A model generated the notes under the pieces. It did no database searches. It was not told the DNA's origin and saw nothing but the letters and a program-made list of their open reading frames with translations. Shown in pieces: positions 1 to 64,000 of a DNA stretch of 64,000 nt; position 1 is the first letter of the stretch, and the number at the start of each line of letters is the position of its first letter. This stretch comes from Cellulosimicrobium composti (GTDB lineage Bacteria > Actinomycetota > Actinomycetes > Actinomycetales > Cellulomonadaceae), in the NCBI RefSeq assembly GCF_009711085.1, contig NZ_WMKA01000001.1, positions 151,673-215,672 on the forward strand, given 5' to 3'. The translations under genes were made by a program, and so were the position numbers.

Positions 1-654
1 GGCCTGGCTCATGCCGGCGACGGGCTCGTCGAGCAGCAGCAGCCGGGCGTCCTGGACGAGCAGCATCCCGATCTCGAGCCACTGCTTCTGCCCGTGCGCG
101 AGGATCCCGGCCTGGACGTCGCGCAGGTGCGCGAGCCCGACGGTCTCGAGCGCCTGCTCGACGGCCTCGGGCGTCGAGGACCGGCGGCGCAGGAGCGTCA
201 GCGGACCGCGCCGAGCGCCCGCCGCGATGTCGAGGTTCTGCAGCACGCTGAGCTCCTCGAACACGCTCGCCGTCTGGAACGTGCGCCCGACACCGGCCCG
301 CGCGATGCGGTGCGTCTTCCTGCCGAGCAGGTCGACCCCGCCGAACTGCACCGATCCCGACGCCCTGGCGAGACCGGTGATCGCGTCCACGATCGTCGTC
401 TTGCCCGCACCGTTGGGCCCGATGAGGAACCGGAGGTCGCCCGCGGTGACGGTGAGGTCGACGCCCTGGACGGCGACGAACCCGTCGAACTCGACGCGCA
501 GCCCGCGCACCTCGAGGTAGTCGTGCCGGAAGCGCGAGTCGTCGACGCCCAGGACGGACTGCGCGGCCTCGAGGTCGAGCCCGTCGCCCGCGACGCCGGT
601 CTCGAGAAGCGTCTCTCCGGTGCCCGGCACCGGCCCGGTGGGTTGCGTGGTCAT
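1..654 (-). CDS. urtD: Urea ABC transporter ATPase UrtD (partial, cut by left edge)
   Basis: ATP-binding subunit of the UrtABCDE urea importer, acting on the cytoplasmic face of the membrane. The first 218 residues are present and the C-terminus lies outside the window. Visible are a Walker A motif (GPNGAGKTT, about residue 79), the Q-loop region (GRTFQ), the UrtD-type signature AHGQKQWLEIGM near residue 185 and Walker B LLLLDEP near 205. That signature separates UrtD from generic LivG-type ATPases. The ATG overlaps the urtC stop by 4 bp (ATGA), indicating translational coupling. An N-terminal extension of about 45 residues precedes the ABC domain. urtE is expected next, off-window. Confidence 0.93.
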   Translation of the reverse strand, partial: MTTQPTGPVPGTGETLLETGVAGDGLDLEAAQSVLGVDDSRFRHDYLEVRGLRVEFDGFVAVQGVDLTVTAGDLRFLIGPNGAGKTTIVDAITGLARASGSVQFGGVDLLGRKTHRIARAGVGRTFQTASVFEELSVLQNLDIAAGARRGPLTLLRRRSSTPEAVEQALETVGLAHLRDVQAGILAHGQKQWLEIGMLLVQDARLLLLDEPVAGMSQA

Positions 655-1901
655 GCGGTCCTCCCGGAGGTCGCAGGGTCGTGGTCGACGGCGGTCTGTG
701 GTTCGACCGTCGGGTCGCCGCTGCCCGGCTCACCCGTGCGCGCCGCGCCCGGGCGACTCCCGTCGGAGGTGCCGTCGTCCCCTGGGGCGGGCGCACCGCC
801 GTCGGGCACGGAGCCGCGGCGCGAACGGCGCCACCGCGTGAACAGCTCGGCGAGCCCGCCGGGCAGGAAGGCGACGACGAGGATGAACAGAGCACCCTGG
901 GCGTAGATCCAGCCGGACGGGAACGCCTCGGAGAGGCTCGTCTGCGCCCAGCTCACGGCGATCGACCCGAGCACCGGGCCGAGGAGTGTCGCCCGACCGC
1001 CGATCGCGACGCCGATGAGGAACCCGATGGACGGCACGACGCCCACGTCGGCCGGCGAGATGATGCCGACGATCGGCACGAACAGCGCGCCGCCCACCGC
1101 GGCCATGAAGGCCGCGACCGCGTACGCGACGACCTTGACCTGCGCCGGGTCGTAGCCGAGGAACCGCACGCGGTTCTCCTGGTCGCGCACGGCGACGAGC
1201 AGCTCACCGAACCGCGACACCATGAGCTGGCGCGCGACGGCGACCATGACGAGCAGCGCGCCTGCGGCGAGGAAGAAGAGCATGCGCTTGTTCACCGGGT
1301 CCGCGAGGTCGTACCCGAAGAACGACCGGAACCCGTTGAGGCCGTTGGTGCCGCCCGTCGTCGCCTGCTGGCCGATGAGCAGGATCGCGAACGCCGCCGC
1401 GAGCGCCTGGGAGAGGATCGCGAAGTACGCGCCGCGCACGCGCCGCGTGAAGACGGCGAACCCGAGCAGCGCCGCGAGACCGGCAGGCACGATCGCGATG
1501 GCGAGGATCGTCACGACCGGCGACCGGAACGGCTCCCACCAGCCCGGCACCTCGCCCGAGCCGTACAGCATCATGAAGTCCGGCACGCCACCGGATCCCT
1601 CGACCGGCCCGGCGTCGGCAAGCTTGAGGTGCATCGCCATGAGGTAGGCGCCGAGGCCGAAGAACACGCCCTGCCCGAGCGTGAGCATCCCCCCGCGGCC
1701 CCACGCGAGGCCGATGCCGACGGCGACCATCGCGAGGCACAGGAACTTGCCGAGCAGGCCGAGCCGGAACGTGGAGAGCGTCGCGGGCGCGACGGCGAAC
1801 AGCAGGACCGCGGCGACGGCGAACCCGACGATCACGCGGGCGCGTGACGAGCGGTACAGGGCGGAGAGCCGCGACGGGCTCTCGGTGGTGACGGCGCTCA
1901 T
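651..1901 (-). CDS. urtC: Urea ABC transporter permease UrtC
   Basis: Second membrane subunit of the urea importer, LivM-like, 416 residues. Hydrophobic helices begin at VIVGFAVAAVLLFAVAPA near residue 30 and continue to about residue 350. The permease loop region carries GGRATLLGPVLG, which couples to the ATPases. The last 60 or so residues form a Gly/Asp/Pro-rich tail that is probably disordered. The start overlaps the end of urtB by 4 bp and the stop overlaps urtD, so B-C-D form one tightly coupled operon. Family assignment rests on length, topology and the urtA-B-C-D order. Confidence 0.92.
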   Translation of the reverse strand: MSAVTTESPSRLSALYRSSRARVIVGFAVAAVLLFAVAPATLSTFRLGLLGKFLCLAMVAVGIGLAWGRGGMLTLGQGVFFGLGAYLMAMHLKLADAGPVEGSGGVPDFMMLYGSGEVPGWWEPFRSPVVTILAIAIVPAGLAALLGFAVFTRRVRGAYFAILSQALAAAFAILLIGQQATTGGTNGLNGFRSFFGYDLADPVNKRMLFFLAAGALLVMVAVARQLMVSRFGELLVAVRDQENRVRFLGYDPAQVKVVAYAVAAFMAAVGGALFVPIVGIISPADVGVVPSIGFLIGVAIGGRATLLGPVLGSIAVSWAQTSLSEAFPSGWIYAQGALFILVVAFLPGGLAELFTRWRRSRRGSVPDGGAPAPGDDGTSDGSRPGAARTGEPGSGDPTVEPQTAVDHDPATSGRTA

Positions 1902-2782
1902 GCGAGGCTCCTCGTCCGGACCGACACGAGGCCCTGGGGTCGCACCTGGAGGAAGACGACGATGACGACGAACACGAGCACCTTGGCGATGCTCGCCGTC
2001 GTCGAGTACTCGAAGGTCGCCTGGAGCAGCCCGAGCGCGAACGCCGCGATGACCGTGCCCTTGATCTGCCCGATGCCGCCTGCGACGACGACGAGGAACG
2101 CATCGACGATGTAGCTCGTGCCGAGCGTGGGGCCGATGGACCCGAGGAGCGTGAGCGCGACCCCCGCGATGCCGGCGAGACCGGACCCGATGAAGAACGT
2201 CAGGCGGTCCGTCGCCCGCGTGGAGACGCCGCTCGCCTCGGCGAGGTCGCGGTTCTGCACGACGGCGCGGATCCGCCGCCCGAGCGGCGTCACCTTGAGC
2301 ACGACGGCGAGAGCGACGACCGCGACGACCGCGAGCGCGAGGATGAAGAGGCGCGTCTTGGGCACGGCCAGGCCGAACAGGTCGACGGCGCCGCTCAGCC
2401 AGGCGGGGGCCCGCACGTCGACGTTCGGGGCGCCGAACACGTCGCGCGCGACCTGCTGCAGCACGAGCGCGACGCCCCAGGTGACGAGGAGCGTGTCGAG
2501 CGGCCGCTTGTACATGCGGTGGATGAGCGTCGCCTCGAGGAGCAGGCCGAGCAGACCGCCGACGAGGAACCCGAGCGGCAGCGACACGAGCAGCGAGACG
2601 CCGGCGTTGCCGACGACCCCCTGCACGACGAACGCCGTGTAGGCGCCCGCCATCATGAACTCGCCGTGCGCCATGTTGATGACGCCCATCTGGCCGAACG
2701 TGAGCGCCAGCCCGAGGGCGGCGAGGAGCAGGACCGAGCCGAGGCTCAGCCCCGCGAAGAGCTGCGAGAACAGCACATCCAT
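1898..2782 (-). CDS. urtB: Urea ABC transporter permease UrtB
   Basis: First membrane subunit of the urea importer, LivH-like, 294 residues from the start MDVLFSQLFAGLSLGS. The motif ALGLALTFGQMGVINMAHGEFMM near residue 30 is typical of UrtB and LivH permeases. A longer reading frame extends 48 codons upstream, but that part is Pro/Gly-rich, non-membrane and crosses the hairpin element, so ATG 2782 is preferred; a GGAAGG ribosome site lies about 12 nt before it. The gap to urtA (190 nt) holds a large hairpin, which may explain different expression of the binding protein and the permeases. Confidence 0.93.
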   Translation of the reverse strand: MDVLFSQLFAGLSLGSVLLLAALGLALTFGQMGVINMAHGEFMMAGAYTAFVVQGVVGNAGVSLLVSLPLGFLVGGLLGLLLEATLIHRMYKRPLDTLLVTWGVALVLQQVARDVFGAPNVDVRAPAWLSGAVDLFGLAVPKTRLFILALAVVAVVALAVVLKVTPLGRRIRAVVQNRDLAEASGVSTRATDRLTFFIGSGLAGIAGVALTLLGSIGPTLGTSYIVDAFLVVVAGGIGQIKGTVIAAFALGLLQATFEYSTTASIAKVLVFVVIVVFLQVRPQGLVSVRTRSLA

Positions 2783-2840
2783 GGGCGTCGTGCCTTCCGG
2801 TGGGTGCGTAGCAGGACGGGTGACGTGACCGCCGAGGTGG

Positions 2841-2938
2841 GGGCCGGGGGTGTGCGTGCCGGGTCGTGGCGGGACTGGCGGGAGCCCGCGAGGAACGAGC
2901 GGGCGGATGGTAGACCCTGCACGCACACCCCCGGTCCC
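2841..2938. repeat. Hairpin element HP1, copy 1 (urtA-urtB intergenic)
   Basis: A long imperfect inverted repeat pairs 2841-2859 with 2919-2938 (one bulged base) and 2861-2864 with 2914-2917. It encloses a 49-nt core (2865-2913). Inside the core is a second stem, GCCCGC at 2884-2889 pairing with GCGGGC at 2899-2904 across a 9-nt loop GAGGAACGA. The core is nearly identical to the one at 35974-36020, while the outer stem sequence differs entirely but still pairs. It sits 34 nt after the urtA stop and 58 nt before the urtB start. It could act as a terminator or mRNA-stabilising structure here, but the conserved core argues for more than that. Confidence 0.8.
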
Positions 2939-2972
2939 CGCCGGACTCAGCGGGTCGGGAGCGACGAAGTCG

Positions 2973-4238
2973 TCAGGAGAGGCCCTCGGCCCAGTCGTAG
3001 CCCTCGAGGTACGGGTCGGGCTCGATCGGCTCGCCCGAGCTCCACTCGGTGTAGATGAGGCCGTCGGGGCCGATCTTGCCGATGAGGGCGGTCTTGGCGA
3101 TGTGGTGGTTGTCGCCGTTCACGGTGACGGAGCCCTCCGGCGCGTCGAACGTGACGCCGTCCGCGGCCTCCTGGACGTCGGCGACGTCGAACGACTCCGC
3201 CTTCTCGACCATGCCCTTCCACAGGTAGAGCGACGTGTACGCCGCCTCCATCGGGTCGGACGTCACGCGGTCGGCGCCGTACTTGGCCTGGAACGCCTCG
3301 ACGAACGTCGCGTTCTCCGGGCTGTCGATGGTCTGGTAGTAGTTCCAGGCCGTGAACTGGCCCTCGACGTTCTCGACGCCGACGCCGCCCACCTCCTCCT
3401 CCGCGATCGACACCGACACGACGGGCATGGTGTCCGGGCCCAGGCCCGCGTTCTTGTACTCCTTGAAGAACGCGACGTTGGAGTCGCCGTTGAGCGTGTT
3501 GAACACGGCGTCCGCCCCGGCTGACTTCACCTTGTTGACGATCGTGGAGAAGTCGGTGTGGCCGAGCGGCGCGTACTCCTCGCCGAGGACCTCGATGCCG
3601 TTCGCCTCCGCGTAGGCGTTGATGATCTTGTTCGCCGTGCGGGGGAAGACGTAGTCGGAGCCGACGAGGAAGATCGACTCGACCCCCTGCTCCTTCAGGT
3701 AGTCGAGCGCGGGGACGATCTGCTGGTTGGTCGTGGCGCCGGTGTAGAAGATGTTCGGCGACGACTCGAGGCCCTCGTACTGGACCGGGTAGAAGAGCAG
3801 CGAGTCCTGCGCCTCGAAGACGGGGAGCATCGCCTTGCGCGACGCGGACGTCCAGCCGCCGAACACCGCGGCGACGCAGTCGCTCGTGATGAGCTTCTCC
3901 GCCTTCTCGGCGAAGACCGTGGGCTCGGACTGACCGTCCTCCTGGACGATCTCGAGCTGCTTGCCGAGCACGCCGCCGTCGGCGTTGATCTCCTCGGCCG
4001 CGAGGGCGAGGGAGTCGGCGACGGTCTGCTCGGAGATCGCCATGGTGCCGGACAGCGAGTTGAGGAAGCCGATCTTGACGGTGTCGCCGGAGGTGTCGAC
4101 GCAGCTCTCGGCGGCGCTGGTCGCGGCGCCCGCTCCGTCGCCGGTCGCCGTCCTCGCGCCGCACGCGGTGAGCGTGAGCGCGAGGGCGACGAGAGCGGCA
4201 GCCGGGGCGAGACGGGTCGTGGCGCGTGAAGGTGTCAC
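2973..4238 (-). CDS. urtA: Urea ABC transporter substrate-binding lipoprotein UrtA
   Basis: Extracytoplasmic urea receptor, 421 residues from GTG 4238, which follows an AAGGA site at a 6-nt spacing. A lipoprotein signal peptide ends with lipobox LTLTAC, so the mature protein is lipid-anchored. The mature part has the type I periplasmic-binding fold of LivJ/AmiC proteins ([17 protein letters not shown] near the start of the domain). Motifs [30 protein letters not shown] and AFQAKYG are characteristic of UrtA. Longer in-frame extensions upstream lack a signal peptide context and were discarded. It is the first gene of the urt operon, with a candidate shared operator about 105-130 nt upstream. 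Confidence 0.95.
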
Positions 4239-4344
4239 GAGAGTCCTTTCAGCGAGGGTCGCACAGCGGGAGTTCTCCGCAGGTTTCTCAGCAGGGAGCC
4301 GGCGGCCGCCGGGCAGGCGGTCGCTCGCCGCGAGCACCGGGTAC

Positions 4345-4368
4345 AGGCATGTATACGTTGATGTGCCC
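4345..4368 (-). promoter_or_regulatory. Candidate urea-regulon site upstream of urtA
   Basis: Contains TGTATACG on the plus strand (4350-4357). Read towards urtA the core is ACGTATA, then after a short spacer GCC-TGTA. The same arrangement precedes ureA at 11592-11621. The factor is unknown; palindromic GTATAC cores are common in GntR-family operators, but that link is inference. Confidence 0.35.
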
Positions 4369-4499
4369 GTAGCGGTGCCCACTGATGTCGACGCTAGTGA
4401 CGCCGTGTTTCGGCCGATCTGCCCGTCCTGTTAACGGCACGTGTCACACGGTCACGATCCGGTCACGCGCCCGAGAACGTCTCTCGAGGCAGACTCCCC

Positions 4500-4562
4500 G
4501 GTCGGCCGAGGTAAAGCCCTGGTCTGCCGAGGTAGAGCCTGGGTCTGCCGAGGTAGAGCCGT
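4500..4562 (+). repeat. Three 21-bp direct repeats upstream of the GNAT gene
   Basis: Units begin at 4500, 4521 and 4542, each following the pattern GGTCTGCCGAGGTAGAGCC plus two bases. The first unit carries two substitutions. A fourth, truncated start (GGTCGTGG) follows at 4563. A period of 21 bp is two helical turns, so all units face one side of the DNA. The stretch can be read as heptads in the GNAT frame but more likely precedes the gene. Confidence 0.85.
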
Positions 4563-5130
4563 GGTCGTGGAGCGTTCTCGAACCTCGTCTCTACCTCGCG
4601 GGACCGGAGCTCTACCTCGCGACTACGCTCGCCCCGTACTGCTCCGATCCGCCGAGCCCGACGACGCCACGCGTCTCGCGCTCGTGCACCACACCGTGTG
4701 GCGCGCGACCTACGCCGACCTCGTGCCCGACTCGTTCTGGCAGACCGCCACCCTCGAGGAACGCACCTCGTCGTGGAAGCGCCGGCTCGGGCCGGAGGCT
4801 CCGCCTGGCCGAAGCCGGATCATCGTCGCGGAGGTGGACGACGCGGTGGTCGGGTTCGGCATCGGCGGCCCGTCGCGGGAAGTCGGCGGCCACGCGCCTG
4901 TGCGGGACGTCGAGCTGTACGCCCTGTACGTGCTGCCCGAGCCCCACGGGACGGGGACGGGACAGGCCCTGTTCGACGTCGTCGTCCCGCCCGGGCCGGC
5001 ACAGGTCTGGGTGGCCGAGGAGAACCCGCGCGCGCGGCGCTTCTACGCGCGCAACGGGTTCGAGCCCGACGGGCCTCGGCATGCCGACACCCGCTTCGGC
5101 GGGATCGTCGAGCTCCGGTTGGTCCGGTAG
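4561..5130 (+). CDS. GNAT-family N-acetyltransferase
   Basis: Acyl-CoA-dependent N-acetyltransferase of unknown substrate, about 190 residues. The GNAT core is clear: LLRSAEPDDATRLALVHHTVWRA at the N-terminus, then beta-strand ELYALYVLPEPHGTGTGQALFD with the Q/RxxGxG/A-like acetyl-CoA loop, then ENPRARRFYARNGFEPDG near the C-terminus, a hallmark of the fold. The start is uncertain: no ATG fits, and GTG 4561 or 4567 is chosen because it lies close to the conserved domain. An upstream GTG at 4441 would add 40 residues across the 21-bp repeats. The gene converges on the nickel permease gene. Nothing here ties its substrate to urea metabolism. Confidence 0.75.
   Translation: MVVERSRTSSLPRGTGALPRDYARPVLLRSAEPDDATRLALVHHTVWRATYADLVPDSFWQTATLEERTSSWKRRLGPEAPPGRSRIIVAEVDDAVVGFGIGGPSREVGGHAPVRDVELYALYVLPEPHGTGTGQALFDVVVPPGPAQVWVAEENPRARRFYARNGFEPDGPRHADTRFGGIVELRLVR
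4589..4621 (-). repeat. Two inverted copies of the GAGGTAGAG motif
   Basis: CTCTACCTCGCG occurs at 4589-4600 and again at 4610-4621, also with a 21-bp period. It is the reverse complement of the GAGGTAGAG core of the three direct repeats just upstream, so the block can form alternative hairpins or bind a protein on both arms. It overlaps the likely first codons of the GNAT gene. Confidence 0.8.
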
Positions 5131-5236
5131 GGCGAGGCCGAGGAGCGGCAGCGCGGGGGCGCCAGGTGCAGCGTGCTCATCAACCGATGCCGACCAGGGC
5201 TCTCCCTCGGTGGTCTTCCGCGGGTGCGCACGCTCG

Positions 5237-6283
5237 TCAGGCGGCCGGTGCGGTCGCCGCGCGGCGGGTGGTCGCGCGCAGGGCGGTGGCGAGGAAGCCG
5301 GCCGTGAGCGCGACGACGAGGGCCACGCCCACGAGGCCCGCCACGCCGACGAAGATCCCGCCGGCCTCGCCGTAGTCGGCGAGCGGCATCCCCGCGAACG
5401 CGTGGTCGCGCGCCGCGTCGGCGAAGCCGACCGACGCGGCCGTCGCCTCGAGGCCGTCCGGCGTGGCCGCCGCGAACGACGACACGACGACCGCGGCGAG
5501 CAGCGCGCCCGAGCCGAGCGCGAGGACGGCGCGGCGCACCGCGCCGGCGGGTGCCGCCGCGAGCGACCCGACAGGACGAGGCGAGATCGCTGTACCCGGC
5601 GAGGCCGCGGCGTCGGGCACGACGGCGCGGCTCGCCGCGGAGCGCGCCACGCCCTCGACCGCCGCGGCTCCCGGGGCGACGGCGAGCACGAGCCCGACGA
5701 CGCCAACCGTGATGAGCGCCTCGCCGAGCCCGATCACCGCGTGCACGGAGAGCATCTGGCCGACGAGCTCGCCCACCGGGACCGGCACCGTCCCGCCGAC
5801 GGCGAACAGCCCGGCGAACACCGCCGCGGACACGGGGACGCTCACAAGCGCCCCGACGCCCGCGGCACCGGCCGCGCCCCGGCCGCGCGTCAGGCGCAGC
5901 ACCCCGCGCGTCGCCGCCCAGCCGACGAGGGTCCCGACCACCGCCATGAGCAGCACGTTCGTCCCCAGCGCGGTGAGTCCGCCGTCGGCGAAGACGAGGG
6001 ACTGGACGAGCAGCACGAGCGTCACCGAGAGCACGCCGAGCCACGGCCCGACGAGCGCGGCGGCGAGCGCCCCGCCCATGAGGTGCCCGCTCGTGCCCGC
6101 CGCGACGGGGTAGTTGAGCATCTGGACGGCGAAGACGAACCCGGTCGTCGCCGCCGTGAGGGCGATGCGGCGCGGGGTGAGGTCCTCGCGCGCCCGGTAC
6201 GCGGCGTAGCCGACGGCGGCGAGGGAGACGACGGCGGTCGTCGCCGACGTGGGGTCGTTCAGGAAGTGGTCGGGGACGTGCAT
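5237..6283 (-). CDS. CbiM/NikM-type nickel ECF transporter membrane protein with PDGLE domain
   Basis: Substrate-binding membrane component of an energy-coupling-factor metal importer, 348 residues. It begins MHVPDHFLNDPTSATT, where His2 near the amino end fits the metal-binding N-terminus of CbiM/NikM. It has 6-7 hydrophobic helices and the loop NYPVAAGTSGHLMGG typical of the family. The C-terminal part carries TPDGLEATAAS and a final helix, matching the PDGLE/NikN-like domain fused to NikM. It starts 1 nt after the ureD stop, so it is the last gene of the urease operon and should supply nickel to urease. Genes for the transmembrane Q and ATPase O partners are absent here and must be elsewhere. 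Confidence 0.85.
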   Translation of the reverse strand: MHVPDHFLNDPTSATTAVVSLAAVGYAAYRAREDLTPRRIALTAATTGFVFAVQMLNYPVAAGTSGHLMGGALAAALVGPWLGVLSVTLVLLVQSLVFADGGLTALGTNVLLMAVVGTLVGWAATRGVLRLTRGRGAAGAAGVGALVSVPVSAAVFAGLFAVGGTVPVPVGELVGQMLSVHAVIGLGEALITVGVVGLVLAVAPGAAAVEGVARSAASRAVVPDAAASPGTAISPRPVGSLAAAPAGAVRRAVLALGSGALLAAVVVSSFAAATPDGLEATAASVGFADAARDHAFAGMPLADYGEAGGIFVGVAGLVGVALVVALTAGFLATALRATTRRAATAPAA

Positions 6284-6284
6284 G

Positions 6285-7289
6285 TCAGGCTCCTGTCGTC
6301 AGCAGTGTCGTGCGGGGGTCGGTGTGGTCGGTGTCCACGGGTGCGGCGACGCTCGGGGACGGCGTGGCGTCGCGTGGCGGGCCGGCGACTGCGGCCCGGG
6401 CCTCCCGAGCCGCCGTCGTCCAGGCCGCCACCACGACGTCGATGCCGGCGTCGTGGGTGCTCGCGCCGAGGTGGCGGGCGACCGCGCCGGGTCCGTCGAG
6501 GTCGAGCCGCAGAGGCCCGAAGGGTGCGGACGTCCGCGGCGGTGGACGGCGAGGCGCGGTGGTCTCCTCGGGGACCGAGGCGGGCGCGGGCGGCCGGGTG
6601 CCGAGGCACAGCACCGAGTCGACGACGCGAGCGTCGCCGAGGATCCCGGGCAGTGCGCGGTCGTCGCCGAGGTCGAGGTCCTCGACGAAGAGCTCGCGCA
6701 CGTGCTCCGGCCCTGCCGGGTCGTTCTGCCATGGAGGTCCCGACCCCTCCGGCGCCGCCAACTCACCGGTCCCGCCGACACCACCGGATGTCCGGGTGGC
6801 ACCCGGCGCCGACACGTCGACGCGCGTGCGCGAGCGCAGCCGCCCTCCTGCTTCTCCGGAGCGGCCCAGGACGAGCGTCTCGCGCAGCAGCGCGGCGCCC
6901 CCTGCACCGTGCGCGTCGCCCGCGGCGAGCGCCACGCCCGTGGAGCGCGCGACGTCGGCCCCGTCCGCGACGACGAACGGCAGCGCGTCCCACACGAGGA
7001 GGCCGCGGGCGTCGACCCGCACGTCGACGTCCCACGACGCCGACCGGCCGCGCCCGGCGTACGCGACGGTGCCCGACACCTCGACGAGCTCGAGCTCGAC
7101 GCCCTCCCCCACGTGCACCTCGACCCGCACGTGGTCGCCCCCGAGGAGCAGCGCGCGCGTCGCCACGAGCGCCACCCGCGCGGTGCCGCGCCCCGCGGAC
7201 AGGACGCGCGGGCTCAGCGCGCCGGGACGCAGGTCGCACCGCACGCGACCCGCCTCCCGGTACGCGCCGACGCGCGTCACGTCGTCCAT
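6285..7289 (-). CDS. ureD: Urease accessory protein UreD
   Basis: Scaffold that binds apo-urease and recruits UreF-UreG for nickel insertion; cytoplasmic. About 334 residues from ATG 7289. Family features are GRVRCDLRPGALSPRVL near the N-terminus, the mid-region WDALPFVVAD (equivalent to the W-x-P-x-x-L motif of UreD proteins) and C-terminal PFGPLRLDLDGPGAVARHLG with a short region after it. A Pro/Gly-rich insertion around residues 175-195 is probably disordered. It lies 20 nt downstream of ureG. Order C-F-G-D is common in actinobacteria. The start is the least certain point. Confidence 0.85.
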   Translation of the reverse strand: MDDVTRVGAYREAGRVRCDLRPGALSPRVLSAGRGTARVALVATRALLLGGDHVRVEVHVGEGVELELVEVSGTVAYAGRGRSASWDVDVRVDARGLLVWDALPFVVADGADVARSTGVALAAGDAHGAGGAALLRETLVLGRSGEAGGRLRSRTRVDVSAPGATRTSGGVGGTGELAAPEGSGPPWQNDPAGPEHVRELFVEDLDLGDDRALPGILGDARVVDSVLCLGTRPPAPASVPEETTAPRRPPPRTSAPFGPLRLDLDGPGAVARHLGASTHDAGIDVVVAAWTTAAREARAAVAGPPRDATPSPSVAAPVDTDHTDPRTTLLTTGA

Positions 7290-7309
7290 CGGCGCCTCGC
7301 CGCCGTGCC

Positions 7310-8128
7310 TCAGTCGCGCCCGGCGGCGGCCACCGGCTCGGCCGCGGCGCCGTCGTGCTCGTCGGCGTGGGAGTGGTCGTGCGCGTGCGACGCGTCGCCC
7401 TCCTCGTGCGTGTGGAGGAACCCGTTGCCGTCCTCGTCCGCGTGGAAGTGGGGCGCCATCGGCCCCGGATCCTGCGGCACGTGCGCGCCCGCGCGGTGCG
7501 CGGCGAGCAGCGTCTGCACCCACGTGGTGAGCGCGTCGATCGACTCGCGGTCGAGGCGCGAGAGGGCGAGCACCGGAGCGCCGTCGCGCGCGGCCGTCGC
7601 GTCGAGGACCATCCGCGGCACGTCGACGCCCACGTAGGGCGCGAGGTCCGTCTTGTTGACGACGAGCAGGTCGGCCCGCGCGATGCCGGGGCCGCCCTTG
7701 CGGGCGACGTCCCCGCCGCCCGCCACGTCGAGCACGAAGATCTGCGCGTCGACGAGCGCGGGCGAGAACGTGGCGGTGAGGTTGTCGCCGCCCGACTCGA
7801 CGAGCACGACGTCGAGCGGCGCGAAGTCCTCCTCGAGGTCCTCGACCGCGAGCAGGTTGGCGGTCACGTCGTCGCGGATCGCGGTGTGCGGGCACGCTCC
7901 GGTCTCGACGGCGCGGATGCGCTCCGGGTCGAGCACGCCCGCAGAGCGCAGGAAGCGCGCGTCCTCGTCGGTGTAGATGTCGTTGGTGATGACGCCGAGC
8001 TGCAGCACGCCGGACAGCTCGCGGCACAGGAGCGCGATGAGCGAGCTCTTTCCCGTGCCGACGGGTCCGGCGACGCCGAGGCGCAGCGAGCGGGTGTCGG
8101 GAGTGGTCTCAGGCAGGATGTCAGGCAC
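7310..8128 (-). CDS. ureG: Urease accessory GTPase UreG with C-terminal His-rich tail
   Basis: SIMIBI-class GTPase that delivers nickel to urease, 272 residues against about 200-210 for a minimal UreG. The P-loop GPVGTGKS lies at residues 21-28, the metal-binding CPH motif appears in [13 protein letters not shown], the switch region is [16 protein letters not shown] and base recognition is NKTDLAP. After the GTPase ends near residue 225 comes a tail with nine histidines ([19 protein letters not shown]). His-rich stretches are usual at the N-terminus of UreG or the C-terminus of UreE. No ureE exists in this cluster, so the tail may hold nickel. GTG start overlaps ureF by 8 bp. Confidence 0.96.
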
Positions 8129-9029
8129 TGAACAGCCTCTCGGTGGTGCGGGAGTGGAGCTCGGCCCACTGCTCGACGAGCGGTGCGCCGTGCGCGGGGA
8201 TCGCGCGGGGGTCGGTCAGGTCGGCCACGGCGCGGGCGAGCGCGTCGATCGCGGGCTGGGCGGCGACGACCCAGCCGGTCGCGACGACCGGGTCGACGGG
8301 CTCGAGCTTGAGGGTCGCCGCGGCGACGGTCTGCACGTCCTCGTACCCGACGAGGCGCGCGACCTGCCGCGCGGACAGCCCCGCGCACGCGGCCGTCACG
8401 CCGAGCACCACAGGTCGTGGAGGTTGCGGCGCCCTGCGGCCCGTCGCCGCCCGGCCGCCCGGGTCTGTTCCGGCGCCCGGCACCGCTCGCGCGGCCGACG
8501 TGGCGCCCGCGCCCGGGTCCGGCACCCCGTCGGCACGGGGTGCGTCGGCGACCAGCACCGCCGCCTCGTCCAGCGCGACGACGGCGGGATGCCCCTCCGA
8601 CAGCCGGCGCAGGAGCCGGAGGTAGCCGCGGCCGAGCCGTCGCGACGTCTCGCGGAGCGCGGACGACGGCGTCCGGGCCGTCCAGGCGAGCCACGTGTCG
8701 GCGAGGCCGCGCGCCGCCGACGCGACGCCGTCGGGCACCCCGGCGGACGACGCGCCGCCCGCGGGAGGCGACCCCGCGCCGTCGGGCACAGGACCGGCCG
8801 CGAGCGCGACGTGCCGCGCGACGACCGCCGTGGCCGCCTCGACGCGCGTGACCGTGGCGAGACGCGCCCGCACGTAGTCGGGCACCTGCGCCGCGGGCAT
8901 GCCCGCCCGCAGCGCGGGCTCGAGGCCCGCGGACTGCGTGTGCCCGCCGGTGGGCAGGCGCGCGTCCGCGAGCAGCGCGAGCATGAGCTCCGCGCGTCCC
9001 TCCCCGTCGACCTCCGGCATCGCGCTCAT
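8121..9029 (-). CDS. ureF: Urease accessory protein UreF
   Basis: Bridges UreD-urease and the UreG GTPase. 302 residues from ATG 9029, longer than the usual 210-230. Diagnostic motifs are [23 protein letters not shown] near the N-terminus ([10 protein letters not shown]-type), [13 protein letters not shown] mid-protein, and the C-terminal helices with [26 protein letters not shown]. Two Ala/Gly/Pro-rich insertions, around residues 82-100 and 160-200, account for the extra length and look disordered. It starts 2 nt after the ureC stop and ends inside the ureG start, so it is translated in a coupled series. Confidence 0.92.
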
Positions 9030-9031
9030 GG

Positions 9032-10750
<1,719 letters not shown>

Positions 10751-10753
10751 GAA

Positions 10754-11206
10754 TCAGTCCTCCTCGGAAGTGCTCCGCCCGCCGAACCCTGGATCTCTCC
10801 CCACGCCTGCGGGGTCCTGGGGAGCGACCCCGGGTTCGACGGGCTCGGTCGGGCGGTCCAGGGCGCCGCCGTCGGGCTTGCCGCGCTGGAGGCCGGGCAC
10901 GCGGCGTCGGCCCCGGAGGGCGACGGCCTCGACCTCCGCGGACGCGCCGGGCTCGAAGCGGCGCGACGTGCCGGACGGGACGTCCAGCCGGAAGCCGTGC
11001 GCGGCGGCGCGGTCGAAGGAGAGCGCGGCGTTGGCGTCGGGGAGGTGCAGGTGGGAGCCGATCTGGACCGGGCGGTCTCCGGTGTTCGTCACGACCAGCG
11101 TCACCCGCTCGTCGTCGGTGCGGTCGGCGTTGAGCACGACCGGCACGCCCTCGGTGCCGCGCTTGAGCCGGACCGCGCCCGGGCCGCTCGTACGGATGCC
11201 TGCCAT
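10754..11206 (-). CDS. ureB: Urease beta subunit UreB (with C-terminal extension)
   Basis: Small structural subunit of urease. Start [17 protein letters not shown] fits the family. The core motifs [31 protein letters not shown] and [18 protein letters not shown] cover residues about 30-95. A separate uncharged-to-acidic tail rich in Pro, Gly and Asp extends the protein to 150 residues, against about 100-110 in typical separate UreB proteins. The frame upstream remains open but is Arg-rich and not UreB-like, so ATG 11206 is used. ureA lies 50 nt upstream, ureC 3 nt downstream. Confidence 0.94.
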
Positions 11207-11256
11207 GTGTCGCCTCGCTCTCGCTGAGCCTCGTGCGTGCGCCGGACCGGTCCGGC

Positions 11257-11559
11257 TCAGGCGATCGGCTGGTGGATGGTGACGAGCTTGCGCCCGTCGG
11301 GGAAGGTCGCCTCGACCTGGACGTCGGGCAGCATCTCCGCGACGCCCTCCATCACCTCGTCGCGCCCGAGCACCTCGCGCCCGGCGACCATGAGCTCCTC
11401 GACGCCCGCCCCCTCGCGAGCGCGCTCGATCACCCACGTGGTGAGCAGGGCGACGGTCTCGGGGTAGTTGAGCAGCACGCCGCGCTCGCGGCGGTCGCGC
11501 GCGACCATGCCCGCGACGGCGAGCAGCAGTTTCTCGGTGTCCGCGGGCGTCAGGTGCAT
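11257..11559 (-). CDS. ureA: Urease gamma subunit UreA
   Basis: Smallest urease subunit, exactly 100 residues, first gene of the urease operon. Sequence [20 protein letters not shown] at the start, then [56 protein letters not shown] and the C-terminal KLVTIHQPI are all canonical. An in-frame ATG 14 codons earlier adds a basic stretch outside the family, so ATG 11559 with AGGAT upstream is preferred. Upstream lies the palindromic GTATAC site shared with urtA. Confidence 0.97.
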
Positions 11560-11591
11560 GGCGGCGATCCTGCCGGGCGTTCGTTTCCGGC

Positions 11592-11621
11592 GTGTATACA
11601 CGGCGTTATACGTGCGTGTAC
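11592..11621 (-). promoter_or_regulatory. Palindromic site upstream of ureA
   Basis: GTGTATACAC (11592-11601) is a perfect 10-bp palindrome, and a second TATAAC/GTTATA half lies at 11605-11610. Read towards ureA the order ACGTATA, short spacer, GCC, TGTA repeats what is seen before urtA. It lies 33-62 nt before the ureA ATG, where an operator or promoter would be expected. Confidence 0.45.
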
Positions 11622-11673
11622 CGCGACTCCCCCGGGCCCGGCGGCGACGGGAGGAGGACTCCCGCGGGCACGA

Positions 11674-11713
11674 CGAAGGCCGCCGACCGGGCGAACCCGG
11701 CCGACGGCCTTCG
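11674..11713. terminator. Hairpin downstream of groEL
   Basis: CGAAGGCC (11674-11681) pairs with GGCCTTCG (11706-11713), with an inner CCGGG/CCCGG stem. It lies after the groEL stop in the direction of transcription and before the ureA promoter region, so it should separate the two units. Confidence 0.65.
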
Positions 11714-11759
11714 ATGTCCTGCGGCCTCCCGGACCAGCCGGGAGAGGGTCAGGCGTGGA

Positions 11760-13538
<1,779 letters not shown>

Positions 13539-13544
13539 TCACTT

Positions 13545-13571
13545 CTGTCACTCTCATGACGCGAGTGCTAA
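13545..13571. promoter_or_regulatory. CIRCE operator 1 (HrcA site)
   Basis: CTGTCACTC-N9-GAGTGCTAA against the consensus TTAGCACTC-N9-GAGTGCTAA: the right half is perfect and the left half has three differences. The centre is about 173 nt before the groEL ATG. Confidence 0.85.
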
Positions 13572-13579
13572 CGCCATTA

Positions 13580-13606
13580 TTGGCACTCGCAGGGTGCGAG
13601 TGCAAG
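13580..13606. promoter_or_regulatory. CIRCE operator 2 (HrcA site)
   Basis: TTGGCACTC-N9-GAGTGCAAG, with the exact 9-nt spacer. The pairing extends into the spacer (GCACTCGCA with TGCGAGTGC). It lies 35 bp from operator 1 centre to centre, and 77 bp before the likely start of the divergent GH15-like gene. Confidence 0.88.
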
Positions 13607-13682
13607 ACAGCGCGTGACGCGCGTCCCCGGTATCGCGACGGGCGAAACCCGGGCTGCGCGGCGCCCTCGTAGGATGCGCGGT

Positions 13683-15155
13683 GTGATCCGCGCAACACCG
13701 ACGTGGCGCCTCGCAGCAGCCCGTGCCGGCTTCCTGCTGGTCCCTGCCCTCGGCCTGACCGCGGCGACCGCCGTCGCCGCGCCGACGGGCGAGCACATCG
13801 ACCTCTACCAGGACGGCGTCGCCGTCACGACCGCCCCCGACGGCGGGACGGCGCTCCTGCGCCTCGCTCCCGGCGCCGGTGCGACGTACCTCGACGGCAG
13901 CCGCGTGCTCGACCCGGCCGCGCTCGACCGGGCCGCTCTCGCCGAGGGCGTCGACCCCGCGGACGGCGAGGCCGACCGCCTCGCCCAGGTCGCGGGCGAG
14001 CCGATCGCGGCGGCCGGCCTCCTCGACCCCGACCGCGCGCACGACGCCGCCGCCGCGTCCCGCGCCTGGCTCGCGTCCGGTGTCGTCCCCGGTGCCGACG
14101 GGCCGTTCGCCGCGCTCGGCGAGGCCGCGCTGCTCGACCTGCGCGCGCTGACCCTCGACGACGGCGCAGCGCTCGCCGCCCCCTCCCCCAGGTGGCGGTA
14201 CGTGTGGCCGCGCGACGCGTCGTTCACCGCGGCGGCGTTCGCCCGCACGGGGCACGTCGCGGACGCGCGCGACGTCCTCGGCTTCCTCGCGCGCGTCCAG
14301 GAGGACGACGGCTCGTTCCACGCGCGCTACCTGCCCGACGGCTCCGGCGTGCCCGACGACCGCGGCCTCCAGTCCGACGGCGTCGGCTGGGTCCTGTGGG
14401 CCGCGGACGTCGTCCTGGAGGAGACGCCCGCCGCGGACCGCCGCGAGGTCGCCGCCGAGCTGCGGCCGCTCGTCGACGCCGCGACCGACCACGCGCTGTC
14501 GCTCGTCGACGGCGAGGACCCGCTGCCGCCCGCGTCGAGCGACTACTGGGAGGTCGAGCCCACGTCCCTCACGCTCGGGACCGCCGGCCCGCTGCTCGCC
14601 GGGCTCGAGGCCGCGGCCGACGTCTACGCCGTCGCGGGCGAGCCGGACCGCGCCACCGAGGCGACGCTCGCCGCCGCGCGCCTGCGCATGGCCGTCGAGC
14701 GCTCGTTCGGCTCGCAGGGCTTCCCGCGGCACGTGACGGGCGGCGCGCGCGACGCGTCGACGGCGTTCGTGCTGCCGCCCTTCCAGCCCGAGCCGCTCGC
14801 GGGCGCGGACGCCGCCTGGCGCGAGTCGGTCACCGAGATGCTGCGCCCCGCGGGCGGTCTCGCGCCCGGCGCGGGATGGCGCGACGACGGGATCTCGTGG
14901 ACCCCGCAGACGACGCTCTACGCGCTCGCCGCGGCGTCGTCGTCGGACCCCGACGACCGGGCCGACGCGCGCGAGTGGCTGCGCTGGGTCGACGACCACC
15001 GCACGGCCTCCGGGGCGATCCCCGAGAAGGTCCTCGCCGACGGTTCGCCCGCGGCGGTGGCGCCGCTCTCCTGGAGCTCGGCCCTCGTGGTGCTCGCGCT
15101 CGTCGAGCTCGACGGCGCCGACGCGCCGGGCGGGGACCCCGTCACCGCCGGGTAG
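13683..15155 (+). CDS. Secreted GH15-like (glucoamylase-fold) protein
   Basis: Probable exported glycoside hydrolase or relative with an (alpha/alpha)6 barrel, about 490 residues. A signal peptide (WRLAAARAGFLLVPALGLTAATAVAA) is followed by a short beta-rich segment. The barrel carries WRYVWPRDASFTAAAF (about residue 170), the W-P-R-D motif of GH15 enzymes, DYWEVEPT near residue 287 in the place of a catalytic acid region, and AVAPLSWSSALVVLAL near the end, where GH15 proteins have their conserved PLSWS-type segment. No starch-binding module is visible. The start is GTG 13683 or ATG 13674. It is divergent from groEL. Substrate is not assignable. Confidence 0.7.
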   Translation: MIRATPTWRLAAARAGFLLVPALGLTAATAVAAPTGEHIDLYQDGVAVTTAPDGGTALLRLAPGAGATYLDGSRVLDPAALDRAALAEGVDPADGEADRLAQVAGEPIAAAGLLDPDRAHDAAAASRAWLASGVVPGADGPFAALGEAALLDLRALTLDDGAALAAPSPRWRYVWPRDASFTAAAFARTGHVADARDVLGFLARVQEDDGSFHARYLPDGSGVPDDRGLQSDGVGWVLWAADVVLEETPAADRREVAAELRPLVDAATDHALSLVDGEDPLPPASSDYWEVEPTSLTLGTAGPLLAGLEAAADVYAVAGEPDRATEATLAAARLRMAVERSFGSQGFPRHVTGGARDASTAFVLPPFQPEPLAGADAAWRESVTEMLRPAGGLAPGAGWRDDGISWTPQTTLYALAAASSSDPDDRADAREWLRWVDDHRTASGAIPEKVLADGSPAAVAPLSWSSALVVLALVELDGADAPGGDPVTAG

Positions 15156-15164
15156 CGGGCCGGG

Positions 15165-16667
15165 CTACCGCGCGGCCGCGTCCGACGGCTCGGGCGCGAG
15201 CGACGGGTCCGCGCGCACGTCGAACTCGCGGCGCAGCACGCGGCGCGCGGCGTGCCAGCCGCCGAGCCCGTGCACGCCGGGCCCCGGCGGGGTCGACGCC
15301 GAGCACAGGTACACGCCCTCGAGGCCGACGGCGTACGGGTCGAGGCGGGGCGTCGGGCGCGCGACCATCTGCCACATGCTCACGGCGCCGCCCGCGATGT
15401 CGCCGCCGACGTAGCTCTCGTCGTGGGCCGCCATGTCCGCCGCGGGCACGCAGCGCGACGCGACGACGAGGTCTCGGACCCCCGGGGCGAAGCGCTCGAG
15501 CTGCGCGAGGACGTCCCGCGTGACGTCGCGCGTCGAGCCCGCGGGCACGTGCGCGTACGTCCACAGCGGGCGCAGACCACCGACCTCGCGCGCCGGGTCG
15601 ACGACGGTCGGGTCGCTGACGAGCACGACCGGCCGCTCCGCGTGACGGCCCGCCGCGACGTCGGCCTCGGCGCGCGCCATCTCGGCGCGCGTGCCCCCCA
15701 CGTGCACCGTGCCGGCGCGCCCCACCTCCGGGTCCGCCCACGGGACGGGCCCGGAGAGCACGAGGTCCACCTTGGCCGCCGCGTCCCCGTGGCGGAAGCG
15801 GCGCAGCGCCGTCTCGGCGCGCGGGGCGAGACGGTCGGCGAACACGTCCGCGACGACGCGCGGCGCCGTGTCGAACACGTAGGCGCGGGCGCGCGGCAGG
15901 TCGGCGAGCGAGCCGACGCGGTGCCCGGTGACGACCTCCCCGCCGTGCTCGCGCAGGTCGTCCACGAGCGCCGCCGTGATCGCGCCGGACCCGCCGCGCG
16001 GCAGCGGCCAGCCGCCCGGGGCGTGCCCGAGCGACGCGAGGAGCAGGGCGGTCCCGGCCGCGGCCAAGGACGGGAGCCGCGAGATGGCGTGGGCGGCGAC
16101 GCCCGTGAGCAGGGCCCCGGCCTCCTCCGTCCGGAACCGCCGCCCCCAGGCCGCGCTCCCCTGCTCCAGGACGGCAGCCCCGAAGCGGGCGGCGACCGCC
16201 GCCCCGCCGGGCGTGAGCGCGCGCCCGGGGATCGAGCGCTTGTCGCCGAGCGCGACCGCGACGACGTCGCGCCAGCCGTGCGCGAGAGGGCCGAGGAGGC
16301 CGCGCCAGGCGTCGCCGTCGACGCCCAGACGCTCCACCGTGCGGTCGAGGTCGTGGTACGCGATGCCCGCCCGCCCGCCGTCGAGCGGCTGGGCGAACGA
16401 CACCTCCGGCACGCGGAGCTCGACGCCGCGCGCGCCCAGGTCGAAGGCCTCGAAGAACGGCGACGCCCAGGCCATCGGGTGCACGGCCGAGCAGACGTCG
16501 TGCACGAGCCCGTCGGCCAGGCCGAGGTCCAGCGTGCGGGCACCGCCGCCCCACGTGGGCTGCCCCTCGAGGACGCGCACCGAGAGGCCCGCGCGCGCGA
16601 GGGTCACGGCGGCGGCCAGGCCGTTGGGACCCGAGCCGACGACGACTGCGTCGAGGTTCTCCGTCAC
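15165..16667 (-). CDS. Phytoene desaturase-like FAD-dependent oxidoreductase
   Basis: NAD(P)/FAD-dependent oxidoreductase of the CrtI-like group, 500 residues. The dinucleotide-binding motif VVVGSGPNGLAAAVTLARAG is at residues 8-27, followed by VRVLEGQPTWGGGARTLDLG. The C-terminal second FAD contact is VYLCSASTPPGPGVHGLGGWHAARRVLR. No carotenoid genes (crtE, crtB) are nearby, so a role in carotenoid synthesis is not supported; many actinobacteria carry such solitary paralogues of unknown function. GTG start. It converges on the GH15-like gene with only 9 nt between stops. Confidence 0.82.
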   Translation of the reverse strand: MTENLDAVVVGSGPNGLAAAVTLARAGLSVRVLEGQPTWGGGARTLDLGLADGLVHDVCSAVHPMAWASPFFEAFDLGARGVELRVPEVSFAQPLDGGRAGIAYHDLDRTVERLGVDGDAWRGLLGPLAHGWRDVVAVALGDKRSIPGRALTPGGAAVAARFGAAVLEQGSAAWGRRFRTEEAGALLTGVAAHAISRLPSLAAAGTALLLASLGHAPGGWPLPRGGSGAITAALVDDLREHGGEVVTGHRVGSLADLPRARAYVFDTAPRVVADVFADRLAPRAETALRRFRHGDAAAKVDLVLSGPVPWADPEVGRAGTVHVGGTRAEMARAEADVAAGRHAERPVVLVSDPTVVDPAREVGGLRPLWTYAHVPAGSTRDVTRDVLAQLERFAPGVRDLVVASRCVPAADMAAHDESYVGGDIAGGAVSMWQMVARPTPRLDPYAVGLEGVYLCSASTPPGPGVHGLGGWHAARRVLRREFDVRADPSLAPEPSDAAAR

Positions 16668-16686
16668 GCGACCCTCGGGGGCCGCG

Positions 16687-16890
16687 TCAGAGCGGCCGCA
16701 CCTGCTCGGCCTGCGGGCCCTTCGTGCCCTGACCGAGCTCGAACTCGACCTCCTGGCCTTCCTCCAGCGTGCGGTAGCCGTCCGTCTGGATCGCGCTGAA
16801 GTGCACGAAGAGGTCCTGACCGCCGGAGGCGGGGGTGATGAACCCGTAGCCCTTCTCGGCGTTGAACCACTTCACGGTCCCCTGAGCCAT
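16687..16890 (-). CDS. Cold-shock protein, CspA family
   Basis: 67-residue nucleic-acid chaperone, a single OB-fold. RNP1 is KGYGFIT and RNP2 is DLFVHFSAI; the start [14 protein letters not shown] is canonical. AGGAGA lies 6 nt before the ATG. The start lies well inside a longer open frame that is Arg/Ala-rich and not conserved. About 180 nt separate it from the gene upstream, enough for its own promoter and leader, as is usual for csp genes. Cold induction cannot be judged from sequence. Confidence 0.96.
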
Positions 16891-17071
16891 GTACGTCTCC
16901 TGGTGCGTCGTCGCCCCCGAGGCGACCTCCGCCCCGTGGTAGCCCGAGCCTAGCCCTCGCACGGCGGTCGCGGAAGGTCGGGCGCGCGCGGGTCCGGTCG
17001 AGGCCGCAAGGGCGAACGTCCAGGTCAGCGCGCGGGTGGAGGCGAAGCGCACGCCGCCGGGTCGCGGAGCG

Positions 17072-17722
17072 TCAGCCGACGGGCGAGAGCTCGGACTTGA
17101 CGATGACCACGACGTCGCCGGAGCGGAGCGGCTGCTGGCTCACCTGCTCGGCGGGGATCCCGAGGATCGCCGCCACCGCGGCGGCGCTGTCGCTGCGGTC
17201 CTCGGCGTACCAGACGGTCGTCGCGGAGACGTCGTCGGGGCTGCCCTCGTAGTCAGCCGCCTCGACGTTGGTGAACCCCTGGCCCGACAGGGCGTCGCGG
17301 CCCTTGCCGGCCTCGCCGCCGATGCCGCTCGCGTTGAGCACGCGCACGTACGCGCTCGGGTCGGCCGCGGCCATGAGCGACGCGAGGTCGGGGGTCTCCG
17401 GCGTCTCGTCGGCCGGGGGCTCCTCCTCCTGCGCCGGGGGCTCGTCCGCCGGAGGCTCCTCGGTCTCCTCGGCGGGCGGCGTCTCCGTCTCCTCGGCGGG
17501 CGGCTCGGTCGACTGCGCCTGCGGCGGGTTGTCGGTCGCGCCGTTGTCCGACAGCAGCGCGACGCCCCCGTACGCGAGGCCGGCGAAGACGACGGCGACC
17601 AGGAGGAACGGCCACGTCTTGCTCCACCCGCTGCGCGGCGTGCGGTGCACCCCCACGGGCGCACCCTGCGGCGCGGGCGCGTCGAACTCGTCGGGCGCGT
17701 AGGGGTAGCGGCTCTTCGTCAC
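17072..17722 (-). CDS. Membrane-anchored LytR C-terminal domain protein
   Basis: 216 residues from GTG 17722 ([16 protein letters not shown]). A short cytoplasmic segment precedes one membrane helix ([21 protein letters not shown], about residues 40-60). An acidic Pro/Glu/Thr-rich stalk of about 60 residues with repeated PPAEET/PPADE units follows. The C-terminal LytR_C domain reads [26 protein letters not shown] through [10 protein letters not shown]. The domain occurs in cell-envelope proteins, sometimes attached to LytR-CpsA-Psr ligases; here it stands alone. Adjacent to a DUF3263 gene, an arrangement seen widely in actinobacteria. Exact function unknown. Confidence 0.85.
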
Positions 17723-17803
17723 GGCTGACAGGGTAGCCCGGCCGGGGCCGTTGACTAAACGCCCAGTTCGCCCGGACTTCACGGGCGACGGGACCCGGTG
17801 CGG

Positions 17804-18124
17804 TCAGAGACCTTCGAGCCGGCGGGCCGTGCGGGCGCGCTGCCGGGTGGAGCGCATCCGGCGCAGCCGCTTGACCAGCATCGGGTCGTGCGCGAGCGCG
17901 GCCGGGGAGTCGATGAGCGCGTTGAGCACCTGGTAGTAGCGCGTCGCGGACATGTCGAACAGCTCGCGCACCGCCTGCTCCTTGGCGCCCGAGTACTTCC
18001 ACCACTGCCGCTCGAACGCCAGGATCTCGCGGTCCCGCTCGCTCAGGCCCGACGCCGGGTCCTCCTGAGCGGTCCGGTCGCCGACCGCGTCGGGTCCGTC
18101 GAGCACGTACGCCGCCTCGCTCAT
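17804..18124 (-). CDS. DUF3263 protein
   Basis: 106 residues, start [16 protein letters not shown]. The conserved core is [48 protein letters not shown], followed by [26 protein letters not shown]. The middle region resembles a short helix-turn-helix: sigma-70 region-4-like helices around [10 protein letters not shown] and [13 protein letters not shown]. The basic C-terminus would suit nucleic-acid binding. Function is not established for the family. It lies 80 nt upstream of the LytR_C gene on the same strand and is divergent from ung. Confidence 0.88.
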
Positions 18125-18269
18125 CGTTCCCCTCCTGCACTCTCTCGTCACGGGACCTGCGCACGACGGTGCGCGGGACCGCCTCACAGCGTACGCACGA
18201 ACCACACCGGTGTCATTCGTCCGCGCCGCGCGGCGCGGGCCTGCGAGTGCGGCCGTTAGGCTCGGGACC

Positions 18270-19013
18270 GTGGAGAGCGCACCCGCCCAGCCCGTCGCCG
18301 TCGACCCGGCCACGCCCGCCCCGGCGGCGAGCGCACGTCCCCCGCTCGCGAGCATCATGGCGCCCGACTGGGCGCAGGCCCTCGCGCCCGTGGAGCCGCA
18401 GCTCCACGCCCTCGGGGACTTCCTGCGCGCCGAGGTGGCGGCGGGCCGCGCGTACCTGCCCGCGCCGCCGGCCATCCTCAACGCGTTCTCGCGGCCGCTC
18501 GCGGACGTGCGCGTCCTCGTCGTCGGGCAGGACCCGTACCCGACGCCCGGGCATCCCATGGGCCTGTCGTTCTCGGTGCAGCCCCACGTGCGCCCGGTGC
18601 CCCGCTCGCTGCAGAACATCTTCGCCGAGCTCAGGGACGACGTCGGCGTGCCGACGCCCGCGCACGGCGACCTGTCCGCGTGGGCCGACCAGGGCGTCAT
18701 GCTGCTCAACAGGGTGCTCACCGTGCGGCCCGGCGAGCCCGGCTCGCACCGCGGCCAGGGCTGGGAGGCCGTGACGGAGGCCGCGATCCGGGCGCTCGTC
18801 GCGCGCGACGCCCCGCTCGTCGCGATCCTGTGGGGGCGCGACGCCGCGACCCTGCGCCCGATGCTCGGTGACACGCCCGTCGTCGCGAGCGCCCACCCGA
18901 GCCCGCTGTCGGCGCGCCGCGGGTTCTTCGGCTCGCGCCCGTTCTCGCGCGTCAACGAGCTCCTCGCGGCCCAGGGCGCGGATCCGGTCGACTGGACGCT
19001 CCCCACCGCGTGA
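18270..19013 (+). CDS. ung: Uracil-DNA glycosylase
   Basis: Removes uracil from DNA in base-excision repair; family 1 UDG, 247 residues. Catalytic water-activating motif [18 protein letters not shown] (Asp about 88), [15 protein letters not shown], and the DNA-intercalation motif [13 protein letters not shown] near the C-terminus are all present. The first 35 residues are Pro/Ala-rich and lie outside the family domain. GTG 18270 is favoured as start because residues encoded further upstream overlap the divergent promoter region. Confidence 0.96.
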
Positions 19014-19141
19014 CGCTCGCCCGCCGGGCCCCGCGCCGAGCATGTGCTTCTGGCCCGTCCGCGTCGCCTGACGCGCCCGGACCGCATGCTCGACCCGTCG
19101 TGGGCGACCGGTCGGCGGCGCACGGTTCCGGCAGGAGCACA

Positions 19142-20020
19142 ATGGGGCGGGTGACGACGCAGAACCCGACGACCACTCCCCTGGCCGGAGACACCGCCGA
19201 CGCACGCCGACCCGACGACGCCCCGCCCCGCTGGACGAGCTACGTCGCGATCGGCGACTCGTTCACCGAGGGCCTGTGGGACCCGTACCCCGGCGAGCCG
19301 GACCACCAGCGCGGCTGGGCCGACCTCCTCGCCCAGCACCTCGCGGCGCGCCGCGTCGAGGCCGGCGAGGAGCCGCTGCGCTACGCCAACCTCGCGATCC
19401 GCGGCCGCAAGCTGCGCTCGATCCTCACCGAGCAGGTCCCGGCCGCGCTCGCGCTGCAGCCGGACCTCGTGAGCCTCGTCGGCGGTGGCAACGACATCCT
19501 GCGCCCCAACGCCGACGTCGACCGGCTCGCGCGCAACCTCGAGCACGCCGTCGTCCGCCTGCGCGCGTCGGGGGCCGACGTCCTCCTGGCGACGGGGTTC
19601 GACGCCTCGCAGTCGCCCCTCGTGAGCCTCACGCGCCCGCGCGTCGGGGTCTACAACGCGCACATCTGGGCGATCGCGCGCCGGCACGGCGCGTACGTGC
19701 TCGACCTGTGGGGCATGCGCGCGCTGCAGGACTGGCGCGTCTGGTCCGACGACCGCATCCACCTCACGCCCGAGGGTCACCGCCGCGTCGCCCAGGGTGC
19801 CCTCGTCGGGCTCGGCCAAATGCCCGACGACGCGGCGTGGGACGACCCGCTGGCGCCCCTGCCGCCGACCCCGGCCGTCGACCGGGCGCGACAGAACGCG
19901 CAGTGGGTGCGCACGCACGTCGTGCCGTGGGCCCAGCGGCGGCTGCGGGGGACGTCGTCGGGCGACGGCCGGCTGCCGAAGGCCCCCGAGCTGCTGCCGG
20001 TCCCGCTCGCGCAGGACTGA
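19142..20020 (+). CDS. SGNH/GDSL-family hydrolase
   Basis: Serine esterase or lipase of the SGNH fold, about 292 residues. Block I is YVAIGDSFTEGL with Ser about 40, block III is GGGNDIL, and block V is DRIHLTPEGHRRVAQ with the Asp and His. No signal peptide is evident, so it is probably cytoplasmic. The C-terminal 70 residues after the domain are Pro/Arg-rich. ATG 19142 follows AGGAG closely; GTG 19151 is an alternative. Substrate unknown. It converges on the mannanase gene across a strong hairpin. Confidence 0.88.
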   Translation: MGRVTTQNPTTTPLAGDTADARRPDDAPPRWTSYVAIGDSFTEGLWDPYPGEPDHQRGWADLLAQHLAARRVEAGEEPLRYANLAIRGRKLRSILTEQVPAALALQPDLVSLVGGGNDILRPNADVDRLARNLEHAVVRLRASGADVLLATGFDASQSPLVSLTRPRVGVYNAHIWAIARRHGAYVLDLWGMRALQDWRVWSDDRIHLTPEGHRRVAQGALVGLGQMPDDAAWDDPLAPLPPTPAVDRARQNAQWVRTHVVPWAQRRLRGTSSGDGRLPKAPELLPVPLAQD

Positions 20021-20023
20021 CGC

Positions 20024-20058
20024 GGGCCGGGCCGGCGACCACGTCGCCGGCCCGGCCC
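20024..20058. terminator. Bidirectional hairpin between SGNH hydrolase and mannanase genes
   Basis: A 16-bp perfect stem, 20024-20039 with 20043-20058, and a 3-nt loop between two convergent genes. No U-tract follows, as is common in high-GC actinobacteria. Confidence 0.8.
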
Positions 20059-20082
20059 CGTCACGCGGACGTCACCCGGGCG

Positions 20083-23000
20083 TCAGCAGGTCCGCGCCGG
20101 GTAGGCCACCTCCTGCGTCGCCCGCGGTCCGCCGCCGGACGGCACCGCGGTGACCGTGACGGTCCCCGCCTCGACGCCGCCCGACCGCGACGAGAACGAC
20201 TGGTAGCCGTTCGCGCCGCCGGCGACGTCCGCGAAGGTCTTCTCGCCGAACGGCGTCGTGACCGTCACGTCGAGCGGGCCGTCACCGAGGTTGTGCGCAC
20301 GGACCGCGACGTACGCGGTGCCCGCGAGGCAGCGGACCTGGACCTCCGCCCGCACCTGCGGCGCCTGCGGCGTCGCCGCGAGCAGGGCGCCGAGCGCGCT
20401 CGCCTGCGTCCTCCAGTCGAACACGTTGGGGTGCTCCGCGGTCCCGCCACCGGCCCACCGCACGCCGAGCCGGTCGCCGTCCGCCCGGTCCTGCGCCCAG
20501 ATCGTCGCGGCCTGGCGGTCGACGAACTCCTGGTACCGCGCCTCCCCCGTGGTGTCGACGAGGTCCATGACGTACCGCATGAAGATGCCCTTGAACTGCT
20601 TGCCGTTGTCGTCGCACGTGCGGTCGAGCGCGTCGCAGGCCTCGGTGAGGACCCCGTCCACGACGAGCGCGTCGGACGCCAGCGCGGCGTCCGCGAGGCG
20701 CACGGCCGTCTCCAGCGGGGCGGCGTCTCCCGTGGCCCGGTGGAGCTCGAGGCCCGCACCGATCGCGAGGCCCTGGTTGTAGCTCCACACGGTGCCGCCG
20801 TTGTTGCGGCAGTCGCCGGTGAGCCCGTCGTTGACGAGGCCGTCCTCGTTCACCATGCCGCTCGCCCGGAGCCAGTCCCAGCCGGTCTGCGCGCGCTCGA
20901 GCCACACGGTGTCACCGTCGATCCGGTTGTGGAGCTCGGCCGCGAGCCGCACGTAGAGGCCGTTGGTCACGGCGTTCTTGTACGTCCTCTCGGCGTCCCA
21001 CCACACGCCGCCGCCGCACGTGCCCGGGTCCCAGTACCCGTGCACGTACTCGGCGATCGTGACCGACATGTCGAGGTACTTCTGGTCCCCCGTGAGGTCG
21101 TAGGCCGAGGCCCACGTGAGGCCCCACCACGCGGCGTCGTCGATCGCGCGGCTCGTGAAGTTGCCGAGGATCTCGTCGCTCGACATCTCGCCCGCGGGGA
21201 ACGGCGCCTTGTTGCGCTCGAACGTGCGGTCGACCTGGGCCAGGTAGCTCCGGTCGCCCGTGCGCTCCATGTAGTCGATCACGGTGTTCGTCGCGACGGC
21301 GGAGTTCCACCAGCTCGACGGCCACCAGGCCTTCTCGGGGTCGTAGTCCGCCATGAGCGTCCGGACCGCGCTCGCCGCCCGCTGGGTCGCGGGCGGGTTC
21401 TCGATGAGGGCGTCGACCAGCGGCACGAGCACCGTGCGGGCGTGCTCGCTCACCGCGTCCGCGGACGCGTCGGCGATCGCGGCGCGCAGCGCGGTCAGGG
21501 CCTGCGCGACGCCGGCCGCGTGGGCCCCGTCGAGCTGCTCCGCCGCGTCGTCGACGTGCGCGACGAGGGCCTGCGCCGTCCCGGCGTCGACGTCCCCGCT
21601 CCGCTGGAGCGCACCGATCTGGGCGCGGATCTCGTCGAGGCCGGTGCTCGCCGTGAGCCACTGCGAGACGAGCAGCGTGAGCTCGGCGCGCGTGCGGTCG
21701 TCGAGCAGAGCGGTCGGCGTCGTGTCGACCGCGGCGCGCAGCAGGCGCAGCTGTGCGCGCACGGCGTCGGCGTCGTGCGCGTCCTCAGCCTCCTGCGCCG
21801 CGGCCACGAGGCCGCCGAGCCGCTCGGCCGTCTCGGCCGGGATGCGCCCGGCGTCGACCGCCGCGGTGATCGCGTCGTCGAGCTCGCTCACGCGCGGGGC
21901 GTGGGCGAGGAGCTCCACCTCCGCGAGCGCCGTCGTCGCACCCGTCGACGCCGTGACGCGCAGGCGGTACTGCCGGTGCACGCCCGGCTCGGCGATCGAG
22001 AACGCCCGCGTCTCGCGGCGCGACGCGAACGACTCGCCCGAGCGCTCGTCGAGCGTCGTCCACGTCTCGCCGTCGGTCGAGCCCTCGAGCGTCCAGGCGC
22101 TCGGGTCCGTCCCGTCGCCCGCGGCGGACGTGAGGGTGTACATCGCCGCGCGCGCCGTCGTGCCGGTCGCCTCGAACGTGACGCCCGGCGTCGCGGTCGT
22201 GAACGCGACCTCGGCCGCCGCGGTGTCGTCGGTGAGCGCGGCGACGTCCGTGCCCTCGTCGTCCGTCGTGACGTCGTAGGTGCTCGTGACGTCGGCGAGC
22301 GGGTCGGGCAGGTCGTCGCCCTCGGTGATCGACGGCGGCGCGTCGTCCGCCCCGGTGCCCCATGCCGACGGCGTCGGGCCCATGTCGAACACGATCGTGC
22401 CGCCGTCGGCGAGCTGGTCGTGCGTGAGGTACGTCGCCGACTGCGGCACCCCGTCGACCGTCACGCCCTGCACGTAGACGTTCTCCGCGCTGTTGTCCGG
22501 CGCCTCGATCACGAGGTCCTCGCCGTTCTCGAGATGGATGGTCGCGCGCGTGAAGAGGGGCGAGCCGATCACGTACGTCGGGCTGCCCACCTGCAGCGGG
22601 TAGAACCCGAGCGCGCTGAACAGCCACCAGGCCGACATCTCGCCGTTGTCCTCGTCGCCCGGGTAGCCCTGGCCCATGTCGTTGCCCGTGAACGAGCGGG
22701 CCAGCGCGGTCCGCACGATCTCCGCGGTCTTCGCCGGCTCGCCCGCGAACGCGTACATGTACGGGATGTGGTGCGACACCTGGTTGCTCAATCCCCACTG
22801 GCCCTGGCGCACCGCCTTGGCCTCGCGCATCTCGTGGATGACGCCGCCGTACGAGCCGGGCTTGGCCGCCGTCTCGGGGGTCGCGAAGAACGCGTCGAGC
22901 TTCGCGCCGAGCGCGTCCGGGCCGCCGAGGAGGTTGGCGAGGCCGCGACCGTCCTGCACGGCGTGGAACGCGAAGTTCCAGCCGTCGGTCTCGGTGAACT

Positions 23001-26000
23001 CGTTGCCCCAGACCTCGGGGTCGAAGTCGGCCGCGGACTGCGCCCACGAGCCGTCCTCGGTCCGCCCGCGCAGGAAGCCGGTGGCGGGGTCGAACAGCGT
23101 CGCGTAGTTGAGCGCGCGGTTCAGGTAGTACTCGTGGTTGTCCGCGTACTCCTGGCGGCGCGGGTCGTCCTCGCCGCTCGCGTCGAGCAGCTTCTTCGAC
23201 ATCGTCGCGATGCCGTAGTCGTTGAGGTAGTCCTCGAGCGACCACGACGCGCTCTCGTGCGTCGACGTCGGCGTGTAGCCGAGGAACGTCGCCGGGTCGA
23301 GGCCCTTGCGTCCCACGCTCGCGTCCGGCGGCACGGTCGACGCGTTCTTCAGCGCGGCGTCGTACGCGGCCTCGACGTCGATGCCGGGCACGTCCTTGAG
23401 GTAGGCGTCGGCGAACGCGACGTCCGAGCTCGTGCCCGTCATGCTGTCGGCGTACCCGGGCGCGGACCAGCGCGAGACCCAGCCGCCGTCGCGGTACTGC
23501 TGGACGAAGCCGTTCACCATCTCCCCGGCCTCGGTCGGGTACAGCAGCGAGTACGCGGGCCACGCCGTGCGGTAGGTGTCCCAGAACCCGTTGTTGACGT
23601 AGACCTTCCCGTCCTCGACGCGCGCACCGGTCTCGGTCGCCGTCGTGCCCTCGGGCGCGGGGTCCGACGACGCCGACGACTGCACGACGTGCCGGTAGAC
23701 GGGCTCCTCGGCCGTCCCGACGTTCTCGTGGCCCGAGTTCGGGTAGAGGCTCAGCCGGTAGAGGTTCGAGTAGAGCGAGACGAGGTCGTCGTGGCTCGCG
23801 CCCTCGACCTCGACGACGCCGAGCGTGTCGTCCCAGAGCTGCTGCGCGCGGTCCGTGACCGTGTCGAACGTGTCGTCCGCGGAGATCTCGAGCTCGAGGT
23901 TGTGCCGCGCCTGGTCGACGCTCATGAGGGACGTCGCGAGCCGGAGGTGGACGACCTTCTCGTCGGACGTGTCGAACGACAGGTAGCCCGTGACGTCGCC
24001 GCCCCCGCCGCCCGTGAGGCGGCCGCTGCCGGTCACCGGACGGTCGACGGTGCCGTAGACGAACATGCGCGTCATGCCCGCGGAGCTGCCCGGCGTGCTC
24101 ACGTCGGTGTAGCCGGTGACGACGCCGGCGTCCGCGTCGAGCGTGAGACCGCCCGCGCTCGTGACGTTGTCGAAGATCAGGTGCGACTCGTCGCCCGTGA
24201 ACGTGAAACGGAAGATCGCCGCGTGGTCGGTCGGCGCGATCTCGGTGCGCAGGCCGTCGTCGAACGTCACGCCGTAGTAGTGCGCCCGCGCCTCCTCGGC
24301 GTCGTGGCTGAACGTCAGGGCGCGCGCCGCGCGGTTCGCGTCGGGCGTCCCGGACGCCTCGGAGGGCATGACCTGGAACGTCTGGCGGTCGCCCATCCAC
24401 GGGCTCGGCTCGTGGCTGAGCGAGAACGCCTCGATCGCGGTCCGGTTCTGGTCGTCGTTGCGGTTCTGGTACTCGTAGACCCAGCGGTTCGACCCCGCGT
24501 CCGTCACCGGGGTCCAGAAGTTGAACCCGTGGGGCACGGCCGTCGCGGGGATCGTGTTGCCGCGGGAGAAGTCGCCGTTCGCGTTCGTGCCGCGGGTGGT
24601 GACCACGTAGTCCGAGGGGCGCTCGGCGCTCGGCTGCTCCGGCTCGGCCGTCACGGCGACGTCGTCGATCCAGCCGCTGAAGTCCGCCGGGCCGTCCGGG
24701 TTGTCGTAGCCGACGAGCACGCGGTCGATCGTGCGGCCCGCGGCGACGTCGCCGATCCGGGACACGACCCTGTTCCACTGGTTGACGTAGAGGGTCTTCG
24801 CCTCGCCCTGGCCCTGCGGGCTCATCCCCGCCCCGTGCCGGTCGACGGCGCCCAGCTCGCTGAGGTAGGTGCCGTCCGTGAACGCGAGGTCGATCGCGGC
24901 GTACGTGCTCGCGTAGCCCAGGTCGTTCTCGGCGGCCTCGGGGAAGACCACGTACGACAGCTCGGTCTCCTCGCCGACGGGCACGTCGACGTCGAGCACC
25001 TTCGCGTACGCGTACCCGCGCCCGTCCGTCGTGTGGCTGCCGCCGTAGTGCAGGGCGCCCAGGCCGGTCCACCCGACCTCCGACGGCGCGGTGTACGCGC
25101 TGCTCGGCCCGGAGCCGACCTCGGCCGTCATGTCGGTCGCGGCGAGCGGCTCCGTCGCGAGCTGCAGCTCGGCGAGCTGCGTGCCGTCGCTCCCGCTGTT
25201 GGACGTGATGCCGAGCCGGTAGTACCGGTACTCGCCCGGCGACGCGACCGTGTACGCGCGCGTCTGGAACCGCTCGGAGAACGTCTGGTTCGTCCGCTCG
25301 TCGAGCGTCGTCCACGCGGACCCGTCCTGCGAGCCCTCGAGCGTCCACGCGCGCGGGTCGCGGCCCGGCGCGTCGTTCGCGGACGACAGCGCGTACGCGC
25401 GCACCGTCGTCGCCGCGTCGAGCTCGTAGGTGACCTGCGCGGTGCGCGCACCGGCCAGCCACTTCGTGGCGACGTCGCCGTCCGCGAGCTTGTCCGCGGT
25501 CTCGTCCGGCGGGTTCTCGCGCGTCGCGGTGACGCCCGCGACGCGGTCCGTCACGTCGCCCGGGAAGTCGACCGTGCCGGGCACGAGGCGCCGGACCGAC
25601 GTCCCGGAGATCACGACGTCGACGGCCGCGGCGTCGTGCGTGCGGATCTGGAGCTGGGGCGTGCCACCGCCCGACGCGGGCCGCACGACGTCCACGGTGA
25701 CGGTCCGCGGCTCGTCGGAGAGCGTGAGGTACGTGCCGCCGACGTCCGAGCTCCCGCTGTAGACGTTGAGGAACGCGCGGCCGGACCCGGACAGGGTCGC
25801 CTCGGCGCGCATCGTCACGCCGCGCTCGAGGTCGGGCATCGGCACCTGCACCCACGTCTCGCCCTGCGCGTCCATCGCCCAGCGCTGCGCCGGGTCGCCG
25901 TCGGCCGTGGTCGTCGCCTCGAGCGTGCCGGGCACCGAGCCGACGCCGTTCTGGAACGGCCCCTCCCACGCGAGCTCGTCCGTCGCGCCGCCGAGGACGT

Positions 26001-26280
26001 CGTCCCCGCTGGGCGTGCTCGGGCTGCGCTCGAGGACGGACGTCCCGACGACTCCCTCGACGCGGGGGCCGTCGGCCGTATCCTCCGGGGTGCTGGTCCA
26101 GTCGAGCGGTGGGTCGTCCTCCTCGAACGACGTCGACAGGTCGCCCGGTGCCGCGTGGGCCGCGACCGAGCCGGTCACGAGGGTCGTGCCGCTGAGCAGG
26201 AGGCTCAGCGCGACGGCCGCGGCGACGCCGGGCCTGGTCGGGCCCCGGAGCAGGGACGGGTGCGTGCGGTGAAGTGACAT
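20083..26280 (-). CDS. Secreted multi-modular alpha-mannan hydrolase, GH92 plus GH76
   Basis: Exported 2065-residue enzyme. Order: signal peptide (to about 44), a beta-rich segment, discoidin-type F5/8C domain (about 245-380), a jelly-roll region, GH92 exo-alpha-mannosidase (about 555-1300), a second discoidin domain (about 1335-1460), a helical region (about 1465-1635), GH76 endo-alpha-1,6-mannanase (about 1640-1960), and a C-terminal module ending in Cys (about 1980-2065). GH92 shows YVNNGFWDTYRTAWPAYSLL near 897 and GDEDNGEMSAWW near 1209. GH76 shows the catalytic Asp pair in RAIDDAAWWGLTWAS near 1713 and WSYNQGLAIGAGLEL. GH92 trims mannan side chains and GH76 cuts the alpha-1,6 backbone, so yeast mannan is the likely substrate (family knowledge). 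ATG is preceded by GAAGGA. Confidence 0.92.
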   Translation of the reverse strand: MSLHRTHPSLLRGPTRPGVAAAVALSLLLSGTTLVTGSVAAHAAPGDLSTSFEEDDPPLDWTSTPEDTADGPRVEGVVGTSVLERSPSTPSGDDVLGGATDELAWEGPFQNGVGSVPGTLEATTTADGDPAQRWAMDAQGETWVQVPMPDLERGVTMRAEATLSGSGRAFLNVYSGSSDVGGTYLTLSDEPRTVTVDVVRPASGGGTPQLQIRTHDAAAVDVVISGTSVRRLVPGTVDFPGDVTDRVAGVTATRENPPDETADKLADGDVATKWLAGARTAQVTYELDAATTVRAYALSSANDAPGRDPRAWTLEGSQDGSAWTTLDERTNQTFSERFQTRAYTVASPGEYRYYRLGITSNSGSDGTQLAELQLATEPLAATDMTAEVGSGPSSAYTAPSEVGWTGLGALHYGGSHTTDGRGYAYAKVLDVDVPVGEETELSYVVFPEAAENDLGYASTYAAIDLAFTDGTYLSELGAVDRHGAGMSPQGQGEAKTLYVNQWNRVVSRIGDVAAGRTIDRVLVGYDNPDGPADFSGWIDDVAVTAEPEQPSAERPSDYVVTTRGTNANGDFSRGNTIPATAVPHGFNFWTPVTDAGSNRWVYEYQNRNDDQNRTAIEAFSLSHEPSPWMGDRQTFQVMPSEASGTPDANRAARALTFSHDAEEARAHYYGVTFDDGLRTEIAPTDHAAIFRFTFTGDESHLIFDNVTSAGGLTLDADAGVVTGYTDVSTPGSSAGMTRMFVYGTVDRPVTGSGRLTGGGGGDVTGYLSFDTSDEKVVHLRLATSLMSVDQARHNLELEISADDTFDTVTDRAQQLWDDTLGVVEVEGASHDDLVSLYSNLYRLSLYPNSGHENVGTAEEPVYRHVVQSSASSDPAPEGTTATETGARVEDGKVYVNNGFWDTYRTAWPAYSLLYPTEAGEMVNGFVQQYRDGGWVSRWSAPGYADSMTGTSSDVAFADAYLKDVPGIDVEAAYDAALKNASTVPPDASVGRKGLDPATFLGYTPTSTHESASWSLEDYLNDYGIATMSKKLLDASGEDDPRRQEYADNHEYYLNRALNYATLFDPATGFLRGRTEDGSWAQSAADFDPEVWGNEFTETDGWNFAFHAVQDGRGLANLLGGPDALGAKLDAFFATPETAAKPGSYGGVIHEMREAKAVRQGQWGLSNQVSHHIPYMYAFAGEPAKTAEIVRTALARSFTGNDMGQGYPGDEDNGEMSAWWLFSALGFYPLQVGSPTYVIGSPLFTRATIHLENGEDLVIEAPDNSAENVYVQGVTVDGVPQSATYLTHDQLADGGTIVFDMGPTPSAWGTGADDAPPSITEGDDLPDPLADVTSTYDVTTDDEGTDVAALTDDTAAAEVAFTTATPGVTFEATGTTARAAMYTLTSAAGDGTDPSAWTLEGSTDGETWTTLDERSGESFASRRETRAFSIAEPGVHRQYRLRVTASTGATTALAEVELLAHAPRVSELDDAITAAVDAGRIPAETAERLGGLVAAAQEAEDAHDADAVRAQLRLLRAAVDTTPTALLDDRTRAELTLLVSQWLTASTGLDEIRAQIGALQRSGDVDAGTAQALVAHVDDAAEQLDGAHAAGVAQALTALRAAIADASADAVSEHARTVLVPLVDALIENPPATQRAASAVRTLMADYDPEKAWWPSSWWNSAVATNTVIDYMERTGDRSYLAQVDRTFERNKAPFPAGEMSSDEILGNFTSRAIDDAAWWGLTWASAYDLTGDQKYLDMSVTIAEYVHGYWDPGTCGGGVWWDAERTYKNAVTNGLYVRLAAELHNRIDGDTVWLERAQTGWDWLRASGMVNEDGLVNDGLTGDCRNNGGTVWSYNQGLAIGAGLELHRATGDAAPLETAVRLADAALASDALVVDGVLTEACDALDRTCDDNGKQFKGIFMRYVMDLVDTTGEARYQEFVDRQAATIWAQDRADGDRLGVRWAGGGTAEHPNVFDWRTQASALGALLAATPQAPQVRAEVQVRCLAGTAYVAVRAHNLGDGPLDVTVTTPFGEKTFADVAGGANGYQSFSSRSGGVEAGTVTVTAVPSGGGPRATQEVAYPARTC

Positions 26281-26325
26281 CGATGTCCTTCGGGGAGAGG
26301 GCGAGCGACGATGCTCGCGCAGGCA

Positions 26326-26339
26326 TGACAGCGCTGGCA
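26326..26339. promoter_or_regulatory. Candidate LacI-type operator before the mannanase gene
   Basis: TGACAGCGCTGGCA, a 14-bp near-palindrome centred on CG, the geometry of LacI-family operators. It lies 46-59 nt before the ATG. A related sequence lies before the discoidin gene at 33963-33976. An additional inverted repeat (CTGGCAG/CTGCCAG, 26334-26355) overlaps it. Confidence 0.45.
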
Positions 26340-26356
26340 GGCTCGACGCTGCCAGA

Positions 26357-26372
26357 TGACGGGGGCAACGGT
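26357..26372. promoter_or_regulatory. Shared 16-bp promoter motif, copy 1
   Basis: TGACGGGGGCAACGGT, matching TGACAGGGGCAACAGT at 33889-33904 in 14 of 16 positions. It is followed by CAACC, so GTTGACC on the coding strand could serve as a -35 element. Confidence 0.4.
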
Positions 26373-26420
26373 CAACCCTGCGGGGGGATCGCCCGGGAGG
26401 CCGGGCGGCGCGGTCGCGCG

Positions 26421-26496
26421 TGGAGCCGCCTGTCGGGTTCGAACCGACGACCTTTCGCTTACAAGGCGAGTGCTCTACCAGCTGAGCTAAGGCGGC
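26421..26496 (-). tRNA. tRNA-Thr (anticodon TGT)
   Basis: A 76-nt cloverleaf with encoded CCA. The acceptor stem GCCGCCT pairs with AGGCGGC; the D arm has AGCTGGTA, the anticodon loop CTTGTAA gives TGT at positions 34-36, and the T loop is TTCGAAC. One weak C-A pair closes the anticodon stem at 27-43. TGT reads ACA and other ACN codons. Confidence 0.95.
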
Positions 26497-26587
26497 GTGC
26501 CCGGGCGGCCGGGCGAGCGAACAGACTACCTGCTCGCCCGACGGCCCGGGACGACGGGCCGCGCCGGTCCCGGCGCGGCCCGGTGGG

Positions 26588-27442
26588 TCAGCCCTGCGCG
26601 TCCGCGACGGCCTGGGGCAGCGCGTTCGGGTCGCCCCAGTTGCCGTCCCAGCGCACGCCGTCGATCGTGATCGTCGGCGTGCCGAAGCCGCCGGACTGCG
26701 GGTTCGCGAGCGCCTCGTCCTGCGTCACGAGGCTCGTCGCCGTCGCGACCCAGTCGCCGTACGTCTCGACGGCCGTGCCGTCCTCGATGCCGGCGGCCAC
26801 GTCGGCGGGCACGCCCGCCTGCTCGGCGATGTCGGCGATCTGGGCGTCCGTCAGCGTGCCGCTGCCCTCGGCCGGCTGGTTGTCGAACATGGCGGTGTTG
26901 AACGCGTTGAGCGCCTCGGGCGCCTGGTCCGCGACCCACGCCGCGGCCGAGGCCGCACGGGTCGAGAACTGCTGGGACTGCGCGACGCGGTCCAGGATGG
27001 AGACCGGGTGCAGGACGACCGTGACGTCGCCCGACTCGCGGAGCTGGTCGAGCGTCTCGCCGTTCGTCTCCTCGAACTGACCGCAGATGGGGCACATGTA
27101 GTCGAGGTAGACGCCCACCTCGACGGCGCCCTCGCTCTCGGTGCCCGCGGCGCCGTCGACACCCATGGGGATGCCGCCGTCCTCGCGCGCGGTGGACGGG
27201 TTCGCCACCTCGGACAGGTTGCCCGCCGCGACGGCGTCGATGGTCTTGTTGCGGTCGTTCATCGCCGGGATCCACACCGCGAGGAAGACGCCGACGAGGA
27301 CGACGACGCCCGCGACGAGCGCTCCGATCGTGATGAGGCGGTTGCGCTTGTCGCGCTTGGCCTGGGCCTCGCGCAGGGCGAGGGCCTCGGCGCGCGCGGC
27401 CTCGCGGCGCTGGGCCTTGGTCTGGGGTTCGTTGGTGGGCAT
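26588..27442 (-). CDS. Membrane-anchored DsbA/thioredoxin-like protein
   Basis: 284 residues. A charged, helical cytoplasmic N-terminus (QTKAQRREAARAEALALREAQ) precedes one membrane helix (ITIGALVAGVVVLVGVFLAVWI, about residues 36-58). An extracytoplasmic DsbA-like thioredoxin domain carries CPIC (YLDYMCPICGQFEE, Cys about 117 and 120). The C-terminal segment GFGTPTITIDGVRW holds the cis-Pro loop. The likely role is disulfide chemistry outside the membrane. The downstream membrane protein (27532-28116) has no CxxC and is not an obvious redox partner. ATG 27442 lies after GGAGGAC. Confidence 0.9.
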   Translation of the reverse strand: MPTNEPQTKAQRREAARAEALALREAQAKRDKRNRLITIGALVAGVVVLVGVFLAVWIPAMNDRNKTIDAVAAGNLSEVANPSTAREDGGIPMGVDGAAGTESEGAVEVGVYLDYMCPICGQFEETNGETLDQLRESGDVTVVLHPVSILDRVAQSQQFSTRAASAAAWVADQAPEALNAFNTAMFDNQPAEGSGTLTDAQIADIAEQAGVPADVAAGIEDGTAVETYGDWVATATSLVTQDEALANPQSGGFGTPTITIDGVRWDGNWGDPNALPQAVADAQG

Positions 27443-27531
27443 GGTGCGTCCTCCGCGGGAGTGTGCGAGAGCTGGGGTGGGTCGGGTGCGCGCCGTCGAG
27501 GGTCGCGCGGGCCGTGCGTCCGACGGCGCCG

Positions 27532-28116
27532 TCAGACGAGGGCGAGCCGCGGGGGTCCGCGCCGCGTGCGCACCACCGCGTCGGCGAGATGGTGCAGGGC
27601 GGCGGGGACGGCGTCGGGCACCGGCCGCGCGACCGTGCGGGCGCCTGCGACGAGCGCGCCCACCGGCCGGAGCACGCCCCGCACGACCGTGCGCAGCGCA
27701 CGCGCCGCCCCGCCCACGACGGCGCGCGAGCGCTCGTGCGCGCGCCGCGCCCACGCCGAGACGCCCCACGCGACGCCGGCGGCGACGGCGTGCGCGACGA
27801 CCACCGGGAGGGCGAGCGCACCGACGACCGTGACCATCGCGGCGGGGTCTGCCCCGAGCGCCGTGCCGGACGGGCACTCGGGCGTGGAGCGGACGAGCGC
27901 GAGGTGGATCCCCGCGACGCCCCACGCGCCGGGCACCGTCACGCACTGGTGCACGACGGCGTACCCGCGGTCGGCGAGGTGCGTCACCACGGCGGCGACG
28001 AGCGTGAGGAGCAGGAGGGCGGGGCCGAGGAGCCGGCCGGCGCCGGGCACGACGGACGTGCGCGTCACGCCGCGCGACCACGCGCGCGGCACCGTCGTCC
28101 GGAGCACGGCGCCCAT
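27532..28116 (-). CDS. Hypothetical membrane protein
   Basis: 194 residues from ATG 28116. Two clear hydrophobic helices: LLGPALLLLTLVAAVVTHLA (about 26-45) and MVTVVGALALPVVVAHAVAAGVAW (about 94-117). Between them is an exposed loop with two cysteines (HQC and PEC). The C-terminal 75 residues are Arg/Val/Ala-rich and probably cytoplasmic. The loop resembles DUF-type actinobacterial proteins found near DsbA genes, but no family is recognised with certainty. It lies 89 nt upstream of the DsbA-like gene on the same strand and may be co-transcribed. Confidence 0.65.
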   Translation of the reverse strand: MGAVLRTTVPRAWSRGVTRTSVVPGAGRLLGPALLLLTLVAAVVTHLADRGYAVVHQCVTVPGAWGVAGIHLALVRSTPECPSGTALGADPAAMVTVVGALALPVVVAHAVAAGVAWGVSAWARRAHERSRAVVGGAARALRTVVRGVLRPVGALVAGARTVARPVPDAVPAALHHLADAVVRTRRGPPRLALV

Positions 28117-28185
28117 CCTACGCACGACCTCTGGGAGGGCGCTGGGAGCGTCGTGCACGCCCCGCGGTGTTCGGTCGGCGGGCCG

Positions 28186-29892
28186 TCAGCGCAGCGACGG
28201 CGGCCCGGGGAACGGCCACCACGCGACCTCGGGACCGCCCGCGAGGAGCACGACGCACACGACCGTGAGCACGAGCCCGACGCCCGCGAGCACGAGCGTC
28301 CCGGTGCGGCCCGGCGCGAGCCGCGCGAGCGCGGTGCGCGTGCCGTACCGCGTGAGGTACGTCAGCGGCCCGGCCCACGCGAGCACGACGGCCGCGAGCG
28401 CCGCCACGCACAGGACGACGGTCGTGACCACGGGCGAGTTCCCGCCGTCGGCACCCGCGGCGACGACCCAGCGGTCGGACTCCAGCAACCACCAACCCGC
28501 CACGACGACGAGGACGCCCGCGCACGCCGCGACGAGGAGCGACGGCAGGGCGCCGACGAGCGCGCGCACGACGTACCAGGGCGACGCCGCGACGGCGCGC
28601 GCCGTGTCGCGCGGCGAGACCCCGCGCCGCTCACGGCGAGCGTGCAGGGACTCGGTGGTGACGCCGACGACGCGCGCGAGCACGACGAGGACGGACAGCA
28701 CGACGAACGCGACGCCCGGGTACATCGCCCCGAGCAGCACGAGGGGCGCGGCGAGCAGGAGCAGCGCGGTCCGGCGCGCGGGCGGCACGGGCCGCACGTA
28801 GAGGGGCTCGCCGTCGTCGCCCAGGGGCGGGGCGCCGAGCTCGTCCATGAGGTCCGGGTCGACCGGGACGGCGGTCGTGCGGCCGTCGTTGACCTGGGAC
28901 TGCGACGTGGGCAGGGGCGGCGGCACGACGGCGGCCTGGCCGGTCCACCCGGCGGGCACGACGGCGGCGGGCGGCACGACCTGCGTCGGGCCCGTGGGCG
29001 GCGACACGAGCTGGGTGGGGGGCGCGGCGTCGCCCGAGTCCGCGGCGTGCCGCAGGGCGGCGACGACCTCGGTGGGGCCGAGGCGCCGCGCGGGGTCGGC
29101 GTGCAGGGCGCCGGCGAGCGCGCCGGCCGTGACCGGCCCGAGCCCCGCGAGGTCGGGCCGCCCGCTGCGCGCGCGGGCGAGCACGACGTCGGTCGGGCGG
29201 ACGCCGAACGGAGCCCGCCCCGTCGCGGCGTACGCGAGGAGGGCCGCCCACCCCCACCAGTCGGTGTCGACGCTCGGCGCCGCGCCCTCGAGCAGCTCGG
29301 GCGCGAGGTAGCCGGGCGTCCCCATGACGAGGCCGGTCGACGTGACCCGGGCGTCCTCGAGACCCTGCGCGATGCCGAAGTCGATGAGCACGGGGCCGCG
29401 CGAGGAGACCATGACGTTGCTGGGCTTGAGGTCGCGGTGCACGACGCCCGCGGCGTGCACGGCCTCGAGCGCGGCGGCGAGCTGGTCGGCGAGCTCGTAG
29501 AGGTCCCACGGGTCGAGCGGCCCGCCCTCGGCGATCTCGTCCTCGAGCGTCGGGCCGTCGACGAGCTCGGTGACGATGAACGCGTCGGGTCCGTCGAGCT
29601 CGACGTCGAGGATCTGGGCCACGGCGGGGTGCCGCAGGCGCTGGAGCGCGAGGGCCTCGCGGCGCAGGCGCTCGCGCCCCTGGGCGGCCGTGTCGAGGTC
29701 GAGGTGCGCGTGGAGCAGCTTGATCGCGACGAGGTTCCCGCCGCCGTCGTGCGCGCTGTGGACGGTCCCCATGGCCCCCGAGCCGAGCCGCGCGCCGATG
29801 AGGTAGCCCCCGACCTCGCTGCCGGGAGCCGGTCCGCGCGACGTCCCGCCGGGGACGGTCCGCGCGTCGACGCGCTGCGTGGGCTCCTCCAT
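28186..29892 (-). CDS. Membrane Ser/Thr protein kinase
   Basis: 568 residues. The kinase domain spans about 30-280: glycine loop GARLGSGAMGTVHSAH, ATP-binding Lys in VAIKLLH (about 54), catalytic HRDLKPSNV (about 151), DFG in LIDFGIAQG and the APE-equivalent APELLEG. A Pro/Thr/Val-rich linker (about 285-370) follows, then four to five hydrophobic helices (LLLLAAPLVLLGAMYPGVAFVVLSVLVVLA onwards). It lacks PASTA or other extracellular sensor domains, so it differs from PknB. The substrate cannot be inferred. It is divergent from otsA. Confidence 0.92.
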   Translation of the reverse strand: MEEPTQRVDARTVPGGTSRGPAPGSEVGGYLIGARLGSGAMGTVHSAHDGGGNLVAIKLLHAHLDLDTAAQGRERLRREALALQRLRHPAVAQILDVELDGPDAFIVTELVDGPTLEDEIAEGGPLDPWDLYELADQLAAALEAVHAAGVVHRDLKPSNVMVSSRGPVLIDFGIAQGLEDARVTSTGLVMGTPGYLAPELLEGAAPSVDTDWWGWAALLAYAATGRAPFGVRPTDVVLARARSGRPDLAGLGPVTAGALAGALHADPARRLGPTEVVAALRHAADSGDAAPPTQLVSPPTGPTQVVPPAAVVPAGWTGQAAVVPPPLPTSQSQVNDGRTTAVPVDPDLMDELGAPPLGDDGEPLYVRPVPPARRTALLLLAAPLVLLGAMYPGVAFVVLSVLVVLARVVGVTTESLHARRERRGVSPRDTARAVAASPWYVVRALVGALPSLLVAACAGVLVVVAGWWLLESDRWVVAAGADGGNSPVVTTVVLCVAALAAVVLAWAGPLTYLTRYGTRTALARLAPGRTGTLVLAGVGLVLTVVCVVLLAGGPEVAWWPFPGPPSLR

Positions 29893-30053
29893 GGTGACAA
29901 GGTAGCGGCAGCGGGCCGGGTCGGCGGCCCGACAGGGCCCGTCGGGCCCGGCGGAGCGCGGCGGCTCGGGGTGGTCGGACCGTCCGCGCGACGGCGGGGC
30001 CGACTACCCTGGGTCGCCCAGACGCGATCCATCGAAGCTCAAGGAGAAGTCCA

Positions 30054-31547
30054 TTGGCAGGCAAAGAGGGATTCGATCTCGTCGTGGTGGCCAACCGGTT
30101 GCCCGTCGACTTCACGGTCGGTCCGGGCGGCGACGTCGAGTGGAACCGCTCGCCCGGCGGGCTGGTCACGGCCCTCGAGCCCGTCATGCAGGCGTCCGAC
30201 GGCGCGTGGGTCGGCTGGTCCGGCGCGCCCGACCTCGCGAGCGAGCCGTTCGACGCGGACGACATGCGGCTCGTGCCCGTCACCCTCTCGGCCGACGAGA
30301 TCGAGCGCTACTACGAGGGCTTCTCCAACGACACACTGTGGCCGCTCTACCACGACGTCATCTCGCCGCCCACCTACCACCGCACGTGGTGGGAGGCGTA
30401 CCGCCGGGTCAACCAGCGGTTCGCCGACGCCGCCGTCGCGCAGGTCGCGCAGGGCGGCGTCGTGTGGGTGCACGACTACCAGCTCCAGCTCGTGCCGCAG
30501 ATGATCCGGGCGCAGCGGCCCGACGTCCGCATCGGCTTCTTCAACCACATCCCGTTCCCCCCGCTCGAGCTGTTCCAGCAGCTCCCGTGGCGCCGCCAGG
30601 TGCTCGACGGCCTCCTGGGCGCGGACCTCGTGGGCTTCCAGCGCGCGGGCGACGCCGCGAACTTCATCCGCGCCGTGCGGCGCCTGCGTGCGCACACGAC
30701 GCGCGGGCCGATGATCACGGTCCCGGGCGAGGACGGGCGCGACCGCCACGTGCGCGCCGCCGCGTTCCCCATCTCGATCGACTCGCGCCGGTTCGACGAG
30801 CTCGCGCGCACGCCCGAGGTGCAGCAGCGCTCGCGCGAGATCCGCGCGGACCTGGGCGACCCGGACATCATGATGCTCGGCGTCGACCGCCTCGACTACA
30901 CCAAGGGCATCCGCCACCGCATCAAGGCGTACGGCGAGCTCCTGCAGGACGGCCGCCTCGACGTCGAGCACGCGACGCTCGTGCAGGTCGCGAGCCCGAG
31001 CCGCGAGAACGTCGACGCGTACCAGGAGCTGCGCGAGCACGTCGAGGGCGCCGTGGGCCGCATCAACGGCGAGTACGCGGAGATCGGGCACGCGGCCATC
31101 CACTACCTGCACCACTCCTACCCGCCCGAGGAGATGGCGGCCCTCTACCTCGCGGCGGACGTCATGCTCGTCACCGCGCTGCGCGACGGCATGAACCTCG
31201 TGGCCAAGGAGTACGTCGCCGCGCGCTCGGACGACCGCGGCGTGCTCGTGCTGTCGGAGTTCACGGGGGCCGCGGACGAGCTCTCGTCGGGCGCGCTCCT
31301 GGTGAACCCGCACGACATCGACGGGATGAAGGACATCATCGCGGCCGCCGCGCACATGGACCACCGCGAGCAGCGCAAGCGCATGCGCCGCCTGCGCCGC
31401 AAGGTCCTCAACGACGACGTCGCGAAGTGGTCGGAGTCGTTCCTCGGCGTCCTCACCGCGATGCCGTCGCGCGTGCCGCACGGCCGCGCGGACCAGGGCG
31501 CGCAGGACTCCGACCGGGTGGGGGCCGCCGCGGAGAGCCGCGCGTGA
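30054..31547 (+). CDS. otsA: Alpha,alpha-trehalose-phosphate synthase OtsA
   Basis: Glycosyltransferase family 20: joins UDP-glucose and glucose-6-phosphate to trehalose-6-phosphate. 497 residues. N-terminal loop [11 protein letters not shown], then [49 protein letters not shown] with the nucleotide-binding Arg/Lys region, and [14 protein letters not shown]. The start is TTG at 30054, decided by a strong AAGGAGAAG 8 nt upstream and by the conserved N-terminus; no ATG or GTG fits. The stop overlaps the otsB GTG by 3 bp, so the two are coupled. Confidence 0.96.
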
Positions 31548-32395
31548 CGCGGCCGGACGACGCGGCCGCGCTGCCCGGCGCGGTCGCCGACGCGGTGCGC
31601 GCGTTCGCGGCGCACGGGGCGGACGACCCCGACGCGCGCCTCGTCGCGCTCGACTTCGACGGCACGCTCGCCCCGCTCGTGGACGACCCGCTCGCGGCGT
31701 GCATGGCGCCCGCGGCGCGCGCGGCGGTCGACCGGCTCGCGGCGGCCCTCGCCGGGACGACGACGCGCCTCGCCCTCGTCTCGGGCCGCAACCTCGCGGA
31801 CCTCGCCGAGCGCAGCGAGCCGCCCGTGGGCACGTACCTCGTGGGCAGCCACGGCGCCGAGACGGGCCACGTGACGGCCGACGGCCTCGACGCGGTCCCG
31901 CTCGAGCTCGACGCCGAGCAGGCCGACCGGCTCGCGTCGCTGCGCGCGGGCATGGCGGACGCGGTCGCGGGCCGGGAGGGCGCGTGGGTGCAGGACAAGC
32001 CGAGCGCTGCCGTCCTGCACACGCGCCTCGCGTCCGCGGCGGACACGCGCGCGGCCGTCGCGGACACGGACGCGGTGGCCGGGCGGCTCGGGCTGCACGC
32101 CATGCACGGCAAGGACGTGGTCGAGGTCGCGGTCGTCGAGACGTCGAAGGGCGAGGCGGTCGACCGGCTGCGCGACGTCGTCGGGCAGGACTGCGGGCTC
32201 CCCGACGGGCGCACGCGCGTGCTCTACGCGGGCGACGACACGACCGACGAGACCGCGTTCGCCGTGCTGGGCCCGGGCGACCTCGGGATCAAGGTCGGGG
32301 ACGGCGACACGCTCGCCGCGCAGCGCGTGGCCGACGCCGACGCCCTCGCCGCCGTGCTCGACCTCCTCGCCGGCCTGATCGAGCAGCGGCGCTGA
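31544..32395 (+). CDS. otsB: Trehalose-6-phosphate phosphatase OtsB
   Basis: HAD-superfamily phosphatase that removes phosphate from trehalose-6-phosphate; 283 residues. The nucleophile motif is [12 protein letters not shown] (Asp about 37 and 39), the second motif is [12 protein letters not shown], the cap region is SHGAETGHV, and the metal site is [12 protein letters not shown]. The GTG start overlaps the otsA stop (GTGA). With otsA it forms the OtsAB route to trehalose, a compatible solute and cell-envelope precursor. A strong hairpin follows 5 nt after the stop. Confidence 0.95.
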
Positions 32396-32400
32396 CGCGA

Positions 32401-32434
32401 CGCCCGTCCCGGCCTCCGCGGGCCGGGACGGGCG
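32401..32434 (+). terminator. Rho-independent-type hairpin after otsB
   Basis: A 14-bp perfect GC stem (32401-32414 with 32421-32434) around a 6-nt loop, 5 nt after the otsB stop, with no U-tract. Confidence 0.85.
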
Positions 32435-32479
32435 CCGCGGAACCGCTACCGGATCGTGACCCGCGCTGTGACGAAGCAC

Positions 32480-32660
32480 TCAGGACCCGGAGTAGGATCA
32501 GGTCCACGATGACGTCGGGTCCTCCGCTCGTACCAGGGGGGTCCCGACTTCTTCTGTGTCGTCGAAGACACGCTCGTCCGCCATCGCGAACAGCTACGTC
32601 GACGTGGCACGTCACTGCACAACGGATCGTCCGGCACGTACCTGCCGGTGGAGGGATGTA
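32480..32660 (+). ncRNA. Structured 5' leader of msiK, candidate msiK RNA motif
   Basis: Between the otsB terminator and the msiK start lie about 230 nt without a gene. They hold several short helices: GTCGGG (32514-32519) with CCCGAC (32543-32548), and GTGTC (32556-32560) with GACAC (32567-32571) closing the loop GTCGAA. A conserved structured RNA, the msiK motif, is known upstream of msiK genes in actinobacteria. The gene identity and position fit, but I cannot match the consensus from memory. Boundaries are approximate. Confidence 0.5.
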
Positions 32661-32666
32661 CCAGTC

Positions 32667-33791
32667 ATGGCTACGGTCACCTACGACCACGCAACCCGGC
32701 TCTACCCCGGGACCGAGCGTCCCGCCGTGGACCAGCTCAACCTGCACATCGAGGACGGCGAGTTCCTCGTCCTCGTCGGCCCCTCGGGCTGTGGCAAGTC
32801 GACGTCGCTCCGCATGCTCGCGGGCCTGGAGGACGTCAACGGCGGTCACATCTACATCGGCGACCGCGACGTCACGGACGTCCAGCCGAAGGACCGCGAC
32901 ATCGCGATGGTGTTCCAGAACTACGCGCTCTACCCGCACATGTCCGTCGCGGACAACATGGGCTTCGCGCTGAAGATCGCCGGCACGCCGAAGGCGGAGA
33001 TCCGCCAGCGCGTCGAGGAGGCCGCGAAGATCCTCGACCTCACCGAGTACCTCGACCGCAAGCCGAAGGCGCTCTCCGGTGGTCAGCGTCAGCGTGTGGC
33101 CATGGGTCGCGCGATCGTGCGCCAGCCGCAGGTGTTCCTCATGGACGAGCCGCTGTCGAACCTCGACGCCAAGCTCCGCGTCCAGACGCGCACGCAGATC
33201 GCGTCGCTCCAGCGCCGCCTCGGCGTCACCACGGTCTACGTCACGCACGACCAGACCGAGGCCCTCACCATGGGTGACCGCATCGCGGTCCTCAAGGACG
33301 GCCTGCTCCAGCAGGTCGGCACGCCGCGCGAGATGTACGACACCCCGGCCAACGTGTTCGTCGCCGGCTTCATCGGCTCGCCGGCCATGAACATCGGCAC
33401 GTTCGCCGTGAACGACGGCGTCGCCGAGGTCGGCCCCGCCCGCATCGCGCTCGAGCGCGACACGGTCGCGAAGATCACCGAGGCCGACAACGGCAAGGTC
33501 ACGATCGGCTTCCGCCCCGAGGCCCTCGACGTCGTGTCGCAGGCCAACGAGGCCGCGTTCCCGGTCGAGGTCAACATCGTGGAGGAGCTCGGCTCCGACG
33601 CGTTCGTCTACGGCACGCTCAAGGGCGACCTGGCCTCCCAGGCCGACGTCCACTCGGGCGCCGGCGACAACCAGGTCATCGTCCGCGTCGACCCGCGCAA
33701 CGTCCCGGCCAAGGGCGAGCGCATCTACGTGACGATCCGCCCGGGTCAGTCGCACGTCTTCGGTGCGGCCTCGGGTCAGCGCATCAGCTGA
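32667..33791 (+). CDS. msiK: Multiple-sugar ABC importer ATPase MsiK (UgpC/MalK family)
   Basis: Cytoplasmic ATPase of the carbohydrate uptake transporter-1 family, 374 residues. Walker [10 protein letters not shown] (about residues 38-46), Q-loop MVFQNYALYPHMSV, signature LSGGQRQRVAMGRAI, Walker B QVFLMDEPLSNLDAKLR and H-loop VYVTHDQTEA are intact. The C-terminal regulatory OB domains run from about 240, ending with RIYVTIRPGQSHVF. It stands alone with no permease or binding-protein genes beside it, as MsiK does in Streptomyces, where one ATPase serves many sugar importers. It could energise uptake of mannan oligosaccharides, but nothing here proves that. GGAGGG lies upstream. Confidence 0.93.
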   Translation: MATVTYDHATRLYPGTERPAVDQLNLHIEDGEFLVLVGPSGCGKSTSLRMLAGLEDVNGGHIYIGDRDVTDVQPKDRDIAMVFQNYALYPHMSVADNMGFALKIAGTPKAEIRQRVEEAAKILDLTEYLDRKPKALSGGQRQRVAMGRAIVRQPQVFLMDEPLSNLDAKLRVQTRTQIASLQRRLGVTTVYVTHDQTEALTMGDRIAVLKDGLLQQVGTPREMYDTPANVFVAGFIGSPAMNIGTFAVNDGVAEVGPARIALERDTVAKITEADNGKVTIGFRPEALDVVSQANEAAFPVEVNIVEELGSDAFVYGTLKGDLASQADVHSGAGDNQVIVRVDPRNVPAKGERIYVTIRPGQSHVFGAASGQRIS

Positions 33792-33810
33792 CGCCGCTCA
33801 GCACCGCCGC

Positions 33811-33842
33811 AGGGCGGGTCCTCCTCCGGGAGGGCCCGCCCT
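33811..33842 (+). terminator. Hairpin after msiK
   Basis: AGGGCGGGTCCTCC (33811-33824) pairs with GGAGGGCCCGCCCT (33829-33842) with one G-U pair and a 4-nt loop, followed by TTCGTCGTT. It lies 19 nt after the msiK stop. Confidence 0.85.
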
Positions 33843-33888
33843 TCGTCGTTCCCGGCTCGACCTGCCTCGCGGGCGTCAGACCTGTTCT

Positions 33889-33904
33889 TGACAGGGGCAA
33901 CAGT
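33889..33904. promoter_or_regulatory. Shared 16-bp promoter motif, copy 2
   Basis: TGACAGGGGCAACAGT, nearly identical to 26357-26372. It includes TTGACA (33888-33893), which could be the -35 element, with CAGACT 17 nt further on as a weak -10. The region 33880-33990 is noticeably more AT-rich than its surroundings. Confidence 0.4.
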
Positions 33905-33962
33905 GGACACCAGACTGCTTTTGCACACCAATCACCAGAAGTCGCATGATCGTCAACCAAAA

Positions 33963-33976
33963 CGACAACGCTGTCA
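33963..33976. promoter_or_regulatory. Candidate LacI-type operator before the TIM-barrel/discoidin gene
   Basis: CGACAACGCTGTCA, centred on CG, a near-palindrome. It matches the site at 26326-26339 (consensus TGACA-N-CG-N-TG-N-CA, allowing for orientation). It lies 12-25 nt before the ATG, where binding would block initiation. Confidence 0.45.
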
Positions 33977-33987
33977 ATGGGAGCCCC

Positions 33988-35658
33988 ATGCACATCACCA
34001 GACCTTCGTCGCGCGCCCGGAGCCTCGGCGCGGCACTGACGGGCGGAGCGCTCGTCGCCGGCACCCTCGTCGCGGCCCCCGCCTCGGCGACGAGCCCGGC
34101 CGTCGTGACCAGCCCCTCGCCCGTCACCACCGCCGAGACGTGCGGCGCGGACGACGGGCTCCCCGACTCGCGGATCTCCATCCAGCTCTACACGCACGTC
34201 GGCGAGCTCGGCGGCTCGGGGACACCCTCCGCGGAGACGCTCGACCGCGTGCTCGGCGAGGTCGCGAACGCCGGGTTCAGGAACGTCGAGCCGTACAACC
34301 AGCCCTACTCGATGCCCGTCGAGGAGTACCAGGCGATCCTCGACCGGTACGGCCTGGAGGTGTCGTCGAGCCACGGCAGCACCGACCGTGCGACGTGGCC
34401 CGAGACGGTCGCGTACGCCGTCGCGCTGGGTCAGGACTACGTCGGCTCCGGCGGCATGGCGGGCGGCTACGGCACGTACGAGGAGGCCGTCGCGACGGCC
34501 GCGTACGTGAACGAGCTCGGGCAGTACGCGCACGAGAACGGCGCGAACAAGATCGCGCTGCACAACCACCAGGGTGAGTTCACCACGCGGTACGTCCACC
34601 CCGAGACCGGCGAGACCGTCAGCGCCTGGGAGGTCATCGAGGAGAACACCGACCCGCGCTACGTCACGTTCGAGCTCGACGTCGGCTGGGCGGCGGACGC
34701 CGGCCTCGACGTCCCGGCCTGGATCGAGGAGCACGGCGACCGCATCGAGCTCCTCCACATCAAGGACGCGGTGAACGTCGACGCTCCCGGTGACATGCGG
34801 CAGGTCGCGCTGGGCCGGGGCGAGCTCGACCTCCCGGCGATCATCGCGGCGGCCGAGCCGTACGTGCAGTACTTCACCTACGAGTGGGACTGGGCGCCGT
34901 CGTTCGAGACGTCCGCGGAGTCCTACCGGTACCTGCGCTGCTTCAAGACCGAGGACGGCGGCGGCGACGACGGCGACGACTCGCTGGCCCTGGGCCGACC
35001 CGTCACGGCGTCGAGCGTCGACGAGCCCGGTCACGAGCCCGAGCTCGCCGTGGACGGCAACGCCGGCACGCGGTGGAGCAGCGCGTGGAGCGACCCGGAG
35101 TGGATCGCGGTGGACCTCGGCGCGAGCTACGACCTGAGCCGGGTCGTCATCGACTGGGAGACGGCGTACGGGTCCGGGTACGAGGTCCAGACCTCGCCCG
35201 ACGGCGACACGTGGACCACGGTCCGCACCGTCACCGACGGCGACGGCGGCTTCGACGACCTGGAAGTCTCCGGCACCGCTCGGCACGTGCGGCTCCTGCT
35301 CACGGAGCGCGCGACGCAGTGGGGCTTCTCCCTCTACGAGCTCGAGGTCTACGGCACGCCCACGGGCGGGCTCGACCTCGACGTCCAGGCGCAGGCGCGC
35401 TGCCTGGCCGGGCAGGCGTACGTCGCGGTCCGCGCCACGAACGGCGAGGACACGCCCGTCGACGTGACCCTCACGACGCCGTACGGCACCCACGCCGTCG
35501 CGGACGTCGCCCCGGGCGCGAACGCCTACCAGTCGTTCGCCGTCCGCTCGACCACGGTCGAGAGCGGCACGGTGACCGTCACGGGCACCGCGACGGTCGA
35601 CGGCGAGGACGTCACCGCGACCTTCGACGTCGACCACGACGCCCTCACCTGCGCCTGA
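33988..35658 (+). CDS. Secreted sugar-isomerase-fold protein with discoidin domain
   Basis: 556 residues from ATG 33988 (GGGAG 5 nt upstream). The signal peptide is RSLGAALTGGALVAGTLVAAPASA. A xylose-isomerase-like TIM barrel (about 50-315) follows, with candidate metal ligands in IALHNHQGEF, YVTFELDVGWA and IELLHIKD. Next come an acidic linker (EDGGGDDGDD), a discoidin/F5-8C domain (about 330-465: VDGNAGTRWSSAWSDPEWIAVDLG) and a C-terminal module (about 470-556) ending in Cys. That module matches the end of the GH92-GH76 enzyme. The barrel family includes sugar epimerases and secreted glycan-modifying proteins; the substrate is unknown. Discoidin domains often bind glycans. The gene appears monocistronic. 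Confidence 0.85.
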   Translation: MHITRPSSRARSLGAALTGGALVAGTLVAAPASATSPAVVTSPSPVTTAETCGADDGLPDSRISIQLYTHVGELGGSGTPSAETLDRVLGEVANAGFRNVEPYNQPYSMPVEEYQAILDRYGLEVSSSHGSTDRATWPETVAYAVALGQDYVGSGGMAGGYGTYEEAVATAAYVNELGQYAHENGANKIALHNHQGEFTTRYVHPETGETVSAWEVIEENTDPRYVTFELDVGWAADAGLDVPAWIEEHGDRIELLHIKDAVNVDAPGDMRQVALGRGELDLPAIIAAAEPYVQYFTYEWDWAPSFETSAESYRYLRCFKTEDGGGDDGDDSLALGRPVTASSVDEPGHEPELAVDGNAGTRWSSAWSDPEWIAVDLGASYDLSRVVIDWETAYGSGYEVQTSPDGDTWTTVRTVTDGDGGFDDLEVSGTARHVRLLLTERATQWGFSLYELEVYGTPTGGLDLDVQAQARCLAGQAYVAVRATNGEDTPVDVTLTTPYGTHAVADVAPGANAYQSFAVRSTTVESGTVTVTGTATVDGEDVTATFDVDHDALTCA

Positions 35659-35689
35659 CACGACCTGACTGACGAGCCCATCCACGCGC

Positions 35690-35722
35690 GGGGCGGGTCC
35701 GACCCGAGGCCGGACCCGCCCC
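35690..35722 (+). terminator. Hairpin after the TIM-barrel/discoidin gene
   Basis: GGGGCGGGTCCG (35690-35701) pairs perfectly with CGGACCCGCCCC (35711-35722) around a 9-nt loop, 31 nt after the stop codon. Confidence 0.85.
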
Positions 35723-35757
35723 GACGGACGTGGCGAGCCGCCCCGGGAGCCGACACC

Positions 35758-35952
35758 GGAGCGACGAACGAAGCGACTCGGCCGCAGAACCGCCCGCCCC
35801 CACCAGCGCTCTGCCTGACCCCAGGTCGAGGCGCGCCGACCACGGAGCGGACGCCGGAGCGAGGAACGAGGCGACTCGGCCGCAGAACCGCCCGCCCTAC
35901 CAGCGCTCTACCTGACCCCAGGTCGAGCCGCGCCGACCACGGAGCGGACGCC
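35758..35952. repeat. 98-bp tandem repeat, two units
   Basis: Unit A starts at 35758 (98 bp) and unit B at 35856 (97 bp). They are about 90 percent identical by eye, both starting GGAGCGAGGAACGAG (unit A GGAGCGACGAACGAA) and ending GACCACGGAGCGGACGCC. A third start (GGAGCGAGG, 35953) runs straight into the left arm of the hairpin at 35956. Each unit contains ACCTGACCCCAGGT, itself a small palindrome. The intergenic stretch 35659-36104 has no convincing gene; it holds a terminator, this repeat and the hairpin. Confidence 0.85.
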
Positions 35953-35955
35953 GGA

Positions 35956-36038
35956 GCGAGGGGCGGGGCGGGTCGTGGCGGGTCTGGCGGGAGCCGCGAG
36001 GGACGAGCGGCGGATGGTAGACCCGCCCCGCCCCTCGC
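35956..36038. repeat. Hairpin element HP1, copy 2
   Basis: An 18-bp perfect outer stem (35956-35973 with 36021-36038) encloses a 47-nt core that is nearly identical to the core of the element at 2841-2938. The inner stem is GCCGC (35993-35997) with GCGGC (36007-36011) around the 9-nt loop GAGGGACGA. Compared with copy 1, the inner stem has lost one matching base pair, and the outer stem has a wholly different sequence that still pairs. It is directly preceded by the 98-bp tandem repeat. Confidence 0.8.
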
Positions 36039-36104
36039 GCAGGCGTCCGCGACCGCGCCCCGCCGACGCCGACGCCGACGCCCCGACGCCGACGACCATG
36101 GACA

Positions 36105-37364
36105 ATGGGTCCCGTGACGGTGCACAACCTGCAGATCACCGCGTCGGCCCCCGACCCGGCTCTCCTCGACCTGCCCTGGGACATCCCGCTCGAGGAGTGG
36201 CCGGACGAGACGCTCGCCGCTCTCCCCCGCGGTATCTCCCGGCACATCGTGCGGTTCGTCCGGCTCTCCGGGCGTGTCATCGCGATCAAGGAGATCGGCG
36301 AGACGGTCGCGTACCGGGAGTACGAGCTGCTGCGGCAGCTGCGCCGGCTGGAGGTGCCGAGCGTCGTGCCGGTGGGCGTGATCACGGGTCGTCAGGACGC
36401 GAACGGGGAGCGGCTGGAGGCGGTGCTCATCACGGAGCACCTGCAGTTCTCGCTCCCGTACCGCGCGCTGTTCAGCCAGTCGCTGCGCCCGGACACGGCG
36501 ACGCGCCTCATCGACGCGCTCGCGGTGCTCCTGGTGCGTCTGCATCTCGTGGGGTTCTACTGGGGCGACGTGTCGCTGTCGAACACGCTGTTCCGTCGTG
36601 ACGCGGAGACGTTCGCGGCGTACCTCGTGGACGCCGAGACGGGCGACCTGCACCGCGAGCTCTCCCCGGGGCAGCGGTCGTACGACGTGGACCTGGCGCG
36701 GACGAACATCATCGGCGAGCTCATGGACCTGGCGGCGGGCGAGCTGCTCGACGAGGACGTGGACGAGATGGCGATCGGTGATGCTCTCGTCGCGCGGTAC
36801 GAGGAGCTGTGGGAGGCGCTGACGACGTCGGAGTCGTTCGACGCGAACGAGCGGTGGCGTGTCGCGGCGCGCATCGAGCACCTGAACAACCTCGGCTTCG
36901 ACGTGGACGAGCTCGCGATCACGACGGACATCGACGGCACGACGGTGCAGATCCAGCCGAAGGTCGTGGACGCGGGGCACCACTCGCGGCGCCTGCTGCG
37001 CCTGACGGGCCTGGACGTGCAGGAGAACCAGGCGCGTCGTCTGCTCAACGACCTGGACTCGTTCCGCGCGGCGGCGGAGCGGCAGAACGACGACGAGGAG
37101 TTCGTGGCGCACGACTGGTTGAGCGGCGTGTTCGAGCCGACGATCCAGGCGGTGCCGCGCGACCTGCGTCGCAAGCTCGAGCCGGCGCAGCTGTTCCACG
37201 AGATCCTGGACCACCGCTGGTTCATCTCGGAGCGTGCGGGCCGCGACGTCCCGATGCCGGAGGCGACGCAGTCGTACGTGGAGAACGTCCTGCGGCACCG
37301 CCCGGACGAGAAGGCGATCCTGGGTCTCGCGCCGGGCGAGAAGGACCCGGAGTACTACGGCTGA
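36105..37364 (+). CDS. DUF4032 (lipopolysaccharide-kinase-like) protein
   Basis: About 419 residues. The N-terminal half resembles a small-molecule kinase: ISRHIVRFVRLSGRVIAIKEIGETVAYREYELLRQL has the Lys/Glu pair of kinase folds, and LLVRLHLVGFYWGDVSLSNTLFRRDAETFAAYLVDAETG has a GDxxxSN catalytic-loop-like motif and a DAE metal motif. The C-terminal half matches DUF4032 (QIQPKVVDAGHHSRRLLRLTGLDVQENQARRLLNDL). The substrate is unknown. The start is ATG 36105 or GTG 36114; no clear ribosome site. A short GACGCC hexanucleotide repeat lies just upstream (36063-36096). Confidence 0.88.
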   Translation: MGPVTVHNLQITASAPDPALLDLPWDIPLEEWPDETLAALPRGISRHIVRFVRLSGRVIAIKEIGETVAYREYELLRQLRRLEVPSVVPVGVITGRQDANGERLEAVLITEHLQFSLPYRALFSQSLRPDTATRLIDALAVLLVRLHLVGFYWGDVSLSNTLFRRDAETFAAYLVDAETGDLHRELSPGQRSYDVDLARTNIIGELMDLAAGELLDEDVDEMAIGDALVARYEELWEALTTSESFDANERWRVAARIEHLNNLGFDVDELAITTDIDGTTVQIQPKVVDAGHHSRRLLRLTGLDVQENQARRLLNDLDSFRAAAERQNDDEEFVAHDWLSGVFEPTIQAVPRDLRRKLEPAQLFHEILDHRWFISERAGRDVPMPEATQSYVENVLRHRPDEKAILGLAPGEKDPEYYG

Positions 37365-37407
37365 GGCGCGTCGCGCCGGTGCGTCGACGAGCGCGTGGAG
37401 CCGCGGT

Positions 37408-37623
37408 TCAGGCGACGCGTCCGTTGCACTCCGGGCACTCGTGCACGGCCGTGACGGCGGCGTCGCGGGAGACCGCGCAGCGGTGCTCGCACAGGACGCT
37501 GACGCGGTGCGGGACGGGGGTGCCGGGGATCGACCCCCAGGCGATGATGTGCTGGACCCGGGCGCGGGCGGGCGCGCCGCAGCCGGGGCAGACGACGGGG
37601 ACCCACTTCTCGATGACGCTCAT
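37408..37623 (-). CDS. Small zinc-ribbon-like protein
   Basis: 71 residues, start MSVIEKWVPVVCPGCGAPA. Cysteines occur as CPGC, then CEHRC, then CPEC, enough for one or two zinc sites (zinc-ribbon-like). Between them lies RVQHIIAWGSIPGTPVPHRVSVL. No named family is recognised. It lies beside rlmB on the same strand, separated from it by a hairpin, and converges on the DUF4032 gene. It could be a nucleic-acid-binding or regulatory protein; this is inference only. Confidence 0.7.
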   Translation of the reverse strand: MSVIEKWVPVVCPGCGAPARARVQHIIAWGSIPGTPVPHRVSVLCEHRCAVSRDAAVTAVHECPECNGRVA

Positions 37624-37648
37624 GCCCGGACCATGCCCTGACCCTACG

Positions 37649-37680
37649 CCACGGCTCGGGGCGTCACGACCGAGCCGTGG
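37649..37680 (-). terminator. Hairpin downstream of rlmB
   Basis: CCACGGCTCGG (37649-37659) pairs with CCGAGCCGTGG (37670-37680). GACCC/GGGTC on the flanks extends the stem. It follows the rlmB stop and precedes the zinc-ribbon gene. Confidence 0.75.
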
Positions 37681-37700
37681 GGTCGGGGTGGCCGGCCGGG

Positions 37701-38711
37701 TCAGGCCTCGCGGCGCAGGCGCGCGACCTCGTAGAGCGAGATGCCGGTCGCGACGGCGGCGTTGAGGGACTCGGTGTCCGAGCCGATGGGGATGGAGGCG
37801 ACGACGTCGCACGCCTCGCGCACGAGGCGGGACAGGCCCTTGCCCTCGGACCCGGCGACGACGACGAGCGGTTCGGTCGCGAGCTGGAGGTCGCCGATCG
37901 CGGTGTCGCCGCCGGCGTCGAGCCCGACGACGAAGCAGCCGGCCTTCTTCAGCTCGCCGAGCGCGCGCACGAGGTTGGTGGCCCGCGCGACGGGCACGCG
38001 CGCGGCCGCACCGGCGGAGACCTTCCACGCGGACGCGGTGACGCCCGCGGCGCGGCGCTCGGGGACGAGCACGCCGTGCGCGCCGAACGCCCCGGCGGAG
38101 CGCAGGACGGCGCCGAGGTTGCGGGGGTCGGTCACGCCGTCGAGCGCGACGACGAGCGGGGGCCGCCCGGAGGCCTCGGCGGCGTCGAGCAGGTCGTCGA
38201 CGTCGGCGTACTCGTACGGCGGCACCTTGATCGCGACGCCCTGGTGCACGGCGCCGTCGGTGAGGCGGTCGAGCTCGGGCTTGCCGACCTCGAGCAGGTC
38301 GTAGCCGCGGCCGGCGACGATGTCGACGATCTCGCGCGTGCGGTCGTCCGCCTCGAGCCGGGAGGCGAGGTAGACGACCTCGACGGGGATGCGTGCGCGC
38401 AGCGCCTCGAGCACGGAGTTGCGGCCTGCGACGATCTCCTGCGCGGCCCCGCGGCCCTTGGGGCCGCCGCCGCGCGTCGCGCTGCCGCCCCGGGTCGTGC
38501 CGGGGCGCGCGGTGCCGGGTCGCGCGGTGGCCGCGCGCTTCTCCTCGGCGACCTTGCGCTTGTGCGCGGCGTGGTAGACGCGGTCCTCGGCCTTCGGGGT
38601 CGGCCCGCGGCCCTCGAGGCCCTTGCGTCGCTGACCGCCGGAGCCGACGGTCGCGCCCTTCTTGCTGCCGGGCTTGCGGGTCGCGCCGCGTCGTCGTGAG
38701 TTGCCAGCCAT
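37701..38711 (-). CDS. rlmB: 23S rRNA 2'-O-ribose methyltransferase RlmB (TrmH/SpoU family)
   Basis: SPOUT methyltransferase acting on 23S rRNA (G2251 in E. coli numbering), 336 residues. A strongly basic N-terminal extension of about 90 residues (RRRGATRKPGSKKGATVG and following) precedes the substrate-binding domain EIVAGRNSVLEALRA. The catalytic domain has VVALDGVTDPRNLGAVLRSA (motif 1), [21 protein letters not shown] (motif 2) and IPIGSDTESLNAAVATGISLYEVAR (motif 3), which form the trefoil knot. It lies downstream of cysS on the same strand, as in mycobacteria. Confidence 0.95.
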   Translation of the reverse strand: MAGNSRRRGATRKPGSKKGATVGSGGQRRKGLEGRGPTPKAEDRVYHAAHKRKVAEEKRAATARPGTARPGTTRGGSATRGGGPKGRGAAQEIVAGRNSVLEALRARIPVEVVYLASRLEADDRTREIVDIVAGRGYDLLEVGKPELDRLTDGAVHQGVAIKVPPYEYADVDDLLDAAEASGRPPLVVALDGVTDPRNLGAVLRSAGAFGAHGVLVPERRAAGVTASAWKVSAGAAARVPVARATNLVRALGELKKAGCFVVGLDAGGDTAIGDLQLATEPLVVVAGSEGKGLSRLVREACDVVASIPIGSDTESLNAAVATGISLYEVARLRREA

Positions 38712-38837
38712 GGGTGTACCCGTCGTGTCGTGGTGGTGGATCGAGTGGTTCAGGGGTGCGGCGCCCGCGCGTCGCAGGGTCCAGTGTCCCTCAGACTGCG
38801 GCCCGGGGCCGAACGTGCCTGGTGGGCACGAGGTGGG

Positions 38838-40268
38838 TCAGGCGAGCGCCCAGCGCGCGCCGTCGGCGGAGTCCTCGACCGCGACGCCCGCCGCGGCGAG
38901 CCGGTCCCGGATGGCGTCGGCGGTCGCGAAGTCGCGCGCGGCACGCGCCTCGGCCCGGGCCGCGAGCTCCGCGCCGACGACGGCGTCGAGCACCGTCGCG
39001 TACCGCGAGTCGCCGCGGTCGGCCCACTGCGGGTCGCCCGGGTCGAGGCCGAGCACGTCGAGCATCGCGCGCACGGCCACGAGGTGGTGGCGCGCCACGG
39101 CGTCGGCGGCCGACGTCCGGTCGGCGAGCGCGGCGTTGCCGGCGCGCAGGTGCTCGTGCACGACGGCGAGCGCGGCCGGGACGTTGAGGTCGTCGTCCAT
39201 CGCGGCGGTGAACGCCGTGGGCAGCTCGGCCTCGGCGACGTCACCCACGTCGCCCACGCGCTCGGTCGCGCGCTGGACGAACCCGGAGAGCCGCTCCCAC
39301 GTGGCCTCGGCCTCGGTGACGGTCGCGGGCGTCCACTCGAGCATCGAGCGGTACTGCACGGACGCGAGCGCGTAGCGCAGCACGGCAGGGCTCGTGGTGG
39401 CGAGGACCTCGCGCACGAGGAGGCCGTTGCCGAGCGACTTGCTCATCTTGGCGCCGCCCTGCGTGACCCAGGCGCTGTGCAGCCAGTGCCGCGCGAACCC
39501 GTAGCCCGCGGCGCGCGACTGGGCCTGCTCGTTCTCGTGGTGCGGGAACCGCAGGTCGAGGCCGCCGCCGTGGATGTCGAACGTGTCGCCGAGGTAGCGC
39601 CGCGCCATGGCGGAGCACTCGAGGTGCCAGCCCGGGCGGCCGCGCCCGAACGGCGTCTCCCACGACGCGGTCTCGGGCTCGCCCGGCTTCGGGGCCTTCC
39701 ACAGCGCGAAGTCACGCGGGTCGCGCTTGGCCGCGGCCTCCTCCGCGTCGGCGGGGACGTCGTCCGGCACAGGGTTGAGGTCCTCGAGCCGCTGGTTGGT
39801 GAGCGAGCCGTAGTCGGACCACGACCGCACGTCGAACCACACGTCGCCGGGGCCCGTCGTGTAGGCGTGCCCGCGCTCGACGAGCCGCTGCATGAGCTCG
39901 ACCATGTCCGGCACGTGCCCGGTCGCGCGCGGCTCGTACGTGGGCGGCAGGACGCCGAGCGCGTCGTACGCGGCTGTGAAGGCGCGCTCGTACGTCGCGG
40001 CCCAGGCCCACCAGGGCTCGCCCGCGTCGGCGGACTTGGCGAGGATCTTGTCGTCGATGTCGGTGACGTTGCGGATGAGCGTCACGCGGGACCCGCCGCG
40101 GCGCAGCCAGCGCACGAGCACGTCGAACGCGACGGCGGAGCGCATGTGCCCGATGTGGGGCGCCGCCTGGACGGTCGCGCCGCACAGGTAGATGCCGACC
40201 TCGCCCGGGGTCAGGGGGACGAAGTCGCGCACGTCCCGTGTCGCGGTGTCGAACAGGCGAAGGCTCAC
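38838..40268 (-). CDS. cysS: Cysteinyl-tRNA synthetase
   Basis: Class I aminoacyl-tRNA synthetase, 476 residues from GTG 40268 ([19 protein letters not shown]). HIGH-type motif in [15 protein letters not shown], zinc-site residues in LCGATV, HLECSAM and [11 protein letters not shown], the KMSKS loop in [13 protein letters not shown], and a C-terminal DALR region. The mycothiol ligase MshC is a close relative but is shorter; the full anticodon-binding region here favours CysS. A long open frame upstream of the GTG is Arg/Gly-rich and rejected. Followed by rlmB with a 126-nt gap. Confidence 0.94.
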
Positions 40269-40347
40269 GTCCGCAAGGGTACCGGGGACCTCCCTCCGGG
40301 GCCGAAGCGGCGCCCGTCGGGCCGCGCGCAGGCGGCCGCGCGCCCCG

Positions 40348-41616
40348 TCAGCCGAAGCTCCTGCCCTCCCCGCGGTACGTCGGCACCACGTCGACGACCT
40401 CGTCGCCGCGCACGAGGTGCACGCGGTCGAACCGCTCCATGGCCTCGCCGGCCTTGCCGTGCCGGAACCAGACGCGGTCGCCCACCGCGAGGTCGGGCGC
40501 CCCCGCGGCACCGCGCGACCGGCGCAGCGGCGTCTGGACCTCCCCAGCGCCCTCGCGGCCGGTGAGCGACCACCCGGGCGTCGCGACGCGCGGCAGCCGG
40601 GTGCGCGACGCCGGGCCGGACGCGACGTACCCGCCGCCGAACGCCGTCGCCCACCCGGGGGCGGGCACGCGCACGACGTCGAGGCCGAAGAACGCGGCGG
40701 GCCGCGGGCGGAACGCGCGGTACTCGTCGAACAGCCCGGGGACGTAGAGCCCCGAGCCCGCGGTGACCTCCGTGACGACGTCGTCCGCGGCCGACGTCTC
40801 GAGCGATCCCGTGCCGCCGGAATTGACGAGCTCCACGTCGTGCCCGACGACGTCCCGCACCGCCGCGACGACCTCGCCCCGGCGCTCGTCCAGCTCGCGC
40901 ACCGACAGGCGCTTGACCGCGCGCACGGCGACGCTCGAGTCGGGCATGCCCGCGACCTGCGCCTCGTAGAACATCAGGCCGCGCAGCGCGAGCCCCGGCG
41001 TCGAGGCGACGCGCGCGGCGAGGGACGCGACGTCGCGCGCGTCGTGCAGCGGCGACCGCCGCGTGCCCAGGTGGACGGTGACGAGGCCGAGCCCGACGCG
41101 CAGCGACGCGTCCACGTCGAGGCACGCGCGCACGGGCGGGGCGTCGCCCGCACCGGCCTCCGCGAGCGCCTGGCGCACGAGCTCGAGGTGGGCGGCGTCG
41201 TCGACCATGAGGGTGACCTCGCGCCGGCCGGCCTCGTGGCGGGCGAGCGCGGCGAGGGCGCCGCGGTCGACGGACGGGTAGCCCACGAGGACGTCGCGGA
41301 ACCCCTCGTCGACGAGCCACAGGGCCTCGCGCACCGAGTAGGCCATGACCCCCTGGAAGCCGCGCTCGACCGCGCGCGCGACGAGCGGGCGCACGCGCAC
41401 CGACTTCGACGCGACGCGCACGGGCACTCCCCCGGCGCGGGCGAGCAGCTCGTCCGCGTTGGCGTCGAACCGGTCGAGGTCGACGACCGCGAGCGGCCCG
41501 TCGAGGGCAGCCGTCGCACGGGTCAGACGGGCGAGCAGGGACGGGGTCGTGCCCCGCTCCTGGGCCGCTCGAGCGGCCTCGTCCACGTTCGTCCCCGCTC
41601 CCGCGTCGGTCGTCAT
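40348..41616 (-). CDS. Alanine-racemase-fold PLP enzyme (D-threonine aldolase/D-serine dehydratase type)
   Basis: 422 residues. The fold-type III PLP enzyme begins [36 protein letters not shown], where the Lys of ASKS should bind PLP. Later motifs are [33 protein letters not shown] and the C-terminal domain WGLDV-like [27 protein letters not shown]. The family includes D-threonine aldolase and D-serine dehydratase; the exact substrate is not assignable. It is divergent from the lactone oxidase gene with a 44-nt gap, a pairing common in actinobacteria, so the two may share regulation. Confidence 0.85.
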
Positions 41617-41660
41617 GGGGAGAACGTACGCCACGCGCGGAGCGTGAGACAGTACGACCT

Positions 41661-43076
41661 GTGAGCAGCGACGACGCCCTCTCCTGGACCAACTGGGCCC
41701 GCACCGCGACCGCGAACCCGCAGCGCCGCGAGTCCCCGCGCGACGAGGCGGAGCTGAGCAGCCTGGTCGCCCGCGCGGCGGCCGACGGCCTGTCCGTGCG
41801 CGCGGTCGGCGCGGGCCACTCCTTCACCGCCGCGGCCGTCACGGACGGGCTCCTGCTCGACCTGGACCGCATCGGCCTCGTCGAGCGGATCACGCGCGGC
41901 ACGGGCGCGCCCGGCGGCGCCGACGCGGACGCGATCCTCGTGACGGTCGGCGCGGGCATCCGCCTGCACCGGCTCAACGCGGCGCTGGCCGCGGCGGGCC
42001 TCGCGATGCGCAACCTCGGGGACATCGACCGCCAGTCGGTCGCGGGCGCGATCTCGACCGGGACGCACGGCACGGGGGCGCGCCTCGGCGGTCTCGCCAC
42101 GCAGGTGCGCGGCGTCCGCGTCGTCGGGGCGGACGGCGAGGTCCGCGAGGCGTCGGCGACGCAGGACCGCGACCTGTTCGAGGTGAGCCGCCTCGGCCTG
42201 GGCGTCACGGGGGTGCTGTCCGCGGTGACGCTCGAGGTCGTGCCCGCGTTCCTCCTGCGCGCGCAGGAGGAGCCGTGGCCGCTCGACCGCGTCCTGGAGG
42301 ACCTGGGGGCGCCCGACGACCCGGACGGCCTCGTCGGCGGCAACGACCACTTCGAGTTCTACTGGTTCCCGCACACGCGCCGGGCCCTGACCAAGCGCAA
42401 CAACCGGCTCGCGCCCGACGAGGAGGCCGCCGAGCTCGACAGGCTGCGGACCACGGGTCCGAGCCCGGTCGCGCGGGCGCGCACGTGGCTCGACGAGGAG
42501 CTGCTGTCGAACGGCGCGTTCGAGCTCGTCAACCGGCTCGCGACCGCCGTCCCCCGCGTCACGCCGCGGCTCAACGCGGTCTCGGCCCGGGCGCTCGCGC
42601 CGCGCACGTACGTGGCGCCGTCGTACCAGGTGTTCGTCACGTCGCGCCGCGTGCGGTTCCGCGAGATGGAGTACGCGGTGCCGCGCGAGCGGCTCGTGGA
42701 CGTCCTCGCGAGCATCGACGCGTGGCTCGGCCGCTCGGGCGAGCACGTGCCGTTCCCCGTCGAGGTGCGCTTCGCTGCGCCGGACGACGTGTGGCTGTCC
42801 ACGGCGCACGGGCGCGAGACCGCGTACGTGGCGGTGCACCAGTACGCGCGACTGCCGCACGAGCGCTACTTCGACGCGGTCGAGCGGATCGTGGCGGAGG
42901 TCGGCGGGCGGCCCCACTGGGGCAAGCTCCACGGCCTCGACGCCGACCGCCTGCGCGCGCTGTACCCGCGCTTCGACGACGCCGTGGCCGTGCGCGACGC
43001 GGCCGACCCCGAGGGCGTCTTCGCCAACCCGTACACGGACCGCGTGCTCGGCCGCGCGCCGGGCGCGCGGGCCTGA
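41661..43076 (+). CDS. FAD-linked D-arabinono-1,4-lactone oxidase-type protein
   Basis: 471 residues from GTG 41661. The N-terminal FAD-binding PCMH-type domain has VRAVGAGHSFTAAAVTDGLLLDLDRI, where the His in GHS may link FAD covalently, and SVAGAISTGTHGTGARLGGLATQVRG. The C-terminal ALO domain includes HFEFYWFPHTRRALTKRNNR and PHWGKLHGLDADRLRALYPRFDDAVAVRDAADPEGVFANPY, the signature end of L-gulono/D-arabinono-lactone oxidases. The substrate may be an aldonolactone or polyol. It is divergent from the PLP-enzyme gene and convergent with the TetR gene. Confidence 0.9.
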   Translation: MSSDDALSWTNWARTATANPQRRESPRDEAELSSLVARAAADGLSVRAVGAGHSFTAAAVTDGLLLDLDRIGLVERITRGTGAPGGADADAILVTVGAGIRLHRLNAALAAAGLAMRNLGDIDRQSVAGAISTGTHGTGARLGGLATQVRGVRVVGADGEVREASATQDRDLFEVSRLGLGVTGVLSAVTLEVVPAFLLRAQEEPWPLDRVLEDLGAPDDPDGLVGGNDHFEFYWFPHTRRALTKRNNRLAPDEEAAELDRLRTTGPSPVARARTWLDEELLSNGAFELVNRLATAVPRVTPRLNAVSARALAPRTYVAPSYQVFVTSRRVRFREMEYAVPRERLVDVLASIDAWLGRSGEHVPFPVEVRFAAPDDVWLSTAHGRETAYVAVHQYARLPHERYFDAVERIVAEVGGRPHWGKLHGLDADRLRALYPRFDDAVAVRDAADPEGVFANPYTDRVLGRAPGARA

Positions 43077-43092
43077 GGAGCGCGGGCGCGCG

Positions 43093-43731
43093 TCAGTCGA
43101 CCGGCTCGGGACCGTGCTCGCGCACGGGCGACCCGTCCGGCCGGACCATGACCGACAGGACGTATTCGGCGAGCGCGTGGAAGCTGCGGATCGCCGTCTC
43201 GTCGTCCTGCTCGACGAGCCAGGCGATCTCGATGCCGTCGATGTACCCGGCGACGATGCGCGAGAGGAACCCGAGGTCCATCGAGTACGTGACGTTGCCG
43301 CGGTCCGCGACGTTCTCGAGGAAGCCGCGCGTCATCGCCCAGGTCTGCTCGAGATGCGTGTGCGCGACCGAGCGCAGCGCCCGGCTGCGCACGCCCGCGG
43401 TCGCGAACTCGAAGGTGAGGAGCCGCATGTGGCGGCGCGGGGTGAGACCGCTCCACAGCCCGTCGGCCGCCGCGTGGGCGAGCTCGACGACGTCGCCGTC
43501 GACGTCGAGGGCCGCGCGGACGGGCTCGGACGCGACGAGCGCGAGGCTGTTGCCCATCGCCTGGAGGAGCTCGTCCTTGTCCTCGAAGCAGTAGTGCACC
43601 ACGCCGAGCGAGACGCCGGCCTCCGCGGCGACGCCGCGGATCGTGACCGCCTCGACGCCCTCACGGACGGCGATGGTCATCGCGGCGTCGACGAGCTGCG
43701 CGCGGCGCTCTTCCACGGACATTCGGTTCAT
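43093..43731 (-). CDS. TetR-family transcriptional regulator
   Basis: About 212 residues. The helix-turn-helix is ERRAQLVDAAMTIAVREGVEAVTIRGVAAEAGVSLGVVHYCFEDKDELLQAM at the N-terminus; the C-terminal ligand domain is helical and not specific (DGLWSGLTPRRHMRLLTFEFATAGV). ATG 43731 is used; ATG 43722 and GTG 43773 are alternatives, none with a strong ribosome site. Just upstream, GTGTCG and CAAACAC flank a short imperfect palindrome (43748-43772) that may be an autoregulatory site. The ligand and targets are unknown; the flanking lactone oxidase and lipoprotein genes are candidates. Confidence 0.85.
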   Translation of the reverse strand: MNRMSVEERRAQLVDAAMTIAVREGVEAVTIRGVAAEAGVSLGVVHYCFEDKDELLQAMGNSLALVASEPVRAALDVDGDVVELAHAAADGLWSGLTPRRHMRLLTFEFATAGVRSRALRSVAHTHLEQTWAMTRGFLENVADRGNVTYSMDLGFLSRIVAGYIDGIEIAWLVEQDDETAIRSFHALAEYVLSVMVRPDGSPVREHGPEPVD

Positions 43732-43889
43732 GTGCGATTCATCCCATGTGTCGATCTTGGGAAAGTCAAACACATCGATGCGCTCCCAGCGATCGTAGTG
43801 TCTGTGGCTGGCCCTGGCACGCGGGACGCGCGCCGACGAGAATGGCCAGCCGAGCCCCGCTCGCCTCCCTCTGCCGACGAAGGACGACC

Positions 43890-44456
43890 GTGCCCCGACC
43901 CCGCCCCGCTCGCATCTTCTGGACCCCCGCGCTCCTCGCGGCGACGGTCGCGCTCGCCCTCGGCGGCTGCTCGGGCGCGGACGCCGACGGCGGTGACGGC
44001 GAGCCGACCGCCTACGACGTCCCCGACGTCCCGGTCCAGCTCACGGCGCCCGCGGGCTGGGAGCGTGTGACCCGCGACGGGGCCTTCGTGCTGCGCGCGC
44101 CGGGCGGGTCGCAGGAGTTCCGGGCGAACGTCGTCGTGACGGGCGAGAAGTCCGCGCAGACGCTCGAGCGGGCGGGCGCGGAGACGACGGTGGCCGTCGG
44201 GGCGATCCCTGGCTGGATCCCCGACGTGGACGGCCAGGGCGCGACGACCCTCGGCGACCTGCCCGCGTTCCGCGTCGCGGGCACCTACGACGCGTCCGGG
44301 ACGGTCGTCGCGCAGGAGATCGTCGCGGTGCGCACCGGCGACGGCGCCGACGCGTGGGTCGTGGACCTCACGGCCTCGTACGCCGTCGACGACGCCGAGG
44401 GCGCGGCCCAGGCGCGCGAGATCCTCGAGAGCGTCGAGCTCGCCCCGGCGGGCTGA
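43890..44456 (+). CDS. Secreted lipoprotein of unknown function
   Basis: 188 residues from GTG 43890, which follows AAGGA. The signal peptide FWTPALLAATVALALGGC ends with a lipobox (LGGC). The mature part starts with an acidic Gly/Asp-rich linker and contains VQLTAPAGWERVTRDGAFVLRAPGGSQEFRANVVVTGE, resembling LpqN-like or PsbP-like small extracellular domains. It ends AREILESVEL. It converges on ispF with 1 nt between the stop codons. No function is recognised. Confidence 0.75.
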   Translation: MPRPRPARIFWTPALLAATVALALGGCSGADADGGDGEPTAYDVPDVPVQLTAPAGWERVTRDGAFVLRAPGGSQEFRANVVVTGEKSAQTLERAGAETTVAVGAIPGWIPDVDGQGATTLGDLPAFRVAGTYDASGTVVAQEIVAVRTGDGADAWVVDLTASYAVDDAEGAAQAREILESVELAPAG

Positions 44457-44457
44457 G

Positions 44458-45006
44458 TCAGCCGGCCGGCCGCACGGCGACGACGAGCGCCGTCGCGACC
44501 GCCGCGACGCCCTCCCCGCGGCCCGTGAGGCCGAGCCCGTCCGTCGTGGTGGCCGTGACCGTCACCGGGGCCCCCGCGGCCCGCGAGAGGGCCTCCTCGG
44601 CCTCGGCGCGACGCGGCCCGAGGCGCGGGCGGTTCCCGATGACCTGGACCGCGACGTTCCCGATCTCGAACCCCGCGGCGCGCACGCGGCGCGCCGCCTC
44701 CGCGAGCAGGCTCGACCCGCTCGCGCCGGCCCACTCGGGCGCGCTCGTGCCGAAGTTCGAGCCGAGGTCACCGAGCCCCGTCGCCGAGAAGAGCGCGTCG
44801 GCCGCGGCGTGCGCGGCGACGTCGGCGTCGGAGTGCCCCGCGAGGCCGCGCTCCCCCGGCCAGTGCAGCCCCCCGAGCCACAGCTCGCGGTCCTCGCCCT
44901 CGGGCGCGAGCGCGTGCACGTCGACGCCGACGCCGGTGCGCGGCAGGGCGGGCGCGGCAGCGGCGGCCGGTCGCGGATCGGCGGCGTGGTGGTCCGGGCT
45001 CGTCAT
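44458..45006 (-). CDS. ispF: 2-C-methyl-D-erythritol 2,4-cyclodiphosphate synthase
   Basis: MEP-pathway enzyme for isoprenoid precursors, 182 residues. Family motifs are GVGVDVHAL (Asp and His zinc ligands), [31 protein letters not shown], and the C-terminal [23 protein letters not shown]. The N-terminal 25 residues are an Ala/Pro-rich extension. ATG 45006 overlaps the ispD stop by 4 bp. The ispD-ispF pair may act as a unit, and IspDF fusions exist elsewhere. Confidence 0.96.
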
Positions 45007-45761
45007 CGTTCCTCCCCGAGAGTCAGCGCGGCGACCCGCAGGTCGTGCGCCGTCGTGATCTTCGCGGCCGCGGCGTCGCCGGGCACGACGTGGACGGGCA
45101 GGCCGAGAGCCTCGACGAGGCCGGCGTCGTCCGTCGCGGCGAGGGCCTCGTCGCCGGCCCGGTGCGCGGCTGCCTCGTGCGCCCGCACGAGCGTCGCGCG
45201 GTCGAACCCCTGCGGCGTCTGGACGGCCCGGAGCGCCGCGCGGTCGACGGTCTCGGCGACGGGCTCCGCCCGGGTCGGGTCGTCGGGACGCGCAGCCGTC
45301 ACGCGCTTCACCGTGTCGGCCACCGGGAGGCCCGGCACGACAGCGCCGTGCCCCGACCGCACCGCGTCGACCACGCGCCGGACGAGGCGTGGGGGCGCGA
45401 GCGGGCGCGCCGCGTCGTGGACGAGCACGACGTCGACCGGCCCGTCCGCGTCGGACGTGCTCGCGTCGAGGCCCGCGCGCAGTCCGGCGGCGACGGACGC
45501 CTGGCGCGTCCCCGCGCCCGCCACCACGCGGACGGGACGGTCGACGGCCGGGTCGTCGCCCAGGAGCGACGCGACGTGGTCCTCGAGCCCCGCCGGGGCC
45601 GTGACGACGAGCGCGTCGACCGCGCCGGACGCGCACAGGCGCCGGGCGGCGTGCACGACGAGCGGCAGGCCGTCGAGCTCGACGAGGGCCTTGGGCAGAT
45701 CCATCCCGAGGCGGGTCCCGGAGCCGGCGGCGGTGAGGACGGCGAGAGTCGGCACGGGCAC
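45003..45761 (-). CDS. ispD: 2-C-methyl-D-erythritol 4-phosphate cytidylyltransferase
   Basis: Third step of the MEP pathway, 252 residues. The nucleotide-binding loop is [26 protein letters not shown], then [32 protein letters not shown] and [17 protein letters not shown], all typical. GTG 45761 is used; GTG 45755 is also possible. It is preceded by a strong hairpin and by carD, and overlaps ispF downstream. The carD-ispD-ispF order matches that in Mycobacterium tuberculosis. Confidence 0.95.
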
Positions 45762-45783
45762 ACGCTACCGGGCACGACGACGG

Positions 45784-45815
45784 GGAGGGCGCCGTCCGTG
45801 CGGACGGCGCCCTCC
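45784..45815 (-). terminator. Hairpin between carD and ispD
   Basis: A 15-bp perfect stem, 45784-45798 with 45801-45815, and a 2-nt loop. It follows the carD stop by 34 nt in the direction of transcription, so ispD probably has its own promoter or depends on read-through. Confidence 0.8.
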
Positions 45816-45849
45816 CTGGTGTCCGTGTCGCGGGCCGGAGCCCGGGACG

Positions 45850-46332
45850 TCAGGAGGCCAGCACCTCGTCGAGGATCGCCTCGGCCTTCTCCTCCTCGGT
45901 GTGCTCCGCCAGCGCGAGCTCCGAGACGAGGATCTGGCGGGCCTTCGAGAGCATGCGCTTCTCGCCGGCCGACAGACCGCGGTCCGCGTCGCGGCGGGAG
46001 AGGTCGCGCACGACCTCCGCCACCTTGATCACGTCGCCCGACGCGAGCTTCTCGAGGTTCGCCTTGTACCGGCGCGACCAGTTGGTCGGCTCCTCGGTGT
46101 AGGGTGCACGCAGCACCTCGAACACGCGGTCGAGGCCCTCCTGGCCGACGACGTCACGCACGCCGACGAGGTCGACGTTCTCGGCTGGGACTTCGATGGT
46201 CAGGTCGCCCTGCGCGACCTTGAGCTTGAGGTAGATCTTGTCCTCTCCGCGGATGGTGCGCGTCTTGATCTCCTCGATCAGTGCGGCTCCGTGGTGCGGG
46301 TAGACAACGGTCTCGCCTACTGTGAACGTCAT
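45850..46332 (-). CDS. carD: RNA polymerase-binding regulator CarD
   Basis: 160 residues from [22 protein letters not shown]. CarD binds the RNA polymerase beta subunit and stabilises open complexes, notably at rRNA promoters. The N-terminal RNAP-interacting Tudor-like domain includes [14 protein letters not shown] and [28 protein letters not shown]. The C-terminal helical DNA-binding domain has [30 protein letters not shown], with the conserved Trp. AAAGGGGA lies 9 nt upstream. It is divergent from the LpqE-like lipoprotein gene across 314 nt. Confidence 0.97.
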
Positions 46333-46646
46333 CTGCAGATGTCCCCTTTCGCGGTGGTCCACCTTACCACGTGGAAGGGCGGAATTCCGAGCCCCTGAGC
46401 CCCTTGACAAGCCGTGCTACGACGCGTCGTCGCAGGTCAGAGCGCTGGCAGCGGGGCTCACGAACCTCGCCGGAGGGGCCCGAGGGCCCGGGCGCGGACC
46501 CGGTCGCGGCGCGGCCGGCCCGTTCCTCGCGCGTGACGCGCCTCACGCGACCGCCCCGGGGAGCGGGTTCCGGCCGCCCGACCTCGCGCGACGCACTAGG
46601 CTGGGCGCGGAAACCGAGTCCCCCCTTCGCAGCCCAGGAGTGCCCC
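46333..46646. other. Divergent promoter region carD / lpqE-like gene
   Basis: No gene is supported in these 314 nt. TTGACA occurs on the plus strand at 46404-46409, but no good -10 follows at 17-18 nt. The palindrome CCACGTGG occurs at 46364-46371, close to where carD transcription would begin. Confidence 0.5.
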
Positions 46647-47153
46647 GTGACCCGCATCCCGACCCCTCGAGCAGCGACCCGCGCCGCGTCCCGAGCGACC
46701 GGCCGCGCGCGCTACTGGGCCGTCCCCCTCGTGGTCGCGAGCGTGGCCGTCGCCTCCGCGTGCTCCCCGATCGAGACGACGCGCCCCTACTCGCCGTCGG
46801 ACGGCGTGCGCGTCGACCTCACGGACGACCTGCGGGGGCTCAACCTCCTCGTCGTGAGCGCCGCCGAGGGCGACGCGGGCGCGCTGATCGGGGCGTTCGC
46901 CAACGACTCGACCGAGGACGTCGAGTTCGACGTCCTCCCGGAGGGCGGCGCGGCCGTGACGATCCCGGTCGCCGCCGGCGAGACCGTCTATCTCGGCGCC
47001 GAGGACGGGTTCGACGCGCAGATCGGCCGCGTGGACGCGGCTCCGGGGGCCACGCTCCCCGTCACCGTGAGCGTCACGTCGGGCGAGGAGCAGGACCTCG
47101 CCCTGCCCGTCCTCGACGGCACCCTCGAGGAGTACGCGCACCTGCTGCCGTGA
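46647..47153 (+). CDS. LpqE-like lipoprotein
   Basis: 168 residues from GTG 46647 (AGGAG 6 nt upstream). The signal peptide ends in VASVAVASAC, a usable lipobox. The mature domain is beta-rich: VRVDLTDDLRGLNLLVVSAAEGDAGALIGAFANDSTEDVEFDVLPEGGAAVTIPVAAGETVYLG, a copper-chaperone-like or immunoglobulin-like fold also found in mycobacterial LpqE. Its position, divergent from carD and followed on the other side by ispD and ispF, is the same as lpqE in Mycobacterium tuberculosis, which supports the name. Function unknown. Confidence 0.78.
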   Translation: MTRIPTPRAATRAASRATGRARYWAVPLVVASVAVASACSPIETTRPYSPSDGVRVDLTDDLRGLNLLVVSAAEGDAGALIGAFANDSTEDVEFDVLPEGGAAVTIPVAAGETVYLGAEDGFDAQIGRVDAAPGATLPVTVSVTSGEEQDLALPVLDGTLEEYAHLLP

Positions 47154-47264
47154 GCCGCGCGGACCGGGGCGGAATGAGGTTCCGCCCTGTCACCGGGCGG
47201 CGCTAGCCTTCGCGAGCCCGTCCCCGCCATCCCGGCGAGGACCACGTTCCCGAAGGACACCCAG

Positions 47265-47792
47265 GTGACACCCACCCGTTCCACCCGCCGGCCGCTCGTC
47301 CTCGTCGTGAGCGCCGTCGCCCTCGCCCTCACCACGTCGGGCTGCGGCGCCGTCCTCGACGAGATCAGCGGTCCTGCCGAGGCCCAGCGCGACGAGCCCG
47401 GCGGCGAGGTCACGGCGGCGTCCGACGCCGACGTCTTCTCGATCCAGGTCGGCGACTGCATCGTCACCGCGAAGCTCACCGACGGGGAGAACGTCGAGTC
47501 CGTGCCCGTCGTCCCGTGCTCCGAGCCCCACGACGCCGAGGTCTACGCGGAGACCGAGCTCCCCGAGGGCGACTTCCCCGGTGACGAGGCCCTCGCGGCG
47601 AGCGCCGACGAGTTCTGCCTCGGGGAGTTCGAGTCGTTCGTCGGCGTCTCCTACGACGAGTCGGCCTACTACTACTGGCCCTTCACGCCGCTCGAGGAGG
47701 GCTGGAACACGATGGACGACCGCGTGATCCAGTGCGTCATCGACACCGACGGCACCGACGTCACGGGCACCCTCGAAGGTTCCGCGTCCTGA
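47265..47792 (+). CDS. Septum-formation-family lipoprotein
   Basis: 175 residues from GTG 47265 (AAGGA 9 nt upstream). The signal peptide LVLVVSAVALALTTSGC has a lipobox. The mature domain has four cysteines in the pattern VGDCIVTAKL, VPCSEPHDAEVYAETELPEG, DEFCLGEFESFVG and VIQCVID, with WNTMDDRVIQC near the end. This matches the septum-formation domain found in actinobacterial lipoproteins and DUF4190-linked proteins, in which disulfides are likely. It lies 111 nt after the LpqE-like gene and ends before a strong hairpin. Confidence 0.82.
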   Translation: MTPTRSTRRPLVLVVSAVALALTTSGCGAVLDEISGPAEAQRDEPGGEVTAASDADVFSIQVGDCIVTAKLTDGENVESVPVVPCSEPHDAEVYAETELPEGDFPGDEALAASADEFCLGEFESFVGVSYDESAYYYWPFTPLEEGWNTMDDRVIQCVIDTDGTDVTGTLEGSAS

Positions 47793-47808
47793 CGCGTCGC
47801 CTCCGCGC

Positions 47809-47846
47809 ACGACGGCGCCCCTCCCGCCCGGGAGGGGCGCCGTCGT
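47809..47846. terminator. Bidirectional hairpin between the lipoprotein gene and pstB
   Basis: A 17-bp perfect stem (47809-47825 with 47830-47846) and a 4-nt loop between convergent transcription units. Confidence 0.9.
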
Positions 47847-47883
47847 CGTCTCGTCCTGACGTGCCTGCGGCGCAGGCGCGCAC

Positions 47884-48663
47884 TCAGCCGAAGCGCCCCG
47901 AGATGTAGTCCTCGGTGGCCTGCTGCGACGGCGAGGAGAACATCGTCGCGGTGTCGTCCATCTCGATCAGGCGCCCCGGCCTGCCGGTGCCCGCGATGTT
48001 GAAGAACGCGGTCCGGTCGCTCACGCGCGCGGCCTGCTGCATGTTGTGCGTGACGATGACGATCGTGTACTCGTCCTTGAGCTCGGCGACGAGGTCCTCG
48101 ATCGCGAGGGTCGAGATCGGGTCGAGCGCCGAGCACGGCTCGTCCATGAGGAGCACCTGCGGCTTGACCGCGATGGCGCGCGCGATGCACAGGCGCTGCT
48201 GCTGCCCGCCGGAGAGGCCCGAGCCCGGGCGGTCGAGGCGGTCCTTCACCTCGTTCCACAGGTTCGCGCCGCGCAGCGACGACTCGACGAGGTCCTCGGC
48301 GTCGGACCTCGAGATGCGCTTGTTGTTGAGCCGGACCCCCGCAAGCACGTTCTCCCGGATGGACATCGTGGGGAACGGGTTCGGCCGCTGGAACACCATG
48401 CCGACCTGGCGGCGGACGGCGACCGGGTCGACGTCGTCGCCGTAGAGGTCGACGCCCTCCATCTCGACGGTCCCCTCGACCCGCGCGCCGGGGATGACCT
48501 CGTGCATGCGGTTGAGCGTCCGCAGGAACGTCGACTTGCCGCAGCCGGACGGGCCGATGAAGGCCGTCACGGACCGCGGTTCGATCGTCATGCCGACGTC
48601 CTGCACCGCGAGGAAGTCGCCGTAGTAGATGTTGAGGTCCTTGACGTCGATGCGCTGTGCCAT
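47884..48663 (-). CDS. pstB: Phosphate ABC transporter ATPase PstB
   Basis: 259 residues. Walker [23 protein letters not shown]-loop [19 protein letters not shown] (the RPNPFP sequence is specific to PstB), signature [14 protein letters not shown], Walker [17 protein letters not shown] and H-loop IVTHNMQQA are present. N-terminus [20 protein letters not shown] is typical. It is the last gene of pstS-pstC-pstA-pstB, 14 nt after pstA. It powers high-affinity phosphate uptake. Confidence 0.98.
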
Positions 48664-48677
48664 CGGGCTGTCCTTCT

Positions 48678-49661
48678 CTAGCGGAGGGTCTTGGGGGCGA
48701 ACCAGCGGGTGACGAGCCGCCCGACGAGGTTGAGCAGCATGACGAGGAGGATCAGCGTCAGCGCGGCCGCCCAGGCCCGGTCGTAGTTGATGTCGGGCAG
48801 GCACACGGCGTCCGTGACGCTGCTGCAGGGGACGAGGCCCTGGCTGTACTGCCGGTACACGTACACCGGGAGCGTCATCATGCGGCCCTCGAAGAGGTTC
48901 CCGTTGATCGAGTCGACGACGCCGACCGTGATGAGCAGCGGCGCCGTCTCGCCGATGACGCGCGCGACGGCGAGCATGACGCCCGTCGTGATGCCGGCGA
49001 CCGACGTGCGCAGCACGACGCGCACGACCGTGAGCCACTTCGGGACGCCGAGCGCGTACGCGGCCTCGCGCAGCTCGTTGGGCACGAGCCGGAGCATCTC
49101 CTCGCACGAGCGCACGACGACCGGGATCATGAGCACGGACAGCGCGACGGAGCCGACGACGCCCATGCGCACCCCCGGGCCGAGGATCACGGCGAAGAGC
49201 GCGTACGCGAAGAGGCCCGCGACGATCGACGGGATGCCGGTCATGACGTCGACGAAGAACGTCACCGCGCGCGCCAGCGGCCCGCGCCCGTACTCGACGA
49301 GGTAGATCGCGGCGAGGAGGCCGATCGGCACGGAGATGACCGCGGCGCCCAGCGTGATGAGGAGCGTGCCGAGGATCGCGTGGTAGATGCCGCCCGCGTC
49401 CATGCCGCCGAACACGCCGCGCATGGAGTGCGTGAGGAAGTACAGGTCGAACCGCTCCGCGCCGTGCACGACGACGGTCCACGCGACGGACGCGAGCGGC
49501 ACCATCGCGAGGGTGAACGCGCCCCACATGAGGACCGTCATCGCGCGGTCGGTGCGGCGTCGGCGCCCGTCCGCGCCGCGCAGGAGCGCGCGCACGGCCG
49601 TGGTGCGCGCGGGGTCCTGCACCGCGTCGCCGCGTGCGGGGCTGGTGCTGAGGGCGCTCAT
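48678..49661 (-). CDS. pstA: Phosphate ABC transporter permease PstA
   Basis: 327 residues with an Arg-rich cytoplasmic N-terminus and six hydrophobic helices ([45 protein letters not shown] and others). The EAA-type loop [21 protein letters not shown] faces PstB. The family motif [20 protein letters not shown] follows. The ATG overlaps the pstC stop by one base (TGATG), showing coupling. It forms the channel with PstC. Confidence 0.96.
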
Positions 49662-50686
49662 CAGTTGGCTCCCGAGAAGTCCTTGCGCCGCGCGACGATC
49701 GCGCGGGCGCCCATGTTGACGAGCAGGGTGATGAGGAACAGCGCGAGGCCCGTCGCGATGAGCGCGCTCACCCCGAGCGGGTTGGCCTCGGGGAAGTCCG
49801 CCGCGATGTTCGCGGCGATCGTCTGCTGCTGCCCCGCCTGGAGGATCGCGAACGAGTAGAGGAGCCCGGGCGAGAGGATCATGAGCACGGCCATCGTCTC
49901 GCCGAGCGCGCGCCCGAGGCCGAGCATCGCGGCCGAGACGACGCCCGAGCGCCCGAACGGGAGGACTGCGGTGCGGATCATCTCCCAGCGCGTCGCGCCG
50001 AGGGCGAGCGCCGCCTCCTCGTGGAGCTTCGGCGTCTGGAGGAACACCTCGCGGCTCACGGCCGTGATGATCGGCAGGATCATCACGGCGAGCACGAGCG
50101 CGACGGTGAGCAGGACGCGACCGGTCGGCGACGCCGGACCGGCGAACAGCGGGAACCACCCGAGGGTGTCGGCGAGCCAGGACCACACCGGCACGACGAC
50201 CGGCGGGAGGACGAGCGAGCCCCACAGGCCGTACACGACGCTGGGGATCGCCGCGAGCAGGTCGACGACGTACCCGAGGGTCGACGCGAGCCGGCGGGGC
50301 GCGTAGTGGGAGATGAACAGCGCGATGCCCATCGCGACCGGCGTCGCCAGGACGAGCGAGAGGGCCGCGGCGAGCAGCGTGCCGAAGACGAGCGGGCCGA
50401 CGAAGGACACGAGCGACGCGCCTTCGGGGAACCACGCGACCTCCTCGCCCAGCACGTCCCCGCCCGCGGTGAGCGCGGGCCACGCGCGCAGGACGAGGAA
50501 GATCGCGACCGCGGCGAGCACGCCGAGGATGAGGCCCCCGGCACCGGTCGCCGTCCAGCGGAACACGCGGTTGAGGCCGCGGTCGGTCGTCCGTGCCCGA
50601 CGGCGCGGCGCGGCCGCGCGGGGCGCGTCGCCGCGCTCCCGGCCCGGGGCCGGGCCCGGCGTGGTCGGTGAGTCTGTCGTGGTCAC
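49661..50686 (-). CDS. pstC: Phosphate ABC transporter permease PstC
   Basis: 341 residues. About 40 residues of basic, Pro-rich N-terminus precede the helices ([21 protein letters not shown] onward). Diagnostic stretches are [65 protein letters not shown] and [17 protein letters not shown] start 50686. It lies 98 nt downstream of pstS. PstC and PstA together form the membrane channel. Confidence 0.97.
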
Positions 50687-50783
50687 TCGTGCTCCTGGTG
50701 GCGGTGCTGCGGTCCGACGGCGTGCCTCGCGGGTCGGGGCGGCGGGGCCCGCAGGCCCCGCCGCCCCTGGCGTCCGCGGGTCG

Positions 50784-51923
50784 TCAGCCGACGGTGCCGA
50801 CGGTGATGGCCTCGATCGCGGCGTGGACGTCGGTGCGCAGGTCCTCCGAGATCGGCGCGCTGCCCGCGGCCGACGCGGAGGCCGCCTGGCCCTCCTCGCT
50901 CGAGAGGTAGGTGAGGAACGCCTTGACGAGGTCGCCCGTCGCCTCGTCCTCGTAGCTCGTGCACGCGATCGCGTACGAGACGAGCACGAGCGGGTAGGCG
51001 CCGGCCTCCGTCGTGGTGCGGTCCAGCTCGACCGCGATGTCGTGCTCGGCGCGGCCCTCGACGCGCGGCGACGCGTCGACGACCTTCGCGGCGGCCTCGG
51101 GCGAGTACGCGACCCACTCCTCGCCGACCTTGATCTTCGCGGTGCCGAGGTCGCCGGCCTTCGAGGCGTCGGCGTAGCCGATGGTGCCCTCGCCGCCCTG
51201 GACGGTCTGCACGACGCCCGACGTGCCCTGCGCGGACTCGCCGCCCTGCGTCGGCCAGTCGCCGCTCGGCTCGTGGCCCCAGGCGTCGCCCGCCGTCGCG
51301 GCGAGGTACTCGGTGAAGTTCTCGGTCGTGCCCGACTCGTCCGAGCGGTGGACCGGCGTGATCGCGAGGTCGGGGAGCGTCGTGCCCGGGTTGTCGGCCG
51401 CGATCTCCGGGGCGTCCCACCGCGTGATGGTGCCGTTGAAGATCCCCGCGATGGTGGCCGGCGCGAGGTTGAGCTCCGCGACCTCCGGCAGGTTGTAGAT
51501 GATCGCGATCGGGCTGACGTAGACCGGCAGGTCGATCGCGCCGTCGGGGCCGCACACGGCCTGCGACTGCGTGATCTCCTCGTCCTTGAGCACCGCGTCC
51601 GAGCCGGCGAACGCGACCCCGCCCTCGAGGAACTGGGTGCGGCCGCCGCCGGAGCCGACGGGGTCGTAGTTCACCGTGACGTCGGGGTTCGCGCTCTGGA
51701 ACCCGGCGCGCCACGCCTCCATCGCGGACTCCTGCGAGCTCGCCCCGGCGCCGTTGAGCTCGCCGCTGAGGTCGCTCGCGGTCTCGGACGAGCCGTCGGC
51801 CGGGCCGGTGGCGTCGCCGCCGGCGCCGCCGACGGGGTCGTCCGACCCGCACGCGGCGAGGGTCAGCGCGAGCGCGCCGATCGCGACGGCGGATCCAGCA
51901 CGGGAGATTCGGCTGAGCTTCAC
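50784..51923 (-). CDS. pstS: Phosphate-binding lipoprotein PstS
   Basis: 379 residues from GTG 51923 (MKLSRISRAGSAVAIG). The signal peptide ends at lipobox LTLAAC, followed by a Gly/Asp/Ser linker. Phosphate-binding motifs are LNGAGASSQESAMEAW, VNYDPVGSGGGRTQFLEG, FAGSDAVLKDEE, and HRSDESGTTENFTEYL with the Ser/Gly/Thr anion loop. ATG 51935 is an alternative start four codons upstream, but AGG lies too close to it. It is first in the pst operon with a tandem PHO box about 92-113 nt upstream, so RegX3 control is expected. Confidence 0.97.
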   Translation of the reverse strand: MKLSRISRAGSAVAIGALALTLAACGSDDPVGGAGGDATGPADGSSETASDLSGELNGAGASSQESAMEAWRAGFQSANPDVTVNYDPVGSGGGRTQFLEGGVAFAGSDAVLKDEEITQSQAVCGPDGAIDLPVYVSPIAIIYNLPEVAELNLAPATIAGIFNGTITRWDAPEIAADNPGTTLPDLAITPVHRSDESGTTENFTEYLAATAGDAWGHEPSGDWPTQGGESAQGTSGVVQTVQGGEGTIGYADASKAGDLGTAKIKVGEEWVAYSPEAAAKVVDASPRVEGRAEHDIAVELDRTTTEAGAYPLVLVSYAIACTSYEDEATGDLVKAFLTYLSSEEGQAASASAAGSAPISEDLRTDVHAAIEAITVGTVG

Positions 51924-52014
51924 GTGTCGTTCCATCCTGTTCAAGCGTCTCGTGCACCAGCGAGCGCCGGTGACGAGCCCGACGCTAGGAGCGCCGGGTG
52001 ACGCGCCGCCCGAG

Positions 52015-52036
52015 AGCGGGTGAACGACGGATGAAC
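52015..52036 (-). promoter_or_regulatory. PHO box upstream of pstS
   Basis: Two adjacent 11-bp direct repeats on the minus strand: GTTCATCCGTC (52026-52036) and GTTCACCCGCT (52015-52025). They match the actinobacterial PhoP/RegX3 pattern of 11-bp units starting G(G/T)TCA. A degenerate third unit follows at 52004-52014. Confidence 0.85.
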
Positions 52037-52136
52037 AGTGCACAGACCTTCCGTGCCGCCCGACGACGACGGCCCCGGCCGTCCTCGCAGGACGTGCCGG
52101 GGCCGTGCGCGCGCCGCGCGGGCCGGTCGGGCGGCG

Positions 52137-52841
52137 TCAGGCCTGGCCCACCCCGTCCGCGATCTTGTACCCCAGGCCGCGCACCGTGAGCAGGTAGCGC
52201 GGGCTCGCGGGCTCGGGCTCGATCTTCGACCGGATGCGCTTGACGTGGACGTCGAGCGTCTTGGTGTCGCCCACGTAGTCCGTGCCCCACACGCGGTCGA
52301 TGAGCTGCCCGCGCGTGAGCACGCGCCCGGCGTTGCGCAGGAGCAGCTCGAGGAGCTCGAACTCCTTGAGCGGGAACGGCACGACCTGCCCGTCGACGCT
52401 CACCGTGTGGCGCTCGACGTCCATGCGCACCGGACCGACCTCGAGCGCGCCGTCCCCGGCGGGCTCGCCCCCGTTCTCCCCGCCCTTGCGGCGCAGCACG
52501 GCGCGCACGCGCGCGAGCAGCTCGCGGAACGAGTACGGCTTGGTCACGTAGTCGTCGGCGCCCAGCTCCAGGCCCACGACCTTGTCGATCTCCGAGTCCT
52601 TCGCGGTGAGCATGATGACGGGGACGTCCCCGCGCTGCCGCAGCTCGCGGCACACCTCGGTGCCGCTCAGGCCGGGGAGCATGAGGTCGAGGAGCACGAG
52701 GTCGGCCCCGTCCGCGTCGTACCGCTCGAGCGCCTCGGTGCCCGTCGCGGCCTCCACCACGTCGAAGCCCTCGCGCCGCAGCTGGTACGTCAACGGGTCG
52801 CGGTACGACTCCTCGTCCTCCACCACCAGGATGCGCGTCAC
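52137..52841 (-). CDS. regX3: Two-component response regulator RegX3 (PhoP type)
   Basis: 234 residues from GTG 52841. Receiver domain: acidic pocket VVEDEES, phospho-acceptor LVLLDLMLPG (Asp52), switch residues VIMLTAKDS and Lys in DDYVTKPYS. The C-terminal OmpR-type winged helix has FPLKEFELLELLLRNAGRVLTRGQLIDRVWG and KTLDVHVKRIRSKIE. Together with senX3 it is the phosphate-responsive system of actinobacteria; the targets here are likely pst, phoU and the operon itself. GTG overlaps the senX3 stop (GTGA), showing coupling. Confidence 0.96.
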   Translation of the reverse strand: MTRILVVEDEESYRDPLTYQLRREGFDVVEAATGTEALERYDADGADLVLLDLMLPGLSGTEVCRELRQRGDVPVIMLTAKDSEIDKVVGLELGADDYVTKPYSFRELLARVRAVLRRKGGENGGEPAGDGALEVGPVRMDVERHTVSVDGQVVPFPLKEFELLELLLRNAGRVLTRGQLIDRVWGTDYVGDTKTLDVHVKRIRSKIEPEPASPRYLLTVRGLGYKIADGVGQA

Positions 52842-54076
52842 GCGTCTACCTCCTCGTCCTGTCCGTCGTCGGGTGCGGCGGCCTCCACGGGCTGCCGCTC
52901 GTCGTCCTGCCCCCGCTGGTCCGCCTCGGCCGGCGCGGTCTCCCCCGCAGCCGGGATGCGCAGCGTAAAGGTCGAGCCGCGCCCCGGCTCGGACCACATC
53001 GTGACCTCGCCGCCGTGGTCGGCCGCGACGTGCTTGACGATGCTCAGCCCCAGGCCCGTGCCCCCGGTGTCGCGCGAGCGCGCCGGGTCCACGCGGTAGA
53101 ACCGCTCGAAGACGCGCGCCTGCTCGTCCGCCGCGATGCCGATCCCCTGGTCCACGACGGCGATCTCGACGAGGTCGCCCGAGCGCGTCACGCCCACCCC
53201 GACGCGCGTGTTCTCGCCCGAGTAGGCGACCGCGTTGTCGAGCAGGTTGCGGACGGCGGTCACGAGCAGGTTGTGGTCGCCGTAGACGGCGGCGTCGAGC
53301 TCGCCGCCCGTCGTGAGCGTGATGCCCTTGCCCTGCGCGGTCGTGCGCGCGCGGTCGACGGCCTCCTCGACCACCCCGCGCACGGGCACGACCGTGACCT
53401 CCTGGAGCGCGCCGGCGACCTGGAGGCGCGAGAGCTCGATGATCTCCTGCACGAGCGCGGACAACCGTGTCGCCTCCGACTGCATGCGCGCGGCGAAGCG
53501 CCGGACGGCGACGGGGTCGTCCGCGGCGTCCTGCACCGTCTCGGCGAGCAGCGCGAGCGCGCCCACGGGCGTCTTCAGCTCGTGCGACACGTTGACGACG
53601 AAGTCGCGGCGGATCGCCTCGACGCGCCGTGCCTCGGTCCGGTCCTCGGCGAGCACGAGCACGTTGCGCGGCCCCACCTGGGCGACGCGGACCTGGAGCA
53701 TCACCGTGCCGCGGCCGACCGGGCCGCGCGGGAGCTCGAGCTCCTCGTCGCGGATGACGCCGTCCTTGCGGACGTCGTCGATCATGTCGCGGATCGCGGC
53801 GTGCGCGATCACGTCGCCGCGCACCACGCCGAGCGCGTACGCGGGCGGGCTGGCCCGCACGACCTCGCCCTCGTCGTCGAGCACGACGGCCGCCGAGCGC
53901 AGCACCGCGAGCACGCGCACGAGACCCTCGTCGAGCTCGGGCGCCGGCTCCGGCCGGGCCGCGCGCTGCTGGCGCTCGCTCACGCGGAACGCGATCGCAG
54001 CGATGACGCCCACCACCACGCCCACGACGCCCGCGAGCAGCACGGTCGCGCCCTCGATCAGACTCTCGGCTTCCAC
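52838..54076 (-). CDS. senX3: Sensor histidine kinase SenX3 (PhoR type)
   Basis: 412 residues from GTG 54076. One N-terminal membrane helix pair (VLLAGVVGVVVGVIAAIAFRV) is followed by a PAS-like region (VLRSAAVVLDDEGEVVRASPPAYALGV). The phospho-acceptor H-box is VNVSHELKTPVGALALL (His about 165), the N-box is VRNLLDNAVAYS and the G-boxes are VVDQGIGIAADEQARVFERFYR and GGTGLGLSIVKHV. The C-terminus is acidic. It is divergent from phoU across 220 nt that contain a PHO box. Phosphate sensing via the Pst-PhoU complex is the known model. Confidence 0.96.
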   Translation of the reverse strand: MEAESLIEGATVLLAGVVGVVVGVIAAIAFRVSERQQRAARPEPAPELDEGLVRVLAVLRSAAVVLDDEGEVVRASPPAYALGVVRGDVIAHAAIRDMIDDVRKDGVIRDEELELPRGPVGRGTVMLQVRVAQVGPRNVLVLAEDRTEARRVEAIRRDFVVNVSHELKTPVGALALLAETVQDAADDPVAVRRFAARMQSEATRLSALVQEIIELSRLQVAGALQEVTVVPVRGVVEEAVDRARTTAQGKGITLTTGGELDAAVYGDHNLLVTAVRNLLDNAVAYSGENTRVGVGVTRSGDLVEIAVVDQGIGIAADEQARVFERFYRVDPARSRDTGGTGLGLSIVKHVAADHGGEVTMWSEPGRGSTFTLRIPAAGETAPAEADQRGQDDERQPVEAAAPDDGQDEEVDA

Positions 54077-54147
54077 GCGTCCAGCGTACGGTCGCGCACG
54101 CGTCGTCCCGGCCGCGAGAGGGCCGTGCGGGGCCCGTGCCGCCAAGA

Positions 54148-54180
54148 GTTCACCTGGCCGCGTCCTGCCGTTCACCGCGC
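54148..54180 (+). promoter_or_regulatory. PHO box between senX3 and phoU
   Basis: GTTCACCTGGC (54148-54158) and GTTCACCGCGC (54170-54180) are spaced exactly 22 bp start to start, with a degenerate middle unit, giving three 11-bp units. It lies 72 nt before the senX3 start and 117 nt before phoU, so it may control both. Confidence 0.82.
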
Positions 54181-54296
54181 GGTCGACCGGGCCTGCGAGC
54201 GTGACCGGAGCCCACGGCGTGCCCGGGCGCCGTGCGGCGTGCCGGCGCGCACGCCGTCACCGGACCGGACGGGCTGGTCACGACGAGAGGGAAGCG

Positions 54297-54980
54297 ATGC
54301 GGGAGATCTTCGAGGCCGAGCTGAAGCAGGTCGGCGACGACCTGGCCGAGATGAGCCGGCTGGTCGAGTCGGCCGTGAACCGCGCCGGGCAGGCGCTCCT
54401 CACGGCGGACCTCCAGCTCGCGCAGTCGGTCATCGGCGACGACCGGACGATCGACGCGCTCGAGCGCGAGCTCGACGAGCGCTGCGTCCTGCTCCTCGCG
54501 CAGCAGCAGCCCGTGGCGACCGACCTGCGGGTCGTCGTCAGCGCGCTGCGGATGAGCGCGACGCTCGAGCGGATGGGCGACCTGGCGCGCCACATCGCGC
54601 AGGTCGCGCGCGGACGGTACCCGGCGCACGCCGTCGTGCCGACGCTGCACCGGACGTTCGAGCAGATGCACGACGCCGCGGTGCGGGTCGCGCGGCGCAC
54701 GACGACGCTCCTCACGACGCGCGACCTCACCGTCGCGGCGAACGTGCAGCGCGACGACGACCTGCTCGACTCGCTGCACCAGGACACGTTCACGGCGCTG
54801 CTCGACGGCACGTGGACGGGCACGCCGCAGGAGACGGTCGACGTGACGCTCGTGGGCCGCTACTACGAGCGGTTCGGCGACCACGGCGTGTCGATCGCCA
54901 AGCGCGTGACCTACCTCGTCACGGGCGACTTCGCCGACGACCGCGGCGCGCCCGCGGGCCCCGCCCGCGCCACCGCCTGA
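54297..54980 (+). CDS. phoU: Phosphate signalling regulator PhoU
   Basis: 227 residues from MREIFEAELKQVGDDLAEMSRL. Two tandem PhoU three-helix domains are seen: QQQPVATDLRVVVSALRMSATLERMGDLARHIAQ in the first, and DVTLVGRYYERFGDHGVSIAKRVTYLVTGD in the second. The conserved E-R-x-G-D motifs bind metal ions. PhoU represses the two-component kinase through the Pst complex when phosphate is plentiful. GAGAGGGAAGCG lies just before the ATG. It is divergent from senX3. Confidence 0.96.
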   Translation: MREIFEAELKQVGDDLAEMSRLVESAVNRAGQALLTADLQLAQSVIGDDRTIDALERELDERCVLLLAQQQPVATDLRVVVSALRMSATLERMGDLARHIAQVARGRYPAHAVVPTLHRTFEQMHDAAVRVARRTTTLLTTRDLTVAANVQRDDDLLDSLHQDTFTALLDGTWTGTPQETVDVTLVGRYYERFGDHGVSIAKRVTYLVTGDFADDRGAPAGPARATA

Positions 54981-55004
54981 CGACGGGGCCACGGCCCGCC
55001 CGCG

Positions 55005-55070
55005 AGGGAGAGCCTCCGGTCTCGAGCGAGAACCCGCGGGCCCCCACCTCGGTGCACGCGGCTCCACCTC
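55005..55070. repeat. Degenerate relative of the GAGGTAGAGCC repeat block
   Basis: GAGGGAGAGCC (55004-55014) and GGTCTCGAGCGAGAACC (55018-55034) are followed by CCCACCTCGG and CTCCACCTCGCG (55043-55073) at a 20-bp period. The order, forward motifs then inverted motifs ending CACCTCGCGAC, mirrors 4500-4621, where the ending is CTACCTCGCGAC. It lies in the noncoding gap after phoU. Confidence 0.45.
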
Positions 55071-55071
55071 G

Positions 55072-55114
55072 CGACGACGGCCCGCCCCGGAGCTCCCGGG
55101 GCGGGCCGTCGTCG
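55072..55114. terminator. Bidirectional hairpin between phoU and gpmA
   Basis: A 19-bp perfect stem (55072-55090 with 55096-55114) and a 5-nt loop between convergent genes. Confidence 0.9.
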
Positions 55115-55132
55115 TGCGTGCGGGTCGCGCGG

Positions 55133-55870
55133 TCAGCGGCCCTGGTTCGCGACCGCGGCGGCGGCCTCCGCGGCGGCCTCCGGGTCGAGGTAGCGCCCGC
55201 CCTCGGTGACCGGGACGAGGTTCTCGTCGAGCTCGTAGAGCAGCGGGATGCCCGTCGGGATGTTGAGCCCGGCGATGTCCTCGTCGGAGATGCCGTCGAG
55301 GTGCTTGACGAGCGCGCGCAGCGAGTTGCCGTGCGCGGCGACGAGCACGGTCTTGCCGGCCTTGAGGTCCGGGACGACCTCGCTCTCCCAGTACGGCAGG
55401 GCGCGCTCGAGCACGTCCTTGAGGCACTCGGTGCGCACCACGGGGGCGTCGGCGTAGCGCGGGTCCGCGTCCTGCGAGAACTCCGAGCCGAGCTCGATCT
55501 CCGGCGGCGGGACGTCGTACGAGCGGCGCCAGAGCATGAACTGCTCCTCGCCGAACTCCTCGAGCGTCTGCTTCTTGTTCTTGCCCTGGAGCGCGCCGTA
55601 GTGACGCTCGTTGAGGCGCCACGACCGCTTCACGGGGATCCAGTGGCGGTCCGCCGCGTCGAGCGCGAGGTTCGCCGTCGTGATGGCGCGGCGCAGGAGC
55701 GAGGTGTGCACGACGTCGGGCGAGACGCCGGCCTCGGTGAGGAGCTGACCGCCGCGCTTCGCCTCCTCGGTCCCCTTCTCCGACAGGGCGACGTCCACCC
55801 AGCCGGTGAACAGGTTCTTGGCGTTCCATTCGCTCTCGCCGTGGCGGAGCAGCACGAGGGTGTAGGTCAT
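55133..55870 (-). CDS. gpmA: 2,3-bisphosphoglycerate-dependent phosphoglycerate mutase
   Basis: Glycolytic enzyme interconverting 3- and 2-phosphoglycerate, 245 residues. The catalytic phospho-His motif [18 protein letters not shown] (His about 9), [36 protein letters not shown], and [25 protein letters not shown] are all standard. ATG 55870 with AGGATGGAG upstream is used; the open frame before it is Arg/Pro-rich. gpmA beside senX3-regX3 and mshA is the same neighbourhood as in mycobacteria (mshA, gpm1, senX3, regX3). Confidence 0.97.
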
Positions 55871-55993
55871 GGCTCCATCCTGCCGCACCGTCCGGCGCGC
55901 GGGCACGGGCGTCCCACGTGGTGGTGACCGACGCCGCCGGCCGTGGGACGAAGGTCCGGGAATCGGCGGCGCGGCCCGCGCGTTGCCGCTCAC

Positions 55994-56440
55994 ATGCCGA
56001 TCGACGGAGAGTACGCACCCAGCCCGAGCACCTGGTCACGCCGGCAGGCCGAGGCCTACGAGTCGTCCGGCGGGACGCGCAGCACGACCCTGAACGGGAT
56101 GCCGGTCGTCGTCCTCACGACCGTCGGGCGCCGCACGGGCAAGGTCCGCAAGACGCCGCTCATGCGCGTCGAGCACGACGGCACGTACGCGGTCGTCGCG
56201 TCGCTCGGGGGCGCGCCGAAGCACCCCGTCTGGTACCACAACGTGGTCGCGCACCCGCGCGTCGAGCTGCAGGACGGGCCGGAGCGCCACGACTACGTCG
56301 CGCGCGAGGTGCACGGCGAGGAGAAGGCGCTGTGGTGGGAGCGCGCCGTCGCGGCGTACCCGCCGTACGCCGACTACCAGGAGCGCACGACGCGCGAGAT
56401 CCCGGTCCTCGTCCTGGAGCGCGGCGAGCCGGGCGCCTGA
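55994..56440 (+). CDS. F420-type nitroreductase/deazaflavin-dependent family protein
   Basis: 148 residues from [23 protein letters not shown]. The DDN-family split-barrel shows [41 protein letters not shown], then [20 protein letters not shown] and [31 protein letters not shown], the hallmark C-terminus. Members reduce small molecules with F420H2 or bind flavin; the substrate is unknown. It is divergent from gpmA (123 nt) and convergent with mshA. Confidence 0.9.
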
Positions 56441-56468
56441 CGCACGACCGATCGGCCCGGGCGCGGGC

Positions 56469-57788
56469 TCAGCGCGCGGCGCGGACCTTGCGGGCCTGCG
56501 CGTAGACGTCGAGCATGCGCAGCGCGGCGGCGTCCCAGCCGAAGCGCTCGCCCGCGCGCCGGGCGCCGTCGCCGAACCGGGCGAGGCGCGCGTCGTCGGC
56601 GAGCAGGTCCGCGAGCACGCGCGCCCATGTCTGCGGGTCGTGACCCGGGACGAGCACGCCCGACACCTGGTCCTCGACGACGGTGCGCAGGCCGCCGACC
56701 GCCGCCGCGACGACGGGCGTCCCGCTCGCCTCGGCCTCGGCGGCGACGAGGCCGAACGTCTCGTTGTGCGACGGCACGGCGACGACGTCGGCCGCGCGGT
56801 ACCAGCGCACGAGCTCGTCCCGCCGCACGGGCGGGCGCACCACGAGCCGGTCGCTGACCCCCACCTGGTAGGCGAGCGCCTCGAGCTCGCGCACGGCCGT
56901 CGGGCGGCCGCTCGGCCCGCCGAGGACGACGAGCGTCGGCACGGGCTCACCCCGCTCGGCGAGCACGCCGAGCGCCCGGACGAGGACGTCGGGCCCCTTG
57001 AGCGGCTGCACGCGGCCCGCGAAGAGCACGAGCCCGCCGTCGACGGGCAGCCCCAGCTCCGCGCGCAGCCCGCGACGGTGCGCGCGGCGCGCCGTCGCGT
57101 CACCCGACGTCGCACCGGGGGACGGGGAGAACAGGTCGAGGTCGACGCCGGGTGGGACGACGTGCACGCGCGCCGGGTCGGCGGCGTAGTCGCGCACGAG
57201 GTCCTCGGCCTCGGCGTCGGTGCTCGCGACGAGCGCGTCCGCCTCGGCGACGACCTGCTCCTCGCCGATGATGCGGCCCAGCGGCTCGGGCGCGTCGCCC
57301 GGCGCGAGGGCCGCGTTCTTCACGCGCGCGAGCGTGTGCATCGTGTGCACGAGCGGGACGTCCCAGCGGTCGGCCGCGAGCCACCCCACCTGGCCCGAGA
57401 GCCAGTAGTGGGTGTGCACCACGTCGTACCAGCCCTCGCGGTGCCGGGCCTCCGCGCGCAGCACGCCCGCGGTGAACGCGCAGAGCTGTCCGGGCAGGTC
57501 GTGCTTGTCGAGCCCCTCGAACGGGCCCGCGACGACGTGACGCACCGTCACGCCGTCGGACACCTCCACGGCGGGAGGCTGGCTCGACGCGGTCGCGCGC
57601 GTGAAGATCTCCACCTGCGTGCCGCGGCGCGCGAGCGCGTGCGCCAGCTCGGTGACGTACACGTTCATGCCGCCCGCGTCGCCGGTGCCCGGCTGGTCGA
57701 GCGGCGACGTGTGCACCGAGAGCATCGCGACGCGCAGAGGGGTCGCCGGGTCCGGGGAGACGCCCCCCGGCAGCTCGAGCGCGGTCAC
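56469..57788 (-). CDS. mshA: D-inositol-3-phosphate glycosyltransferase MshA
   Basis: First committed enzyme of mycothiol synthesis; joins UDP-GlcNAc to inositol-3-phosphate. GT4 fold, 439 residues from GTG 57788. N-terminal motifs [38 protein letters not shown] are specific to MshA; then [67 protein letters not shown] and [23 protein letters not shown] with the nucleotide-binding Glu. It starts 5 nt after the lactonase-like gene. Mycothiol is the actinobacterial thiol, in line with the taxonomic assignment. Confidence 0.95.
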
Positions 57789-57793
57789 CGCGG

Positions 57794-58975
57794 TCAGGCT
57801 TCCACGACGCACGCCGGCGACGGGAGCGCGAGCACGTCGAGCACGTGCGCCGCGCCGTCCGAGCGGCGCACGCGCAGCAGCGCGAGGTTCGACGTCGGCT
57901 GCTCCGGGCCGGCCGCGACGGCCCGCTCGATCAGGGGGTCGTCGTTCTGGTTCGCGACGACGACGAGGTCGTGCAGCACCTCGCCCCCCTCCCCCGCGTC
58001 GCCCGAGAGGACCGCGAAGTGGCGCGGCCACGCGCCGCCCACGGGCGAGTCGGCGAGGTGGCGCAGGGCGGGCACGCCGCCCTCGGCGCCGGGCTCCACC
58101 GCGTGCACGGCGAGCACGTCGGCACCGCGCACCGCGACGAGGACGCGCTTGCCGTCGGCCGTGACCGCGACGTGCGAGGGGTAGTTCGCGCCGTCGGCGG
58201 GAGCCGGAGCGTGCGTGGCGTCGTGGCGCGCGACGACGTCGTAGGTGCGCGCGCCGTCGGGGCCGTCGACGGGCGCGAGGACGAACACGGCGGGGTCGAG
58301 CTCGCCCACGACCACGAGGTGGCCCGACGGGAGCGCCGCGAGGTGCCGCGGGCCCGTGCCCGGGGGGAAGGTCGCGACGACGCGCGGCGCGGTGCCGTCG
58401 GGCGCGCCGGGGTCGTGCCGGCGCAGCTCGTCGGTGCCCAGGTCGACGACGAGCACGTCACCGCTGCCGTCGTCGGCGGCGCCGAGGTGGGCGAGCGGCG
58501 CGACGAAGTGGGCGTGCGGACCCTCCTGGCGGTCGGCGACCGGGCCGGTCCCCGCATGCCGCTGCCGGCGCGGGCCGCCGTCGGACGCCCCCTCGAACGC
58601 GCCGTCGTCCGCCGTCGGCACGACCGTGAGGACGCCGTCACCGTAGTTCGCGACGAGCACGTCACCGCTCACGGTGACGTGGCACGGGAAGGAGCCGCCC
58701 GTCGCGACGGGCTCGCCGCGACGCTCGAGGCCGCCGTCGGGCCCGACGGCGAACGCCGACACCGAGCCCGACTCGGTCTCCCCGACGGCGTACAGCGTGG
58801 CCCCGTCGAGCGCGAGGAACGACGCCGAGGGCGACGGGGCGGCCGGCGCGCCGCCCACGAACGACCCCGTCCCCGCCACGACGTCCGCGTCGAGCTCGAC
58901 GCGCCACACCCCCTCCGGACCTCCCGTGGGGTGCGGGTAGGTGCCGATCCAGAGGGCGCGGGTCGCGGAGGTCAT
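57794..58975 (-). CDS. Lactonase-family seven-bladed beta-propeller protein
   Basis: 393 residues, no signal peptide. Repeats with the pattern of 6-phosphogluconolactonase/carboxy-muconate cyclase propellers: [23 protein letters not shown] at the start, [69 protein letters not shown] and [19 protein letters not shown]. The family includes YbhE-type 6-phosphogluconolactonase, but this role is not demonstrated. It lies directly upstream of mshA and is likely co-transcribed with it. A GC-rich insert around residues 135-160 ([12 protein letters not shown]) looks unstructured. Confidence 0.85.
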
Positions 58976-59053
58976 GCCCCGAGCCTAGTTCGCCGGGCCG
59001 CCGCCCCGGGCACCGGGCGGGGCGACGGAGCGGGCGCGGCGGGAGACGCGAAA

Positions 59054-59090
59054 GGGCGCCCGGCCGACGGTGCTCGTCGACCGGGCGCCC
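59054..59090 (-). terminator. Hairpin downstream of lsr2
   Basis: A 15-bp stem with one mismatch (59054-59068 with 59076-59090), beginning GGGCGCCCGG, 27 nt after the lsr2 stop in the direction of transcription. Confidence 0.75.
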
Positions 59091-59116
59091 CCGGCGTACG
59101 CGGTGTGCGGGACGCG

Positions 59117-59452
59117 TCAGTGCGCGGCGTCGTACGCCGCCTGGATCTCCTGCGAGATGCGGCCCCGGTCGTTGACCGTGTAGCCGTTCGCACGCGCCCA
59201 CTCGCGGACCTCCGTCGCGCGCGCCGAGCCGGCCGAGCGGGCGCTGCGCCGGGCGGGGCGCGTCGTGCTCGTGCGGGAGGAGACCTTGCGGGCGTTGCCG
59301 ACCCAGGACGCGAACGCGTCGCGCAGCTCCTGCGCATTCTTGGTGCTCAGGTCGATCTCGTACGAGACCCCGTCGAGGGCGAACGTGACGGTCTCGTCGG
59401 CCGCCCCACCGTCGAGGTCGTCGACGAGAATTACCTGGACTTTCTGGGCCAC
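59117..59452 (-). CDS. lsr2: Nucleoid-associated protein Lsr2
   Basis: 111 residues from GTG 59452 (MAQKVQVILVDDLDGGAADETV), with GAGGTAA about 7 nt upstream. The N-terminal dimerisation domain includes VTFALDGVSYEIDLSTKNAQELRDAFASWVGNARKV. A Ser/Thr/Arg linker follows, then the DNA-binding domain TEVREWARANGYTVNDRGRISQEIQAAYDAAH with the RGR AT-hook-like motif. Lsr2 bridges AT-rich DNA and silences foreign genes in actinobacteria. The region upstream (59453-59629) is distinctly AT-richer than the rest of the window, which fits autoregulation. In mycobacteria lsr2 also lies next to lysS. Confidence 0.97.
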   Translation of the reverse strand: MAQKVQVILVDDLDGGAADETVTFALDGVSYEIDLSTKNAQELRDAFASWVGNARKVSSRTSTTRPARRSARSAGSARATEVREWARANGYTVNDRGRISQEIQAAYDAAH

Positions 59453-59629
59453 TGTGGTTACCTCACGTCTCACGGGAAGAATTGTCCTCGCCAGGATGCC
59501 ATCGTGACGACGCGAGCGTCAATTGGACACGCTGTTCCGCGGGCTTCGCTCTTCCGTGATCCGCGTGCATTCTTGGACACCGGTACATTTGTTCCGTCGA
59601 TTTCCGGCCCGGAAATGCCCGGCCGACGA
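59453..59629. promoter_or_regulatory. AT-richer lsr2 promoter region
   Basis: About 180 nt with several AT tracts (TCAATTGGA, GCATTCTTGG, TACATTTGTT, GATTTCC), unusual here. No gene or operator is recognisable; self-binding by Lsr2 is plausible. Confidence 0.4.
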
Positions 59630-59809
59630 TCAGGGCTCGCGGACGGGGGCGGCCTGGGCCGCCGCGGCCCGCGCCTCCTCCTCGTCCAGCCGCGCGAGCG
59701 CGGCGCGCTCGTTGCGGTCGGCGCGCACGATCGCGCGCATCGCGACGTAGAAGAGCACGCCGACGCCGATCGAGGGGATCAGCGCCGCGACGGTGGGCCA
59801 GATGTCCAT
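59630..59809 (-). CDS. Small single-pass membrane protein
   Basis: 59 residues: [59 protein letters not shown]. One membrane helix (about residues 4-24) is followed by a charged, amphipathic helix. It lies 26 nt downstream of lysS. Proteins of this shape, sometimes labelled as lysyl-tRNA synthetase neighbours, occur at this place in many actinobacteria; no function is known. Confidence 0.75.
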
Positions 59810-59835
59810 GCTGTCGATCCTAGGTCTGCCGCGCG

Positions 59836-61374
59836 CTACTGCTGCGCGGGCTTCACGAGCGGGAAGAGGATGGTCTCGCGGATACCGAGGCCGGTGAGCG
59901 CCATGAGGAGGCGGTCGATGCCGAGGCCCATGCCGCCCGACGGCGGCATGGCGTACTCCATCGCGGTGAGGAAGTCCTCGTCGATGCGCATGGCCTCCTC
60001 GTCGCCCGCCGCCGCGAGCAGGGCCTGCGCCTCGAAGCGCTGACGCTGCACGACGGGGTCGACGAGCTCGGAGTACGCCGTCGCGAGCTCGACGCCGCGC
60101 ACGTAGAGGTCCCACTTCTCGACCTGGCCCCGCACCGTGCGGTGGTCGCGCGTGAGCGGGGAGGTCTCGACGGGGAAGTCGCGCACGAACGTCGGGGCGA
60201 CGAGGTGGTCGCCCACGAGGTGCTCCCACAGGCCCTCGACGAGCTTGCCGTGGTTGACGTTCTTCGGGTCGAACGAGAGCTCGAACTTCTCCGCGTAGGT
60301 CAGCAGCGTCTCGACCGACGTCTCCGGCGTCACGGCCTCGCCCAGCGCGTCCGACAGCGAGTCGTACATCTTCAGCTGCGTCCATTCACCGCCGAGGTCG
60401 TACTCCGTCCCGTCGGCGAGCGTGACGAGGGTCGTGCCGAGCGCGTCCTGCGCCGCGCGCTGCACGAGATCCTGGGTGAGCACCGCCATGGTGTCGTAGT
60501 CGCCGTACGCCTCGTACGCCTCGAGCATCGCGAATTCCGGCGAGTGCGTGGAGTCCACGCCCTCGTTGCGGAAGTTGCGGTTGATCTCGAACACCTTCTC
60601 GACGCCGCCGACCGCCGCGCGCTTGAGGAACAGCTCGGGCGCGATACGCAGGAACAGGTCGATGTCGAATGCATTCATGTGCGTCTCGAACTGGCGCGCG
60701 GCGGCGCCTTCCGGACGCGTCTGCAGCATCGGCGTCTCGACCTCGACGAATCCGCGCTCCCAGAAGTTCTCGCGGATCGAGCGCACGACGGCGGCGCGCA
60801 GGCGCACGGTGTCCCGGGCGGCCGGGCGCGCGATGAGGTCCACGTAGCGCTGGCGCACGCGCGCCTCCTCCGACAGCTCCTTGTGGAGCACGGGGAGCGG
60901 GCGCAGCGCCTTCGCGGCGATCTGCCACGCGTCGGCGAACACGCTCAGCTCGCCGCGGCGCGAGCTGATGACGCGGCCGTGCGCGAACAGGTGGTCGCCG
61001 AGGTCGACGTCGGCCTTGAACGCCGCGAGCGACTCCTCGCCGACGACCGCCTGGCTCAGCATGACCTGGAGGCGGTTCCCGGCGCCGTCCTGCAGCGTGG
61101 CGAAGCAGAGCTTGCCGGTGTTGCGCAGGAACACGACGCGGCCCGCGACGCCGACCTCGTCCTGCGTCTCCTCGCCCGTCTCCAGGTGCGCGTAGGCGGC
61201 CCGCACCTCGGCGATCGTGTGCGTGCGGGGCACGGAGACGGGGTACGCGTCCTCGCCGCGCGCGAGGATCCGCTCGCGCTTCTCGCGGCGGACCTGCATC
61301 TGCTCGGGCACGTCGTCGACGTGCTCCTCGGGATCGGGCACGGCAGGAGAGGGGGTTCCGGCGGGGGAGGTCAC
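59836..61374 (-). CDS. lysS: Lysyl-tRNA synthetase (class II)
   Basis: 512 residues from GTG 61374. The N-terminal OB domain covers [34 protein letters not shown]. The class II core has motif 1 around [36 protein letters not shown], motif 2 [35 protein letters not shown] and motif 3 [26 protein letters not shown]. About 25 extra N-terminal residues are acidic and Pro-rich. The next gene upstream, nadC, ends 57 nt away. Confidence 0.97.
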
Positions 61375-61430
61375 CCGAGGATTCTACCGGCGCCGCGCAC
61401 GGGCTCCCGGGCCCGGCGGCTAGGGCTCCC

Positions 61431-62408
61431 CTAGCGCGACGGCGGCGCGGGGAGCAGGTCGAGCGCGAGGTCGAGGATCGGGGCCGAATGTGTCAGGGCG
61501 CCGACGGAGAGGTAGTCGACGCCCGTGCCCGCGACCTCGCGCGCCCGGTCGAGCGTGAGGTTGCCCGTCGCCTCGAGCTCGACCTTCGCGGGCACGCCGT
61601 CCGTGCCCTCGAGCACCCGGACGGCCGCGACCGTCTCGGCCAGCACCGGCGTGGGCATGTTGTCCAGGAGGAGGAAGTCCGCGCCCGCGGACACGGCCTC
61701 GAGCGCCTGCGCGGTCGTGTCCGCCTCGACCTGCACGAGCACGTCGGGGAACGTGCGGCGGATCGCGTCGATCGCGGCGCTCACCGAGCCGGCGGCCACC
61801 ACGTGGTTGTCCTTGACCATCGCGACGTCGTACAGGCCCATGCGCTTGTTCGTCCCGCCCCCGGCACGCACGGCGTACTTCTCGAGCGCGCGCAGACCGG
61901 GCGTCGTCTTGCGCGTGTCGAGGACCTGGGCCCCGGTGCCGGCGAGCTCGCGCGCCCAGGCACGCGTCGCCGTCGCGACGCCCGACGCGCGGCTCGCGAG
62001 GTTGAGCAGCGTGCGCTCGGCGGTCAGGAGCACCTGGACGGGGCCCGTGAGCGCGGCGAGGACGCGGCCCCGGCCCACGGCCTCGCCGTCGGACGCGACG
62101 AACGTGACCTCGACGCGCGGGAGCCCGAACCGCTCGGCGACCTGGCGCGTCACCTCCTCGACGACCACGAGGCCCGCGACGACCCCGTCCGCGCGCGCGA
62201 CGAGGTGCGCGGTGCCGGTGGCCGACGACGGCACGGTCGCCTGCGTCGTCACGTCGCGACCGGGTGCGGCGCCGAGGTCCTCGTCGAGCGCCCGCGCGAC
62301 GGTCTCGGCGACCCATGCCGTGTCGAGGCCCGGCTCGACGCGCGTCGGGACGCGCGGCGCCGGGGCGTCGGACGAGGGCTCGGGACGGGGCTGGGCAGGG
62401 GTGCTCAC
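61431..62408 (-). CDS. nadC: Nicotinate-nucleotide pyrophosphorylase NadC
   Basis: Quinolinate phosphoribosyltransferase of de novo NAD synthesis, 325 residues. Motifs are DVTTQATVPSSATGTAHLVARADGVVAGL, TAERTLLNLASRASGVATATRAW, VLDTRKTTPGLRALEKYAVRAGGGTNKRMGLYDVAMVKDNHV and VQVEADTTAQALEAVSAGADFLLLDNM. A Pro-rich N-terminal extension of about 30 residues precedes the domain. GTG start 62408. It is part of the nadB-(membrane protein)-nadC unit. Confidence 0.96.
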   Translation of the reverse strand: MSTPAQPRPEPSSDAPAPRVPTRVEPGLDTAWVAETVARALDEDLGAAPGRDVTTQATVPSSATGTAHLVARADGVVAGLVVVEEVTRQVAERFGLPRVEVTFVASDGEAVGRGRVLAALTGPVQVLLTAERTLLNLASRASGVATATRAWARELAGTGAQVLDTRKTTPGLRALEKYAVRAGGGTNKRMGLYDVAMVKDNHVVAAGSVSAAIDAIRRTFPDVLVQVEADTTAQALEAVSAGADFLLLDNMPTPVLAETVAAVRVLEGTDGVPAKVELEATGNLTLDRAREVAGTGVDYLSVGALTHSAPILDLALDLLPAPPSR

Positions 62409-62466
62409 GGTGCCCCACCGTATCCGCTCGCGGCGTCGCCGACGGCGCCGCGGTCGCCGTGGGTGG

Positions 62467-62925
62467 TCAGCCCGCGAGCCGCGGGACGAGCGTCAGCGCG
62501 AGCGCGCCGACCCCGAACAGCGACGGCGGCCCCGCCCACCACGCGATGCGCCGCTGCTGGCGGGGGTCGGCGCCCGCCGCCCTCAGCTCGGCGCGCCACC
62601 GCGTGTACAGGCCGGGGGTCAGCGGCGCGGTCGCGACGGCGAGCGGCGCGTACGCGAGGAGCGCGGGCACGAGGACGACCAGGGCCCACGCCGGGCTCCC
62701 CGCGGCCCGGCCCACGGCGTCCCCGAGCGCGACGAGCAGTCCGTAGCCCGCGAGCGCCGCGAGCGACACGGCGAACGACCACGGCCCGGCCCACGCGCCG
62801 CGGCGGCCGGCCCGCGGGACCCACCACCGGGCGAGGCGGCGTTCCGCGTCCACGACGACGTCGAGGAGCACGACCCACCCGACGAGCGCGAGGCCCGCGA
62901 CCAGCACGGCCCACCCTCCGGTCAC
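62467..62925 (-). CDS. Hypothetical four-helix membrane protein
   Basis: 152 residues with about four hydrophobic helices: WAVLVAGLALVGWVVLLDVVV, SFAVSLAALAGYGLLVALG, AWALVVLVPALLAYAPLAVATA and PPSLFGVGALALTLVPRL. A basic loop (DAERRLARWWVPRAGRRG) follows the first helix. No family is recognised. It lies between nadB and nadC on the same strand, 67 nt after nadB and 58 nt before nadC, so it is probably co-transcribed; a role in NAD metabolism is not implied. Confidence 0.7.
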   Translation of the reverse strand: MTGGWAVLVAGLALVGWVVLLDVVVDAERRLARWWVPRAGRRGAWAGPWSFAVSLAALAGYGLLVALGDAVGRAAGSPAWALVVLVPALLAYAPLAVATAPLTPGLYTRWRAELRAAGADPRQQRRIAWWAGPPSLFGVGALALTLVPRLAG

Positions 62926-62992
62926 GGCGGACCCGCTCCAGGCCCGGTCGGTCCCGCGGCCGCCGTGCGGGCCGCGGGGAGCGTCGCGCGCG

Positions 62993-64000
62993 TCACCGGA
63001 CGCGCAGCGTCCCGTCGGCGTCGAGCGACACGACGACGCGGCGCTCCCACGCCGGGTCGGTGTCCGGGTGGTCGGTGCGGAAGTGCCCGCCGCGGCTCTC
63101 GGTGCGCAGGGCGGCGGCCGCGGTGAGCGCGGTCGCGACCTGGTGCACGTTCGTCGTCTCCCACTCCGCGGCCTGCGGCTGCGCGACGACGTCGCTCGCC
63201 TCGTGCGCGTCGGTGCGGACCGCGGCGAGGCGTGCCGCGGCCGCGGCGAGGCCGTCGCCGTCGCGGATCACGCCCGGACCGGCCGAGGCGATCGACTGGA
63301 TCCGCGAGCGCGCCGCCGCCGCCACGAGCGCGGACGGCCCGGGACGGTCGACCGGCTCGACCTGCTCCAGCTCGCCCGCGGCCACGCGCTCGGTGACCTG
63401 CCGCGCGGCGCGGTGCGCGAACACGAGCCCCTCGAGCAGGGAGTTGGACGCAAGCCGGTTCGCGCCGTGCACGCCCGTGCACGCGACCTCCCCGATCGCG
63501 TAGAGGCCGTCGAGCGTCGACCGGCCGTGCAGGTCCGTCACGACGCCGCCCGAGTGGTAGTGCTGCGCGGGCGCCACGGGGACCGGCTCCTCGGTCCAGT
63601 CGAGCCCGTTCTCCGCGAGCCGCTCGGTGATCGTCGGGAAGCGCGAGCGCAGGAAGTCCGCGCCGAGGTGGCGCGCGTCGAGCAGCACGTGGTCCGAGCC
63701 GGTCGCGGCCATCTGCCGCACGATCGCGTGCGCCACGACGTCGCGCGGCGCGAGCTCGGCCATGGGGTGCTGCGCGGGCATGAACCGGTGGCCGTCGGTG
63801 TCGAGCAGGATCGCGCCCTCGCCGCGCACGGCCTCGGAGATGAGCGGGAGCTGGCCCTTGGCGCCGAGCCCGAGCCACAGGACCGTCGGGTGGAACTGGA
63901 CGAACTCGAGGTCGCCGAGCGTCGCGCCCGCACGCAGGGCCGCCGCGATCCCGTCGCCCGTCGCCTGCGGCGGGTTGGTCGAGGAGCGGAACACCTGGCC
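62993..64000 (-). CDS. nadB: L-aspartate oxidase NadB (partial, cut by right edge)
   Basis: Flavoprotein oxidising L-aspartate to iminoaspartate for quinolinate synthesis. The C-terminal 335 residues are present; the N-terminal FAD-binding Rossmann motif lies outside the window. Motifs visible are ATGDGIAAALRAGATLGDLEFVQFHPTVLWL, LISEAVRGEGAILLDTDGHRFM, APAQHYHSGGVVTDLHGRSTLDGLYAIGEVACTGVHGANRLASNSLLEGLVFA, which distinguish NadB within the succinate dehydrogenase flavoprotein family. The C-terminal helical domain ends GHFRTDHPDTDPAWERRVVVSLD. nadA would be expected beyond the edge. Confidence 0.95.
   Translation of the reverse strand, partial: GQVFRSSTNPPQATGDGIAAALRAGATLGDLEFVQFHPTVLWLGLGAKGQLPLISEAVRGEGAILLDTDGHRFMPAQHPMAELAPRDVVAHAIVRQMAATGSDHVLLDARHLGADFLRSRFPTITERLAENGLDWTEEPVPVAPAQHYHSGGVVTDLHGRSTLDGLYAIGEVACTGVHGANRLASNSLLEGLVFAHRAARQVTERVAAGELEQVEPVDRPGPSALVAAAARSRIQSIASAGPGVIRDGDGLAAAAARLAAVRTDAHEASDVVAQPQAAEWETTNVHQVATALTAAAALRTESRGGHFRTDHPDTDPAWERRVVVSLDADGTLRVR

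Follow-up and report, generated by a model that had tools for sequence, protein, structure and literature searches.

What kind of element keeps its core nearly fixed and changes both of its stems? The question is posed by two hairpins at 2841-2938 and 35956-36038 of the window, the whole 64,000-nt stretch of Cellulosimicrobium composti DNA analysed here. A sequence-only reading had taken them for a two-copy, undescribed element, possibly a small or cis-regulatory RNA or a miniature mobile hairpin. Both hairpins are present as claimed and their true limits are slightly larger. They belong to a hairpin family of roughly 90-150 bases, with many copies in soil actinobacteria, between genes as well as inside protein genes.

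The two hairpins and their relatives

Both copies follow one plan. The outer stem leads into an asymmetric internal loop, with 18 nt on its G-rich 5´ side and 8 nt on its 3´ side; inward of it lie an inner stem and a 9-nt loop. The 30-bp arms of copy 1 contain one mismatch, C2860 x T2918, absent from orthologues L279, L282, L284 and L286, and enclose a core at 2866-2912. The arms of copy 2 pair over 19 bp; beyond them are a GGA/GCA internal loop and, outside it, a further 9-bp stem. The parts, with the basis of assignment in brackets, are:

2836..2865, + strand: copy 1, outer stem 5´ arm, 30 nt (fold and sequence)
2866..2884, + strand: copy 1, conserved G-rich 5´ core GTGGCGGGACTGGCGGGAG, the last G of which pairs in the inner stem (sequence)
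2884..2904, + strand: copy 1, inner hairpin with 6-bp stem and loop GAGGAACGA at 2890-2898 (fold, pair statistics)
2905..2912, + strand: copy 1, conserved 3´ core GGATGGTA (sequence)
2913..2942, + strand: copy 1, outer stem 3´ arm (fold)
35944..35955, + strand: copy 2, 5´ side of the distal stem at 35944-35952, followed by the 3x3 internal-loop GGA at 35953-35955 (sequence)
35956..35974, + strand: copy 2, 5´ arm, 19 nt (fold, sequence)
35975..36019, + strand: copy 2, core with inner hairpin, loop GAGGGACGA at 35998-36006 (sequence, covariance model)
36020..36038, + strand: copy 2, 3´ arm, 19 nt (fold, sequence)
36039..36050, + strand: copy 2, internal-loop GCA and distal 3´ stem at 36042-36050 (sequence)

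Folding energy is lower than that of dinucleotide shuffles by 7.66 s.d. for copy 1 and 5.40 s.d. for copy 2, and none of 200 shuffles folded as well in either case. A covariance model, R1, was built from 33 of the 89 copies with an exact core; those taken had at least 16 of 20 outer pairs and no more than 80% arm identity to one another. Copies whose first record falls in L001-L007 or L027-L037 were omitted, so that neither window copy is inside the model; it does include an orthologue of copy 1 (L116) as well as some relatives of copy 2. The model recovers both window copies, with scores of 100.4 and 86.0 bits. Of the five matches listed, the one ranked next reaches 14.3 bits, and no third copy was found by the model in the 64-kb window.

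Copy 1 occupies the spacer between urtB (1898-2782, - strand) and urtA (2973-4238, - strand); urtA and urtB were named by NCBIfam TIGR03407 and TIGR03409. Copy 2 lies between genes 33946-35658 (+ strand), with only an IolE-type family match far below cut-off, and 36105-37364 (+ strand), for which no family was found. Left of copy 2 (35700-35975) there are three direct repeats spaced by about 97-98 nt, two of them 90% alike and one 68%, and the last one enters the arm of copy 2. Elsewhere in the window, an msiK RNA (RF01747, 56.9 bits) at 32604-32663 immediately precedes a predicted gene (32667-33791) which resembles an ABC transporter ATPase.

The earlier count of two copies was too low. The same genome holds 19 blastn matches to copy 1 (E <= 1.1e-10) or 20 matches to the covariance model (E <= 0.001), and the family is multicopy. 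All 17 genomes of the genus carry the element, in 12-83 copies each (covariance model, E <= 0.001). In the order it is patchy, being present in 28 of 297 sampled genomes including our own, that is 27 of 296 others, and in 15 of 95 genera (stricter filters). A class sample gave 6 of 394 genomes, our own included (E <= 1e-4); three of these belong to other orders. Scanning of genome contigs for the exact pattern yielded at least 116 stretches; the matches listed come from records named Cellulosimicrobium, Luteimicrobium, Isoptericola and Actinomyces, from one MAG named Actinomycetales bacterium and from one Sphaerisporangium.

The record labelled Sphaerisporangium cinnabarinum ATCC 31213 (QAPD01; L044, L053, L081, L087, L120) contains several copies and an HrpA very close to that of the present genome; mislabelling or a mixed assembly may be the reason. 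In a genome outside the order (L391, G538), six copies form three same-strand pairs about 140-215 bp apart. Several contigs start or stop at copies of the element.

Comparison with Rfam agrees with the description of the element as undescribed. Rfam 15 gave no element match above gathering threshold in the window, nothing relevant appeared at relaxed E-value in 6 + 3 loci, and a known Rfam RNA was thus rejected. No description of this element was found in the open-access literature. Carriage by phages or plasmids was rejected too: one pattern on viral contigs and the 98-base copy 1 query, run by blastn against plasmids and phages, gave no match, which speaks against the mobile reading proposed below.

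Free stems around a nearly fixed core

The outer stem (19-30 bp) and the inner stem (5-7 bp) vary in sequence between copies and their pairing is kept. In alignment A1, consisting of 33 sequences preselected for outer pairing, 95.0% of 924 pair cells pair, compared with 64.3% after shuffling; in slid controls only 34-49% do. Both sides have changed in 25 of 29 pairs, and double-change cells number 234 versus 62.8 in shuffles. Because A1 was preselected for outer pairing, counts free of that selection matter. Across the 89 exact-core copies, own arms form 16.9 of 20 pairs and swapped arms 11.7 (wobbles counted), and of the 138 distinct copies with an exact core, 100 reach 18 or more Watson-Crick pairs out of 20. 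Poor pairing in register (at most 13 of 20 pairs) is found in 32 of the 138. A script flagged 25 of these as a subtype in which AAGG, CAGG or GAGG precedes the core and the stem is interrupted close to it; L255 and L256 were added by eye, and the flagged L276 may not belong. Five copies (L057, L071, L072, L092, L112) have the usual closing and arms unpaired in register. The badly paired copies count against the explanation that we favour below, 26 of the 32 being of the interrupted-stem subtype or close to it.

The claim that pairing is preserved under sequence change is strongly supported, both by the A1 statistics and by the orthologue-only alignments described below. Recent duplication of an ordinary terminator, the counter-explanation that accompanied this claim, is rejected by covariation across the family and in place.

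The core consensus, GTGGYGGGNCTGGCGGGAG / GAGGRACGA / GGATGGWAG, is nearly fixed. Among the 19 copies found by blastn in our genome, 15 have no substitution relative to it, three have one and one has two. In pattern-selected copies the loop reads GAGGAACGA in 86, GAGGGACGA in 41, GAGGCACGA in 10 and GAGGTACGA in 1, and the 3´ core GGATGGTA in 125 and GGATGGAA in 13, counts that overstate constancy because the selecting pattern fixes most core letters. Model-found copies from other families largely retain the G-rich 5´ core and GGATGG, with altered edges and, in some, an altered loop; four of the stretches printed for this comparison gave no match to the pattern used. The 3´ edge GGATGGTAG, common in the genus, is kept in L240-L242; L244 has GATGGTAG, and the edge in other families is GGATGG-ACG, -TTG, -TTC, -ATC, -AGC or -CGG. 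Distant relatives (L228-L247) retain much of GGNNGGGYCTGGCGGGAG...GGATGG, several with altered outer closing and a few (L244, L246) with the 9-nt loop replaced.

Of 157 exact-core copies, which include orthologues and are therefore not independent, 123 pair at least 17 of the 19 bp adjoining the core. The helix runs on in 96 of them, whose arms have a median length of 27 bp. In another 16, a 3x3 loop at positions 20-22 (GGA/GGA in 14) interrupts the helix, which then resumes, the distal helix forming 7.4 of 8 pairs with own arms versus 4.2 with swapped arms. The remaining 11 consist of five GGA/GGA copies with a weaker distal helix, four GGA/GCA or GCA/GGA copies, copy 2 included, with distal pairs 8/8, and two different ones.

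Read on the G-rich strand, outer stems of the 100 well-paired copies contain 21 G-T and 6 A-C mispairs, and inner stems of all 138 copies 9 and 1 (kinship ignored in both counts). For outer stems of all 138 copies the excess is small, 66 versus 51, unpaired arms adding noise. Since a G-T mispair on one strand is an A-C mispair on the other, this suggests that the G-rich strand acts single-stranded, as DNA or RNA. Wobbles amount to about 1% in well-paired copies; typical RNA stems are expected to hold more.

Positions in genomes and at orthologous sites

Genes around the copies were predicted with a purpose-made codon-model gene caller, and spacers of at least 130 nt were counted. Among the matches listed, 80 spacers with the element comprise 44 co-directional, 34 convergent and 2 divergent ones; 197 spacers without it at the same loci comprise 106, 11 and 80, respectively. 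The divergent class is thus depleted among these matches (Fisher p = 2.8e-12). Orientation in co-directional spacers is mixed, 29 '--' versus 19 '++' (115 copies in all classes, among the matches listed).

Nineteen copies among the matches listed lie inside predicted ORFs, 9 sense and 10 antisense, using several frames; the insertions are in frame. Pfam identified 11 of the host proteins: two LigD, the Pol III alpha subunit, two biotin-carboxylase proteins, ferrochelatase, a helicase which we take to be HrpA-like, a P-type ATPase, and thioredoxin/NHL, AAA/RNase-H and Fe-S/CCG-domain proteins. In-gene stems exceed 20 bp, have an internal loop in some cases and differ between related hosts (for example L059 versus L080, L056 versus L089). 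In the HrpA linker, the element is present in 4 of 24 genomes with readable anchors (from 30 fetched out of the 60 family genomes that matched), and also in L087 and L151. The same site in L249 (G004) and L042 keeps the right arm, and the left arm and core are missing. Such a state may arise through deletion, or the arms through inverted copying of one flank, which look alike at this site; a right-half remnant at another G004 locus favours deletion.

Given the variable orientation (29 versus 19) and the sense and antisense copies in ORFs (9 versus 10), a dedicated small RNA or cis-regulatory RNA, as once proposed for the element, is not supported. A cis-regulatory RNA or riboswitch would have fixed orientation and position relative to the regulated gene, and these were not found. 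Replication-strand bias was likewise rejected: with origin position scanned for, shuffling did at least as well as the best two-replichore split in 80 of 300 trials for G004 and in 57 of 300 for each of G008 and G012.

For six loci of our genome, orthologous sites in the genus were sought with a joined gene-end query and their flanks were fetched. The element is present in 15 of 17 genomes at L020, in 9 of 16 readable at L026, in 6 of 16 at L019, in 3 of 16 at L016, in 5 of 15 readable at L018 and in 1 of 17 at L015. The L020 alignment (14 of the 15 copies, one with an offset core being dropped) contains 10 distinct sequences, 97.7% paired, with 33 double-change cells versus 7.9 in shuffles, and zero pairs vary on one side only. 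Double-change cells are also in excess for nine distinct copies at L026 (17 versus 6.7) and for eight copies, six distinct, at the urt locus (9 versus 2.7); further pair types at these two loci are not above shuffles (reached by 112/500 and 173/500). Compensated change between orthologues indicates that stems are rewritten in place and not only between independent insertions. Same-site replacement of one copy by another might in principle give the same pattern.

In the urt spacer, readable in 14 of 15 genomes, we found 8 ordinary copies (our own included), 3 copies whose core contains a 55-nt insert, 1 copy that seems reversed, 1 unrelated hairpin (about 17 bp) and 1 stem without core (by eye). 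The reversed copy, in G001, lies within poor poly-G/poly-C sequence and is not relied on; the long runs beside this hairpin (L290) look like sequencing or assembly artefacts. The suggestion that copy 1 might set the urtA/urtB ratio is compatible with these data. The insert of about 55 nt inside the core (L283, L285, L287) has a possible hairpin of its own. Its interpretation as an ancestral larger RNA was not borne out, the exact pattern being found once per genome and in only 3 of 17 genus genomes; the loci with the insert match no relevant Rfam family. At the L224 locus, among the genomes listed, G000 is without the unit, G005 is without the hairpin and has some repeat-like sequence left, and G004 retains a right-hand remnant.

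Sites without the element are not always without a hairpin. Among 58 element-free orthologous sites, the hairpin beats all 60 mononucleotide shuffles in 24; in 37, the 24 included, it is reached by at most 3 of 60, and 21 sites are unremarkable. At L016 and L018, two of the four loci printed, element-bearing genomes carry an ordinary hairpin alongside the element. The element may double as a 3´-end hairpin, but it is probably not simply the terminator.

One subfamily contains near-identical copies dispersed in single genomes, for example ten each in G004 and G012, every one scoring 98.5 bits. The outer flanks of near-identical units in G004, G008 and G012 are mostly unrelated. Dispersed near-identical copies together with orthologous sites devoid of the element support mobility. 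Against it, insertion ends are blurred: in the youngest subfamily the conserved unit reaches about 80 nt leftward, into variable arrays of repeats of about 21 nt with which it merges, and in many of the 39 copies read by eye the arrays are inverted left relative to right. No target-site duplication was seen in alignments inspected by eye. The missing replication-strand bias also counts against mobility, since some ssDNA transposition predicts such bias. The repeats (ACCASGGYTCTACCTCGSC) flank the youngest copies (L193-L212, L224, L225 and others), and a similar array without hairpin occurs at the L018 locus of G007.

A probable mobile palindrome and its alternatives

Among the options named at the outset, the miniature mobile hairpin fits best, given the dispersed near-identical copies, patchy orthologous loci, both orientations and in-frame insertion. 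We suggest that Actinomycetes probably harbour in this element a small mobile palindrome of the REP/RPE-like sort; a regulatory RNA acting from one particular strand, or a plain terminator, fits worse. The element would spread as a folded single strand, presumably the G-rich one, and its core would be the recognition feature for a mobilising enzyme. The arms would then be complementary because pairing alone matters, and polymerase template switching between them could rewrite both sides together. After insertion at a gene 3´ end, the transcribed hairpin may serve as a 3´-end, attenuator or stabiliser structure. Many copies are old (at L020 the element is shared by 15 of 17 genomes with core almost intact), which suggests host-level maintenance rather than pure selfishness.

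The same hairpins might instead be structured RNAs of mRNA 3´ ends, which act as terminators, attenuators or stability elements, bind a protein through the core and are selected locus by locus. Location at gene 3´ ends, compensatory change in place and the excess of G-T over A-C mispairs speak for this, as do the hairpins at 24 (strict) or 37 of the 58 element-free sites, by which hairpins may be interchangeable. We nevertheless consider it unlikely. Variable orientation (29 '--', 19 '++') is odd for an asymmetric RNA core, the element stands beside an ordinary hairpin and not instead of it at L016 and L018, and well-paired copies occur within coding genes, where a terminator would be harmful. 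Less probable still is a DNA site for chromosome handling, with the core bound by gyrase or by a nucleoid or fork protein at gene ends. A comparable role has been proposed for REPs and BIMEs of E. coli. Convergent enrichment, divergent depletion, free orientation and the little altered core of old copies would suit such a site, but intragenic copies, the very uneven copy number across the genus (12-83) and the strand asymmetry of mispairs, which favours a single-strand form, would not.

Finally, the repeat could be largely inert, its arms complementary through template-switch mutation only and their pairing unselected. According to PMC8794818, template switching is a mutational route that can keep hairpin arms complementary, and very few one-sided and many double changes are what it would leave. 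Yet switching should also remove the asymmetric loop or turn the core around. Other families retain most of the internal-loop letters, and among the orthologous copies compared the only opposite one is that in the poor sequence of the G001 urt spacer. We regard this reading as very improbable.

How does the favoured mobile palindrome compare with known systems? What usually defines a REP-like palindrome is the sequence of its stem or loop, together with a tag of the GTAG type, and RAYT transposases are often nearby. The element resembles REPs and BIMEs as a short dispersed palindrome with many copies, at gene 3´ ends and sometimes intragenic; PMC3733652 places REPs mostly in convergent or co-directional spacers, close to gene 3´ ends, and its intragenic hosts include dnaE2, DNA ligase and RNA helicases. 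That text gives REPs as 20-40 bp, most stems as 6-9 bp, and stem or loop sequence as defining the family, whereas here the 19-30 bp arms are free in sequence, the stems covary, arms are common to subfamilies only and the internal loop is the fixed part. GTAG at the 3´ edge of the core is lost in several other families. The Y1/RAYT transposase (PF01797) was found in none of the 28 element-bearing genomes of the order sample; at E <= 1e-8 it occurs in 10 of 297 order genomes, none with the element (two draws of 297 were taken as one set, their handles agreeing). With the tag not kept, the stem not conserved and no PF01797 accompanying the element, REP/RAYT membership was rejected. No mobilising enzyme was found in this search, in which PF01797 alone was sought; this, too, counts against the mobile reading. 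PMC3733652 also describes a CGTC-tagged kind of REP without known transposase, and 'actinobacteri-' does not occur in its main text. REPs were counted broadly in three Actinomycetota genomes (PMC12306157), and the mere presence of palindromes in this phylum is therefore nothing new.

RPEs are likewise palindromes of similar size, intergenic and in frame in unrelated protein genes, with in-frame insertion in Rickettsia described in PMC10969869 (and PMC3733652). As reported there, RPEs encode a conserved peptide; the present element uses both strands and several frames, lives in other bacteria, has another sequence and has covarying stems. A terminator would share the strong GC-rich hairpin at gene ends, and a good part of element-free orthologous sites do hold an ordinary one, but the asymmetric conserved core, the intragenic copies and coexistence with an ordinary hairpin at two loci set the element apart. 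It is short, foldable, dispersed and non-autonomous like a MITE, but has no terminal inverted repeat sequence common to the family, and no target-site duplication was seen by eye; no cognate transposon was identified, only PF01797 having been sought.

More tentatively, the core may be a new functional motif driving a RAYT-independent class of palindromic mobile elements. Should that be so, a G-rich asymmetric internal loop would be held between two helices of free sequence, and in some copies the GGA/GGA loop, at a distance of exactly 19 bp, would act as a ruler. Stems would be rewritten in place, even within protein genes, across genera, and the shape of the folded strand, not the sequence of its stem, would be recognised.

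Taken together, a free stem, a near-fixed internal loop and no RAYT found would point either to an enzyme that reads the folded core or to host selection that keeps a new motif. The orthologue series, compensated in place, and the intragenic copies make template-switch rewriting of palindromes directly testable. Covariation is usually taken as proof of a functional RNA; here it occurs in an element without fixed orientation that is partly intragenic. A covarying, mobile-like element of this kind is thus a warning for RNA discovery pipelines.
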